NCBI GenBank assembly: GCA_005880795.1
Contig: VBGP01000013.1
Location: 1-54,756, forward strand
Origin: Chloroflexota bacterium
GTDB lineage: Bacteria; Chloroflexota; Dormibacteria; Dormibacterales; Dormibacteraceae
Direction of reading: 5' to 3'
DNA length: 54,756 nucleotides
The position numbers were made by a program, and so were the translations under genes. This document shows, in pieces, positions 1 to 54,756 of this stretch. Position 1 is the first letter of the stretch, and each line of letters starts with the position of its first letter. The notes below the pieces were generated by a model that did not search any database, had not been told where the DNA came from, and worked only from the letters and a program-made list of their open reading frames with translations.

Positions 1-157
1 TATCGGAAACGGGCCGCAAACGCGCTTAAGGAAGGAGCCGGCACACCCGGCCGGGCATGGCTCACGGTGCTCGTCAGCGGCCAGCGGTTCAGTGAAGATC
101 CGGGCACTGTCGCGCTGGTGAACTATTTCCAACATCGTGCTCGAGCTCGGCCGGTAG

Positions 158-277
158 TCAGTCGCGCTTCTCGCGGCGCTCCAGCACGATCCAGACGACT
201 CCAAGGATCACCACGATGATCACTACGACTCCGACCGCGGCGGCAAGGATGCCCGCTCCGGCCAAGCCTAGGCTCAC
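158..277 (-). CDS. Small single-pass membrane protein (39 aa), unknown function
   Basis: A short ORF reads from a GTG at 277 to a TGA at 158-160. Its first residues are glycine- and alanine-rich, then comes one strongly hydrophobic helix (about residues 8-30, rich in V and I), then a basic tail ending LERREKRD. The GTG overlaps the TGA of the upstream receiver gene (GTGA), so translation is probably coupled. The basic tail suggests a cytoplasmic C-terminus. No family was recognised. The remaining 157 bases to the window edge hold only an unconvincing minus-strand open frame from an ATG at 135. Confidence 0.5.
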   Translation of the reverse strand: MSLGLAGAGILAAAVGVVVIIVVILGVVWIVLERREKRD

Positions 278-798
278 CTCGCTGACGAGCGACGCTTGAT
301 CGCAGCCGCCAGGCCTTCCAGCTCCACCGGCTTCACCAAGTAATCGCTCGCGTCCAGCTCGTCCGCCAGGGCGCGCGACCCGGGGTCGGTAGCCCCGGTG
401 ACAACGATGGGCCGGGCCGCCCTGATGGCCGCCAGCCCGGCGCTGTCGAGTGAATCGCTGAGGCTGAGGTCGAAGACCACCACCTCACGGGGCCGCAGGG
501 CCCTCAGTCTGCCCGCCGATTCCGCCTCGTATCCCAGGCGCCGCAGCCCCCTGGCGGTCAGCTCCCCCAGCCGTTCGTCGTCGTCCAGGACGAGGACCGG
601 GACGATCGCCAGCGCGGCCGACTCGACCTCGCCCAGGTACCCGAGCGCCTCGCCCAGGTCGCCGAGGACCCGCTCGACCGGCGGCCCCTGAAGGTCGGAT
701 TGAGCGAGCTCGAGCTCGGCCCGCATCCTGGCCAGGGTCGAGCGCAGGCGGTGCAGGGCCGCCGCCAGCTCGGGGCCGGGCTCAGTCCCCGAGCTCAT
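274..798 (-). CDS. Single receiver-domain response regulator with helical N-terminus
   Basis: This 174-aa protein has a helical, coiled-coil-like segment (about 10-62) followed by a CheY-type receiver domain (about 66-172). The acidic pocket is D72-D74, the phosphoacceptor is D110 in VVVFDLSL, the conserved T is in IVVTGAT, and the lysine is K157 in DYLVKP. All phosphorylation residues are therefore present, but there is no output domain. Its ATG overlaps the stop of the winged-helix regulator upstream by 4 bases (ATGA). It may act as a phosphate sink or a protein-protein switch for the same pathway; that role is inferred. Confidence 0.8.
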   Translation of the reverse strand: MSSGTEPGPELAAALHRLRSTLARMRAELELAQSDLQGPPVERVLGDLGEALGYLGEVESAALAIVPVLVLDDDERLGELTARGLRRLGYEAESAGRLRALRPREVVVFDLSLSDSLDSAGLAAIRAARPIVVTGATDPGSRALADELDASDYLVKPVELEGLAAAIKRRSSAR

Positions 799-1472
799 GT
801 TGGGACGACGAGCCTGTACCCGATGCCGCGGACCGTCTCGATCCAGCCACGTTCTCTGAGCTCTCGGCGAATCTGATGGACCGCCTGCTCGAGGCTGTGC
901 TCAAAACCCGAATAGGTGCTGCCCCACACGCGGTCCAGGAGCTCGGAGCGGGGCACCACCTCGGGGCTGTGGCTCGCGAGCAGCTGAAGCATCAAGAGCG
1001 GACGGCGTTCGAGCTTCAACGCTCGATCGCCAAGGCGCGCCTCACCCTTCGCGGCGTCGACGTGCAAACGGCCGCGTACCACCGCCCCGGCCGGCGCCGC
1101 GCGCTCGCGCAGCGCACCGCGGACCCTGGCCAGCATCACCTGTCGGTCAGTCCCTTTGACGATGTAGTCGGCGGCGCCGCGCTCGAATCCGACGACCTGG
1201 TCTCCCGGAGAATGCCGCGCGCCGGTCAGGATGATCACCGGAAACGGAATGCGCTCCGTTCCCGATCGCAACGAGTCGAGCACCTCGGGCGCTTCCATGT
1301 CGGGCATCTCGTAGTCGAGCAGCATCAGGTCTGGCGATCCGTTGCGCACGCGTTCGAGCGCCTCGGTGCCACTGCCCGCCACGTCGACGGAGTAGCCCGC
1401 ACGCCGCAGGATCTCGGCGGTGAGCTCCGCCGTCCGCGGCTCGTCGTCAACCACCAGCAACTTGGCGGTCAC
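795..1472 (-). CDS. OmpR/PhoB-family response regulator
   Basis: The 225-aa protein has an N-terminal receiver domain (about 1-120) with acidic pocket D9/D10, phosphoacceptor D53 in LLDYEMPD, a T in ILTGAR and a K in YIVKG. A C-terminal winged helix (about 130-223) ends in the typical signature ETVRGIGYRL. It should be a DNA-binding response regulator activated by a histidine kinase. It heads a three-gene minus-strand unit with the single receiver protein and the small membrane protein. No kinase is adjacent in the same operon; the nearest is the split kinase at 2.2-3.1 kb. Target genes are unknown. Confidence 0.9.
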   Translation of the reverse strand: MTAKLLVVDDEPRTAELTAEILRRAGYSVDVAGSGTEALERVRNGSPDLMLLDYEMPDMEAPEVLDSLRSGTERIPFPVIILTGARHSPGDQVVGFERGAADYIVKGTDRQVMLARVRGALRERAAPAGAVVRGRLHVDAAKGEARLGDRALKLERRPLLMLQLLASHSPEVVPRSELLDRVWGSTYSGFEHSLEQAVHQIRRELRERGWIETVRGIGYRLVVPT

Positions 1473-1572
1473 GCCTCCAATCCCCGTCGCAAAGTAACAG
1501 GTTCAAGGATTCTTGAGGAAACGCTGAACCGGCCGTGAGGTCAGGCGGACGGTTCGGCCATAACCTCCGTGC

Positions 1573-2208
1573 ATGGGCCAGCTCCCAGACCTTCAGCAAG
1601 CCAGGCGCCGGCTGGGGTTGGCCCTGAATCCCTTGAGCCACGATCGCTGGGTCCTCGGGTATCTCCGCAACGGCTGGCTTCAGCCGATCGCCGCGTCGGA
1701 GGTGTCGCGCCGGTTCATGCAGGGCCGACCACTCATGCCTCTGTCGCGGCGCGCCCTCTTTGAGAAAAGGCCCCTGGTCCTCAACTCGGTGTTCGAGAAG
1801 CCCGAGGCCTCGAATGGGTATGACTGGGAGCTCGATTGGCCGGCGATCCTTTACGCCCCGGTCGGCGAGATGGGCCACAGGCCGATCGGTCTTCTGGTGG
1901 TTGGCTGCCGCCAGGACCATTGGTATACGGAGGAGGACGTCGCGTACGCGCACACCCTCGGCATCACGCTCGCTCCGCTGGTGTCGGCTCTCCGTGGTCC
2001 GTTGGGCCGCCTCAACGAGAGCGAGGGCGAGGTTGCGCAGCTCCTCAGCTACGGCCTCTCGACCCAGGAGATCGCCAGGGCGGTGAAGACCGATGACCGG
2101 CACGCGCGGCAGCTCGTTGACAACGTGACGCGAAAGCTCCACTCGGTCAACGCGAACGACCTCGAATTCCCGATCGTCCAGATCAAGCGGAGAGCCTTCC
2201 GGCTGTGA
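1573..2208 (+). CDS. GAF-like domain protein with LuxR-type helix-turn-helix
   Basis: The 211-aa protein has an N-terminal GAF-like region (about 20-140; note PAILYAPVGEM and IGLLVVGCR). It is followed by a LuxR-like helix-turn-helix (about 145-190; LLSYGLSTQEIARAVKTD and a recognition helix ending NVTRKLHSV). It is probably a transcription regulator sensing a small molecule or redox state, transcribed divergently from the regulator pair at 274-1472. A CATAAC hexamer at 1559-1564 lies 8 nt before the ATG and no Shine-Dalgarno is visible, so the transcript may be leaderless. The GAF assignment rests on pattern only. Confidence 0.6.
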   Translation: MGQLPDLQQARRRLGLALNPLSHDRWVLGYLRNGWLQPIAASEVSRRFMQGRPLMPLSRRALFEKRPLVLNSVFEKPEASNGYDWELDWPAILYAPVGEMGHRPIGLLVVGCRQDHWYTEEDVAYAHTLGITLAPLVSALRGPLGRLNESEGEVAQLLSYGLSTQEIARAVKTDDRHARQLVDNVTRKLHSVNANDLEFPIVQIKRRAFRL

Positions 2209-2223
2209 CCTGGAGCTAGTTCC

Positions 2224-2850
2224 TTAGTTCGGACCGAACAGGAAAACGGTGGTGCCGCGGCCCTCGGTGCTCACGACCTCAAGCCTGCCGCCGATGCCCG
2301 CAGCCCTCTCGCGCATCCCCATCAGGCCGTAGCCTGCAGCGCCGCCGGCGGCGAATCCGCGTCCCTCATCGGACACCTCGATCAAGAACGGTCGCGCCGC
2401 AAAACCCATCTTCACGCGACAGATCGCCGAGCCCGAGTGGCGGCGCACGTTGGCCAGCGCCTCACGCACGATCTGCGCCACGACCTCGCGCTGCTGCGCC
2501 GTGATCATGTCCTCGCTCCCATTGCTGGACAGCTCGACGCGGATGCTGTACAGGCGCGCGAACTCCTCCGCCTGGTGGCGGAGATCACCGACCAATCCAT
2601 CCGGACCAATCGCTCCCGGTCGTAAATCGGCGAGCGATTCACGAACCCGTTTCAGCGAGCGCTCGAGGATGTCGAAGACGTTTTTCAGAGTCTCGTCCGG
2701 CGGGCCCTTGTGTCGTTCGAGATAGAGCTTGAACAGCGAGACCGCGCCGGCGAGCTCGGTGGCGATGCCATCGTGCAGCTCCCTCGCGATGCGGGCGTGT
2801 TCACGCGCCACCGCGTCCTCGACGGCCTGGTGGGCGAAACCCTCCCTCAA
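2224..2850 (-). CDS. Sensor histidine kinase catalytic subunit (DesK/NarX type), soluble
   Basis: From a TTG at 2850 this 208-aa protein carries a HisKA_3 dimerisation segment with H26 in IARELHDG, then a HATPase domain with an N-box (REALANVRRHSG), a G1 box (DEGRGF) and a late glycine box (GYGLMGMRERA). There is no membrane segment. The TTG overlaps the TGA of the upstream membrane gene (TTGA), suggesting translational coupling; the next in-frame start, GTG at 2811, would leave only a dozen residues before the histidine. The same frame stays open further upstream but there it only shadows the membrane gene. Input domain and kinase are thus on two proteins. Confidence 0.8.
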   Translation of the reverse strand: MREGFAHQAVEDAVAREHARIARELHDGIATELAGAVSLFKLYLERHKGPPDETLKNVFDILERSLKRVRESLADLRPGAIGPDGLVGDLRHQAEEFARLYSIRVELSSNGSEDMITAQQREVVAQIVREALANVRRHSGSAICRVKMGFAARPFLIEVSDEGRGFAAGGAAGYGLMGMRERAAGIGGRLEVVSTEGRGTTVFLFGPN

Positions 2851-3146
2851 CGAGCCGCGGCCCGACGCCGTGCAAACGACTGCATGAGAGCGATGGTGAG
2901 CGGATGGCCAAGCCATCGCAAGAGGCGGCGGTAGGGCTGCCACAAGACCTGCGTGTCGGCCAATGCCTGGTTCAATCGATCGACTGCGGACGTGAGCTGG
3001 GCCTGCTCGGACTTGAGCCTCGCATTGAGGAATTCCGCGCGTCTGGCGATGCGCACCGTCAGCATCACCGCGACCGCGCCTTCGAGCACGATCGCGACGG
3101 CGCCAACGATCAGGAGCCAGACGCCGATCCAACTCAGGTCAGTCAC
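2847..3146 (-). CDS. Membrane-anchored coiled-coil protein, likely sensor half of the split kinase
   Basis: This 99-aa protein begins with one long hydrophobic helix (about 5-32), continues with a coiled coil (about 34-68; [18 protein letters not shown]), and ends in a tryptophan- and arginine-rich segment ([15 protein letters not shown]). Its ATG overlaps the gyrA stop by 4 bases and its stop overlaps the kinase TTG start. The layout mirrors the membrane and coiled-coil part of a single-chain histidine kinase, so it is probably the membrane partner of the kinase encoded next. A frameshift within one ancestral kinase gene is the main alternative. Confidence 0.65.
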
Positions 3147-5629
3147 TCTTTGGCGTCGCCTTCCTCGATCCCGGCCACCGGCGCGATCGCGACCACCTGG
3201 TCGTCCGGCGAGAGGCGCATCACGATCACCCCCTGCGTCTGCCGCCCGATCTGAGAGATCGCCCCGACCTGGGTCCGCAGCACCATGCCGCTCGCGCTGA
3301 TCACGAGCACCTCCTCTTCCGGATCGCTCACCACCCGCACCGCGACGAGCTTGCCGACGCGGTCTGTGACCTTGAGCGTGAAGACTCCCTGGCCGGCGCG
3401 ATGATGCATCGGATACTCCGACAGAGGAGTGCGCTTGCCGTAACCACGCTGGGTGATGACCAGCAGGTCGCCACCCTCAATCACAGTCGCCATCCCCGCG
3501 ACCGCGTCGCCCTTGCCGAGCTTGATGCCGATGACGCCCTGCGTGTCCCGGCCCATTGCCCGGACTTCGGTCTCGCCGAACCGAATCGCCTTGCCGAGCT
3601 CGGTCGCGATGATCACCTCATCCGACCCGGTGGTCGGCGTGACCCAGTCCAGCTCATCGCCGTCCTGCAGGTTGATGGCGATCAGACCGTTGCGCCGGAC
3701 ATTCGCGTACTCGGCCATCGCCGTCTTCTTTATATATCCGTTCTTCGTGACCATGAGCATGTAGTGCGCCTCGCTGTCTGTTTCGGGGCGCACGAAAACC
3801 GCCGTGATCCGCTCGTTGGACCCGATGTCGATGAGGTTGTTGATCGGCATGCCCTTGGCCTGACGCTCGCGCTCCGGCACCTCGTGCACGCGAAGCTGGA
3901 AGACCCGGCCGCTCTGGGTGAAGAACAGCATCGAGGCGTGCGTGTGAGTCGTCAGCAGGTGCAGGGCATAATCCTCCTCACGCGTCCCGCTTGGCGCATC
4001 GGTGCCCGCCGTGGGTTTTGCGCCCTTGAGCCCCACGCCTCCCCGCTTTTGCGCTCGGAACACGCGCAGCGGCTGGCGCTTGACGTACCCGCGATGCGTG
4101 AGCGTCACGACCACGTCCTCTTTGGGCACCAGGTCCTCAGCGGATAGCTCGGTCGCCTCCAGGTCCGTGATCTCCGTCCGGCGGTCGTCGCCGTACTTCT
4201 TGACGACCTCGTCCATCTCATCTTTGATCAAGAGGCGCACCTTCTGGTCGCTGGCCAGGACGCTCTCGAGGTAGGCGATGGTCTTGATGACCTGCTCGTA
4301 CTCCTCATCGATCTTGCCGCGTTCCAGCCGGGTCAGACGGCCGAGGGTGAGGGCGAGCACCGCCTTGGACTGACGCTCGCTCAACCCGAACTTGGATTGG
4401 AGCTCGGTTGCGGCGACGTCCTGGTCTGACGCGGCGCGGATCGTCTTGATCACCTCATCCAGGTGGTCGAGGCAGATCTTCAGGCCTTCGAGGATGTGAG
4501 CGCGCTCCTGAGCCTTCTCGAGGTCGAATCGAGTGCGCCGGAGGATGACGTTGCGGCGGTGGTCGATGAACAGCTGGAGCGCCTGCTTGAGGCTGAGCAC
4601 GACCGGCCGTCCGTCGACGATCGCGAGCATGATCACACCGAAGGTCGACTGCAACGTCGTGTGCTTGTACAGGTTGTTCAGGACTGTGAAAACCTTCGCC
4701 TCTCGCTTGAGCTCGATCACGATCCGCATGCCGTTGCGGTCGGATTCGTCGCGCAGGTCGGCGATGCCTTCGAGCTTGCGCTCCGAGACGAGGTCCGCGA
4801 TCTTCGCCACCAGCGCCGCCTTGTTCACCGCGTAGGGCAGCTCGTAAACGATGATCCGCTCCCGCCCGTTCGGCGCTTGCTCGAGCGAGTGGCGCGCGCG
4901 GACGATGATGCGGCCGTGGCCGGTCGAGTACGCGGCCTTGATGCCAGAGGTGCCCATGATCACCCCGCCCGTCGGGAAGTCTGGTCCCGTGACGAAGGTG
5001 AGCAGGTCCTCGGCGGTCGCTTCGGGATTGTCGACCAGATGCCTTACGGCACCAGCCACCTCGCGCAGGTTGTGCGGCGGAATGTTCGTCGTCATGCCGA
5101 CTGCGATGCCCGAGGCACCGTTGATGAGAAGGTTCGGAATTCGAGCGGGCAGCACCGACGGCTCCTCTTCGGAGCCGTCGTAGCTGGCCACCATGTCGAC
5201 GGTTTGCTTTTCGATGTCCGCCATGAGCTCACCGGTGATCGCCGAGAGCCTGGCCTCCGTGTATCGCATCGCGGCGGGTGGGTCGCCGTCAACACTGCCG
5301 AAGTTTCCCTGGCCGTCGATCAGCGGATAGCGCAAGGAGAACGGCTGAGCCATGCGCACCAATGCGTCGTAGATGGCGCTGTCCCCGTGGGGGTGGTAGA
5401 GCTTCATCACGTCACCGACGAACGCGGCGCACTTCTTGGTCTTGGTGCCGCTCGTCGCGCCGGCTCTATGCATGGCGTAGAGGATGCGGCGCTGCACCGG
5501 CTTGAGCCCGTCACGCACGTCGGGCAGAGCCCGGCTGATGATGACGGACATCGCGTACTCCATGTAGGAGGTCTGCATCTCCTCCTGGAGGTTGCGAGTC
5601 AGAACAGTGCCGCGCGCGTCGTCTGCCAA
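3143..5629 (-). CDS. gyrA: DNA gyrase subunit A
   Basis: The 828-aa protein is a full-length type IIA topoisomerase breakage-reunion subunit. The catalytic tyrosine is Y123 in [10 protein letters not shown], and the quinolone-pocket residues S84 and D88 lie in GDSAIYDAL. The C-terminal half is a six-bladed wrapping domain that includes a GyrA box-like QKRGGVG, which argues for gyrase rather than topoisomerase IV. It introduces negative supercoils together with GyrB. It follows fabF by 3 nt and overlaps the kinase membrane gene by 4 nt, so it is internal to a gyrB-plsX-fabF-gyrA operon. Confidence 0.97.
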
Positions 5630-5632
5630 TGC

Positions 5633-6913
5633 TTACTCCTCGTATCGAGCCAGGACTACGACCGCGTTGTGCCCGCCGAATCCGAAACCGTTCGAGATTG
5701 CTTTGCGCACATCCTTGCGGCGCGCCTGGTTGGGCACGTAGTCGAGGTCGCACTCCGGGTCGGGGTTGTCGTAGTTGATCGTCGGGTGGATGATGCCGCG
5801 GTTGATCGTGAGCAACGTTGCGATCGCCTCGACCGCGCCGGCGGCGCCAAGCAGGTGACCGATCATGGACTTGGTGCTGCTTATCGCGACCTTATATGCG
5901 TGGTCGCCCAGCGCAAGCTTCAGCGCCTTCGTCTCACCCGCGTCGTTGAGCTGTGTCGAAGTTCCGTGCGCGTTGACGTAATCGATGTCCTGCGGTTCGA
6001 GTCCGGCATCCCGCAGCGCCAGGGTCACAGCCTTGGCCGGCGCCTCGCCGGTCTCATCCGGCGCAACCTGGTGGTACGCGTCGTTCGTCGTCGCGTAGCC
6101 CAGGATCTCACCGTAGATGCGCGCACCGCGATTGATCGCGTGCTCGCGCGATTCGAGGATCAGGGTGCCGGCGCCCTCGCCGGGCACGAACCCGTCGCGG
6201 TCACGATCGAAAGGGCGGCTGGCTTTTTCGGGCGCGTCGTTGCGAGTGGAGAGAGCTCGGATTGCGTTGAACGATGCGAGGCCCACCTCGCACAACGAGG
6301 CTTCAGCGCCCCCCGCGAGCATGACGTCCACGTCGCCCCGCTGGATCATCCGCGTCGCATCGCCGATGGTTTGTGTGGACGCGGCGCATGCCGTTGTGAC
6401 AGTCGTGTTCGGGCCGCGCAGATGAAACTGCATGGCAACCGACGCGCCCGCCATGTTGGGAATGATCATGGGCGCGTAAAGGGGGTTGAGCCTGCCCTTG
6501 TTGATGAAGGCGGCCGCGCCCTCGGTCATGTCGTCGAAAGCGCCGACGCCCGTTCCCATCGCAACACCCACACGAAAGCTGTCCTCCTGGGCGAGGTCCA
6601 AACCTGAGTCGGCAAGCGCCATGCCGGATGCCGCGACCGCCATCTGCGAGAAGCGAGCCATGCGCTTGGCTGCCTTGGGCTCGAGGTAATCCTTGGGGTC
6701 GAAGCTGTTGACCTGGCACGCGAATTTCGTGGCGAGCCTGTCGGTGCGAAAGCGCTCGATCGGGCTTGCGCCACTCCGGCCTTCGATCAGCCCGTGCCAG
6801 TACTCCTCGAGGTCTTTGCCCAGGGGATTGACCGTCCCCATCCCCGTCACGACCACGCGCGTGCGGCCGTTTTTGCCGGCAAGCCGGTCCAGGTTGGGAC
6901 TTACTGAATTCAT
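5633..6913 (-). CDS. fabF: 3-oxoacyl-[ACP] synthase II
   Basis: This 426-aa condensing enzyme elongates acyl-ACP with malonyl-ACP in type II fatty acid synthesis. The catalytic triad is C176 (TTACAAS), H316 (NAHGTST) and H353 (MIGHLLGAAG), with the supporting K348. Length is normal for FabF. Its ATG overlaps the plsX stop by 4 bases, coupling it to phosphate acyltransferase, so membrane-lipid genes sit between the two gyrase genes. No acpP or fabD is present in the window. Confidence 0.95.
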   Translation of the reverse strand: MNSVSPNLDRLAGKNGRTRVVVTGMGTVNPLGKDLEEYWHGLIEGRSGASPIERFRTDRLATKFACQVNSFDPKDYLEPKAAKRMARFSQMAVAASGMALADSGLDLAQEDSFRVGVAMGTGVGAFDDMTEGAAAFINKGRLNPLYAPMIIPNMAGASVAMQFHLRGPNTTVTTACAASTQTIGDATRMIQRGDVDVMLAGGAEASLCEVGLASFNAIRALSTRNDAPEKASRPFDRDRDGFVPGEGAGTLILESREHAINRGARIYGEILGYATTNDAYHQVAPDETGEAPAKAVTLALRDAGLEPQDIDYVNAHGTSTQLNDAGETKALKLALGDHAYKVAISSTKSMIGHLLGAAGAVEAIATLLTINRGIIHPTINYDNPDPECDLDYVPNQARRKDVRKAISNGFGFGGHNAVVVLARYEE

Positions 6914-7887
6914 GGCTTCCCCACCTCGGCCCGAATCTTACCGACGAGCTGGTTTTCAACTGCCTCGCGCGCAACCCGGATCGCGTTCTTCATCGCCCGC
7001 GCGTCGGAACGCCCATGCGCGACCACCGCTACGCCATCGATGCCGAGCAGCGGCGCCCCGCCGAACTCCCGCCAGTCCATCCGGTCGCGGATCTGGCGCA
7101 CGCCAGGACGGATCAGCAGGCCGCCCAGCTTGCCGGTCATGGTCCGAGGAATCTCCTCTTGCAGGGTGCGGAACAGGAACTCGGCCGTCGCTTCCGCCAT
7201 CTTGATCGCAATATTCCCGACGAAACCGTCCGCCACCACTACGTCTGCGCGCGCGCCGTAGATGTCCTTCGGTTCCACGTTGCCCACGAACCCGGGCAGC
7301 GTTCCCCTGAGGCGTCGCGCCGTCTCGCGAACGCGCTCGTCGCCTTTGCTTTCCTCCTCGCCGTTGCTGAGCAGCCCGACGCGTGGTTGCGCCCGACCAA
7401 GCATCTCGCGAGCGTAGACCGCGCCCATCATTGCGAACTGCGTCATGTACTCGGGCTTCGAGTCCACGTTGGCGCCGACGTCAAGGAAGTAGGCGAAGCC
7501 ATCCTGCGTCGGCACGATGGAGCCAAGCGCCGGCCGGTCCACGCCACGAATGCGGCCTTGAATCAAAAGGGCGGCCGCCATGATGGCGCCGGAGTTCCCG
7601 GCCGACGTCCAGCCGTCCGCCCGCCCCTCTTTGCACATTCGTGCGCAGACGTTCATCGAAGAGTCAGGCTTCGAGCGGACTGCCTGCGCCGGGTGCTCGT
7701 CCATGGTGATCACCTGGGTGCAGGGGACGATCTGCAGCCGCGGGTGGCTGTCGAGCAGAGGCTGCACCACCTGGGGCAATCCGACGAGTGAGATGTCCAC
7801 GCCGTACTCTCGGGCGGCCTGCGCGGCCCCCTTCACAATCTCAGCCGGCGCGTGATCACCGCCCATGGCGTCGACGGCGATTCGCAT
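6910..7887 (-). CDS. plsX: Phosphate acyltransferase PlsX
   Basis: The 325-aa protein starts MRIAVDAMGGDHAP, the typical PlsX N-terminus, and has the conserved segments ALGSIVPTQ and DGFVGNIAIKMAEATAEF. PlsX converts acyl-ACP and orthophosphate to acyl-phosphate, the donor used by PlsY to acylate glycerol-3-phosphate. It is normally a soluble, membrane-associated enzyme. It lies 12 nt downstream of gyrB and overlaps fabF by 4 nt. A plsX-fabF pairing is common, but plsX between gyrB and gyrA is not a standard arrangement. Confidence 0.95.
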   Translation of the reverse strand: MRIAVDAMGGDHAPAEIVKGAAQAAREYGVDISLVGLPQVVQPLLDSHPRLQIVPCTQVITMDEHPAQAVRSKPDSSMNVCARMCKEGRADGWTSAGNSGAIMAAALLIQGRIRGVDRPALGSIVPTQDGFAYFLDVGANVDSKPEYMTQFAMMGAVYAREMLGRAQPRVGLLSNGEEESKGDERVRETARRLRGTLPGFVGNVEPKDIYGARADVVVADGFVGNIAIKMAEATAEFLFRTLQEEIPRTMTGKLGGLLIRPGVRQIRDRMDWREFGGAPLLGIDGVAVVAHGRSDARAMKNAIRVAREAVENQLVGKIRAEVGKP

Positions 7888-7899
7888 CTGGAGAACCGC

Positions 7900-9918
<2,019 letters not shown>

Positions 9919-9954
9919 TCATGGGGGTCAACTGGGCAGAACTTCAGGACTTGA

Positions 9955-9960
9955 ATTCTA
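9955..9960 (-). promoter_or_regulatory. Candidate -10 element for the gyrB operon
   Basis: On the minus strand the hexamer TAGAAT (5 of 6 to TATAAT) occurs in an AT-rich stretch between the gcv terminator and gyrB. No good -35 hexamer is seen. It would give a leader of about 85 nt for gyrB. The same hexamer TAGAAT also precedes the sigma-like gene, parA and the FmdB gene. Confidence 0.35.
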
Positions 9961-9975
9961 CCGGATTTTGAATAC

Positions 9976-10000
9976 GAAAAAGGCCCGTGAAGGGGTCTTA
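9976..10000 (-). terminator. Candidate rho-independent terminator after the gcv operon
   Basis: Immediately at the gcvPB stop codon the minus strand reads a short hairpin (arms GACCC and GGGCC with one A-C mismatch, loop CTTCAC) followed by a run of five T. The stem is short, so confidence is moderate. It would separate the gcv operon from the gyrB promoter. Confidence 0.45.
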
Positions 10001-11506
10001 ACAGGCGTGTTTTGGGGCCCCTTCGACGGGCGCTTTCCAGCGCAGGACGGGGTCGTCGCTCTGGCCCTGGAGATAGGCGTTGATCCGGCGCGCCGCCGCC
10101 ACCTCGTCGAGCCGCCCGACGGGGAGGTTCTTGGGCTGGTCGCGGAGGCCCTGAGGGTCGGTTTTCGCCTGGGCGACGATCTCCTTGATGGCCTGGGCGA
10201 AGGAGTCCAGCGTCGCTCTGCTCTCGGTCTCCGTCGGCTCGACCATGATGGCCTCCGGGACGACGAGCGGAAAGTAGACCGTGGGGGCGTAGAACCTTCG
10301 GTCCAGGAGCGCCTTAGCGATGTCGAGGGCGCGGACGCCTTCCTCGTGAAGGTTGTGGGCGCTGGCGACGAACTCATGCATGCAGGGCCCTTCGTGCGGC
10401 ATCTCGAGATCGTTCTCGACCAGCTTGCGGAGGTAGTTCGCCGACAGGACGGCGTCCTGGGAGGCCTGGCTGAGCCCGTCCCCACCCATGGCGAGGATGT
10501 ACGTGTATGCGCGCACGAGCATGCCGAAGTTGCCGTAGAAGCTACGTACCCGCCCGATCGACTGCGGTCGCTTGTGGTCGAGCACCAGGTGGCCGTTGCT
10601 GCGTTCCACCGTGGGAGCCGGCAGGAACGGCGCGAGCTCCGATTTCACTCCCACAGGACCCGCCCCAGGGCCCCCGCCGCCATGGGGCGTGGTGAACGTC
10701 TTGTGCAGGTTCATATGCACCGCGTCGAAGCCCATGTCGCCAGGCCGGCAGATGCCCATGAAGGCGTTGAGATTGGCGCCGTCGTAGTAGAGCATGGCGC
10801 CGGTCGCGTGAACCATCTCGGCTATATCCAGTATTTCGCGCTCGAACAGGCCCAAGGTGTTGGGGTTGGTCAGCATCAGGGCTGCGGTTCGAGGCGAGAG
10901 CTTGGACTCCAGGTCGGCAAGACTGATCCGACCGTCTTGCCCTGAGCGCACCTCCACGACATGAAACCCGCTGAGAGCGGCGCTGGCCGGGTTGGTGCCA
11001 TGCGCCGAGTCCGGCACGAGGACTTCCGTGCGGTTTTCCTTCCGCGAATGGTGGAAGGCGGCGATCATCCGGAGCGCCGTCCACTCCCCATGCGCCCCGG
11101 CGGCCGGTTGCAGCGTGACCCGGTCGACGCCCACCACCGCGCACAGCGCCTGCTCGAGCCGCCACATCAGCTCGAGCGCTCCCTGGACCGAATCCTCGTC
11201 CTGGTAGGGATGCAGCCCCGCGAAACCCGGGAGCGCAGCCGCCGCCTCGTTGACCACCGGGTTGTACTTCATGGTGCAGCTGCCGAGCGGATAAAAGTTC
11301 TCGCTGATCGAGTAGTTGAGCGACGCCATGCGGCTGTAGTGCCGCATGATCTCCGGCTCGCTCAGCCGAGGAAGGCTGGGCGGTCTGGAGCGCAGCACGT
11401 CCCTGGGCAGGACGTCGGCCGGGCCGGGTCCCGCGACGTCGGCCTCGGGCAGGCGCGGAGGATCGACAGCGGGCCGGCTCAGCTCGAAGCTCAGCGCCTC
11501 TGTCAC
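9998..11506 (-). CDS. gcvPB: Glycine dehydrogenase (decarboxylating) subunit 2
   Basis: This 502-aa protein is the C-terminal, PLP-binding half of the glycine cleavage P-protein. The Schiff-base lysine lies in MNLHKTFTTPHGGGGPG, and the N-terminus has the family hallmark NYSISENFYPLGSCTMKYNP. A GTG at 11506 overlaps the gcvPA stop (GTGA) and is preferred; a longer in-frame extension only shadows gcvPA. With GcvPA it decarboxylates glycine and passes the aminomethyl group to lipoyl-GcvH. The two-subunit form is typical of Gram-positive, Chloroflexota and thermophilic lineages. Confidence 0.95.
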   Translation of the reverse strand: MTEALSFELSRPAVDPPRLPEADVAGPGPADVLPRDVLRSRPPSLPRLSEPEIMRHYSRMASLNYSISENFYPLGSCTMKYNPVVNEAAAALPGFAGLHPYQDEDSVQGALELMWRLEQALCAVVGVDRVTLQPAAGAHGEWTALRMIAAFHHSRKENRTEVLVPDSAHGTNPASAALSGFHVVEVRSGQDGRISLADLESKLSPRTAALMLTNPNTLGLFEREILDIAEMVHATGAMLYYDGANLNAFMGICRPGDMGFDAVHMNLHKTFTTPHGGGGPGAGPVGVKSELAPFLPAPTVERSNGHLVLDHKRPQSIGRVRSFYGNFGMLVRAYTYILAMGGDGLSQASQDAVLSANYLRKLVENDLEMPHEGPCMHEFVASAHNLHEEGVRALDIAKALLDRRFYAPTVYFPLVVPEAIMVEPTETESRATLDSFAQAIKEIVAQAKTDPQGLRDQPKNLPVGRLDEVAAARRINAYLQGQSDDPVLRWKAPVEGAPKHAC

Positions 11507-12795
11507 GACCGCAGCGCCTCGACGAGCTCGTCCAGCGCGCGCGCGTCGTTGACCTCGGTGCAGGTGAAGGTGACCACGCCCTTCAGCTCGCGGAACCATC
11601 GCCCGACCTCCAGTCCGCCGAGGATGCCTCTGCGGGAGAGCTTCCTCAGAACCGCCGGCGCTTTCGGCACGCGCATCGGGAACTCGTTGAAGAACTGCCG
11701 CTCTGGGAAGGCAAGCTCCCAGCCCGGGAGGGCCGCGAGGCGCTCGGCGAGGTTGTGCGCCCGTTTGAAGGAGACCTCGGCCACCTGGCGCAGGCCGTAC
11801 GGACCCATGTAGGTCAGGTACACGGCGGCCGCGAGCGCGCAGAGCGAATGGTTGGTGCAGATGTTGGAGGTCGCCTTCTCGCGCCGGATGTGCTGCTCCC
11901 GGGCCGCGAGGGCGAGGACGAAGCCGCGCCGGTCCTGGGCGTCATGGGCGATGCCGACCAGGCGCCCTGGGAGCTTGCGGACGAGCTCCTTCTTGCATGC
12001 GATGAAACCCACGTGGGGTCCGCCGAAGCTGGGCGCAAGCCCGAGCTGCTGGCCTTCCCCGACCGCGATATCCGCGCCGTACTCACCCGGCGGGGCGAGG
12101 ATGGCCAGGCTGATGGGGTCGACGCAGGCGATCGCAAGGGCGCCCGCAGCGTGCGCGGCCGCGGTGAGCGCGCGCGGATCGACCAACAGGCCGAGAAAAT
12201 CCGGTTGCTGAAAGATGACCGCGGCTGTCTTCTTGTTCGGCTCCCCATCCTTGCGGACCTTGATCCCGCGACCGTCACCGAAAGCGCGCAGGACCTGGAC
12301 ATACTCGGGGTGGACGTAGCCGGAGACGATGACCTCGTTGCGGCCGGTGTGGACGTGGGCCATCATCGCGGCTTCGGCGACAGCAGTGGCGCCGTCGTAG
12401 AGGGAGGCGTTCGACACGTCGAGCGCCGTGAGCTCGGCGATCAGCGACTGGTATTCGAAGATGGACTGCAGGGTGCCCTGGCTCGCCTCCGCCTGGTAAG
12501 GCGTGTAGGCGGTATAGAACTCCGGTTTCGAGGTGACCGCCGACACGGCGGCGGGGATGAAGCGGCGGTAGATGCCACCGCCGCGGAACGTGAGGCGATC
12601 GGGGTAGACACGGTTTCGACCGGCCAGGGCGGAGACATGGGCCATCGTCTCGAGCTCCGACAGGCCATCTGGAAGCTGTAGCCCCTCGAGTCGAAGCGAC
12701 TGTGGGATGTCGACCAGGAGGTCGTCCATCGACCTGACCCCGATCGCCTCCAGCATCGCCGCCCGGTCTTCGGGCGAGTGGACGAGGTACGGCAC
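11503..12795 (-). CDS. gcvPA: Glycine dehydrogenase (decarboxylating) subunit 1
   Basis: The 430-aa protein is the N-terminal half of the P-protein. It starts MPYLVHSPEDRAAMLEAIG and includes the conserved FRGGGIYRRFIPAAV and PYQAEASQGTLQSI segments of the family. It has a PLP-transferase fold without the catalytic lysine and forms an alpha2beta2 complex with GcvPB. It begins directly after the gcvH stop with no spacer and overlaps gcvPB by 4 nt, so the four gcv genes form one translationally tight unit. Confidence 0.95.
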   Translation of the reverse strand: MPYLVHSPEDRAAMLEAIGVRSMDDLLVDIPQSLRLEGLQLPDGLSELETMAHVSALAGRNRVYPDRLTFRGGGIYRRFIPAAVSAVTSKPEFYTAYTPYQAEASQGTLQSIFEYQSLIAELTALDVSNASLYDGATAVAEAAMMAHVHTGRNEVIVSGYVHPEYVQVLRAFGDGRGIKVRKDGEPNKKTAAVIFQQPDFLGLLVDPRALTAAAHAAGALAIACVDPISLAILAPPGEYGADIAVGEGQQLGLAPSFGGPHVGFIACKKELVRKLPGRLVGIAHDAQDRRGFVLALAAREQHIRREKATSNICTNHSLCALAAAVYLTYMGPYGLRQVAEVSFKRAHNLAERLAALPGWELAFPERQFFNEFPMRVPKAPAVLRKLSRRGILGGLEVGRWFRELKGVVTFTCTEVNDARALDELVEALRS

Positions 12796-13173
12796 CTAGC
12801 TTGCGGCGGCCTCGGTCACTTTCTTGTAGTCGCTCTCGTCGATCAGGTCAGGCGGCAGGCCGCCCGCCAGCTCGAGCTTCAGGATCCAGCCCTCGCCGTA
12901 GGGATCGGAGTTGATCAGCTCGGGTTTCGAGGCGAGCTTCTCGTTGACCTCGGTGATGCGCCCCGCCACAGGCGCGTAGAGGTCGCTCGCCGCCTTGACG
13001 GACTCGATCACCCCGAAGGTCTCTCGCGCCGCGAGCTTGCGCCCCGCGGCCGGCAGCTCGAGGAAGACGACGTCACCGAGCTGAGCCTGGGCAAAGTCGG
13101 TGATGCCGACAGTCGCATGCTTGCCGTCGACCGTGACCCATTCGTGCGTCTTGGTGTAGTGACGGTCGGCCAT
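12796..13173 (-). CDS. gcvH: Glycine cleavage system H protein
   Basis: The 125-aa lipoyl carrier starts MADRHYTKTHEWVTVDG. It has the lipoylation lysine in GVIESVKAASDLYAPV, the standard motif and position. It shuttles the aminomethyl group between P, T and L proteins. A polypurine Shine-Dalgarno (GGAGGAGGAGG on the minus strand, about 13175-13190) precedes the ATG, the strongest ribosome site in this operon. No lipoate ligase, lipoyl synthase or L-protein gene is present nearby. Confidence 0.96.
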   Translation of the reverse strand: MADRHYTKTHEWVTVDGKHATVGITDFAQAQLGDVVFLELPAAGRKLAARETFGVIESVKAASDLYAPVAGRITEVNEKLASKPELINSDPYGEGWILKLELAGGLPPDLIDESDYKKVTEAAAS

Positions 13174-13205
13174 GCGCCCTCCTCCTCCTCGTTGAATGCG
13201 TGCGC

Positions 13206-14306
13206 TCAGGATCTCGCCGGCGATACCGCCGAGCGCGCCGAGCCCCGATAGAAAGGTAGCTTGACGATCTCTGCCGGGGCCTCGCGGCCGCGGACGTCGA
13301 CGTCGACTCTGTCTCCCACACGAAATGATGCGGCTTCCACCATGGCGAGCGCGATCGGGTAGCCGAGGAAGAAGGAATGAGTGCCGCTCGTGATCACGCC
13401 GATGGGTTTACCCTGGGCCTTCACGACGGCGCCGTGCCGCGCTATGTTGCCCGGCTCGGTCTTGAGCCCGATCAACTTTCTCCGCGGACCCGCGGCCTTG
13501 ACGCGCTGCAGGGCGTCGCGGCCGACAAAGTCGCCCTTGTCCAGCTTCACGGTCCAACCCAAGCCCGCTTCGTATGGATTGACCGTCTCGTCCATGTCGT
13601 TGCCCCACAAACGCAACGCCGCCTCGAGCCTGGTTGCATCGCGAGCGCCCAGGCCGGCCGGAAGCACGCCGGCAGATTTGCCATGTCCCAGGATGGCGTC
13701 CCATGCCTCGCCAACCCTCTCGCTGCTGATGAACAGCTCGAACCCGTCCTCGCCCGTGTAGCCGGTGCGCGAGATGAGCGCGTGGATCCCGGCCACATCG
13801 CCGTGCCCAAATCCAAAGTAAGGGATCGCATCGAGCCCCTCGCATGGCAGCAGCTCCTGCGCGCGCGGCCCCTGGAACGCGATCAACCCGAGCTCGAAAG
13901 TGCGGTCCTCGACCTCGACGTCGGGAGGCGCGTGCTCCCGAAACCACCGGAGGTCGGATTCGCGATTGGAGGCGTTGACGACGACGAAAAACCCTTCGCT
14001 GCCTCGGTACACGACGAGGTCGTCGACGATACCGCCCGAATCGTTGCATAGGAGGTTGTACTGCGCCTGCCCCTCCGCCAGAGGTTTCAGGTCATTGGTG
14101 ACGATGTGCTGGAGAAACTGGAAGCTCGAGTTGCCCGCGATCCGGAAGCGACCCATGTGCGAGACGTCGAAGAGGCCTGCGACCCGGCGCACCGCAATGT
14201 GCTCGTCGCGGATCGAGCTGTACTGCTGCGGCATCTCCCAGCCGCCGAAATCCACCATGCGCGCACCGAGCGCGACGTGGCGTTCGTAGAGCGGCGTGCG
14301 TTTCAG
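13206..14306 (-). CDS. gcvT: Aminomethyltransferase (glycine cleavage T protein), probable CTG start
   Basis: The product is a normal-length GcvT (366 aa from a CTG at 14306). It begins LKRTPLYERHVALG, as the family does after its initiator Met, and continues MVDFGGWEMP with a folate-binding core and a C-terminal barrel. T-protein makes methylene-THF and ammonia from the aminomethyl group. No ATG, GTG or TTG occurs in frame near the conserved N-terminus: upstream codons only shadow the sigma-like gene, and the first ATG downstream would delete the conserved TPLY segment. The CTG lies 4 nt after the TAG of the gene upstream. Confidence 0.88.
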   Translation of the reverse strand: MKRTPLYERHVALGARMVDFGGWEMPQQYSSIRDEHIAVRRVAGLFDVSHMGRFRIAGNSSFQFLQHIVTNDLKPLAEGQAQYNLLCNDSGGIVDDLVVYRGSEGFFVVVNASNRESDLRWFREHAPPDVEVEDRTFELGLIAFQGPRAQELLPCEGLDAIPYFGFGHGDVAGIHALISRTGYTGEDGFELFISSERVGEAWDAILGHGKSAGVLPAGLGARDATRLEAALRLWGNDMDETVNPYEAGLGWTVKLDKGDFVGRDALQRVKAAGPRRKLIGLKTEPGNIARHGAVVKAQGKPIGVITSGTHSFFLGYPIALAMVEAASFRVGDRVDVDVRGREAPAEIVKLPFYRGSARSAVSPARS

Positions 14307-14310
14307 GGCG

Positions 14311-14922
14311 CTACTCGCCGTCCACGGTGTCGTCGTCGATTTCGATGGAGTCGGGGTCGATGAACGCGAGCAGCTCTTCGTCGTGGCGGCGGCGAGCCTC
14401 GGCCACAACACCCGCCACGTATTCCGTCCGCTCGACCGTCCACTCCAGCTTTTCCGCGATGTCGCTGGATGTCGGTCTTCGATGCAGCTCGCGTGCGACG
14501 GCGAGCTCCGCCCTCTCGTAGTCACCGGCCGCGTTGACCAGGAGCTCCGCGTCGCGGACCGCGGCCGCCTCCGCGGCGATCGCGGCGTCCATCTTCTCGC
14601 CGATCCTTTGCTCGGCAAACGCGAGGAAGTCGGATTGGCCGCTAACCGTGAACGTGCGGACCGCCTCGACCAGGCCGAGCGATCCCTCCTGGACCAGGTC
14701 GGGCAGTGAAAGGCCTTTCTTCACCCGAGCTTCGGCGAGCCGGATCAGCATCCCGAGGTGGGCGGCGACCAGGCGTTCCTGTCCGGAGCGGTCGCCGGCG
14801 GCCGATCTCTCGAGAAGGTCGTGCTGCTCGGCGGATCCGATGCGCGGCGCGACCCTGGCCTGACGGCGAAGGTCGTCCATGACGTCGTCGTCGCCGCTCG
14901 GCTCGACTCGTTGCGCACCCAT
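14311..14922 (-). CDS. Sigma-70-like protein with regions 2 and 3 but no region 4
   Basis: The 203-aa protein has a sigma region 2 (about 48-112; LVAAHLGMLIRLAEARV, then DLVQEGSLGLVEAVRTF) and a region 3-like helical bundle (about 132-182; RELHRRPTSSDIAEKLEW). Where region 4, the -35-binding domain, should follow, it ends instead in an acidic tail (PDSIEIDDDTVDGE). It leads the gcv operon and its TAG is 4 nt before the gcvT start. A TAGAAT hexamer at 14931-14936 lies 8 nt before its ATG, suggesting a leaderless message. It may be a minimal sigma factor or a regulator of core polymerase; function is inferred. Confidence 0.75.
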   Translation of the reverse strand: MGAQRVEPSGDDDVMDDLRRQARVAPRIGSAEQHDLLERSAAGDRSGQERLVAAHLGMLIRLAEARVKKGLSLPDLVQEGSLGLVEAVRTFTVSGQSDFLAFAEQRIGEKMDAAIAAEAAAVRDAELLVNAAGDYERAELAVARELHRRPTSSDIAEKLEWTVERTEYVAGVVAEARRRHDEELLAFIDPDSIEIDDDTVDGE

Positions 14923-14930
14923 GGCGCTCG

Positions 14931-14936
14931 ATTCTA
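14931..14936 (-). promoter_or_regulatory. Candidate -10 hexamer for the sigma-gcv operon
   Basis: TAGAAT on the minus strand ends 8 nt before the ATG at 14922. The spacing would place the transcription start at or next to the start codon, giving a leaderless message. No convincing -35 or Shine-Dalgarno is visible. Confidence 0.45.
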
Positions 14937-15008
14937 CGCGGCGCCAAATCGACCGCCCGGGCCCCGATGTTCCACGTTTTACAAGGTCTGGAGGGGCATA
15001 CTCGGCAC

Positions 15009-16346
15009 ATGCGCGCGTGGGACCGACGATCCTGGATCCGCGCCTTCCGGTTTGGGTGGCTCATGTTCGCGGTCGCCGCCGTGCTCTTGCCGGCCAACGC
15101 GGCCGCATCCTCCCCGCACGTGGAACAGGTGGACCTCAACGGGGACATCAACAACATCATGGCCGCCTACATCGAAACCTCGGTCAATCGCGCCGAGGCG
15201 GACCACGCGGACGGACTCCTGGTGGTGATCAACACGCCTGGCGGCATCTCCACCTCCATGGACCAGATCGTCACCGACCTGCTCAACTCGAGCGTCCCGG
15301 TGATCGCCTACGTCTATCCGAGCGGCGCCCGCGCCGCCTCGGCCGGGCTCTTCGTCGCCGAGGCCGCCGACGTCGTCGCCATGGCGCCTGGGACCAACAT
15401 CGGCTCGGCGCACCCGATCGACGCGACCGGCGCCGATCTCACCGGTGACCTCGGGGCCAAGGTCCTCAATGACGCCGTCACGCGCGTGCGCAACCTCGCA
15501 TCCATACACGGGCGCAACGCCGACTGGGCCGAGCAGGCCGTGCGCAACAGCGTCAACATCAACGCGGAGGACGCGGTCAGGCTGCACGTCGCCGATCTCG
15601 AGGCGCCGGACATCGCCTCCGTGCTCAACCAGGTCGACGGCCGCCAGGTTCCACGGACCAACGGGAGCCTCGTGATCCATTCCGCGGGCGCTTTGATTGA
15701 CGACTTTCCGATGCCGTTCTGGCAGGTTTTCCTGAACGCGCTCATCGACCCCACCATCGCGGCCCTACTCATCCTCGTCGCCGGTTACGGGATCATCACC
15801 GAGCTGTCCAACCCGGGCCTGATCCTGCCCGGCGTCGTCGGGGGCATCGCCGCGGTGCTCGCGGTCGTGTCACTGGCGAACCTTCCGGTGAACATCGCCG
15901 GAGGCCTGTTGATGCTGCTCGCGCTCTTGCTGTTCATCGCCGACATCAAGGCCCCGACGCACGGGTTCCTCAGCGTGGGGGGCGCGATAGCACTCGTGCT
16001 CGGTATGGCCTTTCTCATCAACACCGGACCGGTCGGCCTGGGGGTCAACCCAGTTGTGTCGGTCGTGACAGCACTTCTCACGCTCGGGTTCTTCACCTTC
16101 TTCATTCGCAAGGTGTGGGCGGCCAGGCGCCAACCCGCATTCGCCGGGCCGGAGAGCATCGTCGGAGCTGTCGGCGAGGCGCGCGAGGAGCTTTCTCCCG
16201 AGGGTCTAGTCTTTGTCCGGGGCGCGCTGTGGAAGGCCAGCGCGGTCGCGCCGATCGCTGCCGGATCGTCGGTGCGCGTGGTCGGTCGTCAGGGTCTCCA
16301 GCTGAAGGTCGCCCCCGAGAACGGACAGGTCAAGGAGAAGAAATAG
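15009..16346 (+). CDS. NfeD-family membrane-bound serine protease (ClpP class)
   Basis: From the ATG at 15009 the 445-aa protein has a signal or anchor helix (about 13-33), a ClpP-like domain with S111 (ARAASAG) and K151 as the expected Ser-Lys dyad, four or five C-terminal membrane helices (about 235-370) and an NfeD OB-fold domain (about 385-440). The family cleaves stomatin-type SPFH partners, and the SPFH gene follows with a one-base stop/start overlap. An in-frame ATG at 14967 is possible, but a GGAGGGG about 12 nt before 15009 favours the later start. Confidence 0.88.
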   Translation: MRAWDRRSWIRAFRFGWLMFAVAAVLLPANAAASSPHVEQVDLNGDINNIMAAYIETSVNRAEADHADGLLVVINTPGGISTSMDQIVTDLLNSSVPVIAYVYPSGARAASAGLFVAEAADVVAMAPGTNIGSAHPIDATGADLTGDLGAKVLNDAVTRVRNLASIHGRNADWAEQAVRNSVNINAEDAVRLHVADLEAPDIASVLNQVDGRQVPRTNGSLVIHSAGALIDDFPMPFWQVFLNALIDPTIAALLILVAGYGIITELSNPGLILPGVVGGIAAVLAVVSLANLPVNIAGGLLMLLALLLFIADIKAPTHGFLSVGGAIALVLGMAFLINTGPVGLGVNPVVSVVTALLTLGFFTFFIRKVWAARRQPAFAGPESIVGAVGEAREELSPEGLVFVRGALWKASAVAPIAAGSSVRVVGRQGLQLKVAPENGQVKEKK

Positions 16347-17161
16347 TGGACGTCGGACTGCTCGTGGTCATCGCAGTGATCGTCTTCGTCGCCCTCATCG
16401 CCCTCTTCTCGAGCCTTCGGATCGCCGCGGAGTACGAGCGCGGCGTCGTTTTCCGCCTCGGCCGCCTGATCGCGCTGAAGGGGCCCGGACTGTTCTTCAT
16501 CATCCCGTTTGGGGTCGACCGCCTGGTCAAGATCGACCTGCGGGTGATCACGCTCGAGGTGCCACCGCAAGAGATCATCAGCAAAGACAACGTCACCGCC
16601 AAAGTCAACGCCGTCATCTACTTCCAGGTCGTCGACGCGCGCAAGGCCGTGGTCCAGGTCCTGAACTACATCAACGCGTCTTCGCAGATCGCGCAGACCA
16701 CTCTGCGCGCCGTGCTGGGTCAGTCGACGCTCGATGAGCTCCTTGCCGAGCGGGACAGGATCAACCAGAACCTGCAGAAGATCATCGACGAGCAAACCGA
16801 GCCCTGGGGCATCAAGGTGTCGACTGTCGAGATCAAGGATGTCGAGCTTCCCAGCACCATGCAGCGGGCGATGGCCAAACAAGCCGAGGCTGAGCGCGAG
16901 AAGCGCGCGAAGATCATCAACGCGGACGGCGAGTTTCAGGCCTCGCAGACCCTTGCCAACGCGGCGCAGGTGATCTCCTCCCAGCAAGGCGCGCTGCAGC
17001 TCAGGTTTCTTCAGACCATGGTGGAGATCGGCGCCGAGAAGAACACGACGATCATCCTGCCCTTGCCCATCGAGCTGATCCGGCCCCTGATCGACCTCGG
17101 CCGAAGCGCCGACGGCTCACCATCGGCCCCCCGTCCCCAGAAAGGCTCGACGACCGACTGA
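16346..17161 (+). CDS. SPFH/stomatin-like membrane protein
   Basis: The 271-aa protein starts at a GTG sharing its first base with the upstream TAG. An N-terminal membrane helix (about 3-22) precedes an SPFH domain (AAEYERGVVFRLGRL, GPGLFFIIPFGVDR, VPPQEIISKDNVTAKVNAV). A coiled-coil region follows (MAKQAEAEREKRAKIINADGE, about 190-225). A Shine-Dalgarno AGGAGAAG lies just upstream. Such proteins form membrane microdomains and are substrates or partners of NfeD proteases, matching the neighbour. Coordinates exclude a longer in-frame extension that overlaps the nfeD-type gene. Confidence 0.92.
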   Translation: MDVGLLVVIAVIVFVALIALFSSLRIAAEYERGVVFRLGRLIALKGPGLFFIIPFGVDRLVKIDLRVITLEVPPQEIISKDNVTAKVNAVIYFQVVDARKAVVQVLNYINASSQIAQTTLRAVLGQSTLDELLAERDRINQNLQKIIDEQTEPWGIKVSTVEIKDVELPSTMQRAMAKQAEAEREKRAKIINADGEFQASQTLANAAQVISSQQGALQLRFLQTMVEIGAEKNTTIILPLPIELIRPLIDLGRSADGSPSAPRPQKGSTTD

Positions 17162-18228
17162 GCGGAACCCTCGTCCTCGACTGGATCAACGCCGCACTCC
17201 TCCTGACCCTGCTGCCCCTGATCGTCACGGCCAACCTGGCCGTCGGAAAGCCGTGGGCGGGCGTTGCGACGGCGGCCCTGTGCGGATCGACCGCCGGTGC
17301 CTTTTGCCTCTACGGGGCGGTGGACATCACCGGCCTGGCGCCCCTCGTCTCGAGGGACCTCAGCCTGGGGGCGAGGTTCGGGTTCGACGCCGGCATCATC
17401 GTCTTCGGGATTGCCGCTGCGGGATTCGCCTTCAGGCCCATCCGGCGAGCGGTCGCGAGTTTCCTACCCTTCGATCCGGACAACCCGGTCCACGCCTATG
17501 CCTTTGTGCTTGCGCTCATCTGGTTCGGTTTTTCGGCCGTCCAAACAGTCTTCACCGACGTGCTCGTCTCGATGCAGGCTCAGCCCTCGGTCACGGTTGC
17601 AGACATCGTGTCCAACGAGATTCCGCTTTTGATGTTCGGCCTCGCGGGGGTCGGACTCTTCATGCGCCGCAATGTCGCTCAGACTGCCGTACGCCTCGGC
17701 CTGGTGCGCCCCGCCTGGTGGCACATCGCGCTCGCATTCGCGGCCGTAGGAATCCTTGTCGTGGTGGCATTCGCGATGGCGTGGCTCGGCCAGGACCTGA
17801 CGCCGGGAGTCGCTCAGCGCGTCGACGTCACGACGCAGCACCTGTACGGCCAGCTGGGTGGCCCCGGAATCATCGCGCTTGCCCTTCTGCCGGGGATCTG
17901 TGAGGAGGTGCTCTTCCGGGGAGCCCTCCAACCGCGGTTCGGCCTTGCCGTGACCGCGCTTCTGTTCACTTCGATCCATATCCAGTACGCGCTCTCGTTC
18001 CAGACGCTCGCCGTGTTCATATCGGCGATCGGGCTTGGCCTCATCCGCAAGTACACGAACACCACCGCTTCGTGTGCGTGCCATGCCGGCTACAACTTGT
18101 TGGCTGGCATCGGTCTTGGGGGCTTGCTCCTGTATGGCGCGGCGGCCGCCGAGCTGGCGCTGATCGCAGCCGCCACCTATGGTCTGTGGACCAGCCGGCG
18201 CCGCGCGGCGGCGGCCGGGAGTCCTTAA
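17158..18228 (+). CDS. CPBP-family intramembrane metalloprotease, probable CTG start
   Basis: This multi-helix membrane protein carries the CPBP/Rce1 motifs: EEVLFRG (17904-17924), FTSIHIQ, and HAGYN. Translation of the frame upstream of the first GTG (17320) gives a clear membrane-protein N-terminus ([18 protein letters not shown] and a further hydrophobic stretch), yet this stretch has no ATG, GTG or TTG. The likeliest start is CTG at 17158, which overlaps the SPFH stop as CTGA and gives 356 aa; ATC at 17185 is an alternative. It probably acts with the NfeD and SPFH proteins in membrane proteolysis. Confidence 0.82.
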
Positions 18229-18260
18229 CAGGATGGCTGGCCATCCGGTCGACTCGGACA

Positions 18261-18266
18261 TAGAAT
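18261..18266 (+). promoter_or_regulatory. Candidate -10 hexamer for parAB
   Basis: TAGAAT lies 5 nt before the ATG at 18272 and 8 nt before the ATG at 18275. This spacing fits a leaderless parA message and favours these starts over the ATG at 18233. No -35 is evident. Confidence 0.4.
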
Positions 18267-18271
18267 TTCGC

Positions 18272-19090
18272 ATGATGGCCCCAGATGTAGGATCAGCAAG
18301 CCAGGCCAGGCCCAACATATTGGCCACCCAATCTCCACCGGTAGTGGCGGTGGTGAATCAAAAGGGCGGCGTGGGCAAGACGACCACGGCGATCAACCTG
18401 GCCGCCGCGTTCGCCGAGGTCGGGCATCCAACCTTGCTCGTCGACCTGGACCCCCAGGCCAACTCCACGTCAGGCCTCGGCCTCGACCCGGCCCGGGTGA
18501 GGCTGAACGTCTACGAGCTGCTCATCGGCGAGGCGACGGTAGAAGAGGTCGCCCAGCCTTTGGGGGTGACCGGCGTGACGCTTATCCCGGCGAACATCGA
18601 CCTCGCCGGCGCCGAGATCGAGCTGGCGACGATGGCAGACCGGGAGCAGCTGCTCCGTAAGGCCCTCGCCTCCATCCCACCCGGGGTCGAGATCGTGATC
18701 ATCGACTGTCCGCCCTCGCTCGGCCTCCTCACTCTCAACGCCCTCGTCGCGGCCACGAGCATGCTGATTCCGACTCAATGCGAGTATTTCGCGCTCGAAG
18801 GGCTGCGCCACCTCATGTACACGCACCAGCTGGTCCGGTCTCGCCTCAATCCGAAGCTGGCGATCGCCGGCATCTTGATGACGCAATTCGACGCGCGGAC
18901 AACCCTCGCTTGGGACGTGCTGCAAGCGGTCCGCCGCTCGCATCCTCACCACGTGCTCGAGACCCTGATCCCGCGCAACGTACGACTGAGTGAAGCCCCC
19001 AGCCACGGCAAGTCCGTGATCGAATATGACCCCACATGCCGAGGCGCGGCCGCATACCGCGCGCTCGCAAAGGAGCTGCTTGAACGATGA
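18272..19090 (+). CDS. parA: Chromosome partitioning ATPase ParA/Soj
   Basis: The 272-aa protein has a deviant Walker A motif KGGVGKTT (residues 31-38), DLDPQANST (A' motif) and IIDCPPSLG (Walker B). It is a small chromosomal ParA without an N-terminal DNA-binding domain. It works with ParB and parS to segregate the origin. An in-frame ATG at 18233 would add 13 residues; I prefer 18272 because TAGAAT lies just upstream. It overlaps parB by 4 nt. The position about 6 kb from dnaA is usual for chromosomal parAB. Confidence 0.94.
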
Positions 19091-19929
19091 GCCAGTCAAG
19101 ACCGCGCGGACTTGGACGCGGACTCGATGCCCTGATCCCGATGTCGAGCGAAGGCGAAGCGCTCGTGCCGCAGATGATCGCCGTCGATCAGATCCGCCCT
19201 TCCCGCCAGCAGGTCCGCTCGCGATTCGACGCGGAGCCGCTCGGCGAGCTGGCGGAGTCAATCCGGCTCCACGGCGTCCTGCAAGCGTTGCTCGTGAGGC
19301 GACTCGCCGACGGCTACGAGCTGATCGCGGGAGAGCGACGCTGGCGGGCGGCGCGGCTTGCCGGCCTCGAGACCGTGCCGGCGGTGGTACGCACTGAAAC
19401 AGGGAACGACCAGCAGCTCGTCCTGGGCCTGATCGAGAACCTGCAGCGCACCGACCTCGACCCCATCGAAGAAGCTCGCGGCCTGCGCCGGCTCATCGAG
19501 GAGTTTGGTATCACTCACGAGGACGTCGCGCAGCGCATAGGCAAGCATCGTGTTTCGGTAACCCAATCGCTCCGTCTGCTCGGGGGATGCCCGGCGGTGC
19601 AGTCGGCGGTCGCATCAGGTGTCATCACAGCGGGACACGCACGTGCCCTCATTGCGCTCGAAAGCCAGCCCGCGCAGGAGCACGGCTTGAAAGTCGTGGT
19701 CGCGCGGCATCTGTCGGTGCGGCAGACCGAGAACTGGGTCAGGGCGTACCGTCCCCGCCGCCGCCGTCACGCCGACTCATCATCCGAACTGCGCGCCATC
19801 GCGGCCGACGTCGAATCGAGTCTCGGTCTGCCGATCAAGATCGGCGGCAGTCTCAATCGCGGCACGATCGAGCTGCGCTATTCGAGTCGCGAAGAGCTCG
19901 AACGGGTCTGCGCTAAGCTCGTTTCCTGA
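19087..19929 (+). CDS. parB: Chromosome partitioning protein ParB
   Basis: The 280-aa protein starts with the ParA-stimulating motif [11 protein letters not shown], then the ParB CTPase domain ([29 protein letters not shown]), a helix-turn-helix ([21 protein letters not shown]) and a C-terminal dimerisation domain. It binds parS and spreads along origin DNA as a CTP clamp. ATGA overlap with parA. No clean parS (TGTTTCACGTGAAACA) was spotted by eye in the window. Confidence 0.95.
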
Positions 19930-19934
19930 GACGC

Positions 19935-20588
19935 ATGGCGGCCCAACACCAACCAGCGGCTGGCGCCGCCTCGAGCGAAGGTTCCGCTGTGTCGTCGCTG
20001 CTGCGCGAGCTCGCTGAAGTAATCGTGCTAGCGGTCATCCTCTATGTCGGCATCAGCTTTGCCGTTCAAGCAGTGCATGTCGAAGGCCTTTCGATGTGGG
20101 CGACGCTCGATAACAACGACTACCTGATCGCGAACAAGATCGACTACCGGCTGCATGCGCCGCAGCGCGGTGACATCATCATCCTGCGGCCCCCAGCGAG
20201 CAACTCGACGGATTTCATCAAACGCGTCATCGCTTTGCCGGGCGAGAAGCTTCTGATCCGCAGCGGGGTCATCTACATCAACGGCCACCGGCTCGATGAG
20301 CCTTACCTGCCCGAGGCGTGGGTCACAGACAACAACTACCCGACCAACGGAACAGACGGCGAAGTGATCCCTCCGAACGATTACTTCGTCATGGGCGACA
20401 ATCGCAATCGCTCCCAGGATTCACGTTTCTTCGGTCCGATCAGCCGCGACCGCATCGATGGCAAGGCATGGTTCCGGATCTGGCCGCTCGATCATTTCGG
20501 CAACATCTACGCAGAGATGCCGATGCTGGAGACAGGTTCCACATCCGTGGGCGTGCTCCCGACAAGGACGGCACCCGCAGGGAACTAG
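19935..20588 (+). CDS. lepB: Signal peptidase I
   Basis: The 217-aa protein has a cytoplasmic N-terminus, one membrane helix (about 25-47), the catalytic serine S53 in VEGLSMWATL and the lysine K96 in DFIKRVIALPGE. The C-terminal box GDNRNRSQDSRFFG is typical. The serine box has SMWATL where SMxPTL is usual. It cleaves signal peptides from exported proteins. It begins 5 nt after the parB stop, so it may be co-transcribed with parAB. It ends 4 nt from the stop of the convergent M16 peptidase. Confidence 0.94.
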   Translation: MAAQHQPAAGAASSEGSAVSSLLRELAEVIVLAVILYVGISFAVQAVHVEGLSMWATLDNNDYLIANKIDYRLHAPQRGDIIILRPPASNSTDFIKRVIALPGEKLLIRSGVIYINGHRLDEPYLPEAWVTDNNYPTNGTDGEVIPPNDYFVMGDNRNRSQDSRFFGPISRDRIDGKAWFRIWPLDHFGNIYAEMPMLETGSTSVGVLPTRTAPAGN

Positions 20589-20592
20589 CGGA

Positions 20593-21864
20593 TCAGGCCC
20601 CGATCGCGAGCCGAAAGGCGCTGTCGCGTGCGAACGGACCGATCACAGCCATCTGAAGCGGTGCGCTCAGCACGTCGTCCGCGACTCTCTTGACGTCGGC
20701 GCTTGTCACGGCTTCGACCAGCGCGAGCTCCTCGTCGATCGTCTTGATCCCGCCAAGGAGCAGCTCTTGATAGGTGAGCCAGAAGGCCACGCCGTTGGTC
20801 GTCTCGAGCTCGAGCCGCAGGCGTCCCTTGGTGAACTCCTTGGCCCGCGCCAGCTCCTCGGGCGCGATCTCGCTTTCCGTGAGGCTCCGCAGCTCTCCCA
20901 TCACCGCGTTCACCGCATCCACCGCCTTTTTCGGATCGACCCCGATGTACACACCGACGTATCCGGTGTCGCGGTGCTTCTGCGTGAAGCTGTGCACGTC
21001 GTAGGCAAGACCAAGACGTTCGCGAATGTTCAAGAAGAGCCGGGAGCTCATGCCTTCACCAAGCACGGTGTTGAGAAGGTCGAGCGCGTGGCGGTCCGGG
21101 TGCATGTAGCTGAGCGCGCGCGCGCCGAGGCAGATGTGCGCCTGCTCCGTATCGCGCCGTCGAACGAGCACGCGCGGACTGGTCAGCTGGGCTGGCGACA
21201 GGGCAGGCGTTGTGCCATTGAGGCCGGACCTCAGCGAGAGGCTTTGCCTCACCTCGACGACCGTCCGTTCCTCGTCCAGCGATCCCGCCGCTCCGATGAC
21301 CAGATTGGGCAGCCTGTAGTGCGCGTCCGCGTACTCGAGGATGTCTTCGCGGTTCAACCGCGAAACCGATTCCTCTGTGCCGGCGATGTCACGGCCCAGC
21401 GGATGGTCCGGCCAGATCAGCTCTTCGAACAGGTTTTGCACGTAATCCTGCGGCTGGTCCTGGTACATCCGCAGCTCTTCGAGGATCACCATGCGTTCGC
21501 GCTCGACGTCCGCGGGGTCGAGCCGGGAGTTCGCGACGATGTCGAACAAGACGTCCAGCCCGAGGTCCATGTGCTCGGACGGGACGCGCGCCCAGTAGGC
21601 GGTCAGCTCCTTGTCGGTGGATGCGTTGATGAAGCCGCCGACACCTTCGATCGCGTCGGCGATCTCCTTCGAAGAAGGCCGCCGCTCCGTCCCCTTGAAG
21701 TAAAGGTGCTCGATGAAGTGCGACACGCCGGCCAGGCGCTCGTCTTCGAGCCTCGAGCCTCCGGCAAACATCAGGACGACGCTCGCGGAATGACGCTCTG
21801 GCATGTGCTCGATCACCATCCGTGCTCCCCCGGTCAGCTGATGGACTCGATGAGGGGATGGCAT
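20593..21864 (-). CDS. M16-family zinc peptidase (processing peptidase-like)
   Basis: The 423-aa protein has the inverted zinc motif HFIEH (residues 49-53) followed by the usual FKGTERRPSSKEI and GGFINASTDKELTAYWA segments, and an inactive-looking second half. It resembles bacterial PqqL/YmxG-type and mitochondrial-processing-like peptidases. A TATACT hexamer at 21874-21879 lies 9 nt before the ATG, so the leader is very short. It is convergent with lepB. The natural substrate is unknown. Confidence 0.9.
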   Translation of the reverse strand: MPSPHRVHQLTGGARMVIEHMPERHSASVVLMFAGGSRLEDERLAGVSHFIEHLYFKGTERRPSSKEIADAIEGVGGFINASTDKELTAYWARVPSEHMDLGLDVLFDIVANSRLDPADVERERMVILEELRMYQDQPQDYVQNLFEELIWPDHPLGRDIAGTEESVSRLNREDILEYADAHYRLPNLVIGAAGSLDEERTVVEVRQSLSLRSGLNGTTPALSPAQLTSPRVLVRRRDTEQAHICLGARALSYMHPDRHALDLLNTVLGEGMSSRLFLNIRERLGLAYDVHSFTQKHRDTGYVGVYIGVDPKKAVDAVNAVMGELRSLTESEIAPEELARAKEFTKGRLRLELETTNGVAFWLTYQELLLGGIKTIDEELALVEAVTSADVKRVADDVLSAPLQMAVIGPFARDSAFRLAIGA

Positions 21865-21906
21865 GGACTGGTCAGTATAGGAACGACCGGGCCGGAGGCC
21901 CTTGGA

Positions 21907-22194
21907 TTAAGCGCCCTCCCGCAGGGCACCGAGGGCCGCGTACAGGGTCATGGCCACGAAGTCTGCCGGCATGCCGTCGGAGACTGCGTCCAGCGCCTCG
22001 CCCAGGTACCGCCGCACGTTGGGCGCGCGGTCGACCTCGCTCAGCTCGAGGCAGTCGCGAATCGCCTCCGCGATCTCGGTCGGCGTTATCTCCTCGTCAC
22101 CGGCCTCGTCAGCGACCGCATTGATCAATGCGATCGCCCTGCGGATCCGCTCCGCGGCGGCCCGGCGGGAAGTCGAACCCCCGTTACTCTCCAC
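21907..22194 (-). CDS. Hypothetical alpha-helical protein downstream of jag
   Basis: Using a GTG at 22194, which overlaps the jag stop region by 11 nt, this is a 95-aa mostly helical, acidic protein (AAAERIRRAIALINAV, ITPTEIAEAIRDCLEL, DFVAMTLYAALGAL). An in-frame ATG at 22242 would overlap jag further. It has no signal peptide, membrane helix or cysteine. I do not recognise a family. It is probably the last gene of the rpmH-rnpA-yidD-yidC-jag operon. Confidence 0.6.
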   Translation of the reverse strand: MESNGGSTSRRAAAERIRRAIALINAVADEAGDEEITPTEIAEAIRDCLELSEVDRAPNVRRYLGEALDAVSDGMPADFVAMTLYAALGALREGA

Positions 22195-22831
22195 CTGACT
22201 TGCGCGGGCCGACGACGACCCGCCGTTCCGGCTCCTCGCCAATGCTGGAGCTCGTCACGTCCGGGTCACCCTCGAGGGCGAGATGGATGGCCCGCCGTTC
22301 GAAGGGCTGCATCGCGTCAAGCGTGATCGCATCGCCGGTCATCTTGACCTGGCGCGCAGCCCGCATCGCGATCTCGCGCACCGTGTGCTCCCGCCGCTGC
22401 CGATAGCGCTCGACGTCGACGATCACGCGCTCGCCTTCGGCGAGGTGCTTTCCGACCATGACATTCGTCACCGACTGCAGCGCGCGAAGGGTCTCACCTC
22501 TCCAGCCGATCAGACCGCCGAGATCGCGGCCGCTGATGTCGAGCGTGATCGGGTCGGCGCCCGCCCGCACGCTGACCTGCGCACGAACGCCCATGTGCTT
22601 GAGCAAGCCTTCGACCAGGTTTTTTGCGAGCTCCGCCTTGCCGTTGGCCGGCGCGGGCGCGACACCCATCGAAGGCGCGGTCTGGTCGATCACCGTGACC
22701 TCCACCACCGTTTCCTCGGGTGTCTCGCTGAGGATCTTCACGTCGACGTGGCGGCGGCTCTCCTGGAGCTCGATCAGCGCGGCGTCGACCGCCTCGTCCA
22801 GTGTTCTGCCGCGGCCTTCAGCGGACTTCAC
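22184..22831 (-). CDS. jag: RNA-binding protein Jag/KhpB
   Basis: The 215-aa protein has the Jag N-terminal domain (about 1-50; GRTLDEAVDAALIEL), a KH domain (about 78-150; GGLIGWRGETLRALQSV) and an R3H domain (about 150-205). It is a conserved RNA-binding protein linked to cell elongation and division. Its GTG overlaps the yidC stop by 4 nt. Gene order yidC-jag is conserved in many bacteria. Confidence 0.92.
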   Translation of the reverse strand: MKSAEGRGRTLDEAVDAALIELQESRRHVDVKILSETPEETVVEVTVIDQTAPSMGVAPAPANGKAELAKNLVEGLLKHMGVRAQVSVRAGADPITLDISGRDLGGLIGWRGETLRALQSVTNVMVGKHLAEGERVIVDVERYRQRREHTVREIAMRAARQVKMTGDAITLDAMQPFERRAIHLALEGDPDVTSSSIGEEPERRVVVGPRKSGGE

Positions 22832-23802
22832 GTGCGTTCACCCTCCTTGCCTTGTTTGGAAGCCCGGTTCTTGGGCTTTTTCGATTTGTTCAAGTTGGTC
22901 CCGCTCGGGGCCGGTCCGTTCTTTTGAGCGGGTGACTTTTGAATTGCGGTGGGACCCTTGTTGGGCAGCAACGGAGCTGCTCCCGGAACAGGTTTGGCCC
23001 GCGACGGCCACAGCTGGCCCCACCCGACCACGAAGCTCTGCTGAATGATACTTACGCAGTTCCCGACAAACCAGTAAAGGCCAAGGCCGGCGGGGACGTT
23101 GAGCGCGAACCAGCCGATCATCAGCGGTGAGATCAGCACCATCGTTCGCTGCATCTGCTGTTGCTGCTGCTCCTGCTCTGTCGGGGTGGCTGATGGGGGC
23201 ATCTGCAGCATCTTCGACTGGACGAAAGTCGTGATCGCGGCCAGCAGGGGAAATACGAGGTAGGCGGGAGCCGGAAGGTAAGGAAGCCCCGCGATCAGCA
23301 GGTGATGGTTGGGGTTGTCGTTGAGGTTCGGGATGAAAAGGAAGTGGGCGATCACGTCGTGGCTGCGCGCGAAACCGGTGAACACGTAGTAGAGCGCGAT
23401 CAGGACCGGCATCTGCACCACCATCGGCAGGCAGCCCACGAACTGACCAAGCGGGTTGACCCCGTGCTCCTGGTAAAGCTTCATCCGCTCGGTGTTCATT
23501 CGCTGCGGATCTTTCTTGTACTTCTTGGTCAGCTCGGCCAGCTGAGGCGCGAGCTTGCGCTGCTCCACCATCGCCCTGCGCTGCATGACCAGCTGGAACT
23601 GCTGCAGCGGAGCCAGGAGCAGGCGGATGACGATGGTGAGAACGATGATCGCGACCCCGTAAGCGCCGATCGTCGCGATGATGCTGACGCCCGACAGGTG
23701 GCTGTAGATGAACGACAGCGCGGTCTGCAGCGTCAGGCCGAAGATGGCCCACCACGCGTCGTGGATCGGCTTCAGGAGGTCGAAGGGCGAGCTGAGAAAG
23801 AT
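22828..23802 (-). CDS. yidC: Membrane protein insertase YidC, probable ATC start
   Basis: The product is a Gram-positive-type YidC/Oxa1 insertase (324 aa from ATC) with the five-helix core (IGAYGVAIIVLTIVIRLLL, PMVVQMPVLIALYYVFTG, APAYLVFPLLAAIT, PLMIGWFALNVPAGLGLYW) and a lysine-rich tail. No ATG, GTG or TTG lies between the yidD stop and a position inside the second membrane segment. The ATC at 23800-23802 has a perfect AGGAG (23811-23815) 8 nt upstream, so it is the best start; a CTG overlapping the yidD stop (23818-23820) is the alternative. Longer readings shadow yidD. Confidence 0.9.
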   Translation of the reverse strand: MFLSSPFDLLKPIHDAWWAIFGLTLQTALSFIYSHLSGVSIIATIGAYGVAIIVLTIVIRLLLAPLQQFQLVMQRRAMVEQRKLAPQLAELTKKYKKDPQRMNTERMKLYQEHGVNPLGQFVGCLPMVVQMPVLIALYYVFTGFARSHDVIAHFLFIPNLNDNPNHHLLIAGLPYLPAPAYLVFPLLAAITTFVQSKMLQMPPSATPTEQEQQQQQMQRTMVLISPLMIGWFALNVPAGLGLYWFVGNCVSIIQQSFVVGWGQLWPSRAKPVPGAAPLLPNKGPTAIQKSPAQKNGPAPSGTNLNKSKKPKNRASKQGKEGERT

Positions 23803-23816
23803 GGCTTTGACTCCTG

Positions 23817-24026
23817 TCAGGGCACCGGGTCGTAGCCGCCCCGGGCAAAGGGGTGGCAGCGAGCGATGCGAGCGGCCCCCATCCAGCCGCCCTTCAGCCA
23901 GCCGTACCGATCGATCGCCTCGTACGTGTAGTGCGAGCACGACGGGTAGTAGCGGCAGGACGGGGGCAGGATCCTGGAAAGGGACATCTGATAACCGCGG
24001 ATCAACAGCAAAAAGAGCTTCGTCAT
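23817..24026 (-). CDS. yidD: Membrane protein insertion efficiency factor YidD
   Basis: The 69-aa protein has the family pattern [34 protein letters not shown] and [12 protein letters not shown]. It is a small membrane-associated protein that assists YidC. Its ATG overlaps the rnpA stop by 4 nt. Confidence 0.94.
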
Positions 24027-24382
24027 GGCTTGGTCTTGGAAAGCCTGAGCGCAGCCAGCGAAGCCTCCGCCTTCAGGTCGGCGAACGACACCTCGAGCGC
24101 CGCCGGGCGGGCGATCAGGACCACGTCATATCGTATTCCCACCTGGCTCAGAGGCGAACCAGGTCCCAGCAGATGAAGCCGTGCGACCTCGCGCAGCCGG
24201 CGGCGCGCCCGGTTGCGTTCCACCGCACTGCGGATCTTGCGGCTCACCGTGACACCGATCCGGCTCTCCGCGGCCTCGCTCGGCACGGCGAAGCCGACGA
24301 GCGCGTGGCCGGAATGAAAGCGCCTGCCCCTGATCGCCGACTGAAAATCAGATCGGCGGCGAAGCCGCCGAAGGCTTTCCAC
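24023..24382 (-). CDS. rnpA: Ribonuclease P protein component
   Basis: The 119-aa basic protein starts at GTG 24382 ([19 protein letters not shown]) and has the RNP signature [13 protein letters not shown]. It is the protein cofactor of RNase P for tRNA 5' maturation. It follows rpmH by 17 nt and overlaps yidD by 4 nt. Confidence 0.94.
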
Positions 24383-24399
24383 AGGGACGACCGGCCGGC

Positions 24400-24534
24400 C
24401 TAGGCGGCCAGCCGCTCTCGGCCCTTGCGACGGCGGTTGCGGACCACGCGAGCCCCGCCACGAGTGCTCATCCGGCGCAGGAAGCCATGCACGCGCCGAC
24501 GGTATCTTTTCTTGGGTTGATAGGTTCGTTTGAT
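24400..24534 (-). CDS. rpmH: Ribosomal protein L34, ATC start codon
   Basis: The frame encodes a complete L34 of 44 aa ([17 protein letters not shown], then RRMSTRGG and [11 protein letters not shown]). Where every homologue has Met before KRTYQP, this gene has ATC at 24532-24534. The next upstream codons in frame are TCG, GGC, ACT and TAC, with no ATG, GTG, TTG or CTG. The annotation is therefore L34 with an ATC start. A TACACT hexamer ends 6 nt before the ATC and there is no Shine-Dalgarno, so the message may be leaderless. Standard gene finders would miss it. Confidence 0.9.
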
Positions 24535-25057
24535 CGAGCCAGTGTAGCGGAGGCCAGCCGCACGCCTTGTGATACCGGCCCTATCACTTCATCGTTTGCA
24601 CAACGGCCTTGCGGTATCCACAGCCCGGTGTTATATTCCCCGCCCGGAAGCAGGCGGGCCAATGCGTCGAATCCACGACCCAGTACGAAATGCACCAATC
24701 GGTTCCACTAATCGTTACATGCTAAGCAACACTTAGTCATACAGCTCCACTTCCATATTTCGGGAACGACCGGATAGGGGATTTCGGACGGGTCGGCGCC
24801 GCCAGCCTGTGGAAATCCGGTCCGCTCTTTTCCACAGGCACCAAGGAGGCGGAGCTCATGCTCGAAGAGCTTCGGTTGAATCCGCGGTCGCCCGGAGCGC
24901 GATCTCATGGTCGCCGTCCGGACGCGCGCGGGATCACCGACGACAGAAAGGTTGACCCCAGTTTGTCCACAGGATTTGCAGGTAGGGCGCTCTGGCCCTG
25001 CACAGGCCACATGCCGCCGATCCACAGGCCCTGGCTCGGCCCAGAGGGGGTGGCGGG
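24535..25057 (+). other. Upstream part of candidate oriC (rpmH-dnaA intergenic)
   Basis: This 523-bp gene-free region lies between divergent rpmH and dnaA. It contains a cluster of DnaA-box-like 9-mers (compare TTATCCACA): GTATCCACA 24614-24622, ATTTCCACA on the minus strand 24808-24816, TTTTCCACA 24828-24836, TTGTCCACA 24963-24971 and CGATCCACA 25018-25026. A less GC-rich stretch at about 24690-24770 contains the palindrome CTAAG-N5-CTTAG at 24722-24736. A TTGACC at 24952-24957 next to the TTGTCCACA box may be the -35 of a DnaA-autoregulated dnaA promoter. Confidence 0.7.
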
Positions 25058-26437
25058 GTGAACCAGGATCAGATCTGGTCGCAGGTGCAGGAGGAGCTGC
25101 GGTTTCAGCTGGCCAAGCGAACCTATGACATGTGGCTCAAGAACACGTCCGTCGTCTCGGCCGACGGGGGGACATTCCGCATCGGAGTGCCCAGCAAGCT
25201 CGCCAAGGATTGGCTGGAGGATCGTTTCTCGGGCCTCATCCAGGAGACGCTGCAGGCGGTCACCGGTTCCGAGGTCGACATTGATTTTGTGATTGCTCCA
25301 TCCGGACACCGCCCCGCACACACGTTGTTCGACAGCGACGACGACCACGCCACCGCCAAGGGTCACGAGAACGGCGTCGAGGCAGTCGCAGAGCCCGCGG
25401 TCGTGGCGCCGGCGCCGTCAGAGCTCAACGCGCGCTTTCGGTTCTCATCATTCGTCGTCGGTCACAACTCGCAGTTCGCGCACGCCGCCGCAAAGGCTGT
25501 CGCGGAGGCGCCGGGGGACAGCTACAACCCACTTTTCCTGTATGGGGGAGTGGGGCTTGGCAAGACACACCTGATGCACGCCATCGGACACGAGGTCCAT
25601 GACCGCTTTCCGCGCAAGCGCGTCGTGTACCTGACCTCCGAGCAGTTCACGAACGAGGTGATCAGCTCGATCGCTACGGCCCGGATGGGGGAGTTCCGGC
25701 ACAAATACCGCACGGTCGACGTGCTGCTGATCGACGATGTGCAGTTTCTCGCGGGCAAGGACCGAACCAAGGAAGAGTTCTTCCACACCTTCAACGCGTT
25801 GCACGAGATCAACAAGCAGATCGTCATCTCATCGGACCGCCCGCCCAAAGAAATCCCCACGCTGGAGGACCGCCTGCGTTCGAGATTTGAGTGGGGCTTG
25901 ATCGCTGACATCCAGCCTCCGGACTTCGAGACGCGCCTCGCCATCCTCCACTCCAAGCTGGGCAACAGCAGCCTCATCCCCGAAGAGGTGCTTAGCTTCA
26001 TCGCACACAAAGTCCAGCGCAACATCCGCGAGCTCGAGGGCGCGTTGACTCGCGTCCAGGCTTTCGCTGCGGTGCATCAGCGCCAGGTCGATGAAGACGA
26101 AGCCGCGCGTCTTCTCTCCGACATCATTCCCGCCAGCACACGCAAGCCCATCAACGTCGAGCGGATCCAGGTCCTGGTCGCCGACTACTACAACGTCACA
26201 CTCGAAGACATGAAAGGCAAGCGGCGCGACAAGCACATCGTCTTTCCGCGGCAGGTCGCGATGTTCCTGGTGCGCGAGGAAACTCCGTCGTCACTTCCTG
26301 CCATCGGAAAGGCCTTCGGCGGGCGCGACCATACCACCGCGCTGCACTCGATTGAAAAGATCGCCAACGAGCTGAAGGAAGATGAGCGTCTGCGTTACGA
26401 GGTGCAGGCCATTCGCGAAAAGCTCTACGTCCAGTGA
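25058..26437 (+). CDS. dnaA: Chromosomal replication initiator DnaA
   Basis: The 459-aa protein starts at GTG 25058. It has domain I (about 1-85), a linker, the AAA+ domain with Walker A GGVGLGKTHLMHAIGH and Walker B VLLIDDVQFLAGK, and the C-terminal DNA-binding domain with the signature GGRDHTTALHSIEKI. It binds DnaA boxes and opens the origin. Box-like sequences occur on both sides of the gene. Confidence 0.98.
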   Translation: MNQDQIWSQVQEELRFQLAKRTYDMWLKNTSVVSADGGTFRIGVPSKLAKDWLEDRFSGLIQETLQAVTGSEVDIDFVIAPSGHRPAHTLFDSDDDHATAKGHENGVEAVAEPAVVAPAPSELNARFRFSSFVVGHNSQFAHAAAKAVAEAPGDSYNPLFLYGGVGLGKTHLMHAIGHEVHDRFPRKRVVYLTSEQFTNEVISSIATARMGEFRHKYRTVDVLLIDDVQFLAGKDRTKEEFFHTFNALHEINKQIVISSDRPPKEIPTLEDRLRSRFEWGLIADIQPPDFETRLAILHSKLGNSSLIPEEVLSFIAHKVQRNIRELEGALTRVQAFAAVHQRQVDEDEAARLLSDIIPASTRKPINVERIQVLVADYYNVTLEDMKGKRRDKHIVFPRQVAMFLVREETPSSLPAIGKAFGGRDHTTALHSIEKIANELKEDERLRYEVQAIREKLYVQ

Positions 26438-26675
26438 GCGTTTCCACAGCTTTTGAGAACCGGCCCGGCCAGAGGATGGGATGGACCGCCGGCGGGCATT
26501 TCCTCCCCAGCGAGTCAACAGGGTCGAGCGGCCCCTTCTACGATTACGCAGACCTTATCCCCGGACCATTTCGATCTGTAAACGATCTGGACATCCACAC
26601 TCTGCACAGCGCCTACTGTTATCGGTTACGGATGATTTCTACTAAGAGAATTTCTTTCAACGGGGGACAACTGTC
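26438..26675 (+). other. Downstream part of candidate oriC (dnaA-dnaN intergenic)
   Basis: This 238-bp spacer contains DnaA-box-like 9-mers GTTTCCACA 26440-26448, TTATCCCCG 26555-26563 and ACATCCACA 26591-26599. They are followed by an AT-richer stretch at about 26607-26660 that could serve as the unwinding element. A GGGGGA 8 nt before the dnaN GTG is the dnaN ribosome site. Confidence 0.6.
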
Positions 26676-27821
26676 GTGAATGCCAAAGTTATGACTGCTC
26701 AAATGAAGGTCACGTGCAGGCCTGCGGTCCTGGGTCAAGCGCTGCAGGTTGTGTCTCGCGCCATCTCGAGCCGGACCACCCTGCCGATCCTGAACAACAT
26801 CCTGATCGAGACGACATCGGATGGCCTGGCGCTCACAGCCACCAATCTGGAGATTGGCATCCGCAAGCTCGTCCCCGCTGAAGTCTCGGTCGAAGGCTCG
26901 ACCACCGCGCCGGCCCGGTTGCTCACCGACTTCGTCGGCACTCTGCCCGATGACGATCTCGAGATGACGCTTGATCCCGCAACCCAGTCGCTTGCCCTTC
27001 GATGCGCGCGATTCGACACGCACATCAAGTGCATCGAGGCCGAAGAGTTCCCGCCCGGGCCGCGGCCCGACGAAGGCGACAGGCTCGAGGTTGCGCTGGA
27101 CGACCTGGTGGGTGCGGTCGAGCAGACGCAGATGGCAGCCTCCACCGACGAGGCCCGCCCCGTCCTGACGGGCGTGCTCGTGCAGGTTCAGGGCGGCAAC
27201 CTTACCCTCGCCGCGACCGATGGCCATCGCCTGGCCGTGCGAAAGCTGGCCGCAGCCGGCTCATCGGATCTCGAGGCGAGCCTGATCGTGCCGGCCCGCG
27301 CGCTGGCGGAGCTGTCGAGGGTGCTCAAGGGAGAGCCGGGCAAGGTCGAGGTGATCATCTCCAAGGCCCGCAACCAGGTCTTCTTCCGGGCCGGCAGCTC
27401 GGAGCTGACCTCGAGGCTTATCGACGGAAAGTATCCAAACTACGCACAGGTTATCCCCAGCAAGAGCTCGACCAAGGTCAAGGTTTCTACCAGCGAGCTC
27501 ACCCAGACGGTTCGCGCCGTGTCGCTCTTCGCCCGCGACAGCGCCAACGTCATCCGGGTCAAGGCGCAGGCCGGGACGCTGGTGCTTTCGGCGACCACCA
27601 ACGAGGTGGGCGACAGCAAGGCCGAGATGGCGGCCGATGTCGATGGTTCTGAAATCCAGATCGCGTTCAATGCCCGCTACGTCCTGGATGCCCTCGGCGT
27701 GATCGGAGAGGATGAGGTCGAGCTGCTGTTCGACGGACCTCTCAGCCCGGGGCTCATGCGACCGCCGGGCAAGGAGCACTACCTCTACGTGATCATGCCC
27801 GTGCGGGTGGCCATGTCCTAG
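26676..27821 (+). CDS. dnaN: DNA polymerase III sliding clamp (beta subunit)
   Basis: The 381-aa protein is a three-domain beta clamp (TTLPILNNILIETTSDGLALTATNLEI near the N-terminus; ATDGHRLAVRKL in domain 2; C-terminal EHYLYVIMPVRV). The GTG at 26676 has a GGGGGA 8 nt upstream; in-frame ATGs at 26691 and 26703 are alternatives, and 26703 gives the usual family N-terminus MKVTC. It tethers polymerase III to DNA. It ends 13 nt before recF. Confidence 0.96.
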   Translation: MNAKVMTAQMKVTCRPAVLGQALQVVSRAISSRTTLPILNNILIETTSDGLALTATNLEIGIRKLVPAEVSVEGSTTAPARLLTDFVGTLPDDDLEMTLDPATQSLALRCARFDTHIKCIEAEEFPPGPRPDEGDRLEVALDDLVGAVEQTQMAASTDEARPVLTGVLVQVQGGNLTLAATDGHRLAVRKLAAAGSSDLEASLIVPARALAELSRVLKGEPGKVEVIISKARNQVFFRAGSSELTSRLIDGKYPNYAQVIPSKSSTKVKVSTSELTQTVRAVSLFARDSANVIRVKAQAGTLVLSATTNEVGDSKAEMAADVDGSEIQIAFNARYVLDALGVIGEDEVELLFDGPLSPGLMRPPGKEHYLYVIMPVRVAMS

Positions 27822-27834
27822 GCGCACGGGTCAG

Positions 27835-28929
27835 GTGCGCCTTCGCCGGCTCCAGCTCAAAAACCACCGCAACTACGCTCAGCTCGAGCTCGTGCCGGGG
27901 CCGAGCCTCAACGTCTTCATAGGCGCCAACGGGCAAGGCAAGACGAACCTTTTGGAAGCGGTCGCGATGCTTGCCCTGTCGGCATCGCCGCGAGCTCGGC
28001 GCGAGTCGGAGCTGGTCGGACCGATCGGGCCGGGATCGCGGATCGAGGCGGCGGTCGAAACCGGCGCCCTCCGGCGCGAGATAGCGATCACCCTCGCGGT
28101 CGAAGGCGAGCGCACCCGCCGCGTCATCGAAGTCGACGGTGCCCGCCGGCGGGCCGTCGACCTACCCGGCCATTTCAGGGTCGCCCTGTTCTGGCCCGAC
28201 GACCTGGGCCTGATCAAGGCTGGACCGGAGCTTCGCCGGCGCTTTCTGAACCAGATGCTCGTCCAGGTCGAGCCGGGATACGCCCGCGCGCTCGCCGGCC
28301 TTCGCCGCGTGCTCGAGCAGCGCAACAGCCTGCTCAAGCAAATCGCTGCCGGCCAGGCCGGCAATGGTGGGCAGGGCGTGCTGGACGCCTGGAACAAGGA
28401 GCTGGTCCAGGTCGGCTCGGAGATCGCAGCCGCGCGGGCCAGGGCAGTGCTCGAACTGGCGCCCGAAGCGGCCAGGTGTCACGCCGAAATCGCCTCCGGG
28501 GAAAGGCTGGAGATCCGCTACGAAGGGCCTCCGGAAAACCTGGCCGAAGCTGTGAATAACTCCCTGGCGGAAGACCTGCGGCGAGGCTCCACCAGCGTCG
28601 GCCCGCACCGAGACGACCTGGTCGTCCTGCTCGAGGGGCGCGAGGCGCGCTCGTACGGCTCCCAGGGCCAGCAGCGCACCGCCGTGGTCAGCCTGAAGCT
28701 GGCCGAGGCCGCCGTCATCCAGGCTCGGACTGGTGAGCGGCCGGTGCTCTTGCTCGACGATGTGCTTTCGGAGCTGGACGGCGAGCGTCGGGCGGCCCTC
28801 CTTGCTGAAGTCGCCGCGGGCGGCCAGGTGATCATCACAGCCGTCGAGGCCGGCCCGTTTCCGCCTGACCTGATCGCCAAAGCGATGGTCTGGACGGTCG
28901 CCGAGGGGAAGATCGAAGCCTGTGGATAA
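27835..28929 (+). CDS. recF: DNA replication and repair protein RecF
   Basis: The 364-aa SMC-like ATPase starts MRLRRLQLKNHRNY from a GTG. It has Walker A GANGQGKTNLLEAVAML, the signature region SYGSQGQQRTAVVSLKLAEA and Walker B PVLLLDDVLSELD. RecF loads RecA at gaps with RecO and RecR. Its last codons overlap both the DciA-like start and a perfect DnaA box. Confidence 0.96.
   Translation: MRLRRLQLKNHRNYAQLELVPGPSLNVFIGANGQGKTNLLEAVAMLALSASPRARRESELVGPIGPGSRIEAAVETGALRREIAITLAVEGERTRRVIEVDGARRRAVDLPGHFRVALFWPDDLGLIKAGPELRRRFLNQMLVQVEPGYARALAGLRRVLEQRNSLLKQIAAGQAGNGGQGVLDAWNKELVQVGSEIAAARARAVLELAPEAARCHAEIASGERLEIRYEGPPENLAEAVNNSLAEDLRRGSTSVGPHRDDLVVLLEGREARSYGSQGQQRTAVVSLKLAEAAVIQARTGERPVLLLDDVLSELDGERRAALLAEVAAGGQVIITAVEAGPFPPDLIAKAMVWTVAEGKIEACG
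28921..28929 (-). promoter_or_regulatory. Perfect DnaA box inside the recF-DciA overlap
   Basis: TGTGGATAA is the exact complement of TTATCCACA. It contains the recF stop codon and the GTG start of the next gene. It is the only 9-of-9 match seen in the window, and lies about 3.9 kb from the dnaA start. Confidence 0.5.
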
Positions 28930-29218
28930 GTTGGGCAATATCCTGCCGCGTGTGATGCGCCGCCAGCCCGGGGGGGCGCGCCTTCTGGGCGGCCAGGTGG
29001 CGGTGGCATTCCGGGTCCTGCTCGGCCCTGAGGTCGCCCACCTGTGCGATGAGGTCGAGCTTCGCGCGGGCACCCTTCTCGTGACCACGTCCAGCCCTGC
29101 GCTCGCCCACCAGCTGAGGCTTGACGCGGAGGCGATCCTCGCCCGGCTCAACCGGCCGGACCTGGGCCGCAAGGTCCGTACCCTGCGGGTCCGCATCGGC
29201 CGGGCGACACCCTCATGA
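28922..29218 (+). CDS. DUF721/DciA-like protein
   Basis: The 98-aa protein starts at a GTG inside the recF stop and has the DUF721 pattern (LGNILPRVM, FRVLLGPEVAHLCDEVELRAGTLLVTTSSPALAHQL). DUF721 proteins of the DciA group load or stimulate the replicative helicase in bacteria lacking DnaC or DnaI. The position between recF and a helicase gene fits the actinobacterial pattern. It overlaps the helicase gene by 4 nt. Confidence 0.8.
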   Translation: MDKLGNILPRVMRRQPGGARLLGGQVAVAFRVLLGPEVAHLCDEVELRAGTLLVTTSSPALAHQLRLDAEAILARLNRPDLGRKVRTLRVRIGRATPS

Positions 29219-31806
29219 GACTCGGTCTAGAGCAGCAGAAGGCGGCCGCGCTCGGCGGGGGGCCCGTCCGGGTGGTGGCGGGCGCGGGCACCGGCAAGAC
29301 AGCGGTCATCGCGGAGCGTTTCCGCCGCCTGGTCGCCCGGGGAGTCTCGCCAGACGCGATCCTCGTCATGACCTTCACCGAACGCGCGGCGAGGGAGATG
29401 CGCGAACGCATCGAAGCCCTGATCGATTCGCCTGCGCAGGCGGTCGGCACCTTTCACTCGATCGCGCTGAGCTGGCTGCGGGAGGACGGCGGAGCGATCG
29501 GCGTACCGTCCGGATTTCGCATCGTGAGCGGCGCCGACCGCTGGATCCTGGCCCGCGAGCTGATGTGGAAGATAGGCGATTCGGCCCTGACCGGCGACGA
29601 GCGGCCGGACGACCTGGTCGCGCCGGTCCTGCAGATGTTCGAGCGCATGAAGCAGGAGCTCGTCAGGATCGAGCGGCTGGCTGCCTGGGCCGCCTCGAGT
29701 GAGGACCCCGAGCGAGCGGCCCTGATGCGCGCATGCGTCAGGCTGTTCCGCGCCTACGAGAAGGAGTGCCGGAAGCAGCGCCTGCTGGATTTCGACGACC
29801 TTCTCCTGTTGGCGGTCAGGCTCTTCGAAAAGAATCCCGCGGTGCTGCGCCGCTACGCGAGCCGCTATCCCCACGTGCTGGTCGACGAGTACCAGGACCT
29901 GAACCTGACACAGGAGCGGCTCATCGAGCTGGTAGCCGGTGGCGCGGATCCCTTCGTGGTCGGTGACGACGACCAGTCCATCTACCGGTTCCGAGGTGCG
30001 TCCCGCGCGAGTCTCGAGCGATTCGTGGGCAGCTTTCCGTCGGCTCTTACGATCACTCTCGGCCGGAACCGGAGAAGCTCGCGACGCATCGTGTCCGCGG
30101 CGGCCGCGCTGATCGACCACAACCCGGACCGGCTGACCAAACAGCTGCGCGCTCCTCAAAGCGGACCGGCCGTGCAGATCTGGGAGTGCGCCGACGCGAT
30201 CTCCGAAGCGTCGTCGATCGCGCGCGAGGCGGATAGCCTCGTGCACTCAGGGACTCCGCTCTCCTCGATCGCTGTCTTGTGTCGAACCAATGCGATTGCA
30301 CGGCCGATCGCGGCAGCACTGGCGGCGCACGGCCTTCCACATGTCGTGATCGGCGGCCACGGTTTCCACGACCAGCCGGAGATCAAGGACCTGATCGCAA
30401 TGCTGCGCGTGATTCGAGATCCCGGCGACCTGGTTGCCCTCGCTCGACCCGCGGCTGCCGCGCTGCAGCCCCTGCTCGAGCGTTTTGCCGTGGCGGCAAA
30501 GCAGCTCGATGTGCGCGATCTGTTTTTCGAGCTGATGGAACAGTCGGGTTACGCCGGAGAGCTGCCGGGCGCGACAGCCAACGTGAGTCGGTTTGCGGAA
30601 AACATCGGCGAGTTCTGCGAAACGTCCACAGACCACTCGCTGGATGCCTTCATGCGGCGACTCGAGCTCGTCTTGCTGTCGGGCGAAGACGAAGCGCCGG
30701 CGCCGGTTGAGGCCAGCGATGCGATCCAGGTCATGACGATCCATCAGTCCAAAGGGCTCGAGTTCGACGCGGTGTTCGTTCCGGCGCTGGTCGAAGGGCG
30801 CCTGCCCCAGTCTTCGCGCTCGCCGAGGTTCGAGCTGCCGCCGGCCGTGCTCGAGCCGCTGGTCCGCGGCCGTGAGGACGTGATAGCCGAAGAGCGGCGG
30901 CTTCTCTACGTGGCGATGACCCGCGCTCGCCGGCGTCTCTATCTCACCCGCGCCACGCATTACGAAGGAGGCCGTCGTTGGAGGGAGAGCCGCTTCCTCA
31001 ACGAGGTTCGCGAAGCCGGCCCGCGCGTCGTGGTCGAGACTCAGGTCGCGGCGGCCGCATCGCCACCCGCGCCGGCCGCCGTCAACGGTCACAGCGGCGA
31101 CGTCCACCTTTCGTACAGCGCGATCAGCGCGTATCAGGATTGCCCGCGCCAGTACTGGTATCGCCACGTCGAGCGGCTGCCGGTTGTGCAGAGCGCGGAG
31201 GCGGTACACGGCGTCATCCTGCATGAGGTGCTGCGGCGGGCAGGCGAGCTCCGAAAGCAAGGCGAGTCGATCAGCGCGCCGCGCCTCAAGTCGATCCATG
31301 AGGACGTCTGGACGGAAACCTCATTTCCAGACCCGCGGCGAGCGCCTGCCTTCAAACGCAACGGAGCCGCTGAGCTGGAGGCATATCGCGTTCGGGGCGG
31401 TTTCGATCCCGTTCCGGTCTATCTGGAGCAGCCATTTGACGTCGCGGTCGACGGATGGAACCTCCGCGGCATCATCGACCGCATCGATCGGACGGGCGAG
31501 GGCTGGCGGATCATCGACTACAAAAGCGGCCGGCCCGTGACACGCCGGCGGCGGGACCTGCAGGTGGCGCTTTACGCCCTCGGCGCGACCGGCGCGCTGA
31601 AGATCGAGCCTCTGGAGCTCGAGGTCGTGTACCTGGCGTCTGGCGAATCGGTCCGGGTCGAAGGCGTCAGCGCGATCGTCCGCGACGCCGAAGTCGAGGG
31701 CAGCCGGGTGGCCGATGGCGTCAGGGCCGGGCGATTCGAGTCGCGACCCGAGCGGCGCCGCTGCCGTCTGTGTCCTTACCGGCTCGCGTGCACCGACGCC
31801 CTGTAG
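29215..31806 (+). CDS. UvrD/AdnB-like helicase fused to a PD-(D/E)XK nuclease with Fe-S cysteines
   Basis: The 863-aa protein has a superfamily 1A helicase core: Walker A GAGTGKTAVIAERF, VDEYQDLN, DDDQSIYRFRGA, ITLGRNRRSS, QSKGLEFDAVFVPA and VAMTRARRRLYL. A C-terminal RecB-like nuclease (about 625-863) has IIDYKSGRP, a leading Cys in QDCPRQYWYRH and a final C-x2-C-x5-C cluster (CRLCPYRLAC), the layout of an Fe-S-stapled nuclease. It is probably a double-strand-break resection enzyme like AdnAB/AddAB on one chain. It overlaps the DciA-like gene by 4 nt and the convergent glycosyltransferase by 31 nt. Confidence 0.9.
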   Translation: MRLGLEQQKAAALGGGPVRVVAGAGTGKTAVIAERFRRLVARGVSPDAILVMTFTERAAREMRERIEALIDSPAQAVGTFHSIALSWLREDGGAIGVPSGFRIVSGADRWILARELMWKIGDSALTGDERPDDLVAPVLQMFERMKQELVRIERLAAWAASSEDPERAALMRACVRLFRAYEKECRKQRLLDFDDLLLLAVRLFEKNPAVLRRYASRYPHVLVDEYQDLNLTQERLIELVAGGADPFVVGDDDQSIYRFRGASRASLERFVGSFPSALTITLGRNRRSSRRIVSAAAALIDHNPDRLTKQLRAPQSGPAVQIWECADAISEASSIAREADSLVHSGTPLSSIAVLCRTNAIARPIAAALAAHGLPHVVIGGHGFHDQPEIKDLIAMLRVIRDPGDLVALARPAAAALQPLLERFAVAAKQLDVRDLFFELMEQSGYAGELPGATANVSRFAENIGEFCETSTDHSLDAFMRRLELVLLSGEDEAPAPVEASDAIQVMTIHQSKGLEFDAVFVPALVEGRLPQSSRSPRFELPPAVLEPLVRGREDVIAEERRLLYVAMTRARRRLYLTRATHYEGGRRWRESRFLNEVREAGPRVVVETQVAAAASPPAPAAVNGHSGDVHLSYSAISAYQDCPRQYWYRHVERLPVVQSAEAVHGVILHEVLRRAGELRKQGESISAPRLKSIHEDVWTETSFPDPRRAPAFKRNGAAELEAYRVRGGFDPVPVYLEQPFDVAVDGWNLRGIIDRIDRTGEGWRIIDYKSGRPVTRRRRDLQVALYALGATGALKIEPLELEVVYLASGESVRVEGVSAIVRDAEVEGSRVADGVRAGRFESRPERRRCRLCPYRLACTDAL

Positions 31807-32999
31807 CGCGCGGCGAGCAGCAGGCACTCGCGTGCAATGTCTGACGAAGCGTAGGGATGCGCCATGTCTTCAGCTTTGGCCGACATCTCTCGCCACGTCG
31901 GCCCGCCCTCGGCCATAACCCGCACCTCGTCGAGCAGGTCCGACTCCTTCGGCGCGAAGGCGCCGATGCGGGACTCGACGACGAAGTCGACGTTGGGCGA
32001 TTCCTGTCCCGGCAAGAATCCCGTGATCACCAGCGGCAGCCCGGTGGCCAGGGCTTCCGCGATGGCGCCGGGGCCGGCCTTGGTAACGACGAGGTCGCAC
32101 GCCCGCATCAGCTCGGGCATGTAATCCACAAAGCCCAGCACAAGCATGGGGGTGGAGGCTTCGAGCTCGGAGAGCCGACGCCGCAGCTTCTCGTTGCGCC
32201 CGCACACAACCACCAGCTGCCACGGATGCGCTTCCTGCGCAAGGTTGCGGACCTGCGTCGCGAGGTGGCCGACGCCCGCTGCGCCGCCTATCACGAGCAC
32301 GGTGAATCGGTGCTCGTCGAGGCCGAACCGCCTGCGCAGGGCCTGCTTCTCCCCTGGCGCCGGGGGCCGGAACCGGAGATCGACGGGCAGGCCGAGCAAT
32401 TTCACGCGGTCGGCGGGCACACGCCGGCGCAGCGCAACCTTTCGCGCACCCTCGGTCGGCGCGACGACCAGGTCGGCCTGGCTGAAGGTCCATCCCCGGT
32501 GGAAGTCGACGAGGTCGGTGATCACCGTCATCAGTGCGCGGGGCCGGCTACTTTTCCGGATCGCCTGATGCGCGATGTGGTTCAAAAGCGGGTGGACCGA
32601 GAGCACCACGTCCGGGTCGTGCTGCCTGAGGAGCTGGAGCACGACCCTGCGCACGCCCGGTCCGAACACCGCGCGGATGGCGGCGAACGTGGGTTGGGTG
32701 TTGCTCGAGTGATAGACCGCGCCCCAGGCCGCCCGCGACCGCTGGATGACCGGCGAGTAGAGGGACGCGAGCCGCCGCACGATGGTGGGCCCCTGCCCGA
32801 TAAGCGGATCGGCGACTGTGACGATGCAGGTTGGGTCGAGCAGCTTCAGCGCGTCGGTCAGGGCGCGAGCCGCGGCGCGATGCCCACCACCCGTGTCGCT
32901 GAAAAGAATGAGCACGCGCGGCGCGCCGCCGGCTGGGGTTGGATAGAGGGAGAAGGCTTGGGTTACTTGCGTCGCGCCGCGCCGCGGCGCGCGATCCAT
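31776..32999 (-). CDS. GT28/MGDG synthase-like glycosyltransferase
   Basis: The 407-aa protein has an N-terminal VLILFSDTGGGHRAAARAL motif typical of MurG/monogalactosyldiacylglycerol synthase-type enzymes and a C-terminal donor site (LVVTKAGPGAIAEALATGLPLVITGFLPGQE). It likely transfers a sugar to diacylglycerol or another lipid. The ATG at 32999 overlaps the cytochrome gene by 37 nt; GTG at the start of VLILFSD is a shorter alternative. It is convergent with the helicase-nuclease. Confidence 0.85.
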   Translation of the reverse strand: MDRAPRRGATQVTQAFSLYPTPAGGAPRVLILFSDTGGGHRAAARALTDALKLLDPTCIVTVADPLIGQGPTIVRRLASLYSPVIQRSRAAWGAVYHSSNTQPTFAAIRAVFGPGVRRVVLQLLRQHDPDVVLSVHPLLNHIAHQAIRKSSRPRALMTVITDLVDFHRGWTFSQADLVVAPTEGARKVALRRRVPADRVKLLGLPVDLRFRPPAPGEKQALRRRFGLDEHRFTVLVIGGAAGVGHLATQVRNLAQEAHPWQLVVVCGRNEKLRRRLSELEASTPMLVLGFVDYMPELMRACDLVVTKAGPGAIAEALATGLPLVITGFLPGQESPNVDFVVESRIGAFAPKESDLLDEVRVMAEGGPTWREMSAKAEDMAHPYASSDIARECLLLAARYRASVHASR

Positions 33000-33535
33000 C
33001 GCATGTTGTACGTGGCCAGGAGGTACGTGATGAAGCCCATCGCGATGATCGCGATGCTCACCCAGAGGATGGTGCGCTTGGCCAGCTCACCCGGTGACAG
33101 CGCGCCTCCGCCCGGAGTGCGGTTCTGCTCGATTATGTAGGCGGCCAGGTCCTTGACGTCCTGGTCGGTGAGCTTGTTGTTGCCACCCTTGGCGGGCATC
33201 GGAGTCTGCTTCGGGTCGCCGGCCTGCGGCTGCCGGCCGTTGGCGATGATCTCGATCAGGAAGTTGGGGTCCAACGGGTTGGATACGCCGGGCAGCTTCT
33301 CGATCGGGTTCAGCACCGCGCCGATTCCGCCTTCGAGGCTTGCGCCGTGGCAGGTGGCGCAGTTCTGGGCGTAAAGGGTCGCCCCCTTCGTGGGATCTCC
33401 GGGCAGCGCGGTCGCCCCGCTCGCCGTCGAGCCACCCGAGGGCGACGGTGAGGTGTCCGCAAGGGTGGAGATGCCCGTCAGGATGAAGAAAGCCGGTATT
33501 CCCAGCGCCAGGAGGAGCCCTCTGGTGACTCGCAT
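32963..33535 (-). CDS. Membrane-anchored c-type cytochrome
   Basis: The 190-aa protein has a signal peptide or anchor (about 4-25), a small Ser/Gly-rich linker, and one haem-binding CATCH motif (C59-C62-H63). A likely axial Met lies in TPMPAKGG, and a C-terminal membrane helix (about 155-178) is followed by a basic tail. It is probably an exported electron carrier held at the membrane by its C-terminus. TATGAT at 33545-33550 lies 9 nt before the ATG. No oxidase or bc1 gene is nearby, so its partner is unknown. Confidence 0.85.
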   Translation of the reverse strand: MRVTRGLLLALGIPAFFILTGISTLADTSPSPSGGSTASGATALPGDPTKGATLYAQNCATCHGASLEGGIGAVLNPIEKLPGVSNPLDPNFLIEIIANGRQPQAGDPKQTPMPAKGGNNKLTDQDVKDLAAYIIEQNRTPGGGALSPGELAKRTILWVSIAIIAMGFITYLLATYNMRWIARRGAARRK

Positions 33536-33679
33536 CTAGGCCAAATCATATCCAGCCGGTTTATCCATCGAGAGCCTGGTTCGGGCGGGAATACGGCCGA
33601 AGCTCGTACGTTTTAGCTCTTATGGGTTCCTGTTCGCCGGTCTCCCGTTCCAGTTTCTGCTGCGTCTCGAGACGCTGGC

Positions 33680-34984
33680 TTGACGCGAGATCGGCGTACC
33701 GTGGCTGAAGCGGACCTCCTGAGCTCCCACCGCACCGCACGGCGGGTCGCGGTCATCTCCATGCACACCTCGCCCACCGCGTCGCTGGGCCAGAACGCCA
33801 ACGGCGGCCTCAACGTGTACGTACGCGAGATTTGCGCCGCGTTCAGCGACCGCGGCATCGCGAGCGACGTCTTCACCCGCAGGGGCTCCACAGACCCCGC
33901 CATGGAATCCCTAGCCCAGAACTCGTGCGTGATCTACCTCCCGGCCGGCCGGGGACTCGACAAGTACAGCCTCTACGACCAGGTGCCGGCTTTTGCGAAC
34001 CAGGTCCTCGAGTTCGGTGAGCGAGAGGGCCTTGCATACGACATGGTCTTCTCGCATTACTGGCTTTCGGGCGAGGTCGCATGTCTCCTGCGGCCGCAAA
34101 TGTCGGCAGGCTGGGCACACATCGCGCACACCCTCGGGTTGGTCAAGAACCGGACCCTCGCGGCCGGCGCTCATGCAGAGCCCGCGCTCCGAATTCGCGT
34201 CGAAGGGGAGATCTCCCGCCAGGCTGATCTCTTGATCGCATCAACAGGCGAGGAGGCCTCGGATCTCGTGCATGGCTACGGAGCCGATCCCGAACGCGTC
34301 GTCGTGGTCCCGCCTGGCGTCGACCTCTCCGTGTTCCAGCCGATCGACCGGGATGAGGCTCGGCGCAAGATCGGATACGGCCCGGGCCGGCTATTGCTTT
34401 TCGTCGGCCGCCTCGAGCGATTGAAGGGGGTCGAGGTCGCGATCCTGGCGCTTGCCCTGCTGCGCGACCGCGCCCATGACGACGTTCGACTGCTGATCCT
34501 CGGTGAAGACAGCAAGGACGGTGACGAGAGTGAGATGGAACGGCTCAAGGCAATCGCCACCGCGGCCGGCGTGCGGGACCGCGTCGATTTCCTCGGTTCG
34601 GTCGCGCACCACGAGCTGCCGTACTTCTATTCGGCCGCTGATGTTTGCGTGATGCCCTCTTACAGCGAATCGTTTGGACTCGTCGGTCTGGAAGCCCAGG
34701 CGTGCGGACGCCCGGTGGTCGGGTCAGGGGTGACGGGCTTGCGCTCAGTCGTGCGTGACGACGTCAGCGGTTACCTCATCGACTCCCATGACCCCGCAAC
34801 ATACGCGGAGCGGATCGGTCGCCTGCTCGACAATCCGGAGCTGGCCCAACAGATGGGCCGCCGGGGACGCCTACTGGCTCAGCGGTTCTCGTGGACGCGA
34901 ACCGCCGACCGTCTGGAAGAACTGTTCGTCGGTGTCGTGGAGCGTGCTCAGGTTCGCGTCCAGGCCGGCGCCCGGCACGAGTAA
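33680..34984 (+). CDS. GT4 glycosyltransferase, MshA/sucrose-phosphate synthase-like
   Basis: The 434-aa protein has the MshA-like N-terminus RRVAVISMHTSP...GGLNVYVREI, then VVPPGVDLSVFQP, FVGRLERLKGVEVAI and the donor motif SYSESFGLVGLEAQACGRPVV. MshA catalyses the first step of mycothiol synthesis (UDP-GlcNAc to inositol-3-phosphate), but sucrose-phosphate synthase-like and other GT4 enzymes share these motifs, so substrate is uncertain. The start is TTG 33680 or GTG 33701. Its end overlaps the convergent lipoprotein gene by 37 nt. Confidence 0.85.
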   Translation: MTRDRRTVAEADLLSSHRTARRVAVISMHTSPTASLGQNANGGLNVYVREICAAFSDRGIASDVFTRRGSTDPAMESLAQNSCVIYLPAGRGLDKYSLYDQVPAFANQVLEFGEREGLAYDMVFSHYWLSGEVACLLRPQMSAGWAHIAHTLGLVKNRTLAAGAHAEPALRIRVEGEISRQADLLIASTGEEASDLVHGYGADPERVVVVPPGVDLSVFQPIDRDEARRKIGYGPGRLLLFVGRLERLKGVEVAILALALLRDRAHDDVRLLILGEDSKDGDESEMERLKAIATAAGVRDRVDFLGSVAHHELPYFYSAADVCVMPSYSESFGLVGLEAQACGRPVVGSGVTGLRSVVRDDVSGYLIDSHDPATYAERIGRLLDNPELAQQMGRRGRLLAQRFSWTRTADRLEELFVGVVERAQVRVQAGARHE

Positions 34985-36588
34985 GGAAAGGCCTGCGGGT
35001 CTTCTCGCGTCAGCGCCGTAGGCCTGGTGCCGTCGGCGTTCATCAGCCAGACCTGGTCGCGACTCAAGAAAGCGATCTGGTGACCGTCGGGCGATGAGAC
35101 CGGCGAGGTCACGTCGAGTGGTTCTGACGGCAGCCCCAACGATAGGCTGAGCGCGGTAGGCGGCGCCACGACGTTGACCACAAACGCCTTGTGCAGCGCT
35201 CCGGTCGGGGTCGCCACCGTCGCGGAGAAAACCAGATGCGTCGAGTCCGCAAGCCAGGCCGGCCGGCCGATGTCTCCTGTCGTGAGCGTCGCCGTCGTCG
35301 AGGGCCCCGTCAGGTTGCGCACACGGAGGCTGGCTCCCTTTGGGTCCTGACGCAGGTACGCGATGCGCTTTCCCGCGGGATCCCATGCCACTCCGCTCAC
35401 TGGGGCGGTGTCGATGGCGAGCTGGTAGCGGGCGTGGAGGCCGACGTCGTAACCCCAGACCTCATCGACGTTGGAGGTTGCGTGAATGAACGCGACACGC
35501 AATCCATCAGGCGCCACCGAAGCCTCAGCGACGTCCGTCGCGATGATGTCGTCGACTCCGTCCAGGGTCTGGCGGTGCAGGACTCCGAGGCTGTCGAGGT
35601 AGACGTAGCCCATGCCGGTCGCGAGGCTGCCTGCCCAGGTCGCCGTGAAGCTCAGCCCCGTGGTGGTGCCGCCCGGCGTGAAGTGCCACCACCCGCCGTT
35701 CTGATCCTCGATCAGGAGCGAGTCGCCGCCCGGCGACCAGTTGAACGTTCGCACGTCGCCCAGGTCGAACACCTGGCGCGGAAACCCCTCCTCATTCACG
35801 ATCCACAAGCCGCCGGACGAGCCGTCGATGCCGTCGGTGGCGAATGCGATCCAGTGATGCAGCGGCTGCAGAGGGCCGGTGGTGAACGTGAGAGTCGCGT
35901 CGTGGCCCAACTGGTTGCCGTCCACGTCGATGGCGGCGGTGTTGACGAGGACCTGGTAGTTGGTGTGCGGCGCAAGGAGCTGCGACGGGGCGATGATTGC
36001 GCGCTTTGCATCGGTCGGATCGAGACGTACATCGAATGGGACGGTGGGACTGATCGAGAGCGCGCTCTTCAGCGTGGTGGCGTCCATCGCGCGCGTGAAG
36101 TCGACCTTCAGATAAGCCGACGTATCGACGCCGCCGTCGCCGCTGGCCGGCGACGAGCCGGCGAGGTTGGGAGGAGCTTCAGTGGTGAAGCCCCAGTGGT
36201 GACGGAGCGTATAGGTATTGCCGGCGAGGTCGCGATAGCCCGACTCGAGAATGACCTGGTATGTCGTCAAGGTGTGCAGCGTCGGATGGTGGTAGACGAG
36301 CTGGTGTCCGTTGACCCACTCGATGGACCCGCCGTTGGCCGGTGAGAGATGGAGGCGGGATTCCACCGATGCCCGGTCCACGTCGTGGTCGAAGGTGATG
36401 CGCACGGGTGCGGCCGTCGAAACGTCGATGGTGTTCCGCTGCGGCGAGTAGTCGACGATCTGGGGTGGGTCGCCGCCGCACGCGGAAAGGCCGAGGGCGG
36501 CGACCACGGCGCCCGCCGTCAGAATCGCGCACTGCTTCGCGGGTCCTCCCCGTTTGAAATGCGCCCTGCGCGCGCCCGGCGCTCCCAT
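34948..36588 (-). CDS. Lipoprotein with Ig-like repeats and a beta-propeller
   Basis: From the ATG at 36588 (GGGGGAGGG 5 nt upstream) the 546-aa protein has a basic N-region, a hydrophobic h-region and a lipobox ALGLSACGG with C37. Two Big_5-type Ig-like domains follow (SPQRNTIDVSTAAPVRITFD; SPASGDGGVDTSAYLKVDFT), each ending in TFTT-like strands. The rest (about 235-546) is a TolB/WD40-like propeller (FNWSPGGDSLLIED, VAWDPAGKRIAYLR). It is probably a surface lipoprotein with a binding or scaffolding role. A longer reading from 36657 is less likely. Confidence 0.82.
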   Translation of the reverse strand: MGAPGARRAHFKRGGPAKQCAILTAGAVVAALGLSACGGDPPQIVDYSPQRNTIDVSTAAPVRITFDHDVDRASVESRLHLSPANGGSIEWVNGHQLVYHHPTLHTLTTYQVILESGYRDLAGNTYTLRHHWGFTTEAPPNLAGSSPASGDGGVDTSAYLKVDFTRAMDATTLKSALSISPTVPFDVRLDPTDAKRAIIAPSQLLAPHTNYQVLVNTAAIDVDGNQLGHDATLTFTTGPLQPLHHWIAFATDGIDGSSGGLWIVNEEGFPRQVFDLGDVRTFNWSPGGDSLLIEDQNGGWWHFTPGGTTTGLSFTATWAGSLATGMGYVYLDSLGVLHRQTLDGVDDIIATDVAEASVAPDGLRVAFIHATSNVDEVWGYDVGLHARYQLAIDTAPVSGVAWDPAGKRIAYLRQDPKGASLRVRNLTGPSTTATLTTGDIGRPAWLADSTHLVFSATVATPTGALHKAFVVNVVAPPTALSLSLGLPSEPLDVTSPVSSPDGHQIAFLSRDQVWLMNADGTRPTALTREDPQAFPYSCRAPAWTRT

Positions 36589-36683
36589 CGGCACCCTCCC
36601 CCGAGCCAAACCAACCTGGCGCGAGACTAGGCGAGAGAAGAACGAATTCCAACCCACCCTGTTAACGGTTTTACACGAACCGC

Positions 36684-38210
36684 CTAGAGGTGGGACTTGA
36701 GGCGCGCCCTCATCTCCTGCGCCAGCTGCTCCAGGCGCGAGGAATCCACGAACAGCAGCGAGATGCTGGGGATCTGGTCGATCGCGGCCTCGATGCCGGC
36801 GAGTGAGGGATCAGCGGCCCCCAGGATGTCTTTCACCTTGCGCGCCCTGTTGCCGAGGGCGTCCTCCGCCATCGCCTGCAGCTCGGCAACGATCGAGGCC
36901 CAGTCCAGCTGAGGTCCGCCCGACCGCGGCGGAGTGGTAGGCGCCACCGGCGTTGGTGCCGGCGTGAAGCCGGAGAACGAGCCGGTCGGAATCTGCGCCG
37001 TGGGCGGCTCCTGCGGCATCACCGGTATCACCGGCAAGGTCGGGTTGGTCGCGGGCGCGGGTTCCGGCTGCGGTGCAGCCGCGGCGAAAGAGGATGGCGC
37101 CTGGCGAGCCCTTTGCCCGGAGACCACCTCTTCGACGTCCAGCGGCGGGTGCGGCGTGGAGTCCGCCGACTTGACCTCGATCATCGCATTAGGGTCGTCG
37201 CACAGCGCCAGCGCGCGGTCGGGCTTGTCTGAGATGTCACGCGACTCACTCGTGTACGCGCCGGCGAGCTCGCCTGCGGCCAGGATGATGACCCCGGTCC
37301 CTGCGGCTGAGCGGATCATTACGCTCCCGCTCAGCTTGCGGTCGCTCAAGAAGTTCAGCAGCGCCTTCATGTCGACCCACCCGGCGTAGAGCTCCGTGTA
37401 CATCGGCCGCGACACGGTGAGCTCATAGAGCCCGTCGATCAGCTCGGGCGATAGACCCACCACGTCGAGCACGCCGTGCCCCGCTGTGACGTCTTCGTTG
37501 AAGTGCTGGAGCGCGGACTTGCCGAGGACGAGGCTGCTCGCATCAGCGGCGCCGTCGTAAAGACACTCGAGGGCCGAGCCCTCGCGAAACAGGATCAGGC
37601 CTGACGCATCGTCCGTGAGGAGCCTCACGTATCCCGTGTAGCCCTCGCGCTCGAGCGTGGTGAGGAGGCGCGGAAAGTCCACGAAAGACGTTTTCAGCGA
37701 GTCGTAAAGGATCTGGCCCGCCGGGACAGGGATCGGCTCGCGGCCGTGCTTCGGCTGCGGGCGGTGCTTCACGCCACGTCTTGGCTGGGGGGCTTCCACC
37801 TTTCTCTCCGGTTCAGCATGCTCTTTTCGTTCGTTACGAGGCTCCTCCGTACGCTCCGCTCGTGGTTCAGGATGCGGTTCGGGCTTGTGCTCGGCAGCCG
37901 CGGGCTTCGGCGCGGACTCGGCCGCGTGGACAAGCTCAGGGATTCCAGCCCGGACCGTCTCGTCTGCCGGCAGCTTGGCCTTGGCATCGAAGTCGAAGTC
38001 GCCCTTGGTCCAGTGAAGGGCGTTGACGACAGCCTCGTCACCTGACTTGCCGTCACTCTGGGCGTGAAAAAGATGGCCGAACAGGAAGTACAGCGAGGCT
38101 GACTGCCCGTTCCCATTGCGGACGTTGAGGGTACCGGTGGACCGCTCGCCCTGAGCAGATTCGAGAAGCGATCGAAGGGGGGTTTCGGCCAGCGAGCCGT
38201 GGGAATGCAA
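36684..38210 (-). CDS. DUF4388 (PatA-like N-terminal) domain protein
   Basis: The 508-aa protein starts at a TTG fixed by an AGGAG 7 nt upstream. An N-terminal DUF4388-like domain (about 5-95; GTLNVRNGNGQSASLYFLFGHLFHAQ) leads into a long Pro/Glu/Lys/Arg-rich linker (about 95-165). A middle roadblock/DUF4388-like region follows (about 170-330; GYVRLLTDDASGLILFREGSAL), then a Pro-rich linker and a C-terminal helical domain (about 430-508). DUF4388 proteins often act in two-component or GTPase signalling. A -10-like TATACT lies at 38261-38266. Confidence 0.65.
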   Translation of the reverse strand: MHSHGSLAETPLRSLLESAQGERSTGTLNVRNGNGQSASLYFLFGHLFHAQSDGKSGDEAVVNALHWTKGDFDFDAKAKLPADETVRAGIPELVHAAESAPKPAAAEHKPEPHPEPRAERTEEPRNERKEHAEPERKVEAPQPRRGVKHRPQPKHGREPIPVPAGQILYDSLKTSFVDFPRLLTTLEREGYTGYVRLLTDDASGLILFREGSALECLYDGAADASSLVLGKSALQHFNEDVTAGHGVLDVVGLSPELIDGLYELTVSRPMYTELYAGWVDMKALLNFLSDRKLSGSVMIRSAAGTGVIILAAGELAGAYTSESRDISDKPDRALALCDDPNAMIEVKSADSTPHPPLDVEEVVSGQRARQAPSSFAAAAPQPEPAPATNPTLPVIPVMPQEPPTAQIPTGSFSGFTPAPTPVAPTTPPRSGGPQLDWASIVAELQAMAEDALGNRARKVKDILGAADPSLAGIEAAIDQIPSISLLFVDSSRLEQLAQEMRARLKSHL

Positions 38211-38311
38211 CAGTCTTCTCCTGAGATCGGCGCAGCCCGATCGAGAATTAAGAGAAAGTTAGTATAGGCATCGAGATCGCAGCAGCGCGTCCGGAGACTC
38301 CGGACTTCCCC

Positions 38312-38965
38312 TTGCCACCGCATCCCGCCCCGGCGCGCCTCGTACTCGTCCGCCACGGGCAGTCGACGTGGAACCACGAGCACCGAATCCAGGGCCAGCT
38401 CGACCCCCCGCTTTCGCCCGAGGGACTCCGCCAGGCCGAGCTCTTGGGCGCGCGCCTGGCCGGGCGCAAGTTTGCCGGCTTCTATGCCAGCGACCTGAAG
38501 CGCGCGTTCGATACCGCGCAGGCCGTCGGCGCCCTCGTCGGCGCCCAGCCCGAAGCGATGACCTCGCTGCGCGAGATCTATCTCGGCGAGTGGGAAGGCC
38601 GGCGTACAGAAGAGATCCAGCAGCGATTTCCTGAGGCGTGGGCCGCCTGGGCCGAAGAGCCGGATTGGGACGTGGTGCCGGGCGGCGAGGGCGCGGCGAA
38701 CTTCGAGGCGCGGGTGGCGTCCGCGCTGGATGAGATCTTCAGTCGTCATCAACACGGCGAGGTGCTCGTCGTGACACATGGTGGCGTGATCCAGGTCGCG
38801 CTCCAGCGCGTCGTCGCCAGACCGAGCCGCGGCCTGTTTCCATTCAAGATCCAGAATGCGTCCATCACCGTGCTCGAGAAACGGGATGGCCGAATGTTGG
38901 TTGGCGGGGTCAACGACATCGCGCATCTCGAGAATGCGCTCGTCACCGAAATCGGTCCCGGATGA
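38312..38965 (+). CDS. Histidine phosphatase (phosphoglycerate mutase) family protein
   Basis: The 217-aa protein has the catalytic RHGQSTWN motif near its N-terminus, the LDPPLSPEGLRQAELLGARL segment and the second histidine in VVTHGGVIQVAL. It is a cofactor-independent-type phosphatase of broad class (for example alpha-ribazole or phosphoglycerate-like); the substrate is not determinable. A TTG at 38312 is used; no ATG is near. It overlaps the FemX-like gene by 4 nt. Confidence 0.85.
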   Translation: MPPHPAPARLVLVRHGQSTWNHEHRIQGQLDPPLSPEGLRQAELLGARLAGRKFAGFYASDLKRAFDTAQAVGALVGAQPEAMTSLREIYLGEWEGRRTEEIQQRFPEAWAAWAEEPDWDVVPGGEGAANFEARVASALDEIFSRHQHGEVLVVTHGGVIQVALQRVVARPSRGLFPFKIQNASITVLEKRDGRMLVGGVNDIAHLENALVTEIGPG

Positions 38966-39936
38966 GCAGAGAAGCGGAACGCTGGGACCACGACCTCGAT
39001 GAGCGCGCAACGCCGGCGCCGTTGCTGCAGACATGGGCATGGGGTGAGGTGCAGGCACGCGCGGGATGGACCGTCGAACGTATGCAGTCGAGCACAACTG
39101 GAGCGATGGCCAGCGTGCTCGTCCGCAAAGTTGGGCCGGCGCGCGAGGCATACGTTCCCCGCGGTCCGGTACCTGCGACTCCGGAGGCGATCGATTCGGT
39201 GGTGGATTGGGCGCGAAAGTCAAAGATGGCGCGACTTGTGATCGAGCCTGAGGCGCCGGAAGACTTCGGCGAGGTGCTGACCGAGAAGCACTTCAAACGG
39301 GTGGCGCCAACGCAGCCTCAGCACACGCGGATCCTGAAGCTGCTGCCGCCCGATCAGCTGCTGCCGACGTTCCGTCACGGCCGTCGCTACAACATCCGGA
39401 CGGGGATCAAGCGGGGTGTCGTCGTGGAGGTAGGCAGGCATGGCGATGTCCTCGCCAAGCAGTCGGCCGCAGTCGAGCGGCGCGCCTCGATCCGACTCCC
39501 CGACCGGGGTTACTACAATCTGCTCCTCTATCTGCTGCCGTGGTGCCACACCTACACGGCGTATGCGCCAGAAACCCGCCAGCCGCTGGCGAGCGTGCTC
39601 GTCGCCCGTCACGGCGGCCGCGCCTACAGCCTCTTCGCCGGACGCAGCGGCCGTCAAAGTGAGCTCATGGGCAACGACCTTGCATGGTGGTCGGCCATCT
39701 CCAGCGCGGCGGAAGCCGGGTGCATCGACTTCGACTTCTGGGGGATCCCGCCGCCCCATGCCCGACCAGGTCATCCCCTGGAGGGGATCGGCCTTTTCAA
39801 GTCGGAGTTCGGCGGTGAGGAGGTCGCATACGTCGGGAGCTGGGAGCTGGTGCTTTCGGCCGCCGGCGCGAAGCTGATCGCCGCGGAGCGTAAAACGAGA
39901 GCCTACATTCGGGGCTTGAAACGCAACATTCCCTAA
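38962..39936 (+). CDS. FemABX-type aminoacyltransferase, peptidoglycan bridge candidate
   Basis: The 324-aa protein has the Fem fold pattern: QTWAWGEVQARAGWTVERM, PRGPVPATPEAIDSVVDW, YNLLLYLLPWCHTYTAYAPE, and a C-terminal GNDLAWWSAISSAAEAG with FDFWGIPPPHARPGHPLEGIGLFKSEFGGE. Fem proteins use aminoacyl-tRNA to add residues to peptidoglycan stem peptides. Its presence suggests an interpeptide bridge. Its TAA lies within the inverted repeat that precedes the response regulator. Confidence 0.88.
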   Translation: MSREAERWDHDLDERATPAPLLQTWAWGEVQARAGWTVERMQSSTTGAMASVLVRKVGPAREAYVPRGPVPATPEAIDSVVDWARKSKMARLVIEPEAPEDFGEVLTEKHFKRVAPTQPQHTRILKLLPPDQLLPTFRHGRRYNIRTGIKRGVVVEVGRHGDVLAKQSAAVERRASIRLPDRGYYNLLLYLLPWCHTYTAYAPETRQPLASVLVARHGGRAYSLFAGRSGRQSELMGNDLAWWSAISSAAEAGCIDFDFWGIPPPHARPGHPLEGIGLFKSEFGGEEVAYVGSWELVLSAAGAKLIAAERKTRAYIRGLKRNIP

Positions 39937-39963
39937 CAATCCTTCAGATCGATTAGGATTGTT
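39935..39963 (+). repeat. Inverted repeat over the response-regulator ribosome site
   Basis: AACAATCC (39935-39942) and its exact complement GGATTGTT (39956-39963) are separated by 13 nt and end 2 nt before the ATG of the next gene. The right arm overlaps the only Shine-Dalgarno-like AGGA (39955-39958) and a -10-like TAGGAT (39954-39959). It could be an autoregulatory operator or a stem that hides the ribosome site. Confidence 0.5.
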
Positions 39964-39965
39964 CT

Positions 39966-40682
39966 ATGGCTGTGGCGGAGTCCGTCCGTAAGGTCCTTGT
40001 GGTGGAGCCGGACACCACGACTCGTCGCGAGATCAAGCTGGTTTGCGAGCAGGACGGATACCAGGTCGTCGAGGCCGACGCCGGTTCCGAGGCGTTGCGC
40101 CAGGTCGAGTCTTCGCGACCAAGCGTAGTCCTGCTCGAGGTGACGCTGCCCGACGCGGCGGGTTTCGATGTGTGCCGCGAGCTGCGCAAGGTGGACCCCG
40201 CTGTGCCGGTGATCATGATGAGCTCCAGGTCGGACGAGATCGACGCTGTGGTCGCGCTCGAGATCGGCGCTGACGACTACGTCACCAAACCGCTGCGCCT
40301 TCGCGAGCTGGTCGCTCGGATGGCCGCGCATCTGCGACGCGCCCGGCTGGAGAACGCAGAGGCGATGCGCAGCCGCCTGGAGTTTCGCGACCTCGTCATC
40401 GACGTCAACGAGCGCCGTACCTACAAGTCAAACAAAGAGGTGGAGCTGACCCATACGGAATTCGACCTGCTGACATTCCTCGCCAGCAACGCCGGCAAGG
40501 TGTTGAGCAGGGAGAAGATCCTGAACTCCATCTGGGGTTATGAATACCCGATCGAAACGCGCGTCATCGACGTCCACATCAGAAACTTGCGCCGCAAGAT
40601 CGAGACGCAGCCCTCGCGTCCTTATTACATCCTGGCTGTCCCGGGTATCGGCTACCGCTTCACAAACGCGCGCCCGTCTTAA
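39966..40682 (+). CDS. OmpR-type orphan regulator with Glu at the phosphoacceptor site
   Basis: The 238-aa protein has a receiver domain (about 8-125) and an OmpR winged helix (about 135-236; LTHTEFDLLTFLASN, IDVHIRNLRRKIE, VPGIGYRF). The phosphoacceptor position in VVLLEVTLPD is Glu (E58) rather than Asp, and the acidic pocket reads EPD (14-16); the lysine in DDYVTKP is kept. It may mimic the phosphorylated state and act without a kinase. It is an orphan, ends overlapping the convergent folK by 23 nt, and follows the peptidoglycan gene femX-like. Confidence 0.9.
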   Translation: MAVAESVRKVLVVEPDTTTRREIKLVCEQDGYQVVEADAGSEALRQVESSRPSVVLLEVTLPDAAGFDVCRELRKVDPAVPVIMMSSRSDEIDAVVALEIGADDYVTKPLRLRELVARMAAHLRRARLENAEAMRSRLEFRDLVIDVNERRTYKSNKEVELTHTEFDLLTFLASNAGKVLSREKILNSIWGYEYPIETRVIDVHIRNLRRKIETQPSRPYYILAVPGIGYRFTNARPS

Positions 40683-41076
40683 CTCCGAGCTCGTCCAGGG
40701 ACTGAATCACAAACGGTCGCTCCGCGATGCGCGGATGCGGAATCACCAGGTCGCGGTCGTCGACACGCCTGCCGGTGAACAGCAAGATGTCTACGTCGAT
40801 GACGCGCGGTCCCCAGCGCCGCGTCCTGGTGCGCCCCCCCTCGCGCTCGACTTCTTTGGCGGCCTTGAGCAGCCGTCGAGGCGTGCCCTGCCATTCACCC
40901 TCCACCACCTGGTTCAGGAATCGAGGCTGGTCCAGGACGCCCCAGGGCTCGGTTTCGATGACGCTGCTTTGCCGAAGGATGCGGACCCCCTTTTCACGCA
41001 GCCGCCTGCGGGCCGCGCTCAGGTTGCGCAGCCGCGGGCCGAGGTTCGAGCCGAGGCCCAGGTAGACCTTCGTCAC
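40660..41076 (-). CDS. folK: 2-amino-4-hydroxy-6-hydroxymethyldihydropteridine pyrophosphokinase
   Basis: The 138-aa protein starts MTKVYLGLGSNLGPRLRNL and has the HPPK signature RRWGPRVIDVDILLF. It pyrophosphorylates hydroxymethyldihydropterin in folate synthesis. Its ATG overlaps the folP stop by 4 nt and its 3' end overlaps the regulator gene on the other strand by 23 nt. FolB is not found in the window. Confidence 0.95.
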   Translation of the reverse strand: MTKVYLGLGSNLGPRLRNLSAARRRLREKGVRILRQSSVIETEPWGVLDQPRFLNQVVEGEWQGTPRRLLKAAKEVEREGGRTRTRRWGPRVIDVDILLFTGRRVDDRDLVIPHPRIAERPFVIQSLDELGVKTGARL

Positions 41077-41882
41077 CGCATGCGGTCGGCGACACGAGCC
41101 GCTCGAACCATCTGGAGGACGTCATGCACCCGGACGATGTCGGCTCCGCGCAGCACCGCGGCGACGACGGTGGCCATGGTCCCCTCGAGCCGGTCGCTCG
41201 CCGGAAGGTCGAGCAGCTTGCCGATGAACGACTTGCGTGACGTGCCGATGAGGATGGGGTGGCCGAGCTCCTTCAGCTCATCGAGCCTCTGCATCACCTC
41301 CCAGTTCTGTTCGGCGGTCTTGCCGAAACCTATCCCGGGATCGACGATGACCTTCTCCTTCGGCACGCCGGCGGACACCGCGCGCGAGGCGGCCACCGCG
41401 AGGAATCGCATGATCTCGTCCATCAGGTCACCCGGGTAGTCGGTGCCGTCCTGGTTGTGCATGACGACAATGGCGCACCCATGCCTCGCGGCCAGGTCTG
41501 CGATCGCCGGCGACCTGGTCAGTCCCCAGACGTCGTTGACGATCGTGGCCCCTGCCGCCACCCCCACCTCTGCTACTTCTGCCTTGTACGTGTCGATCGA
41601 GACGGGCACGTCCGCCTCGCTCGCCAGGCGGCGCACCACCGACTCGACGCGCGCGATCTCTTCGACCGCCGTCACTGGCACGTGACCAGGCCGCGTCGAC
41701 TCGCCGCCTACGTCGACCATGTCCGCGCCCTCGCGAACCATGCGAAGGCCCTGCTCGACTGCCGCCACGACATCGTCTCCCAGGCCGTCGCCGCTGAACG
41801 AGTCGGGAGTCACGTTGACGATGCCCATCACATAGGTGCGTGAGCCCCACTCGAAACGGCGCCCCCCGATTTCAGCAACCAT
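41073..41882 (-). CDS. folP: Dihydropteroate synthase
   Basis: From the ATG at 41882 the 269-aa protein has GIVNVTPDSFSGDG and DVGGESTRPGH, the two DHPS signatures, and the late GTSRKSFIGKLL. It joins p-aminobenzoate to the pterin in folate synthesis. An in-frame extension upstream only shadows murE. The divergent murE start is 22 nt away, so their promoters must overlap. Confidence 0.95.
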   Translation of the reverse strand: MVAEIGGRRFEWGSRTYVMGIVNVTPDSFSGDGLGDDVVAAVEQGLRMVREGADMVDVGGESTRPGHVPVTAVEEIARVESVVRRLASEADVPVSIDTYKAEVAEVGVAAGATIVNDVWGLTRSPAIADLAARHGCAIVVMHNQDGTDYPGDLMDEIMRFLAVAASRAVSAGVPKEKVIVDPGIGFGKTAEQNWEVMQRLDELKELGHPILIGTSRKSFIGKLLDLPASDRLEGTMATVVAAVLRGADIVRVHDVLQMVRAARVADRMR

Positions 41883-41890
41883 GACGCGAC

Positions 41891-41896
41891 TATTCT
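41891..41896 (+). promoter_or_regulatory. Candidate -10 for a leaderless murE message
   Basis: TATTCT ends 7 nt before the murE ATG at 41904, in a spacer of only 21 bases between the divergent folP and murE starts. No Shine-Dalgarno is seen. Confidence 0.4.
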
Positions 41897-41903
41897 CAGC
41901 GAC

Positions 41904-43394
41904 ATGCGGCTTGACGAGCTCGCCAGAGGCGCTGGTGCGGTGCTCGAAGGCGACCCCGAGGTGGAGATCACGGGGATCGCCTACGACTCGCGCCGCGTCA
42001 GTCCCGGCGACCTCTTTGTCGCGGTCCATGGCCTCCACGTGGACGGCCATCATTACGTCGGCGACGCCGTGGCGAAGGGCGCGGCTGCGATCGCGCTCGA
42101 GCGCAGGGTCGAGGTCCCCAAAGGCGTCTCGGTGCTGCGGATGCCGTCAACACGGATCGGCCTCGCCGAACTTTCGGCCGAGTTCTACGGCAGGCCATCG
42201 CGCCGCCTCAAGCTGGCTGGGGTCACCGGGACAGACGGCAAGACCACCGTGACGCATATGGCCGAACATGTCCTGCAGGCGAGTGGCGTGGTGGCCGGTG
42301 CGATGAGCACGGTCGCCTTCAAGGTCAGCGGTCGCGAGGTCGACAACGTCAGCGGCCAGACCACGACCGAAGCCCCCGACGTCCAGGCCTGGCTCGCACG
42401 GATGGTCGAGGCAGGCGCCGCGTGCGCGGTCATCGAGGCGACCTCCCACGCGCTGGTGCAGGAGCGTGTGCGCGCGTGCGATTTCGACATCGCCGCTTTC
42501 ACCAACGTCGGCCACGATCACCTCGACTACCACGCGACGTGGGAGGAATATCTCGAAGCCAAGGCGCGTCTCATCGACCTGACGGCGCGCGCCGCGGACA
42601 AAGGTGTCGAAAAGACTGCGGTGCTGAATCGCGACGACCCCAGCTACGAGCACCTCGCCCGTAGGCCGATCCCACGTCGCTGGACCTACGGCATGACCAC
42701 GGCGTCAGACCTGCATCCGCTCGATCTCGCGATCACCGGTTCAGGCTCGCGATTTCGTATGAAGACGCCGCTCGGCGAGACCGACGTCACGCTCAACGTG
42801 CCCGCTCGTTTCAACATCTACAACGCGCTCTGCGCGGCCGGCGTCTGCCTCGCGCTGGGTGTGGCGGTGGAGGATGTTGGGCGCGGCCTGGCCGGTTTCG
42901 AAGGAGTGCGAGGACGTCTCGAGCCGGTCGATCTCGGCCAGGACTTTCGGGTCTACATCGACTTTGCGCACGCAGCCGGATCGCTCGCCAGTGCTCTGGC
43001 CGAGCTCCGTCCATTTACGCGAGAGCGCCTGATCGTCGTCTTCGGCTCGACCGCAAGATCTGACCACGACCGTCCAGGCATGGGCCGAGCCGCGGCCGAG
43101 TTCTCCGACTTTTTCATCATCACCACCGACGACCCGTTGAGTGAGGACCCGTCCGAGATCGCCCGCGACGTGCAGGCCGGCGCCGAGGGCAAGGCGCCGG
43201 GTCTCGATTTCGAGGTCGTGATCGACCGCCGCGCCGCCATCCGCCGTGCGATCGAGATCGCCCGGCCTGGTGACACGGTCCTCCTGGCGGGCAAGGGGCA
43301 CGAGCGCTCGATGCGGACGGCGCGAGGCTCAGAGCCCTGGGACGAACGGGCCGAGGCGGAAGCCGCGATCCGCGAGCGACTCGCCGTCAGCTGA
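41904..43394 (+). CDS. murE: UDP-MurNAc-tripeptide synthetase MurE, atypical specificity motif
   Basis: The 496-aa Mur ligase has the ATP loop GVTGTDGKTTVTHM, DNVSGQTTTEAPD and the C-terminal GKGHERSMR. It adds the third residue to UDP-MurNAc-dipeptide. The motif that recognises the third amino acid, DNPR in meso-DAP enzymes, reads DDPL here (TTDDPLSEDP), so DAP specificity is not certain. It is alone, without other mur genes, and convergent with thiS, with 2 nt between stop codons. Confidence 0.92.
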   Translation: MRLDELARGAGAVLEGDPEVEITGIAYDSRRVSPGDLFVAVHGLHVDGHHYVGDAVAKGAAAIALERRVEVPKGVSVLRMPSTRIGLAELSAEFYGRPSRRLKLAGVTGTDGKTTVTHMAEHVLQASGVVAGAMSTVAFKVSGREVDNVSGQTTTEAPDVQAWLARMVEAGAACAVIEATSHALVQERVRACDFDIAAFTNVGHDHLDYHATWEEYLEAKARLIDLTARAADKGVEKTAVLNRDDPSYEHLARRPIPRRWTYGMTTASDLHPLDLAITGSGSRFRMKTPLGETDVTLNVPARFNIYNALCAAGVCLALGVAVEDVGRGLAGFEGVRGRLEPVDLGQDFRVYIDFAHAAGSLASALAELRPFTRERLIVVFGSTARSDHDRPGMGRAAAEFSDFFIITTDDPLSEDPSEIARDVQAGAEGKAPGLDFEVVIDRRAAIRRAIEIARPGDTVLLAGKGHERSMRTARGSEPWDERAEAEAAIRERLAVS

Positions 43395-43396
43395 CC

Positions 43397-43600
43397 CTAG
43401 CCGCCGCCGACCATACGGACGATCTCGACCTGGTCGCCGTCGCTCAGCGTCACGGATGCATAGGACGCGCGCTCGATGATCTCGCCATTGTGCTCGACCG
43501 CCACGGCACGCGGGTTGACCCCTAGCTGTTCGAGATAGGCGAGCAGCGGTATCGCCTGATCAAGCTCGACTCGCTTGCCGTTGACCTGGAGCGCGATCAT
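43397..43600 (-). CDS. thiS: Thiamine biosynthesis sulfur carrier ThiS
   Basis: The 67-aa ubiquitin-like protein starts [14 protein letters not shown] and ends in the obligatory di-glycine (VRMVGGG). It carries the thiocarboxylate used by ThiG to build the thiazole. Its ATG overlaps the upstream thiE-like stop by 4 nt. A larger in-frame reading shadows the thiE-like gene. Confidence 0.92.
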
Positions 43601-44103
43601 TCGAACAGGCCTATCGCGGCGTAACCGGCGGCTCCGGCGAGCTGGCATTCCTCGATCCGGTCCTCGGTAACGCCGCCTATCGCCAGCACAGGAATGCGAA
43701 CCCCGCGCGCGACTCGAGCGAGCGCCTCGACTCCAACCGCGTCGCCGCCCTGGTGGGTCGCGCTCGGCCAAACCGGTCCGAAGATCACATAGTCCGCACC
43801 CTCTGCTTCCGCTGCCCTGGCGCCTTCGAGCGAGTGGACGGAGCGTCCAACCAGCCTTTCGCCGATGAGGGTGCGTGCATCGTGCGTCGAGATGTCGCGC
43901 TCCGGAAGATTGACGCCCGCCGCGCCGCAGGCGAGGACCAAATCGCAGCGCGAGCTGATCACGACCGGGACGGTCGAGGAACCGACCAGCGCTGACGCCT
44001 CCCGCTCCAGGTCGACGGTGTGAAAGCCAGGCGCGCGCAGCTGGAGGATGGTCGCTCGGGGCGCCGCTCGGAGGCCGGCTTCCGCGCTCGAAACGATTGC
44101 CAT
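43597..44103 (-). CDS. ThiE/TenI-family protein, short form
   Basis: The 168-aa protein has the ThiE/TenI barrel pattern ([20 protein letters not shown] region, [40 protein letters not shown]). It is about 40 residues shorter than usual ThiE at the N-terminus. Typical thiamine-phosphate synthase joins thiazole and pyrimidine moieties, while TenI-like members are aromatase or inactive. Between thiG and thiS, so a thiamine role is likely. Confidence 0.75.
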
Positions 44104-44117
44104 CGCTACCGGCCTTG

Positions 44118-44912
44118 CTAGTTCGGTCGCGACACGCCCTCGGTGGGGGAGCTCGGGCTGGCCTGCGGGCGCTTCGGGATGCGGCCGGCGAGGTAGGCCT
44201 TGCGCCCCGCGTCAACGCCCCCCTTGATCGCTTCGGCCATGAGCGCAGGGTCGCCGGCCAGGGCGATCGCGGTGTTGACCAGGACGGCGTCCGCACCAAG
44301 CTCCATCGCCAGCGCCGCGTCAGAGGGCACGCCGATCCCCGCGTCGACGACGACTGGCACGCGCGCCTCTTCGATGATGATGCGGATCTGCTCCATGGTC
44401 TGGATGCCCTGGCCCGATCCGATCGGCGAGCCGAGCGGCATCACGGTCACTGCTCCAATCTCTTCGAGCTTGCGAGCCACCACCGGGTCGGCGTTGATGT
44501 ACGGCAGCACCTGGAAGCCCTCAGCGACGAGGACCCGAGCGGCCTTTAGCGTCTCCTCGGGGTCGGGGAAGAGGTAGCGCGGGTCCGGGATCACCTCGAG
44601 CTTCACCCAGTCCGACAGGCCCATCGAACGGGCCAGCCGGGCGATGCGGATTGCCTCGTCCGCGGTCCGGCATCCGGCTGTGTTGGGCAGGATCCGGTAG
44701 CGCTTCCAGTCGATCACGTCGAGGATTGTTTTCTTCTTCGGATCGTCGAGGTCAAGGCGGCGAAGTGCGACGGTGACCAGCTCGCAGCCCGAAGCCTCGA
44801 GGGCGGAGACCATCGATTCGTCGGTTGGATACTTGCCCGTCCCGATGAAGAGTCGCGAGCGCAGCTCGACGCCGGCGACGACCAGCGGATCGGCGTGCGT
44901 GAGGGTTTGCAC
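44118..44912 (-). CDS. thiG: Thiazole synthase ThiG
   Basis: From GTG 44912 the 264-aa barrel has [16 protein letters not shown], the Schiff-base region [15 protein letters not shown], and [13 protein letters not shown] with [14 protein letters not shown]. It forms the thiazole phosphate from DXP, dehydroglycine and thiocarboxylated ThiS. No TPP riboswitch is visible upstream; instead a three-hairpin element lies there. Longer readings extend into that element. Confidence 0.94.
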
Positions 44913-44935
44913 GGGGCAAAGCTTACCGGGGCTTT

Positions 44936-44994
44936 GGTGGGGGACCCCACCAGCCCCTCCGGCGCTGCGCGCCACCTCCCCATAGATGGGGAGG
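44936..44994. repeat. Three consecutive hairpins between Nudix gene and thiG
   Basis: Three perfect short inverted repeats follow each other: GGTGGGG/CCCCACC (44936-44951), GGCGC/GCGCC (44961-44973) and CCTCCCC/GGGGAGG with an ATAGAT loop (44975-44994). Such G/C hairpin blocks with a GGCGC-N3-GCGCC core are known as dispersed intergenic repeats in several phyla; only this copy was seen here. It may act as a two-way terminator or an RNA element. Confidence 0.6.
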
Positions 44995-45005
44995 AGCCTT
45001 TACTC

Positions 45006-45431
45006 CTATAGCTCCTGCTGCAGCAACAGGGTTCGGTCGCGGCCGTACGTCAGGCGCTTGATGGCGTCGTCCACGGTCAGCCACAGAAGCTTGTCGACCT
45101 CGATGCCCGGCTTGAATCGACCGCCGCGCACGTCCATCACCCAGTAGCACGCGACCTTGTCGCGGCCGCGCCGGTCCACGTACGCCGTGCAGCCAAGCGG
45201 TCGGACGAGGTCGCAGCGGAGCCCTGTCTCCTCGCGCACCTCGCGCAGGGCGCAATCTTCGGGGCTCTCGTCGGGCTCGATCTTGCCCTTCGGCAGCGTC
45301 CAGTCGTCGTAGGCGGGGCGGTGGATGACCGCGATCTCGGTTTCACCGGACCGCGACTTGCGAAGCACAACACCGCCTGCGGCTCTGATCACGCTTACTT
45401 CCGCAACCTCAAGGATCTTTGTTGCCACCAT
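45006..45431 (-). CDS. Nudix hydrolase (MutT-like)
   Basis: From ATG 45431 the 141-aa protein carries the Nudix box GKIEPDESPEDCALREVREETGL, with WTLPKGKIE just before it. It probably cleans oxidised or dinucleotide nucleotides; substrate is unknown. A longer reading into the transporter region is unlikely. A GTG at 45428 is spaced better from the AAGGAG; either start may be used. Confidence 0.85.
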   Translation of the reverse strand: MVATKILEVAEVSVIRAAGGVVLRKSRSGETEIAVIHRPAYDDWTLPKGKIEPDESPEDCALREVREETGLRCDLVRPLGCTAYVDRRGRDKVACYWVMDVRGGRFKPGIEVDKLLWLTVDDAIKRLTYGRDRTLLLQQEL

Positions 45432-45449
45432 TGCTCCTTCGTAGGCTGA

Positions 45450-45534
45450 AACGTTTGGATTCCGCTCTAAATTTCCCGCCGGCGGTCTAGCGAATGTCGC
45501 CAGTTTACCGATGCCGCGCCGGAATTCAAACGTT
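45450..45534. repeat. 14-bp imperfect inverted repeat in the Nudix-Pit spacer
   Basis: AACGTTTGGATTCC (45450-45463) and GGAATTCAAACGTT (45521-45534) match in inverted orientation at 13 of 14 positions, separated by 57 nt. They lie between the Pit transporter stop and the Nudix start. The element is 85 bp overall and shows no target-site duplication. Confidence 0.5.
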
Positions 45535-45552
45535 CTTTGCGCGGAGTAACAG

Positions 45553-46572
45553 CTAACCGCGAAGACCGGCCGTGTGCAGTATGGCAAACGCGATCCACGC
45601 CATCGCCCCGGAGGCAGGAATCGTCACGATCCACGCGAGCGCGATATTCGCGCCGAGTCCCCAACGCACGGCGGACATCTTTCGACTTGCACCGACGCCG
45701 ATCACTGACCCGGTGACGACATGCGTGGTGCTCACCGGAAGGCCAATCACAGTGGCCGCTTGAATAACGGTCGCGCCCATCACCTGCGCAGACAATGCAG
45801 TTACGGGTTCGAGCTTGAGGATGCTCCAGCCCAACGTTCGGATGATGCGCCAACCCCCTGCATAGGTACCAAAACTGATCGCCACCGCTGAGAGGACCAC
45901 CACCCAAAGCGGGACCTGGAACTTCGGCAGGTCTCCCGACGCGACCAGGGCGAGCGTGATCGCCGCCATTGTCTTCTGCGCGTCATTGGCCCCGTGCGAG
46001 TACGAGAGGTACGCGGAGGTCACGACCTGTAGGCCGCGGAGAGTGCGGTTGACAGGCGCAGGCCTCCAGCCCGCGCGCTGAATGATGAAGATCAACAAGA
46101 TCGCGAAAATCCCCGCGGCAACAAAACCGAGCGGCGGCGAGATGACGAGGCTGGCGATCTGCTTGACGAGCGCCGACCACTTGACGCCGCCCAGCCCACC
46201 GGCGGCGGCTATACCGGCGCCACACAAGCCGCCGATCAGAGCGTGAGTCGAGCTGCTAGGCAGTCCTCGATACCAGGTAATCAGGTTCCAGGAGATGGCT
46301 CCAAGCAGGGCCGCCATCACAACAACAAGTCCGGGCTTGATCGCCAGAGTGCTGGCAATGGTGTTCGACACCTTGGCCTGGAAGAACGCAACCGTGATTA
46401 CAGCCCCCACCAGGTTGAAGACAGCAGCCAGACCTACCGCGGCGCGCGGGGAAAGGGCCCGCGTGGAGATCGAGGTGGCGATGGCATTGGCGGTGTCGTG
46501 GAAGCCGTTGGTGAAATCGAAGGCAACAGCGATAGCTATCGTGACCCACAGCAGGATCGCGGTCTCACGCAT
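45553..46572 (-). CDS. pit: PiT-family inorganic phosphate (arsenate) transporter
   Basis: The 339-aa protein has ten or more membrane helices and both PiT signatures: FTNGFHDTANAIATS near the N-terminus and SHGANDAQK in the second half, plus SSSTHALIGGLCGAG. It carries phosphate and, in known homologues, arsenate. The ATG at 46572 overlaps the DUF47 stop by 8 nt. DUF47 proteins are typical partners of Pit, so the two genes form an operon. Confidence 0.95.
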   Translation of the reverse strand: MRETAILLWVTIAIAVAFDFTNGFHDTANAIATSISTRALSPRAAVGLAAVFNLVGAVITVAFFQAKVSNTIASTLAIKPGLVVVMAALLGAISWNLITWYRGLPSSSTHALIGGLCGAGIAAAGGLGGVKWSALVKQIASLVISPPLGFVAAGIFAILLIFIIQRAGWRPAPVNRTLRGLQVVTSAYLSYSHGANDAQKTMAAITLALVASGDLPKFQVPLWVVVLSAVAISFGTYAGGWRIIRTLGWSILKLEPVTALSAQVMGATVIQAATVIGLPVSTTHVVTGSVIGVGASRKMSAVRWGLGANIALAWIVTIPASGAMAWIAFAILHTAGLRG

Positions 46573-47173
46573 TCTTGATTGCGATCGTCTCCATAACATT
46601 GGCGGTGTGCTCGCAGGCGTCCATCGTCGCCTCGAGCAGGTCGTAGATGTCCTTCCACTTCACGAGCTCGGATGCATCGGTGACGCGCGAGAAGAGCTCG
46701 CCGATCGCGTCGCGCATCAACCGGTCGCCCTCGTTCTCGAGGCGATGGATCTCGACGCGATGCGGTTTCAGCTCCGCGAACCCCTCAAAGCGGTCAAGCG
46801 CTGCCGCGATCTCGATACCGGCCTTTGCAAGGTATTCACCCATCTGCTTGGCCGGGTCACTGACTGAGTTGATGCGGTACAGATCGATCTTGTCGCCGGT
46901 TTCTTCGGCGAGGTCGACGACGTCGTCCAGGCTTGACGCCAGGAGCAGGATGTCGGACTCATCGATTGGGGTGATGAATGCGCTGTTCACGAGGTTGTGG
47001 ATCTGATGCGTCGCCTCGTCGCACTCGTGCTCGAGGTCTCGCAACCGAGCATGCCGGCTCTTGCCTTCGAGCAGAGACTTGCCGAGCTCGGTCAGCGTCT
47101 CGCTGACGAGATTGCCCTGGGTTCGAAAAAGGTCGTAAAACCGCCGTCCGGGGGTGAGTGGTGTGAGTTTCAT
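46565..47173 (-). CDS. DUF47/PhoU-like protein, Pit partner
   Basis: The 202-aa protein is all-helical with the DUF47 pattern RDLEHECDEATHQIHNLV and LASSLDDVVDLAEETGDKI, and an EIHRLENEGDRLMRDAI repeat. These are PhoU-like metal-binding helices. It precedes pit in a two-gene operon and is divergent from phoU. A GGAGGA Shine-Dalgarno lies 4 nt before the ATG. A second copy is at 48918-49547. Confidence 0.9.
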   Translation of the reverse strand: MKLTPLTPGRRFYDLFRTQGNLVSETLTELGKSLLEGKSRHARLRDLEHECDEATHQIHNLVNSAFITPIDESDILLLASSLDDVVDLAEETGDKIDLYRINSVSDPAKQMGEYLAKAGIEIAAALDRFEGFAELKPHRVEIHRLENEGDRLMRDAIGELFSRVTDASELVKWKDIYDLLEATMDACEHTANVMETIAIKNA

Positions 47174-47205
47174 CGCGTCCTCCGGGAAAAGGCTATTCGG
47201 GGTTG

Positions 47206-47228
47206 GGTTAAGGCGTCGTTAACGTCAC
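47206..47228. promoter_or_regulatory. Candidate Pho-box-like direct repeat in the DUF47-phoU divergent spacer
   Basis: Two 11-base units start GTTAA(G/C): GTTAAGGCGTC (47207-47217) and GTTAACGTCAC (47218-47228), directly adjacent. Pho-box operators for PhoB-type winged helices are built of 11-base direct repeats. Together they cover the -35 region of a TAACAT -10 candidate (47232-47237) that lies 7 nt before the phoU GTG. The 8-mer GGTTAAGG also lies just upstream of the second DUF47 gene (49548-49555). Confidence 0.45.
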
Positions 47229-47244
47229 CTCTAACATTCTGGGA

Positions 47245-47871
47245 GTGACAGACAACGGCTTGATGCGGCTTGGCGACCTGGTGGCCCAGGCTCTCGAGGG
47301 AGCGCTGAAGGCGCTGGCGCGCAGTGACCTGATTCTGGCCGATCGAGTCGTCCGCGACGACCTCGAGGTCAATCGTCTCCGCTACCAGCTGGAGGAAGAA
47401 CTCGTGGGTGGACTTTCCGCCGCCGGCGGCGAGGAAATCCGCTCCCTTGTTGGAGCGCTTTATGTGCTGCCGGAACTCGAGCGGATGGGCGATCACGCAG
47501 AGGGGATAGCGAAGGTTGCCCTGATGCTGGGGCCACACCCGACGCTTCCGCTACCCGGGGCGGTCGTCGAAATGGGCAAGCGAACACTTTCCATAGTCAA
47601 TCGGACGCTGACTGCGCTGAACAAAGGCGACGCGAACCTGGCTCGGGCCTTGTGTCTTGAAGACGACGACATCGACGCTCTCTACGACCGCGCGTACCAG
47701 GAGTTGATTTCGACGATGGTCGCGGACCCGCGCCACATCGCCGAGGCAACCTACATGCTGTGGGTCACCCACAACCTGGAACGCATAGCTGATCGAGCCA
47801 CGAATGTTTGCGAGCGCGTCGTCTACCTCGTGACAGGACGCGTGGAGGAATTGAACGTCTCCAAGTACTGA
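47245..47871 (+). CDS. phoU: Phosphate signalling protein PhoU
   Basis: The 208-aa protein is built from two three-helix PhoU repeats (LVAQALEGALKALARSD, and LYVLPELERMGDHAEGIAKVAL; LWVTHNLERIADRATNVCERVVYL). PhoU usually moderates Pst and PhoR-PhoB signalling; here no pst genes are seen. GTG 47245 lies 7 nt after a TAACAT hexamer with no spaced Shine-Dalgarno. The regulator-reductase fusion follows in the same direction. Confidence 0.9.
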   Translation: MTDNGLMRLGDLVAQALEGALKALARSDLILADRVVRDDLEVNRLRYQLEEELVGGLSAAGGEEIRSLVGALYVLPELERMGDHAEGIAKVALMLGPHPTLPLPGAVVEMGKRTLSIVNRTLTALNKGDANLARALCLEDDDIDALYDRAYQELISTMVADPRHIAEATYMLWVTHNLERIADRATNVCERVVYLVTGRVEELNVSKY

Positions 47872-47926
47872 ACCGACACGCGTCCGGGTTGTCGTCATCG
47901 GCGCCGCATCCGGCACGACGGTTCAA

Positions 47927-48913
47927 TTGAAGACAAGTCTCGCCGCCGGCGGTATCGACGTGGTCGCCCACCGAAGCGTCGATGGGCTCCAGCGAGAGCC
48001 GTTCGCCGATGCGATCCTCCTCCAAGGTATGGACCTCCTGGACGGAACTGCGGCTGTCCGGCGAGCAACCGCGGCGCCGCTGCTGGTGATGGGCCCGGAC
48101 GAGCGAGTGGCAGCCACTTGCCTGGCCATGGGAGCGGATGCGTGGTTGCCGGCCGGGAGCACGTCGAACCTGATCGCGGCTCAGGTTCAAGCGCTTCTGA
48201 GAAAAGCTTCGCCGGCGCCATCGCGGACACGGCTTGGTGCCGGCCGCCTACGCTTGGACTCCAGCGCGCGACGTGCGGAAGTCGATGGTCGCGAGATCCA
48301 GTTGGCGCCGCGCGAGTTCGATTTGCTTCAGGTTCTCTTGATGAATCGCGGCGTCGTGTTGAGCCGAGATCGAATTCTCGCTGCAGCATGGGGCACCCGC
48401 TTCGTGGGCGAACCGAAGACAGTCGACGTGCACATCGCCTGGCTCCGGCCCAAGCTCGAAGGGAGCCAGTTGCGGATCACTACCTTGCGCGGGATCGGCT
48501 ACCGTCTCGATGTTCTGGAAGAGAGCAAGCCCCGAGTCCTGTTTGTGTGCGTCCAGAACGCCGGCCGGAGCCAGATGGCCGCGGCTTTCCTCAATCGATT
48601 GTCGGACGGTCGAGCACTCGGAGAATCGGCCGGCACTCGCCCAGCACCCAGCGTCCATCCCGAGGTGGTAGCGGTGATGCTGGAGGTTGGCATCGACCTA
48701 AGCGATGTCCGACCTCGCGCACTCACGCCTGAGCTCGGAGCCTCGGCCACAAGGGTCATCACCATGGGCTGCGCAGAAGAAGACTGCCCGGTTTTTGCCG
48801 TACCAGTCGAGGATTGGCTCCTCCCCGATCCGGCCGGACTCCCGATCTCGGCGGTCAGGGAAATCCGCGACGAGATCGAGCGACGAGTGCGCGGCCTGCT
48901 CTCCGGCGAATAG
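47927..48913 (+). CDS. Fusion: degenerate receiver, PhoB-type winged helix and arsenate reductase
   Basis: From TTG 47927 the 328-aa protein has a degenerate receiver domain (about 1-93), in which Gln replaces the phosphoacceptor Asp (AILLQGMDL, Q33) and the conserved Lys is missing (ADAWLPAG). An OmpR/PhoB winged helix follows (about 103-196; LAPREFDLLQVLLMN, VDVHIAWLRPK, LRGIGYRL). It ends in a low-molecular-weight phosphatase-type arsenate reductase (about 202-328) with catalytic CVQNAGRS (C208-R214), a redox pair in ITMGCAEEDCPVF and a DPAG motif. The reading frame is open to 47855, and the first receiver strand (RVRVVVIGAASG) lies before the TTG, so the true start is probably upstream and non-canonical. 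Confidence 0.88.
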   Translation: MKTSLAAGGIDVVAHRSVDGLQREPFADAILLQGMDLLDGTAAVRRATAAPLLVMGPDERVAATCLAMGADAWLPAGSTSNLIAAQVQALLRKASPAPSRTRLGAGRLRLDSSARRAEVDGREIQLAPREFDLLQVLLMNRGVVLSRDRILAAAWGTRFVGEPKTVDVHIAWLRPKLEGSQLRITTLRGIGYRLDVLEESKPRVLFVCVQNAGRSQMAAAFLNRLSDGRALGESAGTRPAPSVHPEVVAVMLEVGIDLSDVRPRALTPELGASATRVITMGCAEEDCPVFAVPVEDWLLPDPAGLPISAVREIRDEIERRVRGLLSGE

Positions 48914-48917
48914 GCGC

Positions 48918-49547
48918 TCAGGCTTTTTTGATGATGATGGACTCCAGGATTTCCGCGGCCGATTCACATTCATCCAAGGTGGCCTCGAGCAGCGCGTATA
49001 GGTCCTTCCACTTGATCAGGTCGGCGGCGGTCTGATGGTTCAGGTCAAATAGTTTTTGCAGGGCGTGGCGCGTTATGGCGTCGCCTTCGTTCTCGAGCCT
49101 GTGTATCTCCTCCAGGGCAGGAACAAGATCTTCCGAAGCGCTGAATCGCTCGAGCGCCGTGGCCAGCACGGTGCCGGCCTTCGCGAGGCACTGGCCGAAG
49201 CTCTTCGCCGAGTCGGTTATAGAACGAACACCGTACAGGTCGATCTTGTCGGACACCTCTTCAGCCAGATCGACCACATCGTCGAGCGAGTGAGCCAGCA
49301 TCAGGATGTCCTCCTGGTCGATCGGAGGCACGAACGTGCGGTTGGTGAGGTTGTAGATCTCGTGGGTGACCTTGTCACAGCGATGCTCGATGTCACGAAG
49401 CGTCGAGTGATGGCTCCGCTCTTCGTCCAGCGAACGGCTGAGCTCACCGAGCGCCTCCCTGATGAACTGGCCTTGCTGGTTGAAGAGTTCGTAAAAGCGG
49501 CGCTCCCGCAGAACGAGGTTCAGTTTCGTGATCCCACCCCACCGCAA
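48918..49547 (-). CDS. Second DUF47/PhoU-like protein
   Basis: The 209-aa protein is a paralogue of the DUF47 gene at 46565-47173: RDIEHRCDKVTHEIYNLT, LAHSLDDVVDLAEEVSDKIDLYGV and EIHRLENEGDAITRHAL match it. It starts at TTG 49547 with GGGAGG 8 nt upstream. It has no transporter next to it and is convergent with the fusion gene, with 4 nt between the two stops. It may serve as an alternative partner of the same Pit transporter. Confidence 0.88.
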   Translation of the reverse strand: MRWGGITKLNLVLRERRFYELFNQQGQFIREALGELSRSLDEERSHHSTLRDIEHRCDKVTHEIYNLTNRTFVPPIDQEDILMLAHSLDDVVDLAEEVSDKIDLYGVRSITDSAKSFGQCLAKAGTVLATALERFSASEDLVPALEEIHRLENEGDAITRHALQKLFDLNHQTAADLIKWKDLYALLEATLDECESAAEILESIIIKKA

Positions 49548-49646
49548 GGTTAAGGCCTCCCGGCCGCCCTCAGGCGCGCACTGGCTTTCGCCTTGGCATT
49601 ACTGAGCGTGACGGACAGCCGCCGCGGGGTGTAGACGGTTGAGTCG

Positions 49647-50087
49647 TTACTTCGCCGGCTTCTCCGCGACTGCCTTGAGTCCATCCATCACCGGCCCCCA
49701 GTTCTGATCAGCCATCTTGTCCGCCTCTTCCTGGGTGGCGTTGTTGTCTTGTCTGAGTGTAAGAGTGGTCTCACCATCCTTCCCGGCCAGCTCGCAAGTG
49801 ACGGTGTGGTAGTTCTCCGGCTTGTCCTCGCTACCGCCCATCGGGCTCCAGTGCGTGTACTTCAAGAGCTTCTGCGGCTCAACGGCCAGGACAGTGCCCT
49901 TGTCCTCGTATGGCCGGCCCTTCCACTCACCCCTCCAGAAGATCGGGCTGCCCTCCTTCCAGTCCGTCGACATCTCTGTGCCGTGCATGTACTGCTTGAC
50001 CTTCTCAGGGTTCGTCAATGCGTTCCACACGTCGCGCTTTGACGCGTGGATGGTCACCTTCGTGATCGCCTCGAATCCTCGGGCCAT
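49647..50087 (-). CDS. SRPBCC/AHSA1-like protein
   Basis: The 146-aa protein has the START-like pattern (KVTIHASKRDVWNALTNPEKVKQYM, WKEGSPIFWRGEW, GTVLAVEPQKLLKYTHWSP). It is a small cytoplasmic ligand-binding fold of the AHSA1/polyketide-cyclase group. A GGAGGAG lies 4-5 nt before the ATG. Function is unknown. Confidence 0.85.
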   Translation of the reverse strand: MARGFEAITKVTIHASKRDVWNALTNPEKVKQYMHGTEMSTDWKEGSPIFWRGEWKGRPYEDKGTVLAVEPQKLLKYTHWSPMGGSEDKPENYHTVTCELAGKDGETTLTLRQDNNATQEEADKMADQNWGPVMDGLKAVAEKPAK

Positions 50088-50146
50088 GTTGCTCCTCCGT
50101 TCGTTCGCGGTGTCCGGTAAAGCACAACGCTACGCCGGTGCATTTA

Positions 50147-50776
50147 TTAGAGCGGCTTGCGCGCGGGAACCCCTGGGCGCCGGGGATAGCCGGCAGGCGT
50201 CGGGCGGCTCTTGCGAACGACGATCACCGTTCCGGACGCGCGAGCCGCGGAGGGTGCCGGCACCACGGAGACCAGAGATCCACCAAGTATCTCGAGCGCG
50301 TTCTGCGCCGCCTCAACATCCTCGCCAACCGTTTTCTGCGCGAGCAACCTTCCACCGACCCGGACCAGCGGCAGGCAGAGCTCGGCCAGCACGCGCATCG
50401 GCGCCAGGGCCCGGGCCACCGCCACGTCAAACTTTTCGCGGTATTTCGAGTCTCGTCCCAGATCCTCAGCCCGTCGCGGAACGACATCGACATCGCGCAG
50501 CCCGAGCTCGGCACAGGCGCGGACGAGGAACGCCGCTTTGGCCTGGTCGGCCTCGACGAGGGTGACCGCCAGCTCGGGCCGTGCGATCTTGAGCGGGAGG
50601 CCGGGCAGGCCGCCGCCGGACCCGACATCGACGACAGTCTTCGCCTCCCCGAGGTGCTCGAGGAGCACCAGCGAGTCCTCGACGAGGCTCTCGGCGTCGC
50701 CGGAGACCAGCCCCGGCCAGCCGGCGATCAGCCGCGCGAGTTCAGACAACTTAGAATCGTTCACTGAGATGCCCAT
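50147..50776 (-). CDS. rsmG: 16S rRNA (guanine-N7)-methyltransferase RsmG
   Basis: The 209-aa protein has the AdoMet motif VVDVGSGGGLPGLPLKIARP, VTLVEADQAKAAFLVRA and VDVVPRRAEDL. It methylates G527 of 16S rRNA. The ATG at 50776 overlaps the divergent FmdB start; GTG at 50764 avoids it, leaving 4 nt between starts. It has the separate position usual when rsmG is not next to parA. Confidence 0.94.
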   Translation of the reverse strand: MGISVNDSKLSELARLIAGWPGLVSGDAESLVEDSLVLLEHLGEAKTVVDVGSGGGLPGLPLKIARPELAVTLVEADQAKAAFLVRACAELGLRDVDVVPRRAEDLGRDSKYREKFDVAVARALAPMRVLAELCLPLVRVGGRLLAQKTVGEDVEAAQNALEILGGSLVSVVPAPSAARASGTVIVVRKSRPTPAGYPRRPGVPARKPL

Positions 50777-51017
50777 CTACGAGTATCGGTGCGAGAGCTG
50801 CGCCGGCAAGTTCGAGGTCCTCACTCGTTTCGCAGAGCGTGACAGCGCCCAGGTGTGTCCCGCATGCGAGTCGACGAAGACGCGGGTGCTTGTCTCGAGC
50901 TTTGCCTTTGCCAGCGGCGGCGACACCTCGTCGGTCTCCGATTTCGCCAGCGAGACCGGCGGCGGCGGCGGTTGCTGCGGCGGCGCGTGCGGCTCCTGCG
51001 GCTCGAGCCCGAACTAG
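50769..51017 (+). CDS. FmdB-family zinc-ribbon protein
   Basis: The 82-aa protein starts MPIYEYRCESCAGKFE and has a second CxxC (VCPACES), forming a zinc ribbon. The C-terminus is a Gly/Cys-rich tail (GGGGGCCGGACGSCGSS). The upstream reading to 50211 shadows rsmG. TAGAAT at 50752-50757 lies 11 nt before the ATG. It ends 21 nt before lysA. Function unknown; FmdB members were named from a formamidase operon. Confidence 0.88.
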   Translation: MPIYEYRCESCAGKFEVLTRFAERDSAQVCPACESTKTRVLVSSFAFASGGDTSSVSDFASETGGGGGCCGGACGSCGSSPN

Positions 51018-51038
51018 CCTTCTAGCTTGCTTTTCCCG

Positions 51039-52310
51039 GTGACGTACCGGGTCAACGCCGCCGGCCACATGGAGGTGGGTGGCTGCGACCTCGTCGAGCT
51101 TGCTCACCGCCACGGAACCCCTCTCTACGTCTACGACGAGGCGACGGTCCGCCAGCGAGCCTCCGAGTACGTGGCGGCGATGGGCGATGCGGGTCAGGTT
51201 CTGTACTCGGCGAAGGCGTTCGCGTCTCCGCAGTTCCTGCGTGTCATCGCGGAAGAAGGGCTCGGCCTCGATGTGGTCTCGGCCGGCGAGCTTCACCTGG
51301 CCTTGAAATCCGGATTCCCGCGCGACCGCATCCACTTTCTCGGCAACAACAAGAGCCTCGAGGACCTCCAAGGCGCATACGGCGCCGGGGCGACCATCGT
51401 CATCGACGGCGACCACGAGTTCGACCTCCTGCGCAGCGTGGTGCCGGAGGGCAAGCGAGCGCCGGTGATGCTCCGGCTGTCGCCGGGCGTGAAGCCCGAC
51501 ACCCACGACCACATCTCCACCGGGCAGCTCGACTCCAAGTTCGGTTTCTCGATCGAGTCGGGCGCCGCCCGCAAGGCGGTGGAGACTGCGCTGCAGCATC
51601 CGCGGCTGGATCTCGTCGGCCTGCACTCTCACATCGGGTCGCAGATCTTCGCGCTTCGCGCGTACGAGCAGGCGATGGACATCATCCTCGGCCTGCTGGC
51701 CGAGCTCCGTGACGAGATCGGGTTCGAGCCGCGCAAGCTCGGCGCCGGTGGCGGGCTGGGCATCGCCTACACGCAGCAGGACGATCCGCCGACGCCGCGT
51801 CATTTCGTCGAGACGGTGCGTCATGCATTGGAATCGGGCTGCGCCCGACGTGGCCTGAAGGTGCCGGAGCTCGTCGTCGAGCCGGGCCGATCGATCGCGG
51901 GCCCGGCGGGTATTGCGCTCTACACGGTGGGGTCGATCAAGGACATTCCCGGTGTGCGCCGCTACGTGGCGGTGGACGGCGGCATGGGCGACAACATCCG
52001 GCCGAAGCTCTACGGCGCGCGATACGAGGCGTTTCTCGCGTCGAATCCGGATCGCTCACCGGACGGGAAGGTGACGATCGCCGGCAAGTACTGCGAGTCG
52101 ACGGACATCCTCATCACCGACATCCCGATGCCGCCGCTGGCGCCGGGCGATGTGATCGCGGTTCCCGCCGCGGGCGCGTATTGCCTGGCGATGGCGAGCA
52201 ACTACAACGGGATGCCGAGGCCTGAGGTGCTGATGCTGCGCGACGGCGAAGCGCGGATCATGCGACGTCGGGAGACTCTCGAGGACCTGGTCGCCGCCGA
52301 GGTCTTCTAG
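51039..52310 (+). CDS. lysA: Diaminopimelate decarboxylase
   Basis: From GTG 51039 the 423-aa PLP enzyme has the Schiff-base lysine in VLYSAKAFASPQFL, LHSHIGSQIF, the phosphate-binding GAGGGLGIAY, EPGRSIAGPAG and the catalytic Cys in GKYCESTDI. It makes lysine from meso-DAP. A TTG at 51027 is also possible. Its stop shares the sequence CTAG with the stop of the convergent kinase gene. It shows that the cell has DAP. Confidence 0.96.
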   Translation: MTYRVNAAGHMEVGGCDLVELAHRHGTPLYVYDEATVRQRASEYVAAMGDAGQVLYSAKAFASPQFLRVIAEEGLGLDVVSAGELHLALKSGFPRDRIHFLGNNKSLEDLQGAYGAGATIVIDGDHEFDLLRSVVPEGKRAPVMLRLSPGVKPDTHDHISTGQLDSKFGFSIESGAARKAVETALQHPRLDLVGLHSHIGSQIFALRAYEQAMDIILGLLAELRDEIGFEPRKLGAGGGLGIAYTQQDDPPTPRHFVETVRHALESGCARRGLKVPELVVEPGRSIAGPAGIALYTVGSIKDIPGVRRYVAVDGGMGDNIRPKLYGARYEAFLASNPDRSPDGKVTIAGKYCESTDILITDIPMPPLAPGDVIAVPAAGAYCLAMASNYNGMPRPEVLMLRDGEARIMRRRETLEDLVAAEVF

Positions 52311-54145
52311 ACAACGGTGATCGTTTCGGAAATACAACCCTTGACGACGTCACAAACGATGACGTGATCGGTGCGCAGGAGGCCACCGGGCACTGTCGCA
52401 GAAACGGAGATCCCTCCCCCGCACGATGCCTTTACGTTCGGCAGTGATGTTGGTGAGTTGTTTCCCTGTTTATAGCTCACCGTGACCGTGCTGTTCGGCG
52501 TGAAGTTCGAACCCGTGAAGTTCGCCTGGCCGCCGAGCAAGACGCTCTGGCTTTGCGGGCTCAGCGCCAGAGCGTTGGAGTTGCCGGGACATGGGTTGTT
52601 TGTGGGCGTGGGGCTGGGAGTTGGGGGTGCCGATGTAGGTGTCGGACTCGGTCTCGGCGCCGAGGTCGGGGTCGATGTCGGATGAGGCGTCGATGACGCG
52701 GAGCTCGGAGTTGGGCGCGCCGTCGGAGTTGATGTGGACCCGGCGCTTGGCGTGGTGCCTGGAGATCTGTTCGCGATTGCCGTGGGTGATGCTTCGGCCA
52801 CGCCGGAGACGACGCGAAGGCCCGTCTGCGCGTGGCATGTGTTTTTCCAGCAGATCTTGACGACGTGATCACCGAGCGCGATGTCGCGCGGCACGGTGAT
52901 GTCGAGCGAGACGTCTCCCTTCGCGCCGGCGCGGAACGGATAGGTGTGCACGACGCTCCACAGCTGGATTTCGCCCACCTGGTCCGCGGGCACGCGCGTG
53001 GCGGTGACTCTGACTGTGTCGCCCGGCGCAACCGTGCTTGGATTCACGGCGATGGTCGTCGACGCCAGCACCGCCTGACAGATGCCGAGCACGAGAAGGA
53101 GCGCGAGAACCGCCGCGATCCCGAGCACCAGGCGGCGGTTGAGACGTCGCAGTCGCTTCGCCGGAGTTGGGCCGTCCTGACCGTTCGGCGAGGGGTATGC
53201 CATCGCGACCGTCGCGGGCTGCCCCGATGCCGCCACGCGCTCGGCCACTGCTGTGCGACCCATGGGAACCGTCGGCGGGACCGGCGGGGCCATCACCATC
53301 GTCCTGGCCACGGCAGGGGCGGGCGCACCTTCAAGCGCCGCGGCGAGCGCATCGACAAACGTCGTCGCTGAATCCCATCGCGCGGCGGGATCCTTGGCCA
53401 GCCCGCGCATCAGGACCGCATCAACCTGGGGTCCGAGGGATGGCTGTCGCGAGCTCGGAATCGGGGGCTCGCGGTGGACCTGCGCGTAGAGCAGCTCCAT
53501 CAGCGCCTCTCCGTCGAAGGGGATGACGCCCGTGACCATTTCGTAAGCGATCGTGGCAAGCGAGTAGCGGTCCGCCGCGGGTCCGACCTGGTGTCCGGTC
53601 ACCTGTTCCGGCGCCATGTAGGCGGGCGTGCCGGTGGTGACTCCCGTCATCGACTTAAGCGAGGACCCCTGCAGCAGCTTGGCCAGGCCGAAGTCCGCGA
53701 GGACGGGTGCGTCCTCGGCGGTCAACAGGACGTTGGCCGGCTTGACGTCACGGTGCACCACCCCATGGCCGTGGGCATAGTCAAGACCGGCTGCGATTCC
53801 GCGGAGGTACCTCAAGGCGGTGGCCTGCTCGAGGCTGCCGTGCGCCATCCTGGCGGCGAGGCTGCCGCCGGGGATGTACTCGACGATCATGTACGGCATC
53901 CCCTGGAACGCGCCGAAGTCGTAGACGTTGACGATGTTCGGATGGCGCAGCTGGGCGATCGCCTGGGCTTCGTGGCGGAAGCGGGCAACCGTGTCCGCGT
54001 CGGGCGTGATCGCCTGGAGCACCTTGACCGCGCCGGTCCGTTCCAGGTCGGGGTGGTATACGCGGTAGACCAGGCCCATTGCGCCCTGGCCTATGAAGTC
54101 CTGGACCTCGTACTGGCCCAGCCGGGTTCCGGTCGCGATCGACAC
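52307..54145 (-). CDS. Membrane serine/threonine protein kinase with extracellular Ig-like domains
   Basis: From GTG 54145 the 612-aa protein has a Hanks kinase domain (about 1-270): GQGAMGLVYR, the VAIK-like AVKVL, HRDVKPANVLL, ADFGLAK and MAPEQ. A juxtamembrane part leads to one membrane helix (RLVLGIAAVLALLLVLGI, about 335-355). The extracellular half has two beta-rich domains separated by a Ser/Thr/Pro-rich spacer rich in TPTS repeats. The layout is like PknB-type kinases but with Ig-like rather than PASTA domains. TTG 54208 is the longer alternative; CATAAT ends 7 nt before the GTG. Confidence 0.88.
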   Translation of the reverse strand: MSIATGTRLGQYEVQDFIGQGAMGLVYRVYHPDLERTGAVKVLQAITPDADTVARFRHEAQAIAQLRHPNIVNVYDFGAFQGMPYMIVEYIPGGSLAARMAHGSLEQATALRYLRGIAAGLDYAHGHGVVHRDVKPANVLLTAEDAPVLADFGLAKLLQGSSLKSMTGVTTGTPAYMAPEQVTGHQVGPAADRYSLATIAYEMVTGVIPFDGEALMELLYAQVHREPPIPSSRQPSLGPQVDAVLMRGLAKDPAARWDSATTFVDALAAALEGAPAPAVARTMVMAPPVPPTVPMGRTAVAERVAASGQPATVAMAYPSPNGQDGPTPAKRLRRLNRRLVLGIAAVLALLLVLGICQAVLASTTIAVNPSTVAPGDTVRVTATRVPADQVGEIQLWSVVHTYPFRAGAKGDVSLDITVPRDIALGDHVVKICWKNTCHAQTGLRVVSGVAEASPTAIANRSPGTTPSAGSTSTPTARPTPSSASSTPHPTSTPTSAPRPSPTPTSAPPTPSPTPTNNPCPGNSNALALSPQSQSVLLGGQANFTGSNFTPNSTVTVSYKQGNNSPTSLPNVKASCGGGISVSATVPGGLLRTDHVIVCDVVKGCISETITVV

Positions 54146-54186
54146 GGCCCCGATTATGCCGGGCGCTAGTTCGAGTTCAGACCGTC

Positions 54187-54756
54187 TTAACCATTCATTG
54201 ACTTCCAACCCCCGCGTCCGCCACGCCTGACCGCAACCAGCCCCGCCAGGATCGAAAGAGCGATCTCCGCGGCGGTCCTCCCTCCGAGGTCCAGGCCGAC
54301 CGGGCTCTGGATGCGGGCGATCACTTCCTCGGACACCCCCTTCGCACGCAGCGCCTCCAGGTGGTGGCCGGTGTGCCGGCGGCTCCCGACGAGCCCGATG
54401 AAGCGGGGATTGAGCGGCAGCACCGCCTCGAGAGCCTGCACGAGGTCCTCCGCGTCATGGTCGGTGTGCACGACATAGAGGTCGCCCGCCAGCGCTGATG
54501 GCACATCACGCGCCGACTCTGCCAGGACACTGCGGAAGCCAAGCTCGGGAGCCCAGCTCGCGAGCGCCCGGGCCACCGGCGTGGCAGCGAAGATGACGAG
54601 GGTCGGGGAGGCTGCGTACGGCTCGAGGTAAACCTCGATGGAGCCGAGGTCGTGCCGGTAGGTGCGCAGCTGCGGTGATGCGCTCGTCGCGATCGCGATC
54701 GCGTCGGCAACCGCGGCGGAGTCGAACTCGCTGCAGCCGAGCGTTCCCGCGATCGG
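54187..54756 (-). CDS. XdhC/CoxI-family protein, partial at window edge
   Basis: The open frame continues to the right edge, giving 189 residues. It has GTLGCSEFDSAAVADA (XdhC/CoxI N-terminal domain), then a Rossmann-like C-terminal domain (LVIFAATPVARALASW, VGSRRHTGHHLEAL, SPVGLDLGGRTAAEIALSILA). The family supplies or sulfurates molybdenum cofactor for xanthine or CO dehydrogenases. The N-terminus is beyond the window. The gene ends 41 nt upstream of the kinase GTG. Confidence 0.85.
   Translation of the reverse strand, partial: PIAGTLGCSEFDSAAVADAIAIATSASPQLRTYRHDLGSIEVYLEPYAASPTLVIFAATPVARALASWAPELGFRSVLAESARDVPSALAGDLYVVHTDHDAEDLVQALEAVLPLNPRFIGLVGSRRHTGHHLEALRAKGVSEEVIARIQSPVGLDLGGRTAAEIALSILAGLVAVRRGGRGGWKSMNG

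Follow-up and report, generated by a model that had tools for sequence, protein, structure and literature searches.

The closest described counterparts of the protein reported here are the ArsR-ArsC fusions of Leptospirillum, Microbacterium and Sinorhizobium, which likewise combine a transcription regulator with an arsenate reductase in a single chain (PMC6205960). However, their DNA-binding half is an arsenite-responsive ArsR, whereas in the present protein it is an OmpR/PhoB winged helix preceded by a pseudo-receiver and encoded at a pit-phoU locus. ArsC is also joined to a functional partner in Acr3-ArsC of M. tuberculosis and AqpS-ArsC of Salinispora, but there the partner is an arsenite exporter or channel rather than a regulator (PMC6205960). 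The stand-alone C. glutamicum ArsC1' (3T38) has the CX5R motif and the cysteine pair of the fused ArsC, although it has no regulator domain and the spacing of its cysteine pair is one residue off.

With PhoB, RegX3 and PrrA the fusion shares the receiver fold, the winged helix, a site of direct repeats at an 11-bp period and a phosphate locus; unlike them, it lacks the phosphorylation residues, carries an additional ArsC and belongs to a clade apart from the PhoB of its own family. ChxR, HP1043, RitR and GlnR are also of the OmpR/PhoB type with a pseudo-receiver and act without phosphorylation, as is predicted here from the sequence; to our knowledge, none of them has an attached catalytic domain. 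Phosphorylation-free regulators are thus known, and a cysteine switch operates in RitR and HP1021 (PMC12632262). In S. meliloti, the orfA-pit operon pairs a DUF47-like gene with pit, as in our locus, is repressed on phosphate starvation and has a PHO box at its start (PMC3131613), but it is under canonical PhoB control and involves no ArsC fusion. We found no report of a PhoB-type regulator fused to ArsC in the openly accessible literature.

A conserved fusion of a PhoB-type regulator and an ArsC domain

The window (the whole stretch of 54,756 nucleotides that was analysed, from contig VBGP01000013.1 of a Chloroflexota bacterium) contains the following genes and domains.

45553..46599, minus strand: pit (PHO4 family phosphate transporter)
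46565..47173, minus strand: DUF47a (PhoU_div), divergent from phoU
47245..47871, plus strand: phoU, immediately 5' of the fusion, whose frame it overlaps
47844..47857, plus strand: GGAGG-N6-ACG, putative ribosome-binding site followed by an ACG that may serve as the fusion's non-canonical start
47855..48913, plus strand: fusion ORF of pseudo-receiver, PhoB-type winged helix and LMW ArsC, 352 codons, putative start
47879..48208, plus strand: pseudo-receiver, residues 9-118, with Gln57, no beta1 acidic pair, no beta5 Lys and an invariant Cys89
48230..48517, plus strand: OmpR/PhoB winged helix, residues 126-221, with FVGEPKTVDVH-AWLR invariant
48530..48904, plus strand: LMW-type ArsC domain, residues 226-350
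48548..48568, plus strand: CX5R oxyanion loop, C232-R238
48770..48787, plus strand: redox pair, C306...C311
48918..49547, minus strand: DUF47b (PhoU_div), convergent with the fusion

A first-pass annotation had read one ORF as a degenerate receiver, an OmpR/PhoB winged helix and a complete LMW-type ArsC, with Pit, PhoU and two DUF47 genes as neighbours, and our results bear out both the domain order and the neighbourhood. The frame runs without a stop across its whole length, and Pfam recognised Trans_reg_C at residues 145-218 (E 4e-22, above the gathering score), which is the sole DNA-binding domain, an ArsR-type HTH being absent, and LMWPc at residues 228-349 (E 1e-18). No Pfam receiver (Response_reg) match was found in the first 118 residues. 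The AlphaFold model comprises a complete five-strand (beta-alpha)5 receiver fold at 10-118, the winged helix and the ArsC fold, with a mean pLDDT of 82.5; the low pTM of 0.42 means that the model does not fix how the domains pack together. Foldseek matched the regulator half to PrrA/MtrA/PhoP and the enzyme half to pI258 ArsC (1jf8; TMt 0.90, rmsd 1.4); the best solved matches of the regulator half were RegX3 and PrrA. A canonical PhoB identity was ruled out by the score against the PhoB model TIGR02154 (90.6 bits, below the curated cut-off of 296.2), by the regulator tree and by the residues.

The complete fusion was found in ten species (G000, G254, G406, G408, G402, G261, G405, G415, G207 and G416), which fall into three genera of one Chloroflexota family and show 62-95% identity to the window protein. 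Named records in the contig collection assign the fusion to MAGs of uncultured soil Chloroflexi. The locus is constant in all ten, with pit-DUF47a on the minus strand, phoU-fusion on the plus strand and DUF47b on the minus strand. No fusion was found elsewhere in a 400-genome sample of the phylum, 110 genomes of the class, the contig collection or plasmids. Although the source is a draft MAG, an assembly or sequencing artefact joining two genes has a negligible probability, because the same winged helix-ArsC join recurs in all ten genomes with synonymous divergence between them. There is no frameshift at 48525-48545, the place which the first-pass annotation had singled out beforehand as the point to check. 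Frameshift, assembly error and chimera are thus excluded by ten congruent genomes, and the fusion ORF is real and conserved. The dN/dS of the ArsC part is 0.11-0.25, similar to that of the receiver and somewhat higher than that of the winged helix.

Start of the fusion frame and its overlap with phoU

The ORF had been placed from 47855, and the frame is indeed open from there, but this coordinate is the frame edge, an ACG following an in-frame TGA (47852), and the start is putative. From this TGA on, the frame contains no ATG, GTG or TTG before TTG 47927, which falls within the first helix of the receiver. Arg11 lies upstream of every GTG available in the relatives of the family, and 15 species all keep it, by way of six different codons; such invariance indicates that translation begins before Arg11. 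The GGAGG-N6-ACG arrangement is kept across the family, suggesting that the fusion is translated from a non-canonical ACG start. A +1 frameshift from PhoU into the regulator would also account for the missing start codon, but we reasoned that it is unlikely, given the apparently poor tRNA re-pairing in the 16-nt overlap. The PhoU C-terminus, ELNVSKY-stop (window 47848-47871), is present in 15/15 species, though identity elsewhere in PhoU is far lower, and this tail is longer than that of the canonical PhoU of the family.

Loss of the phosphorylation residues

In the window protein, Gln takes the phosphoacceptor place (residue 57, where beta3 ends), and the first-pass annotation was right about both this residue and the missing beta5 Lys. 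However, Gln57 is ruled out as a meaningful feature of the lineage, since the position varies among the ten fusions (Q in 3, H in 1 and D in 6). Across 14 aligned regulators it is Q, H, D or another residue, while the beta1 acidic pair and the beta5 Lys occur in 0/14. The domain is therefore a pseudo-receiver, with the receiver fold present in the AlphaFold model and the phosphotransfer residues missing from the alignment; its invariant residues include H39-R40, R69-R70 and C89. Because the unfused regulators of G095 and G183, which belong to another family, also lack the phosphorylation residues, these were lost before the fusion arose. This order of events, together with five species that run the box-regulator-PhoU locus without a fused ArsC, leaves the earlier suggestion that ArsC replaces phosphorylation unsupported in that form.

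No histidine kinase is adjacent to the fusion at the locus. PhoU, encoded directly upstream with an overlapping frame, would be a natural candidate partner of the pseudo-receiver. Cys89 (window 48119-48121) is invariant in fused and unfused regulators; it sits on helix 4 of the pseudo-receiver, which usually forms the dimer face, and by analogy with RitR and HP1021 it could be a thiol switch.

A conserved box between two predicted divergent promoters

Three short elements lie between DUF47a and phoU.

47190..47195, minus strand: TAGCCT, predicted -10 for the DUF47a-pit promoter, at 11 nt from the box in all 15 genomes
47207..47222, plus strand: box GTTAAGGCGTCGTTAA, predicted regulator site, GTTAA direct repeat with an 11-bp period
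47232..47237, plus strand: TAACAT, predicted -10 for the phoU promoter, 7 nt ahead of the phoU GTG

The 71-bp divergent region is variable apart from the 16-bp box GTTAAGGYGTCGTTAA. Allowing at most one mismatch, this box was detected, in a single copy each, in 15/15 genomes of the class that carry the regulator, versus 1/95 of the others (p 1.4e-17), and it was absent from the three pit-DUF47a loci without phoU-regulator. A GTTAA direct repeat with an 11-bp period fits the expectation for a tandem OmpR/PhoB dimer, and we infer that the regulator binds the box. A minus-strand TANNNT stands 11 nt to the left of the box in 15/15 genomes and a TANNAT 8-14 nt to its right in 15/15, for which the chance expectations, from the window's own shuffled flanks, are about 0.5% and about 1%, respectively. 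The right-hand TANNAT is followed by the phoU start codon after 7-8 nt in 15/15. This promoter-like spacing in 15 genomes places the box at the -35 of both predicted divergent promoters. Since its predicted -10 lies so close to the GTG, phoU is probably leaderless. The site at 47206-47228, which the first-pass annotation had named for a binding check, thus turned out to be conserved, and a unique conserved box at both -35 places strongly argues for local control by the regulator of its own operon and of DUF47a-pit.

Gain and loss of the ArsC domain

Regulators that lack ArsC are found at loci of this kind in five species: G199 and G342 belong to the fusion family, G095, G183 and G445 to a second family within the class. 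In the regulator tree, fused and unfused regulators formed one clade (97/97), separate from the family's own PhoB (100/100), and G199 and G342 nested among the fusions. The G342 protein has the tail DDRRPTVL, which at both the DNA and the protein level corresponds to the first ArsC strand of its relatives, so this species most likely lost the ArsC domain secondarily; G199 probably lost it as well. At least one species has thus undergone secondary loss, and with two fusions having lost redox cysteines, ArsC is not needed for regulation in general. Because the species tree built from four neighbouring genes in concatenation had weak inner support, our reading of gain and loss leans on the regulator and ArsC trees and on the G342 remnant. 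A single fusion event with later losses is the favoured scenario on these sequences, while two separate fusion events are possible.

In three species (G289, G400 and G087), a free ArsC lies exactly between DUF47b and DUF47a, without phoU-regulator, and it clusters with the fused ArsC in the ArsC tree (98/91). At these loci (L126, L161 and L127) the free arsC stands where the window has phoU-regulator-ArsC, and the box is gone. Two of the three species, G289 and G087, also possess a pst operon. In addition, L049:5850-6492, from a MAG labelled B_DOR_08, encodes an unfused, diverged regulator. A PhoU-like tail, EELNISNY, stands ahead of it, without a PhoU and among unrelated genes; the locus is a relic or a chimeric contig.

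Exchange of the Pst module for Pit

In other species of the family (L162), the same chromosomal site, bounded by rsmG/lysA and NUDIX-thiG genes, is occupied by a histidine kinase (phoR), pstB, phoU, canonical phoB, pstC, pstA and arsC. These pst-type relatives carry a separate arsC after pstA in the pho operon, and the pst-operon ArsC falls in a different clade of the ArsC tree from the fused ArsC. A pstC above the cut-off was found in 0/12 regulator genomes versus 24/30 others of the family (Fisher p 1.7e-6, the species not being independent). The fusion lineage has therefore exchanged the Pst/PhoR/PhoB module for Pit at this site. The affinity of PstS is 500-700-fold higher for phosphate than for arsenate (PMC7866108), and with Pst replaced by Pit, arsenate is expected to enter along with phosphate.

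The ArsC domain and the arsenic gene content

The window ArsC carries every catalytic residue: C232 and R238 of CX5R, the C306-x4-C311-P pair and the general acid D325. CX5R is invariant in 10/10 fusions. Both redox cysteines are lost in the G207 fusion and one in the G416 fusion, so that redox sensing, which had been proposed earlier, does not hold as a general role. The general acid is Asn in the fusions of G402 and G261 and likewise in the free ArsC of G117. Among solved ArsC structures, that of the thioredoxin-dependent C. glutamicum ArsC1' is nearest in sequence (E 1.5e-23). The NCBIfam arsenate reductase equivalog models matched below their cut-offs (59.1 vs 157.6 and 50.9 vs 174.3 bits).

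Of the 8 genomes whose fused ArsC keeps an intact redox-cysteine pair, 7 have no other LMWPc protein, versus 3/4 genomes with another one where the fused domain is broken or lost (p ~0.07, computed by hand); the G207 genome has no LMWPc protein besides its cysteine-less fusion. That the intact fused ArsC is usually the only LMWPc protein suggests that it serves as the cell's ArsC, and we consider arsenate reduction by this domain moderately supported by its residues. ArsB and ACR3 were absent from all fusion genomes, which are draft, incomplete MAGs, so that classical detoxification is incomplete; no ArsR or any other ars gene was seen at the fusion locus. A MIP channel is encoded in the window's own genome and in 9/10 fusion genomes. 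Arsenite exit through such a channel is known from S. meliloti AqpS (PMC6205960), but these channels may be ordinary aquaporins. In the same family, MIP channel and LMWPc genes are immediate neighbours at G079:C4:45323-47072 and G296:C32:5365-7106, resembling an AqpS-ArsC-like arsenic cluster.

Discussion

The explanation that we prefer, with a probability of roughly 0.55, is that of a local Pho regulator, independent of phosphorylation, which works beside PhoU and has gained a C-terminal arsenate reductase. The regulator would bind the conserved 16-bp box between DUF47a-pit and phoU and thereby set the expression of its own operon and of the low-affinity transporter Pit. With no kinase adjacent and the phosphorylation residues missing, what sets its activity is probably PhoU or some other ligand that the pseudo-receiver binds. 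With Pit in place of the arsenate-discriminating Pst, arsenate would enter with phosphate, and the fused ArsC, produced whenever the locus is on, would reduce it to arsenite by means of its retained catalytic residues; the arsenite may leave via the MIP channel found in the gene content.

The ArsC domain might instead act mainly as a sensor, with arsenate or phosphate bound at CX5R, or oxidation of the redox pair, altering DNA binding by the winged helix in a one-component switch on the Pit locus. At this phosphate locus ArsC is covalently tied to the DNA-binding protein, which, like the lack of an arsenite pump, would fit such a switch, and CX5R is kept even where the redox cysteines (G207 and G416) or the general acid (G402 and G261) are lost, which leaves direct arsenate sensing, as first proposed, possible. 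However, the box and the regulator persist in the five species without a fused ArsC, of which G342 at least represents secondary loss, the AlphaFold model shows no confident packing between the domains, and an intact fused ArsC tends to be the genome's only one. We thus regard this role as rather doubtful, and the same holds for its fuller form, a one-component sensor of arsenate/phosphate or thiol state acting at a single box that controls the divergent Pit/PhoU locus in a lineage without Pst and without a kinase at the locus. The LMWPc superfamily also takes in phosphatases, and the domain could be a protein phosphatase or an inert fold used for dimerisation or PhoU binding; the catalytic drift in genus g7 and the missing arsenite pump are consistent with this, but the NAGRSQMA motif and the GC..CP pair are of the ArsC type, the nearest solved relatives are nearly all arsenate reductases and the NCBIfam models for that enzyme do match, though under cut-off, which makes a function other than arsenate reduction improbable.

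A stronger competitor, though still somewhat short of an even chance, is that the fusion merely enforces co-expression of two independent halves, the link having no mechanism of its own; as a silent form of our preferred explanation, it overlaps with it. Relatives already have arsC as a gene of the pho operon, ArsC readily fuses to other proteins (PMC6205960), and the domain was lost in G342, and probably in G199, while the locus was kept. Purifying selection and the constant domain order over 62-95% identity in ten species might seem to speak for a functional link, but they show only that both halves are kept, which is compatible with mere co-expression.

Under the preferred explanation, a phosphorylation-independent regulator with a gained arsenate reductase, the fusion may link the handling of arsenate to a phosphate uptake of poor selectivity, and the proposal that a regulator-ArsC fusion is tied to phosphate uptake is supported by the locus and the site. 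The regulator-ArsC fusions that we found in the literature involve ArsR, whereas here a PhoB-type regulator of a phosphate-uptake locus bears the arsenate enzyme. The defined 16-bp site allows a phosphorylation-free Pho regulator to be tested, and the fused, unfused and secondarily lost forms within one family constitute a natural experiment on the separation of phosphate and arsenate.
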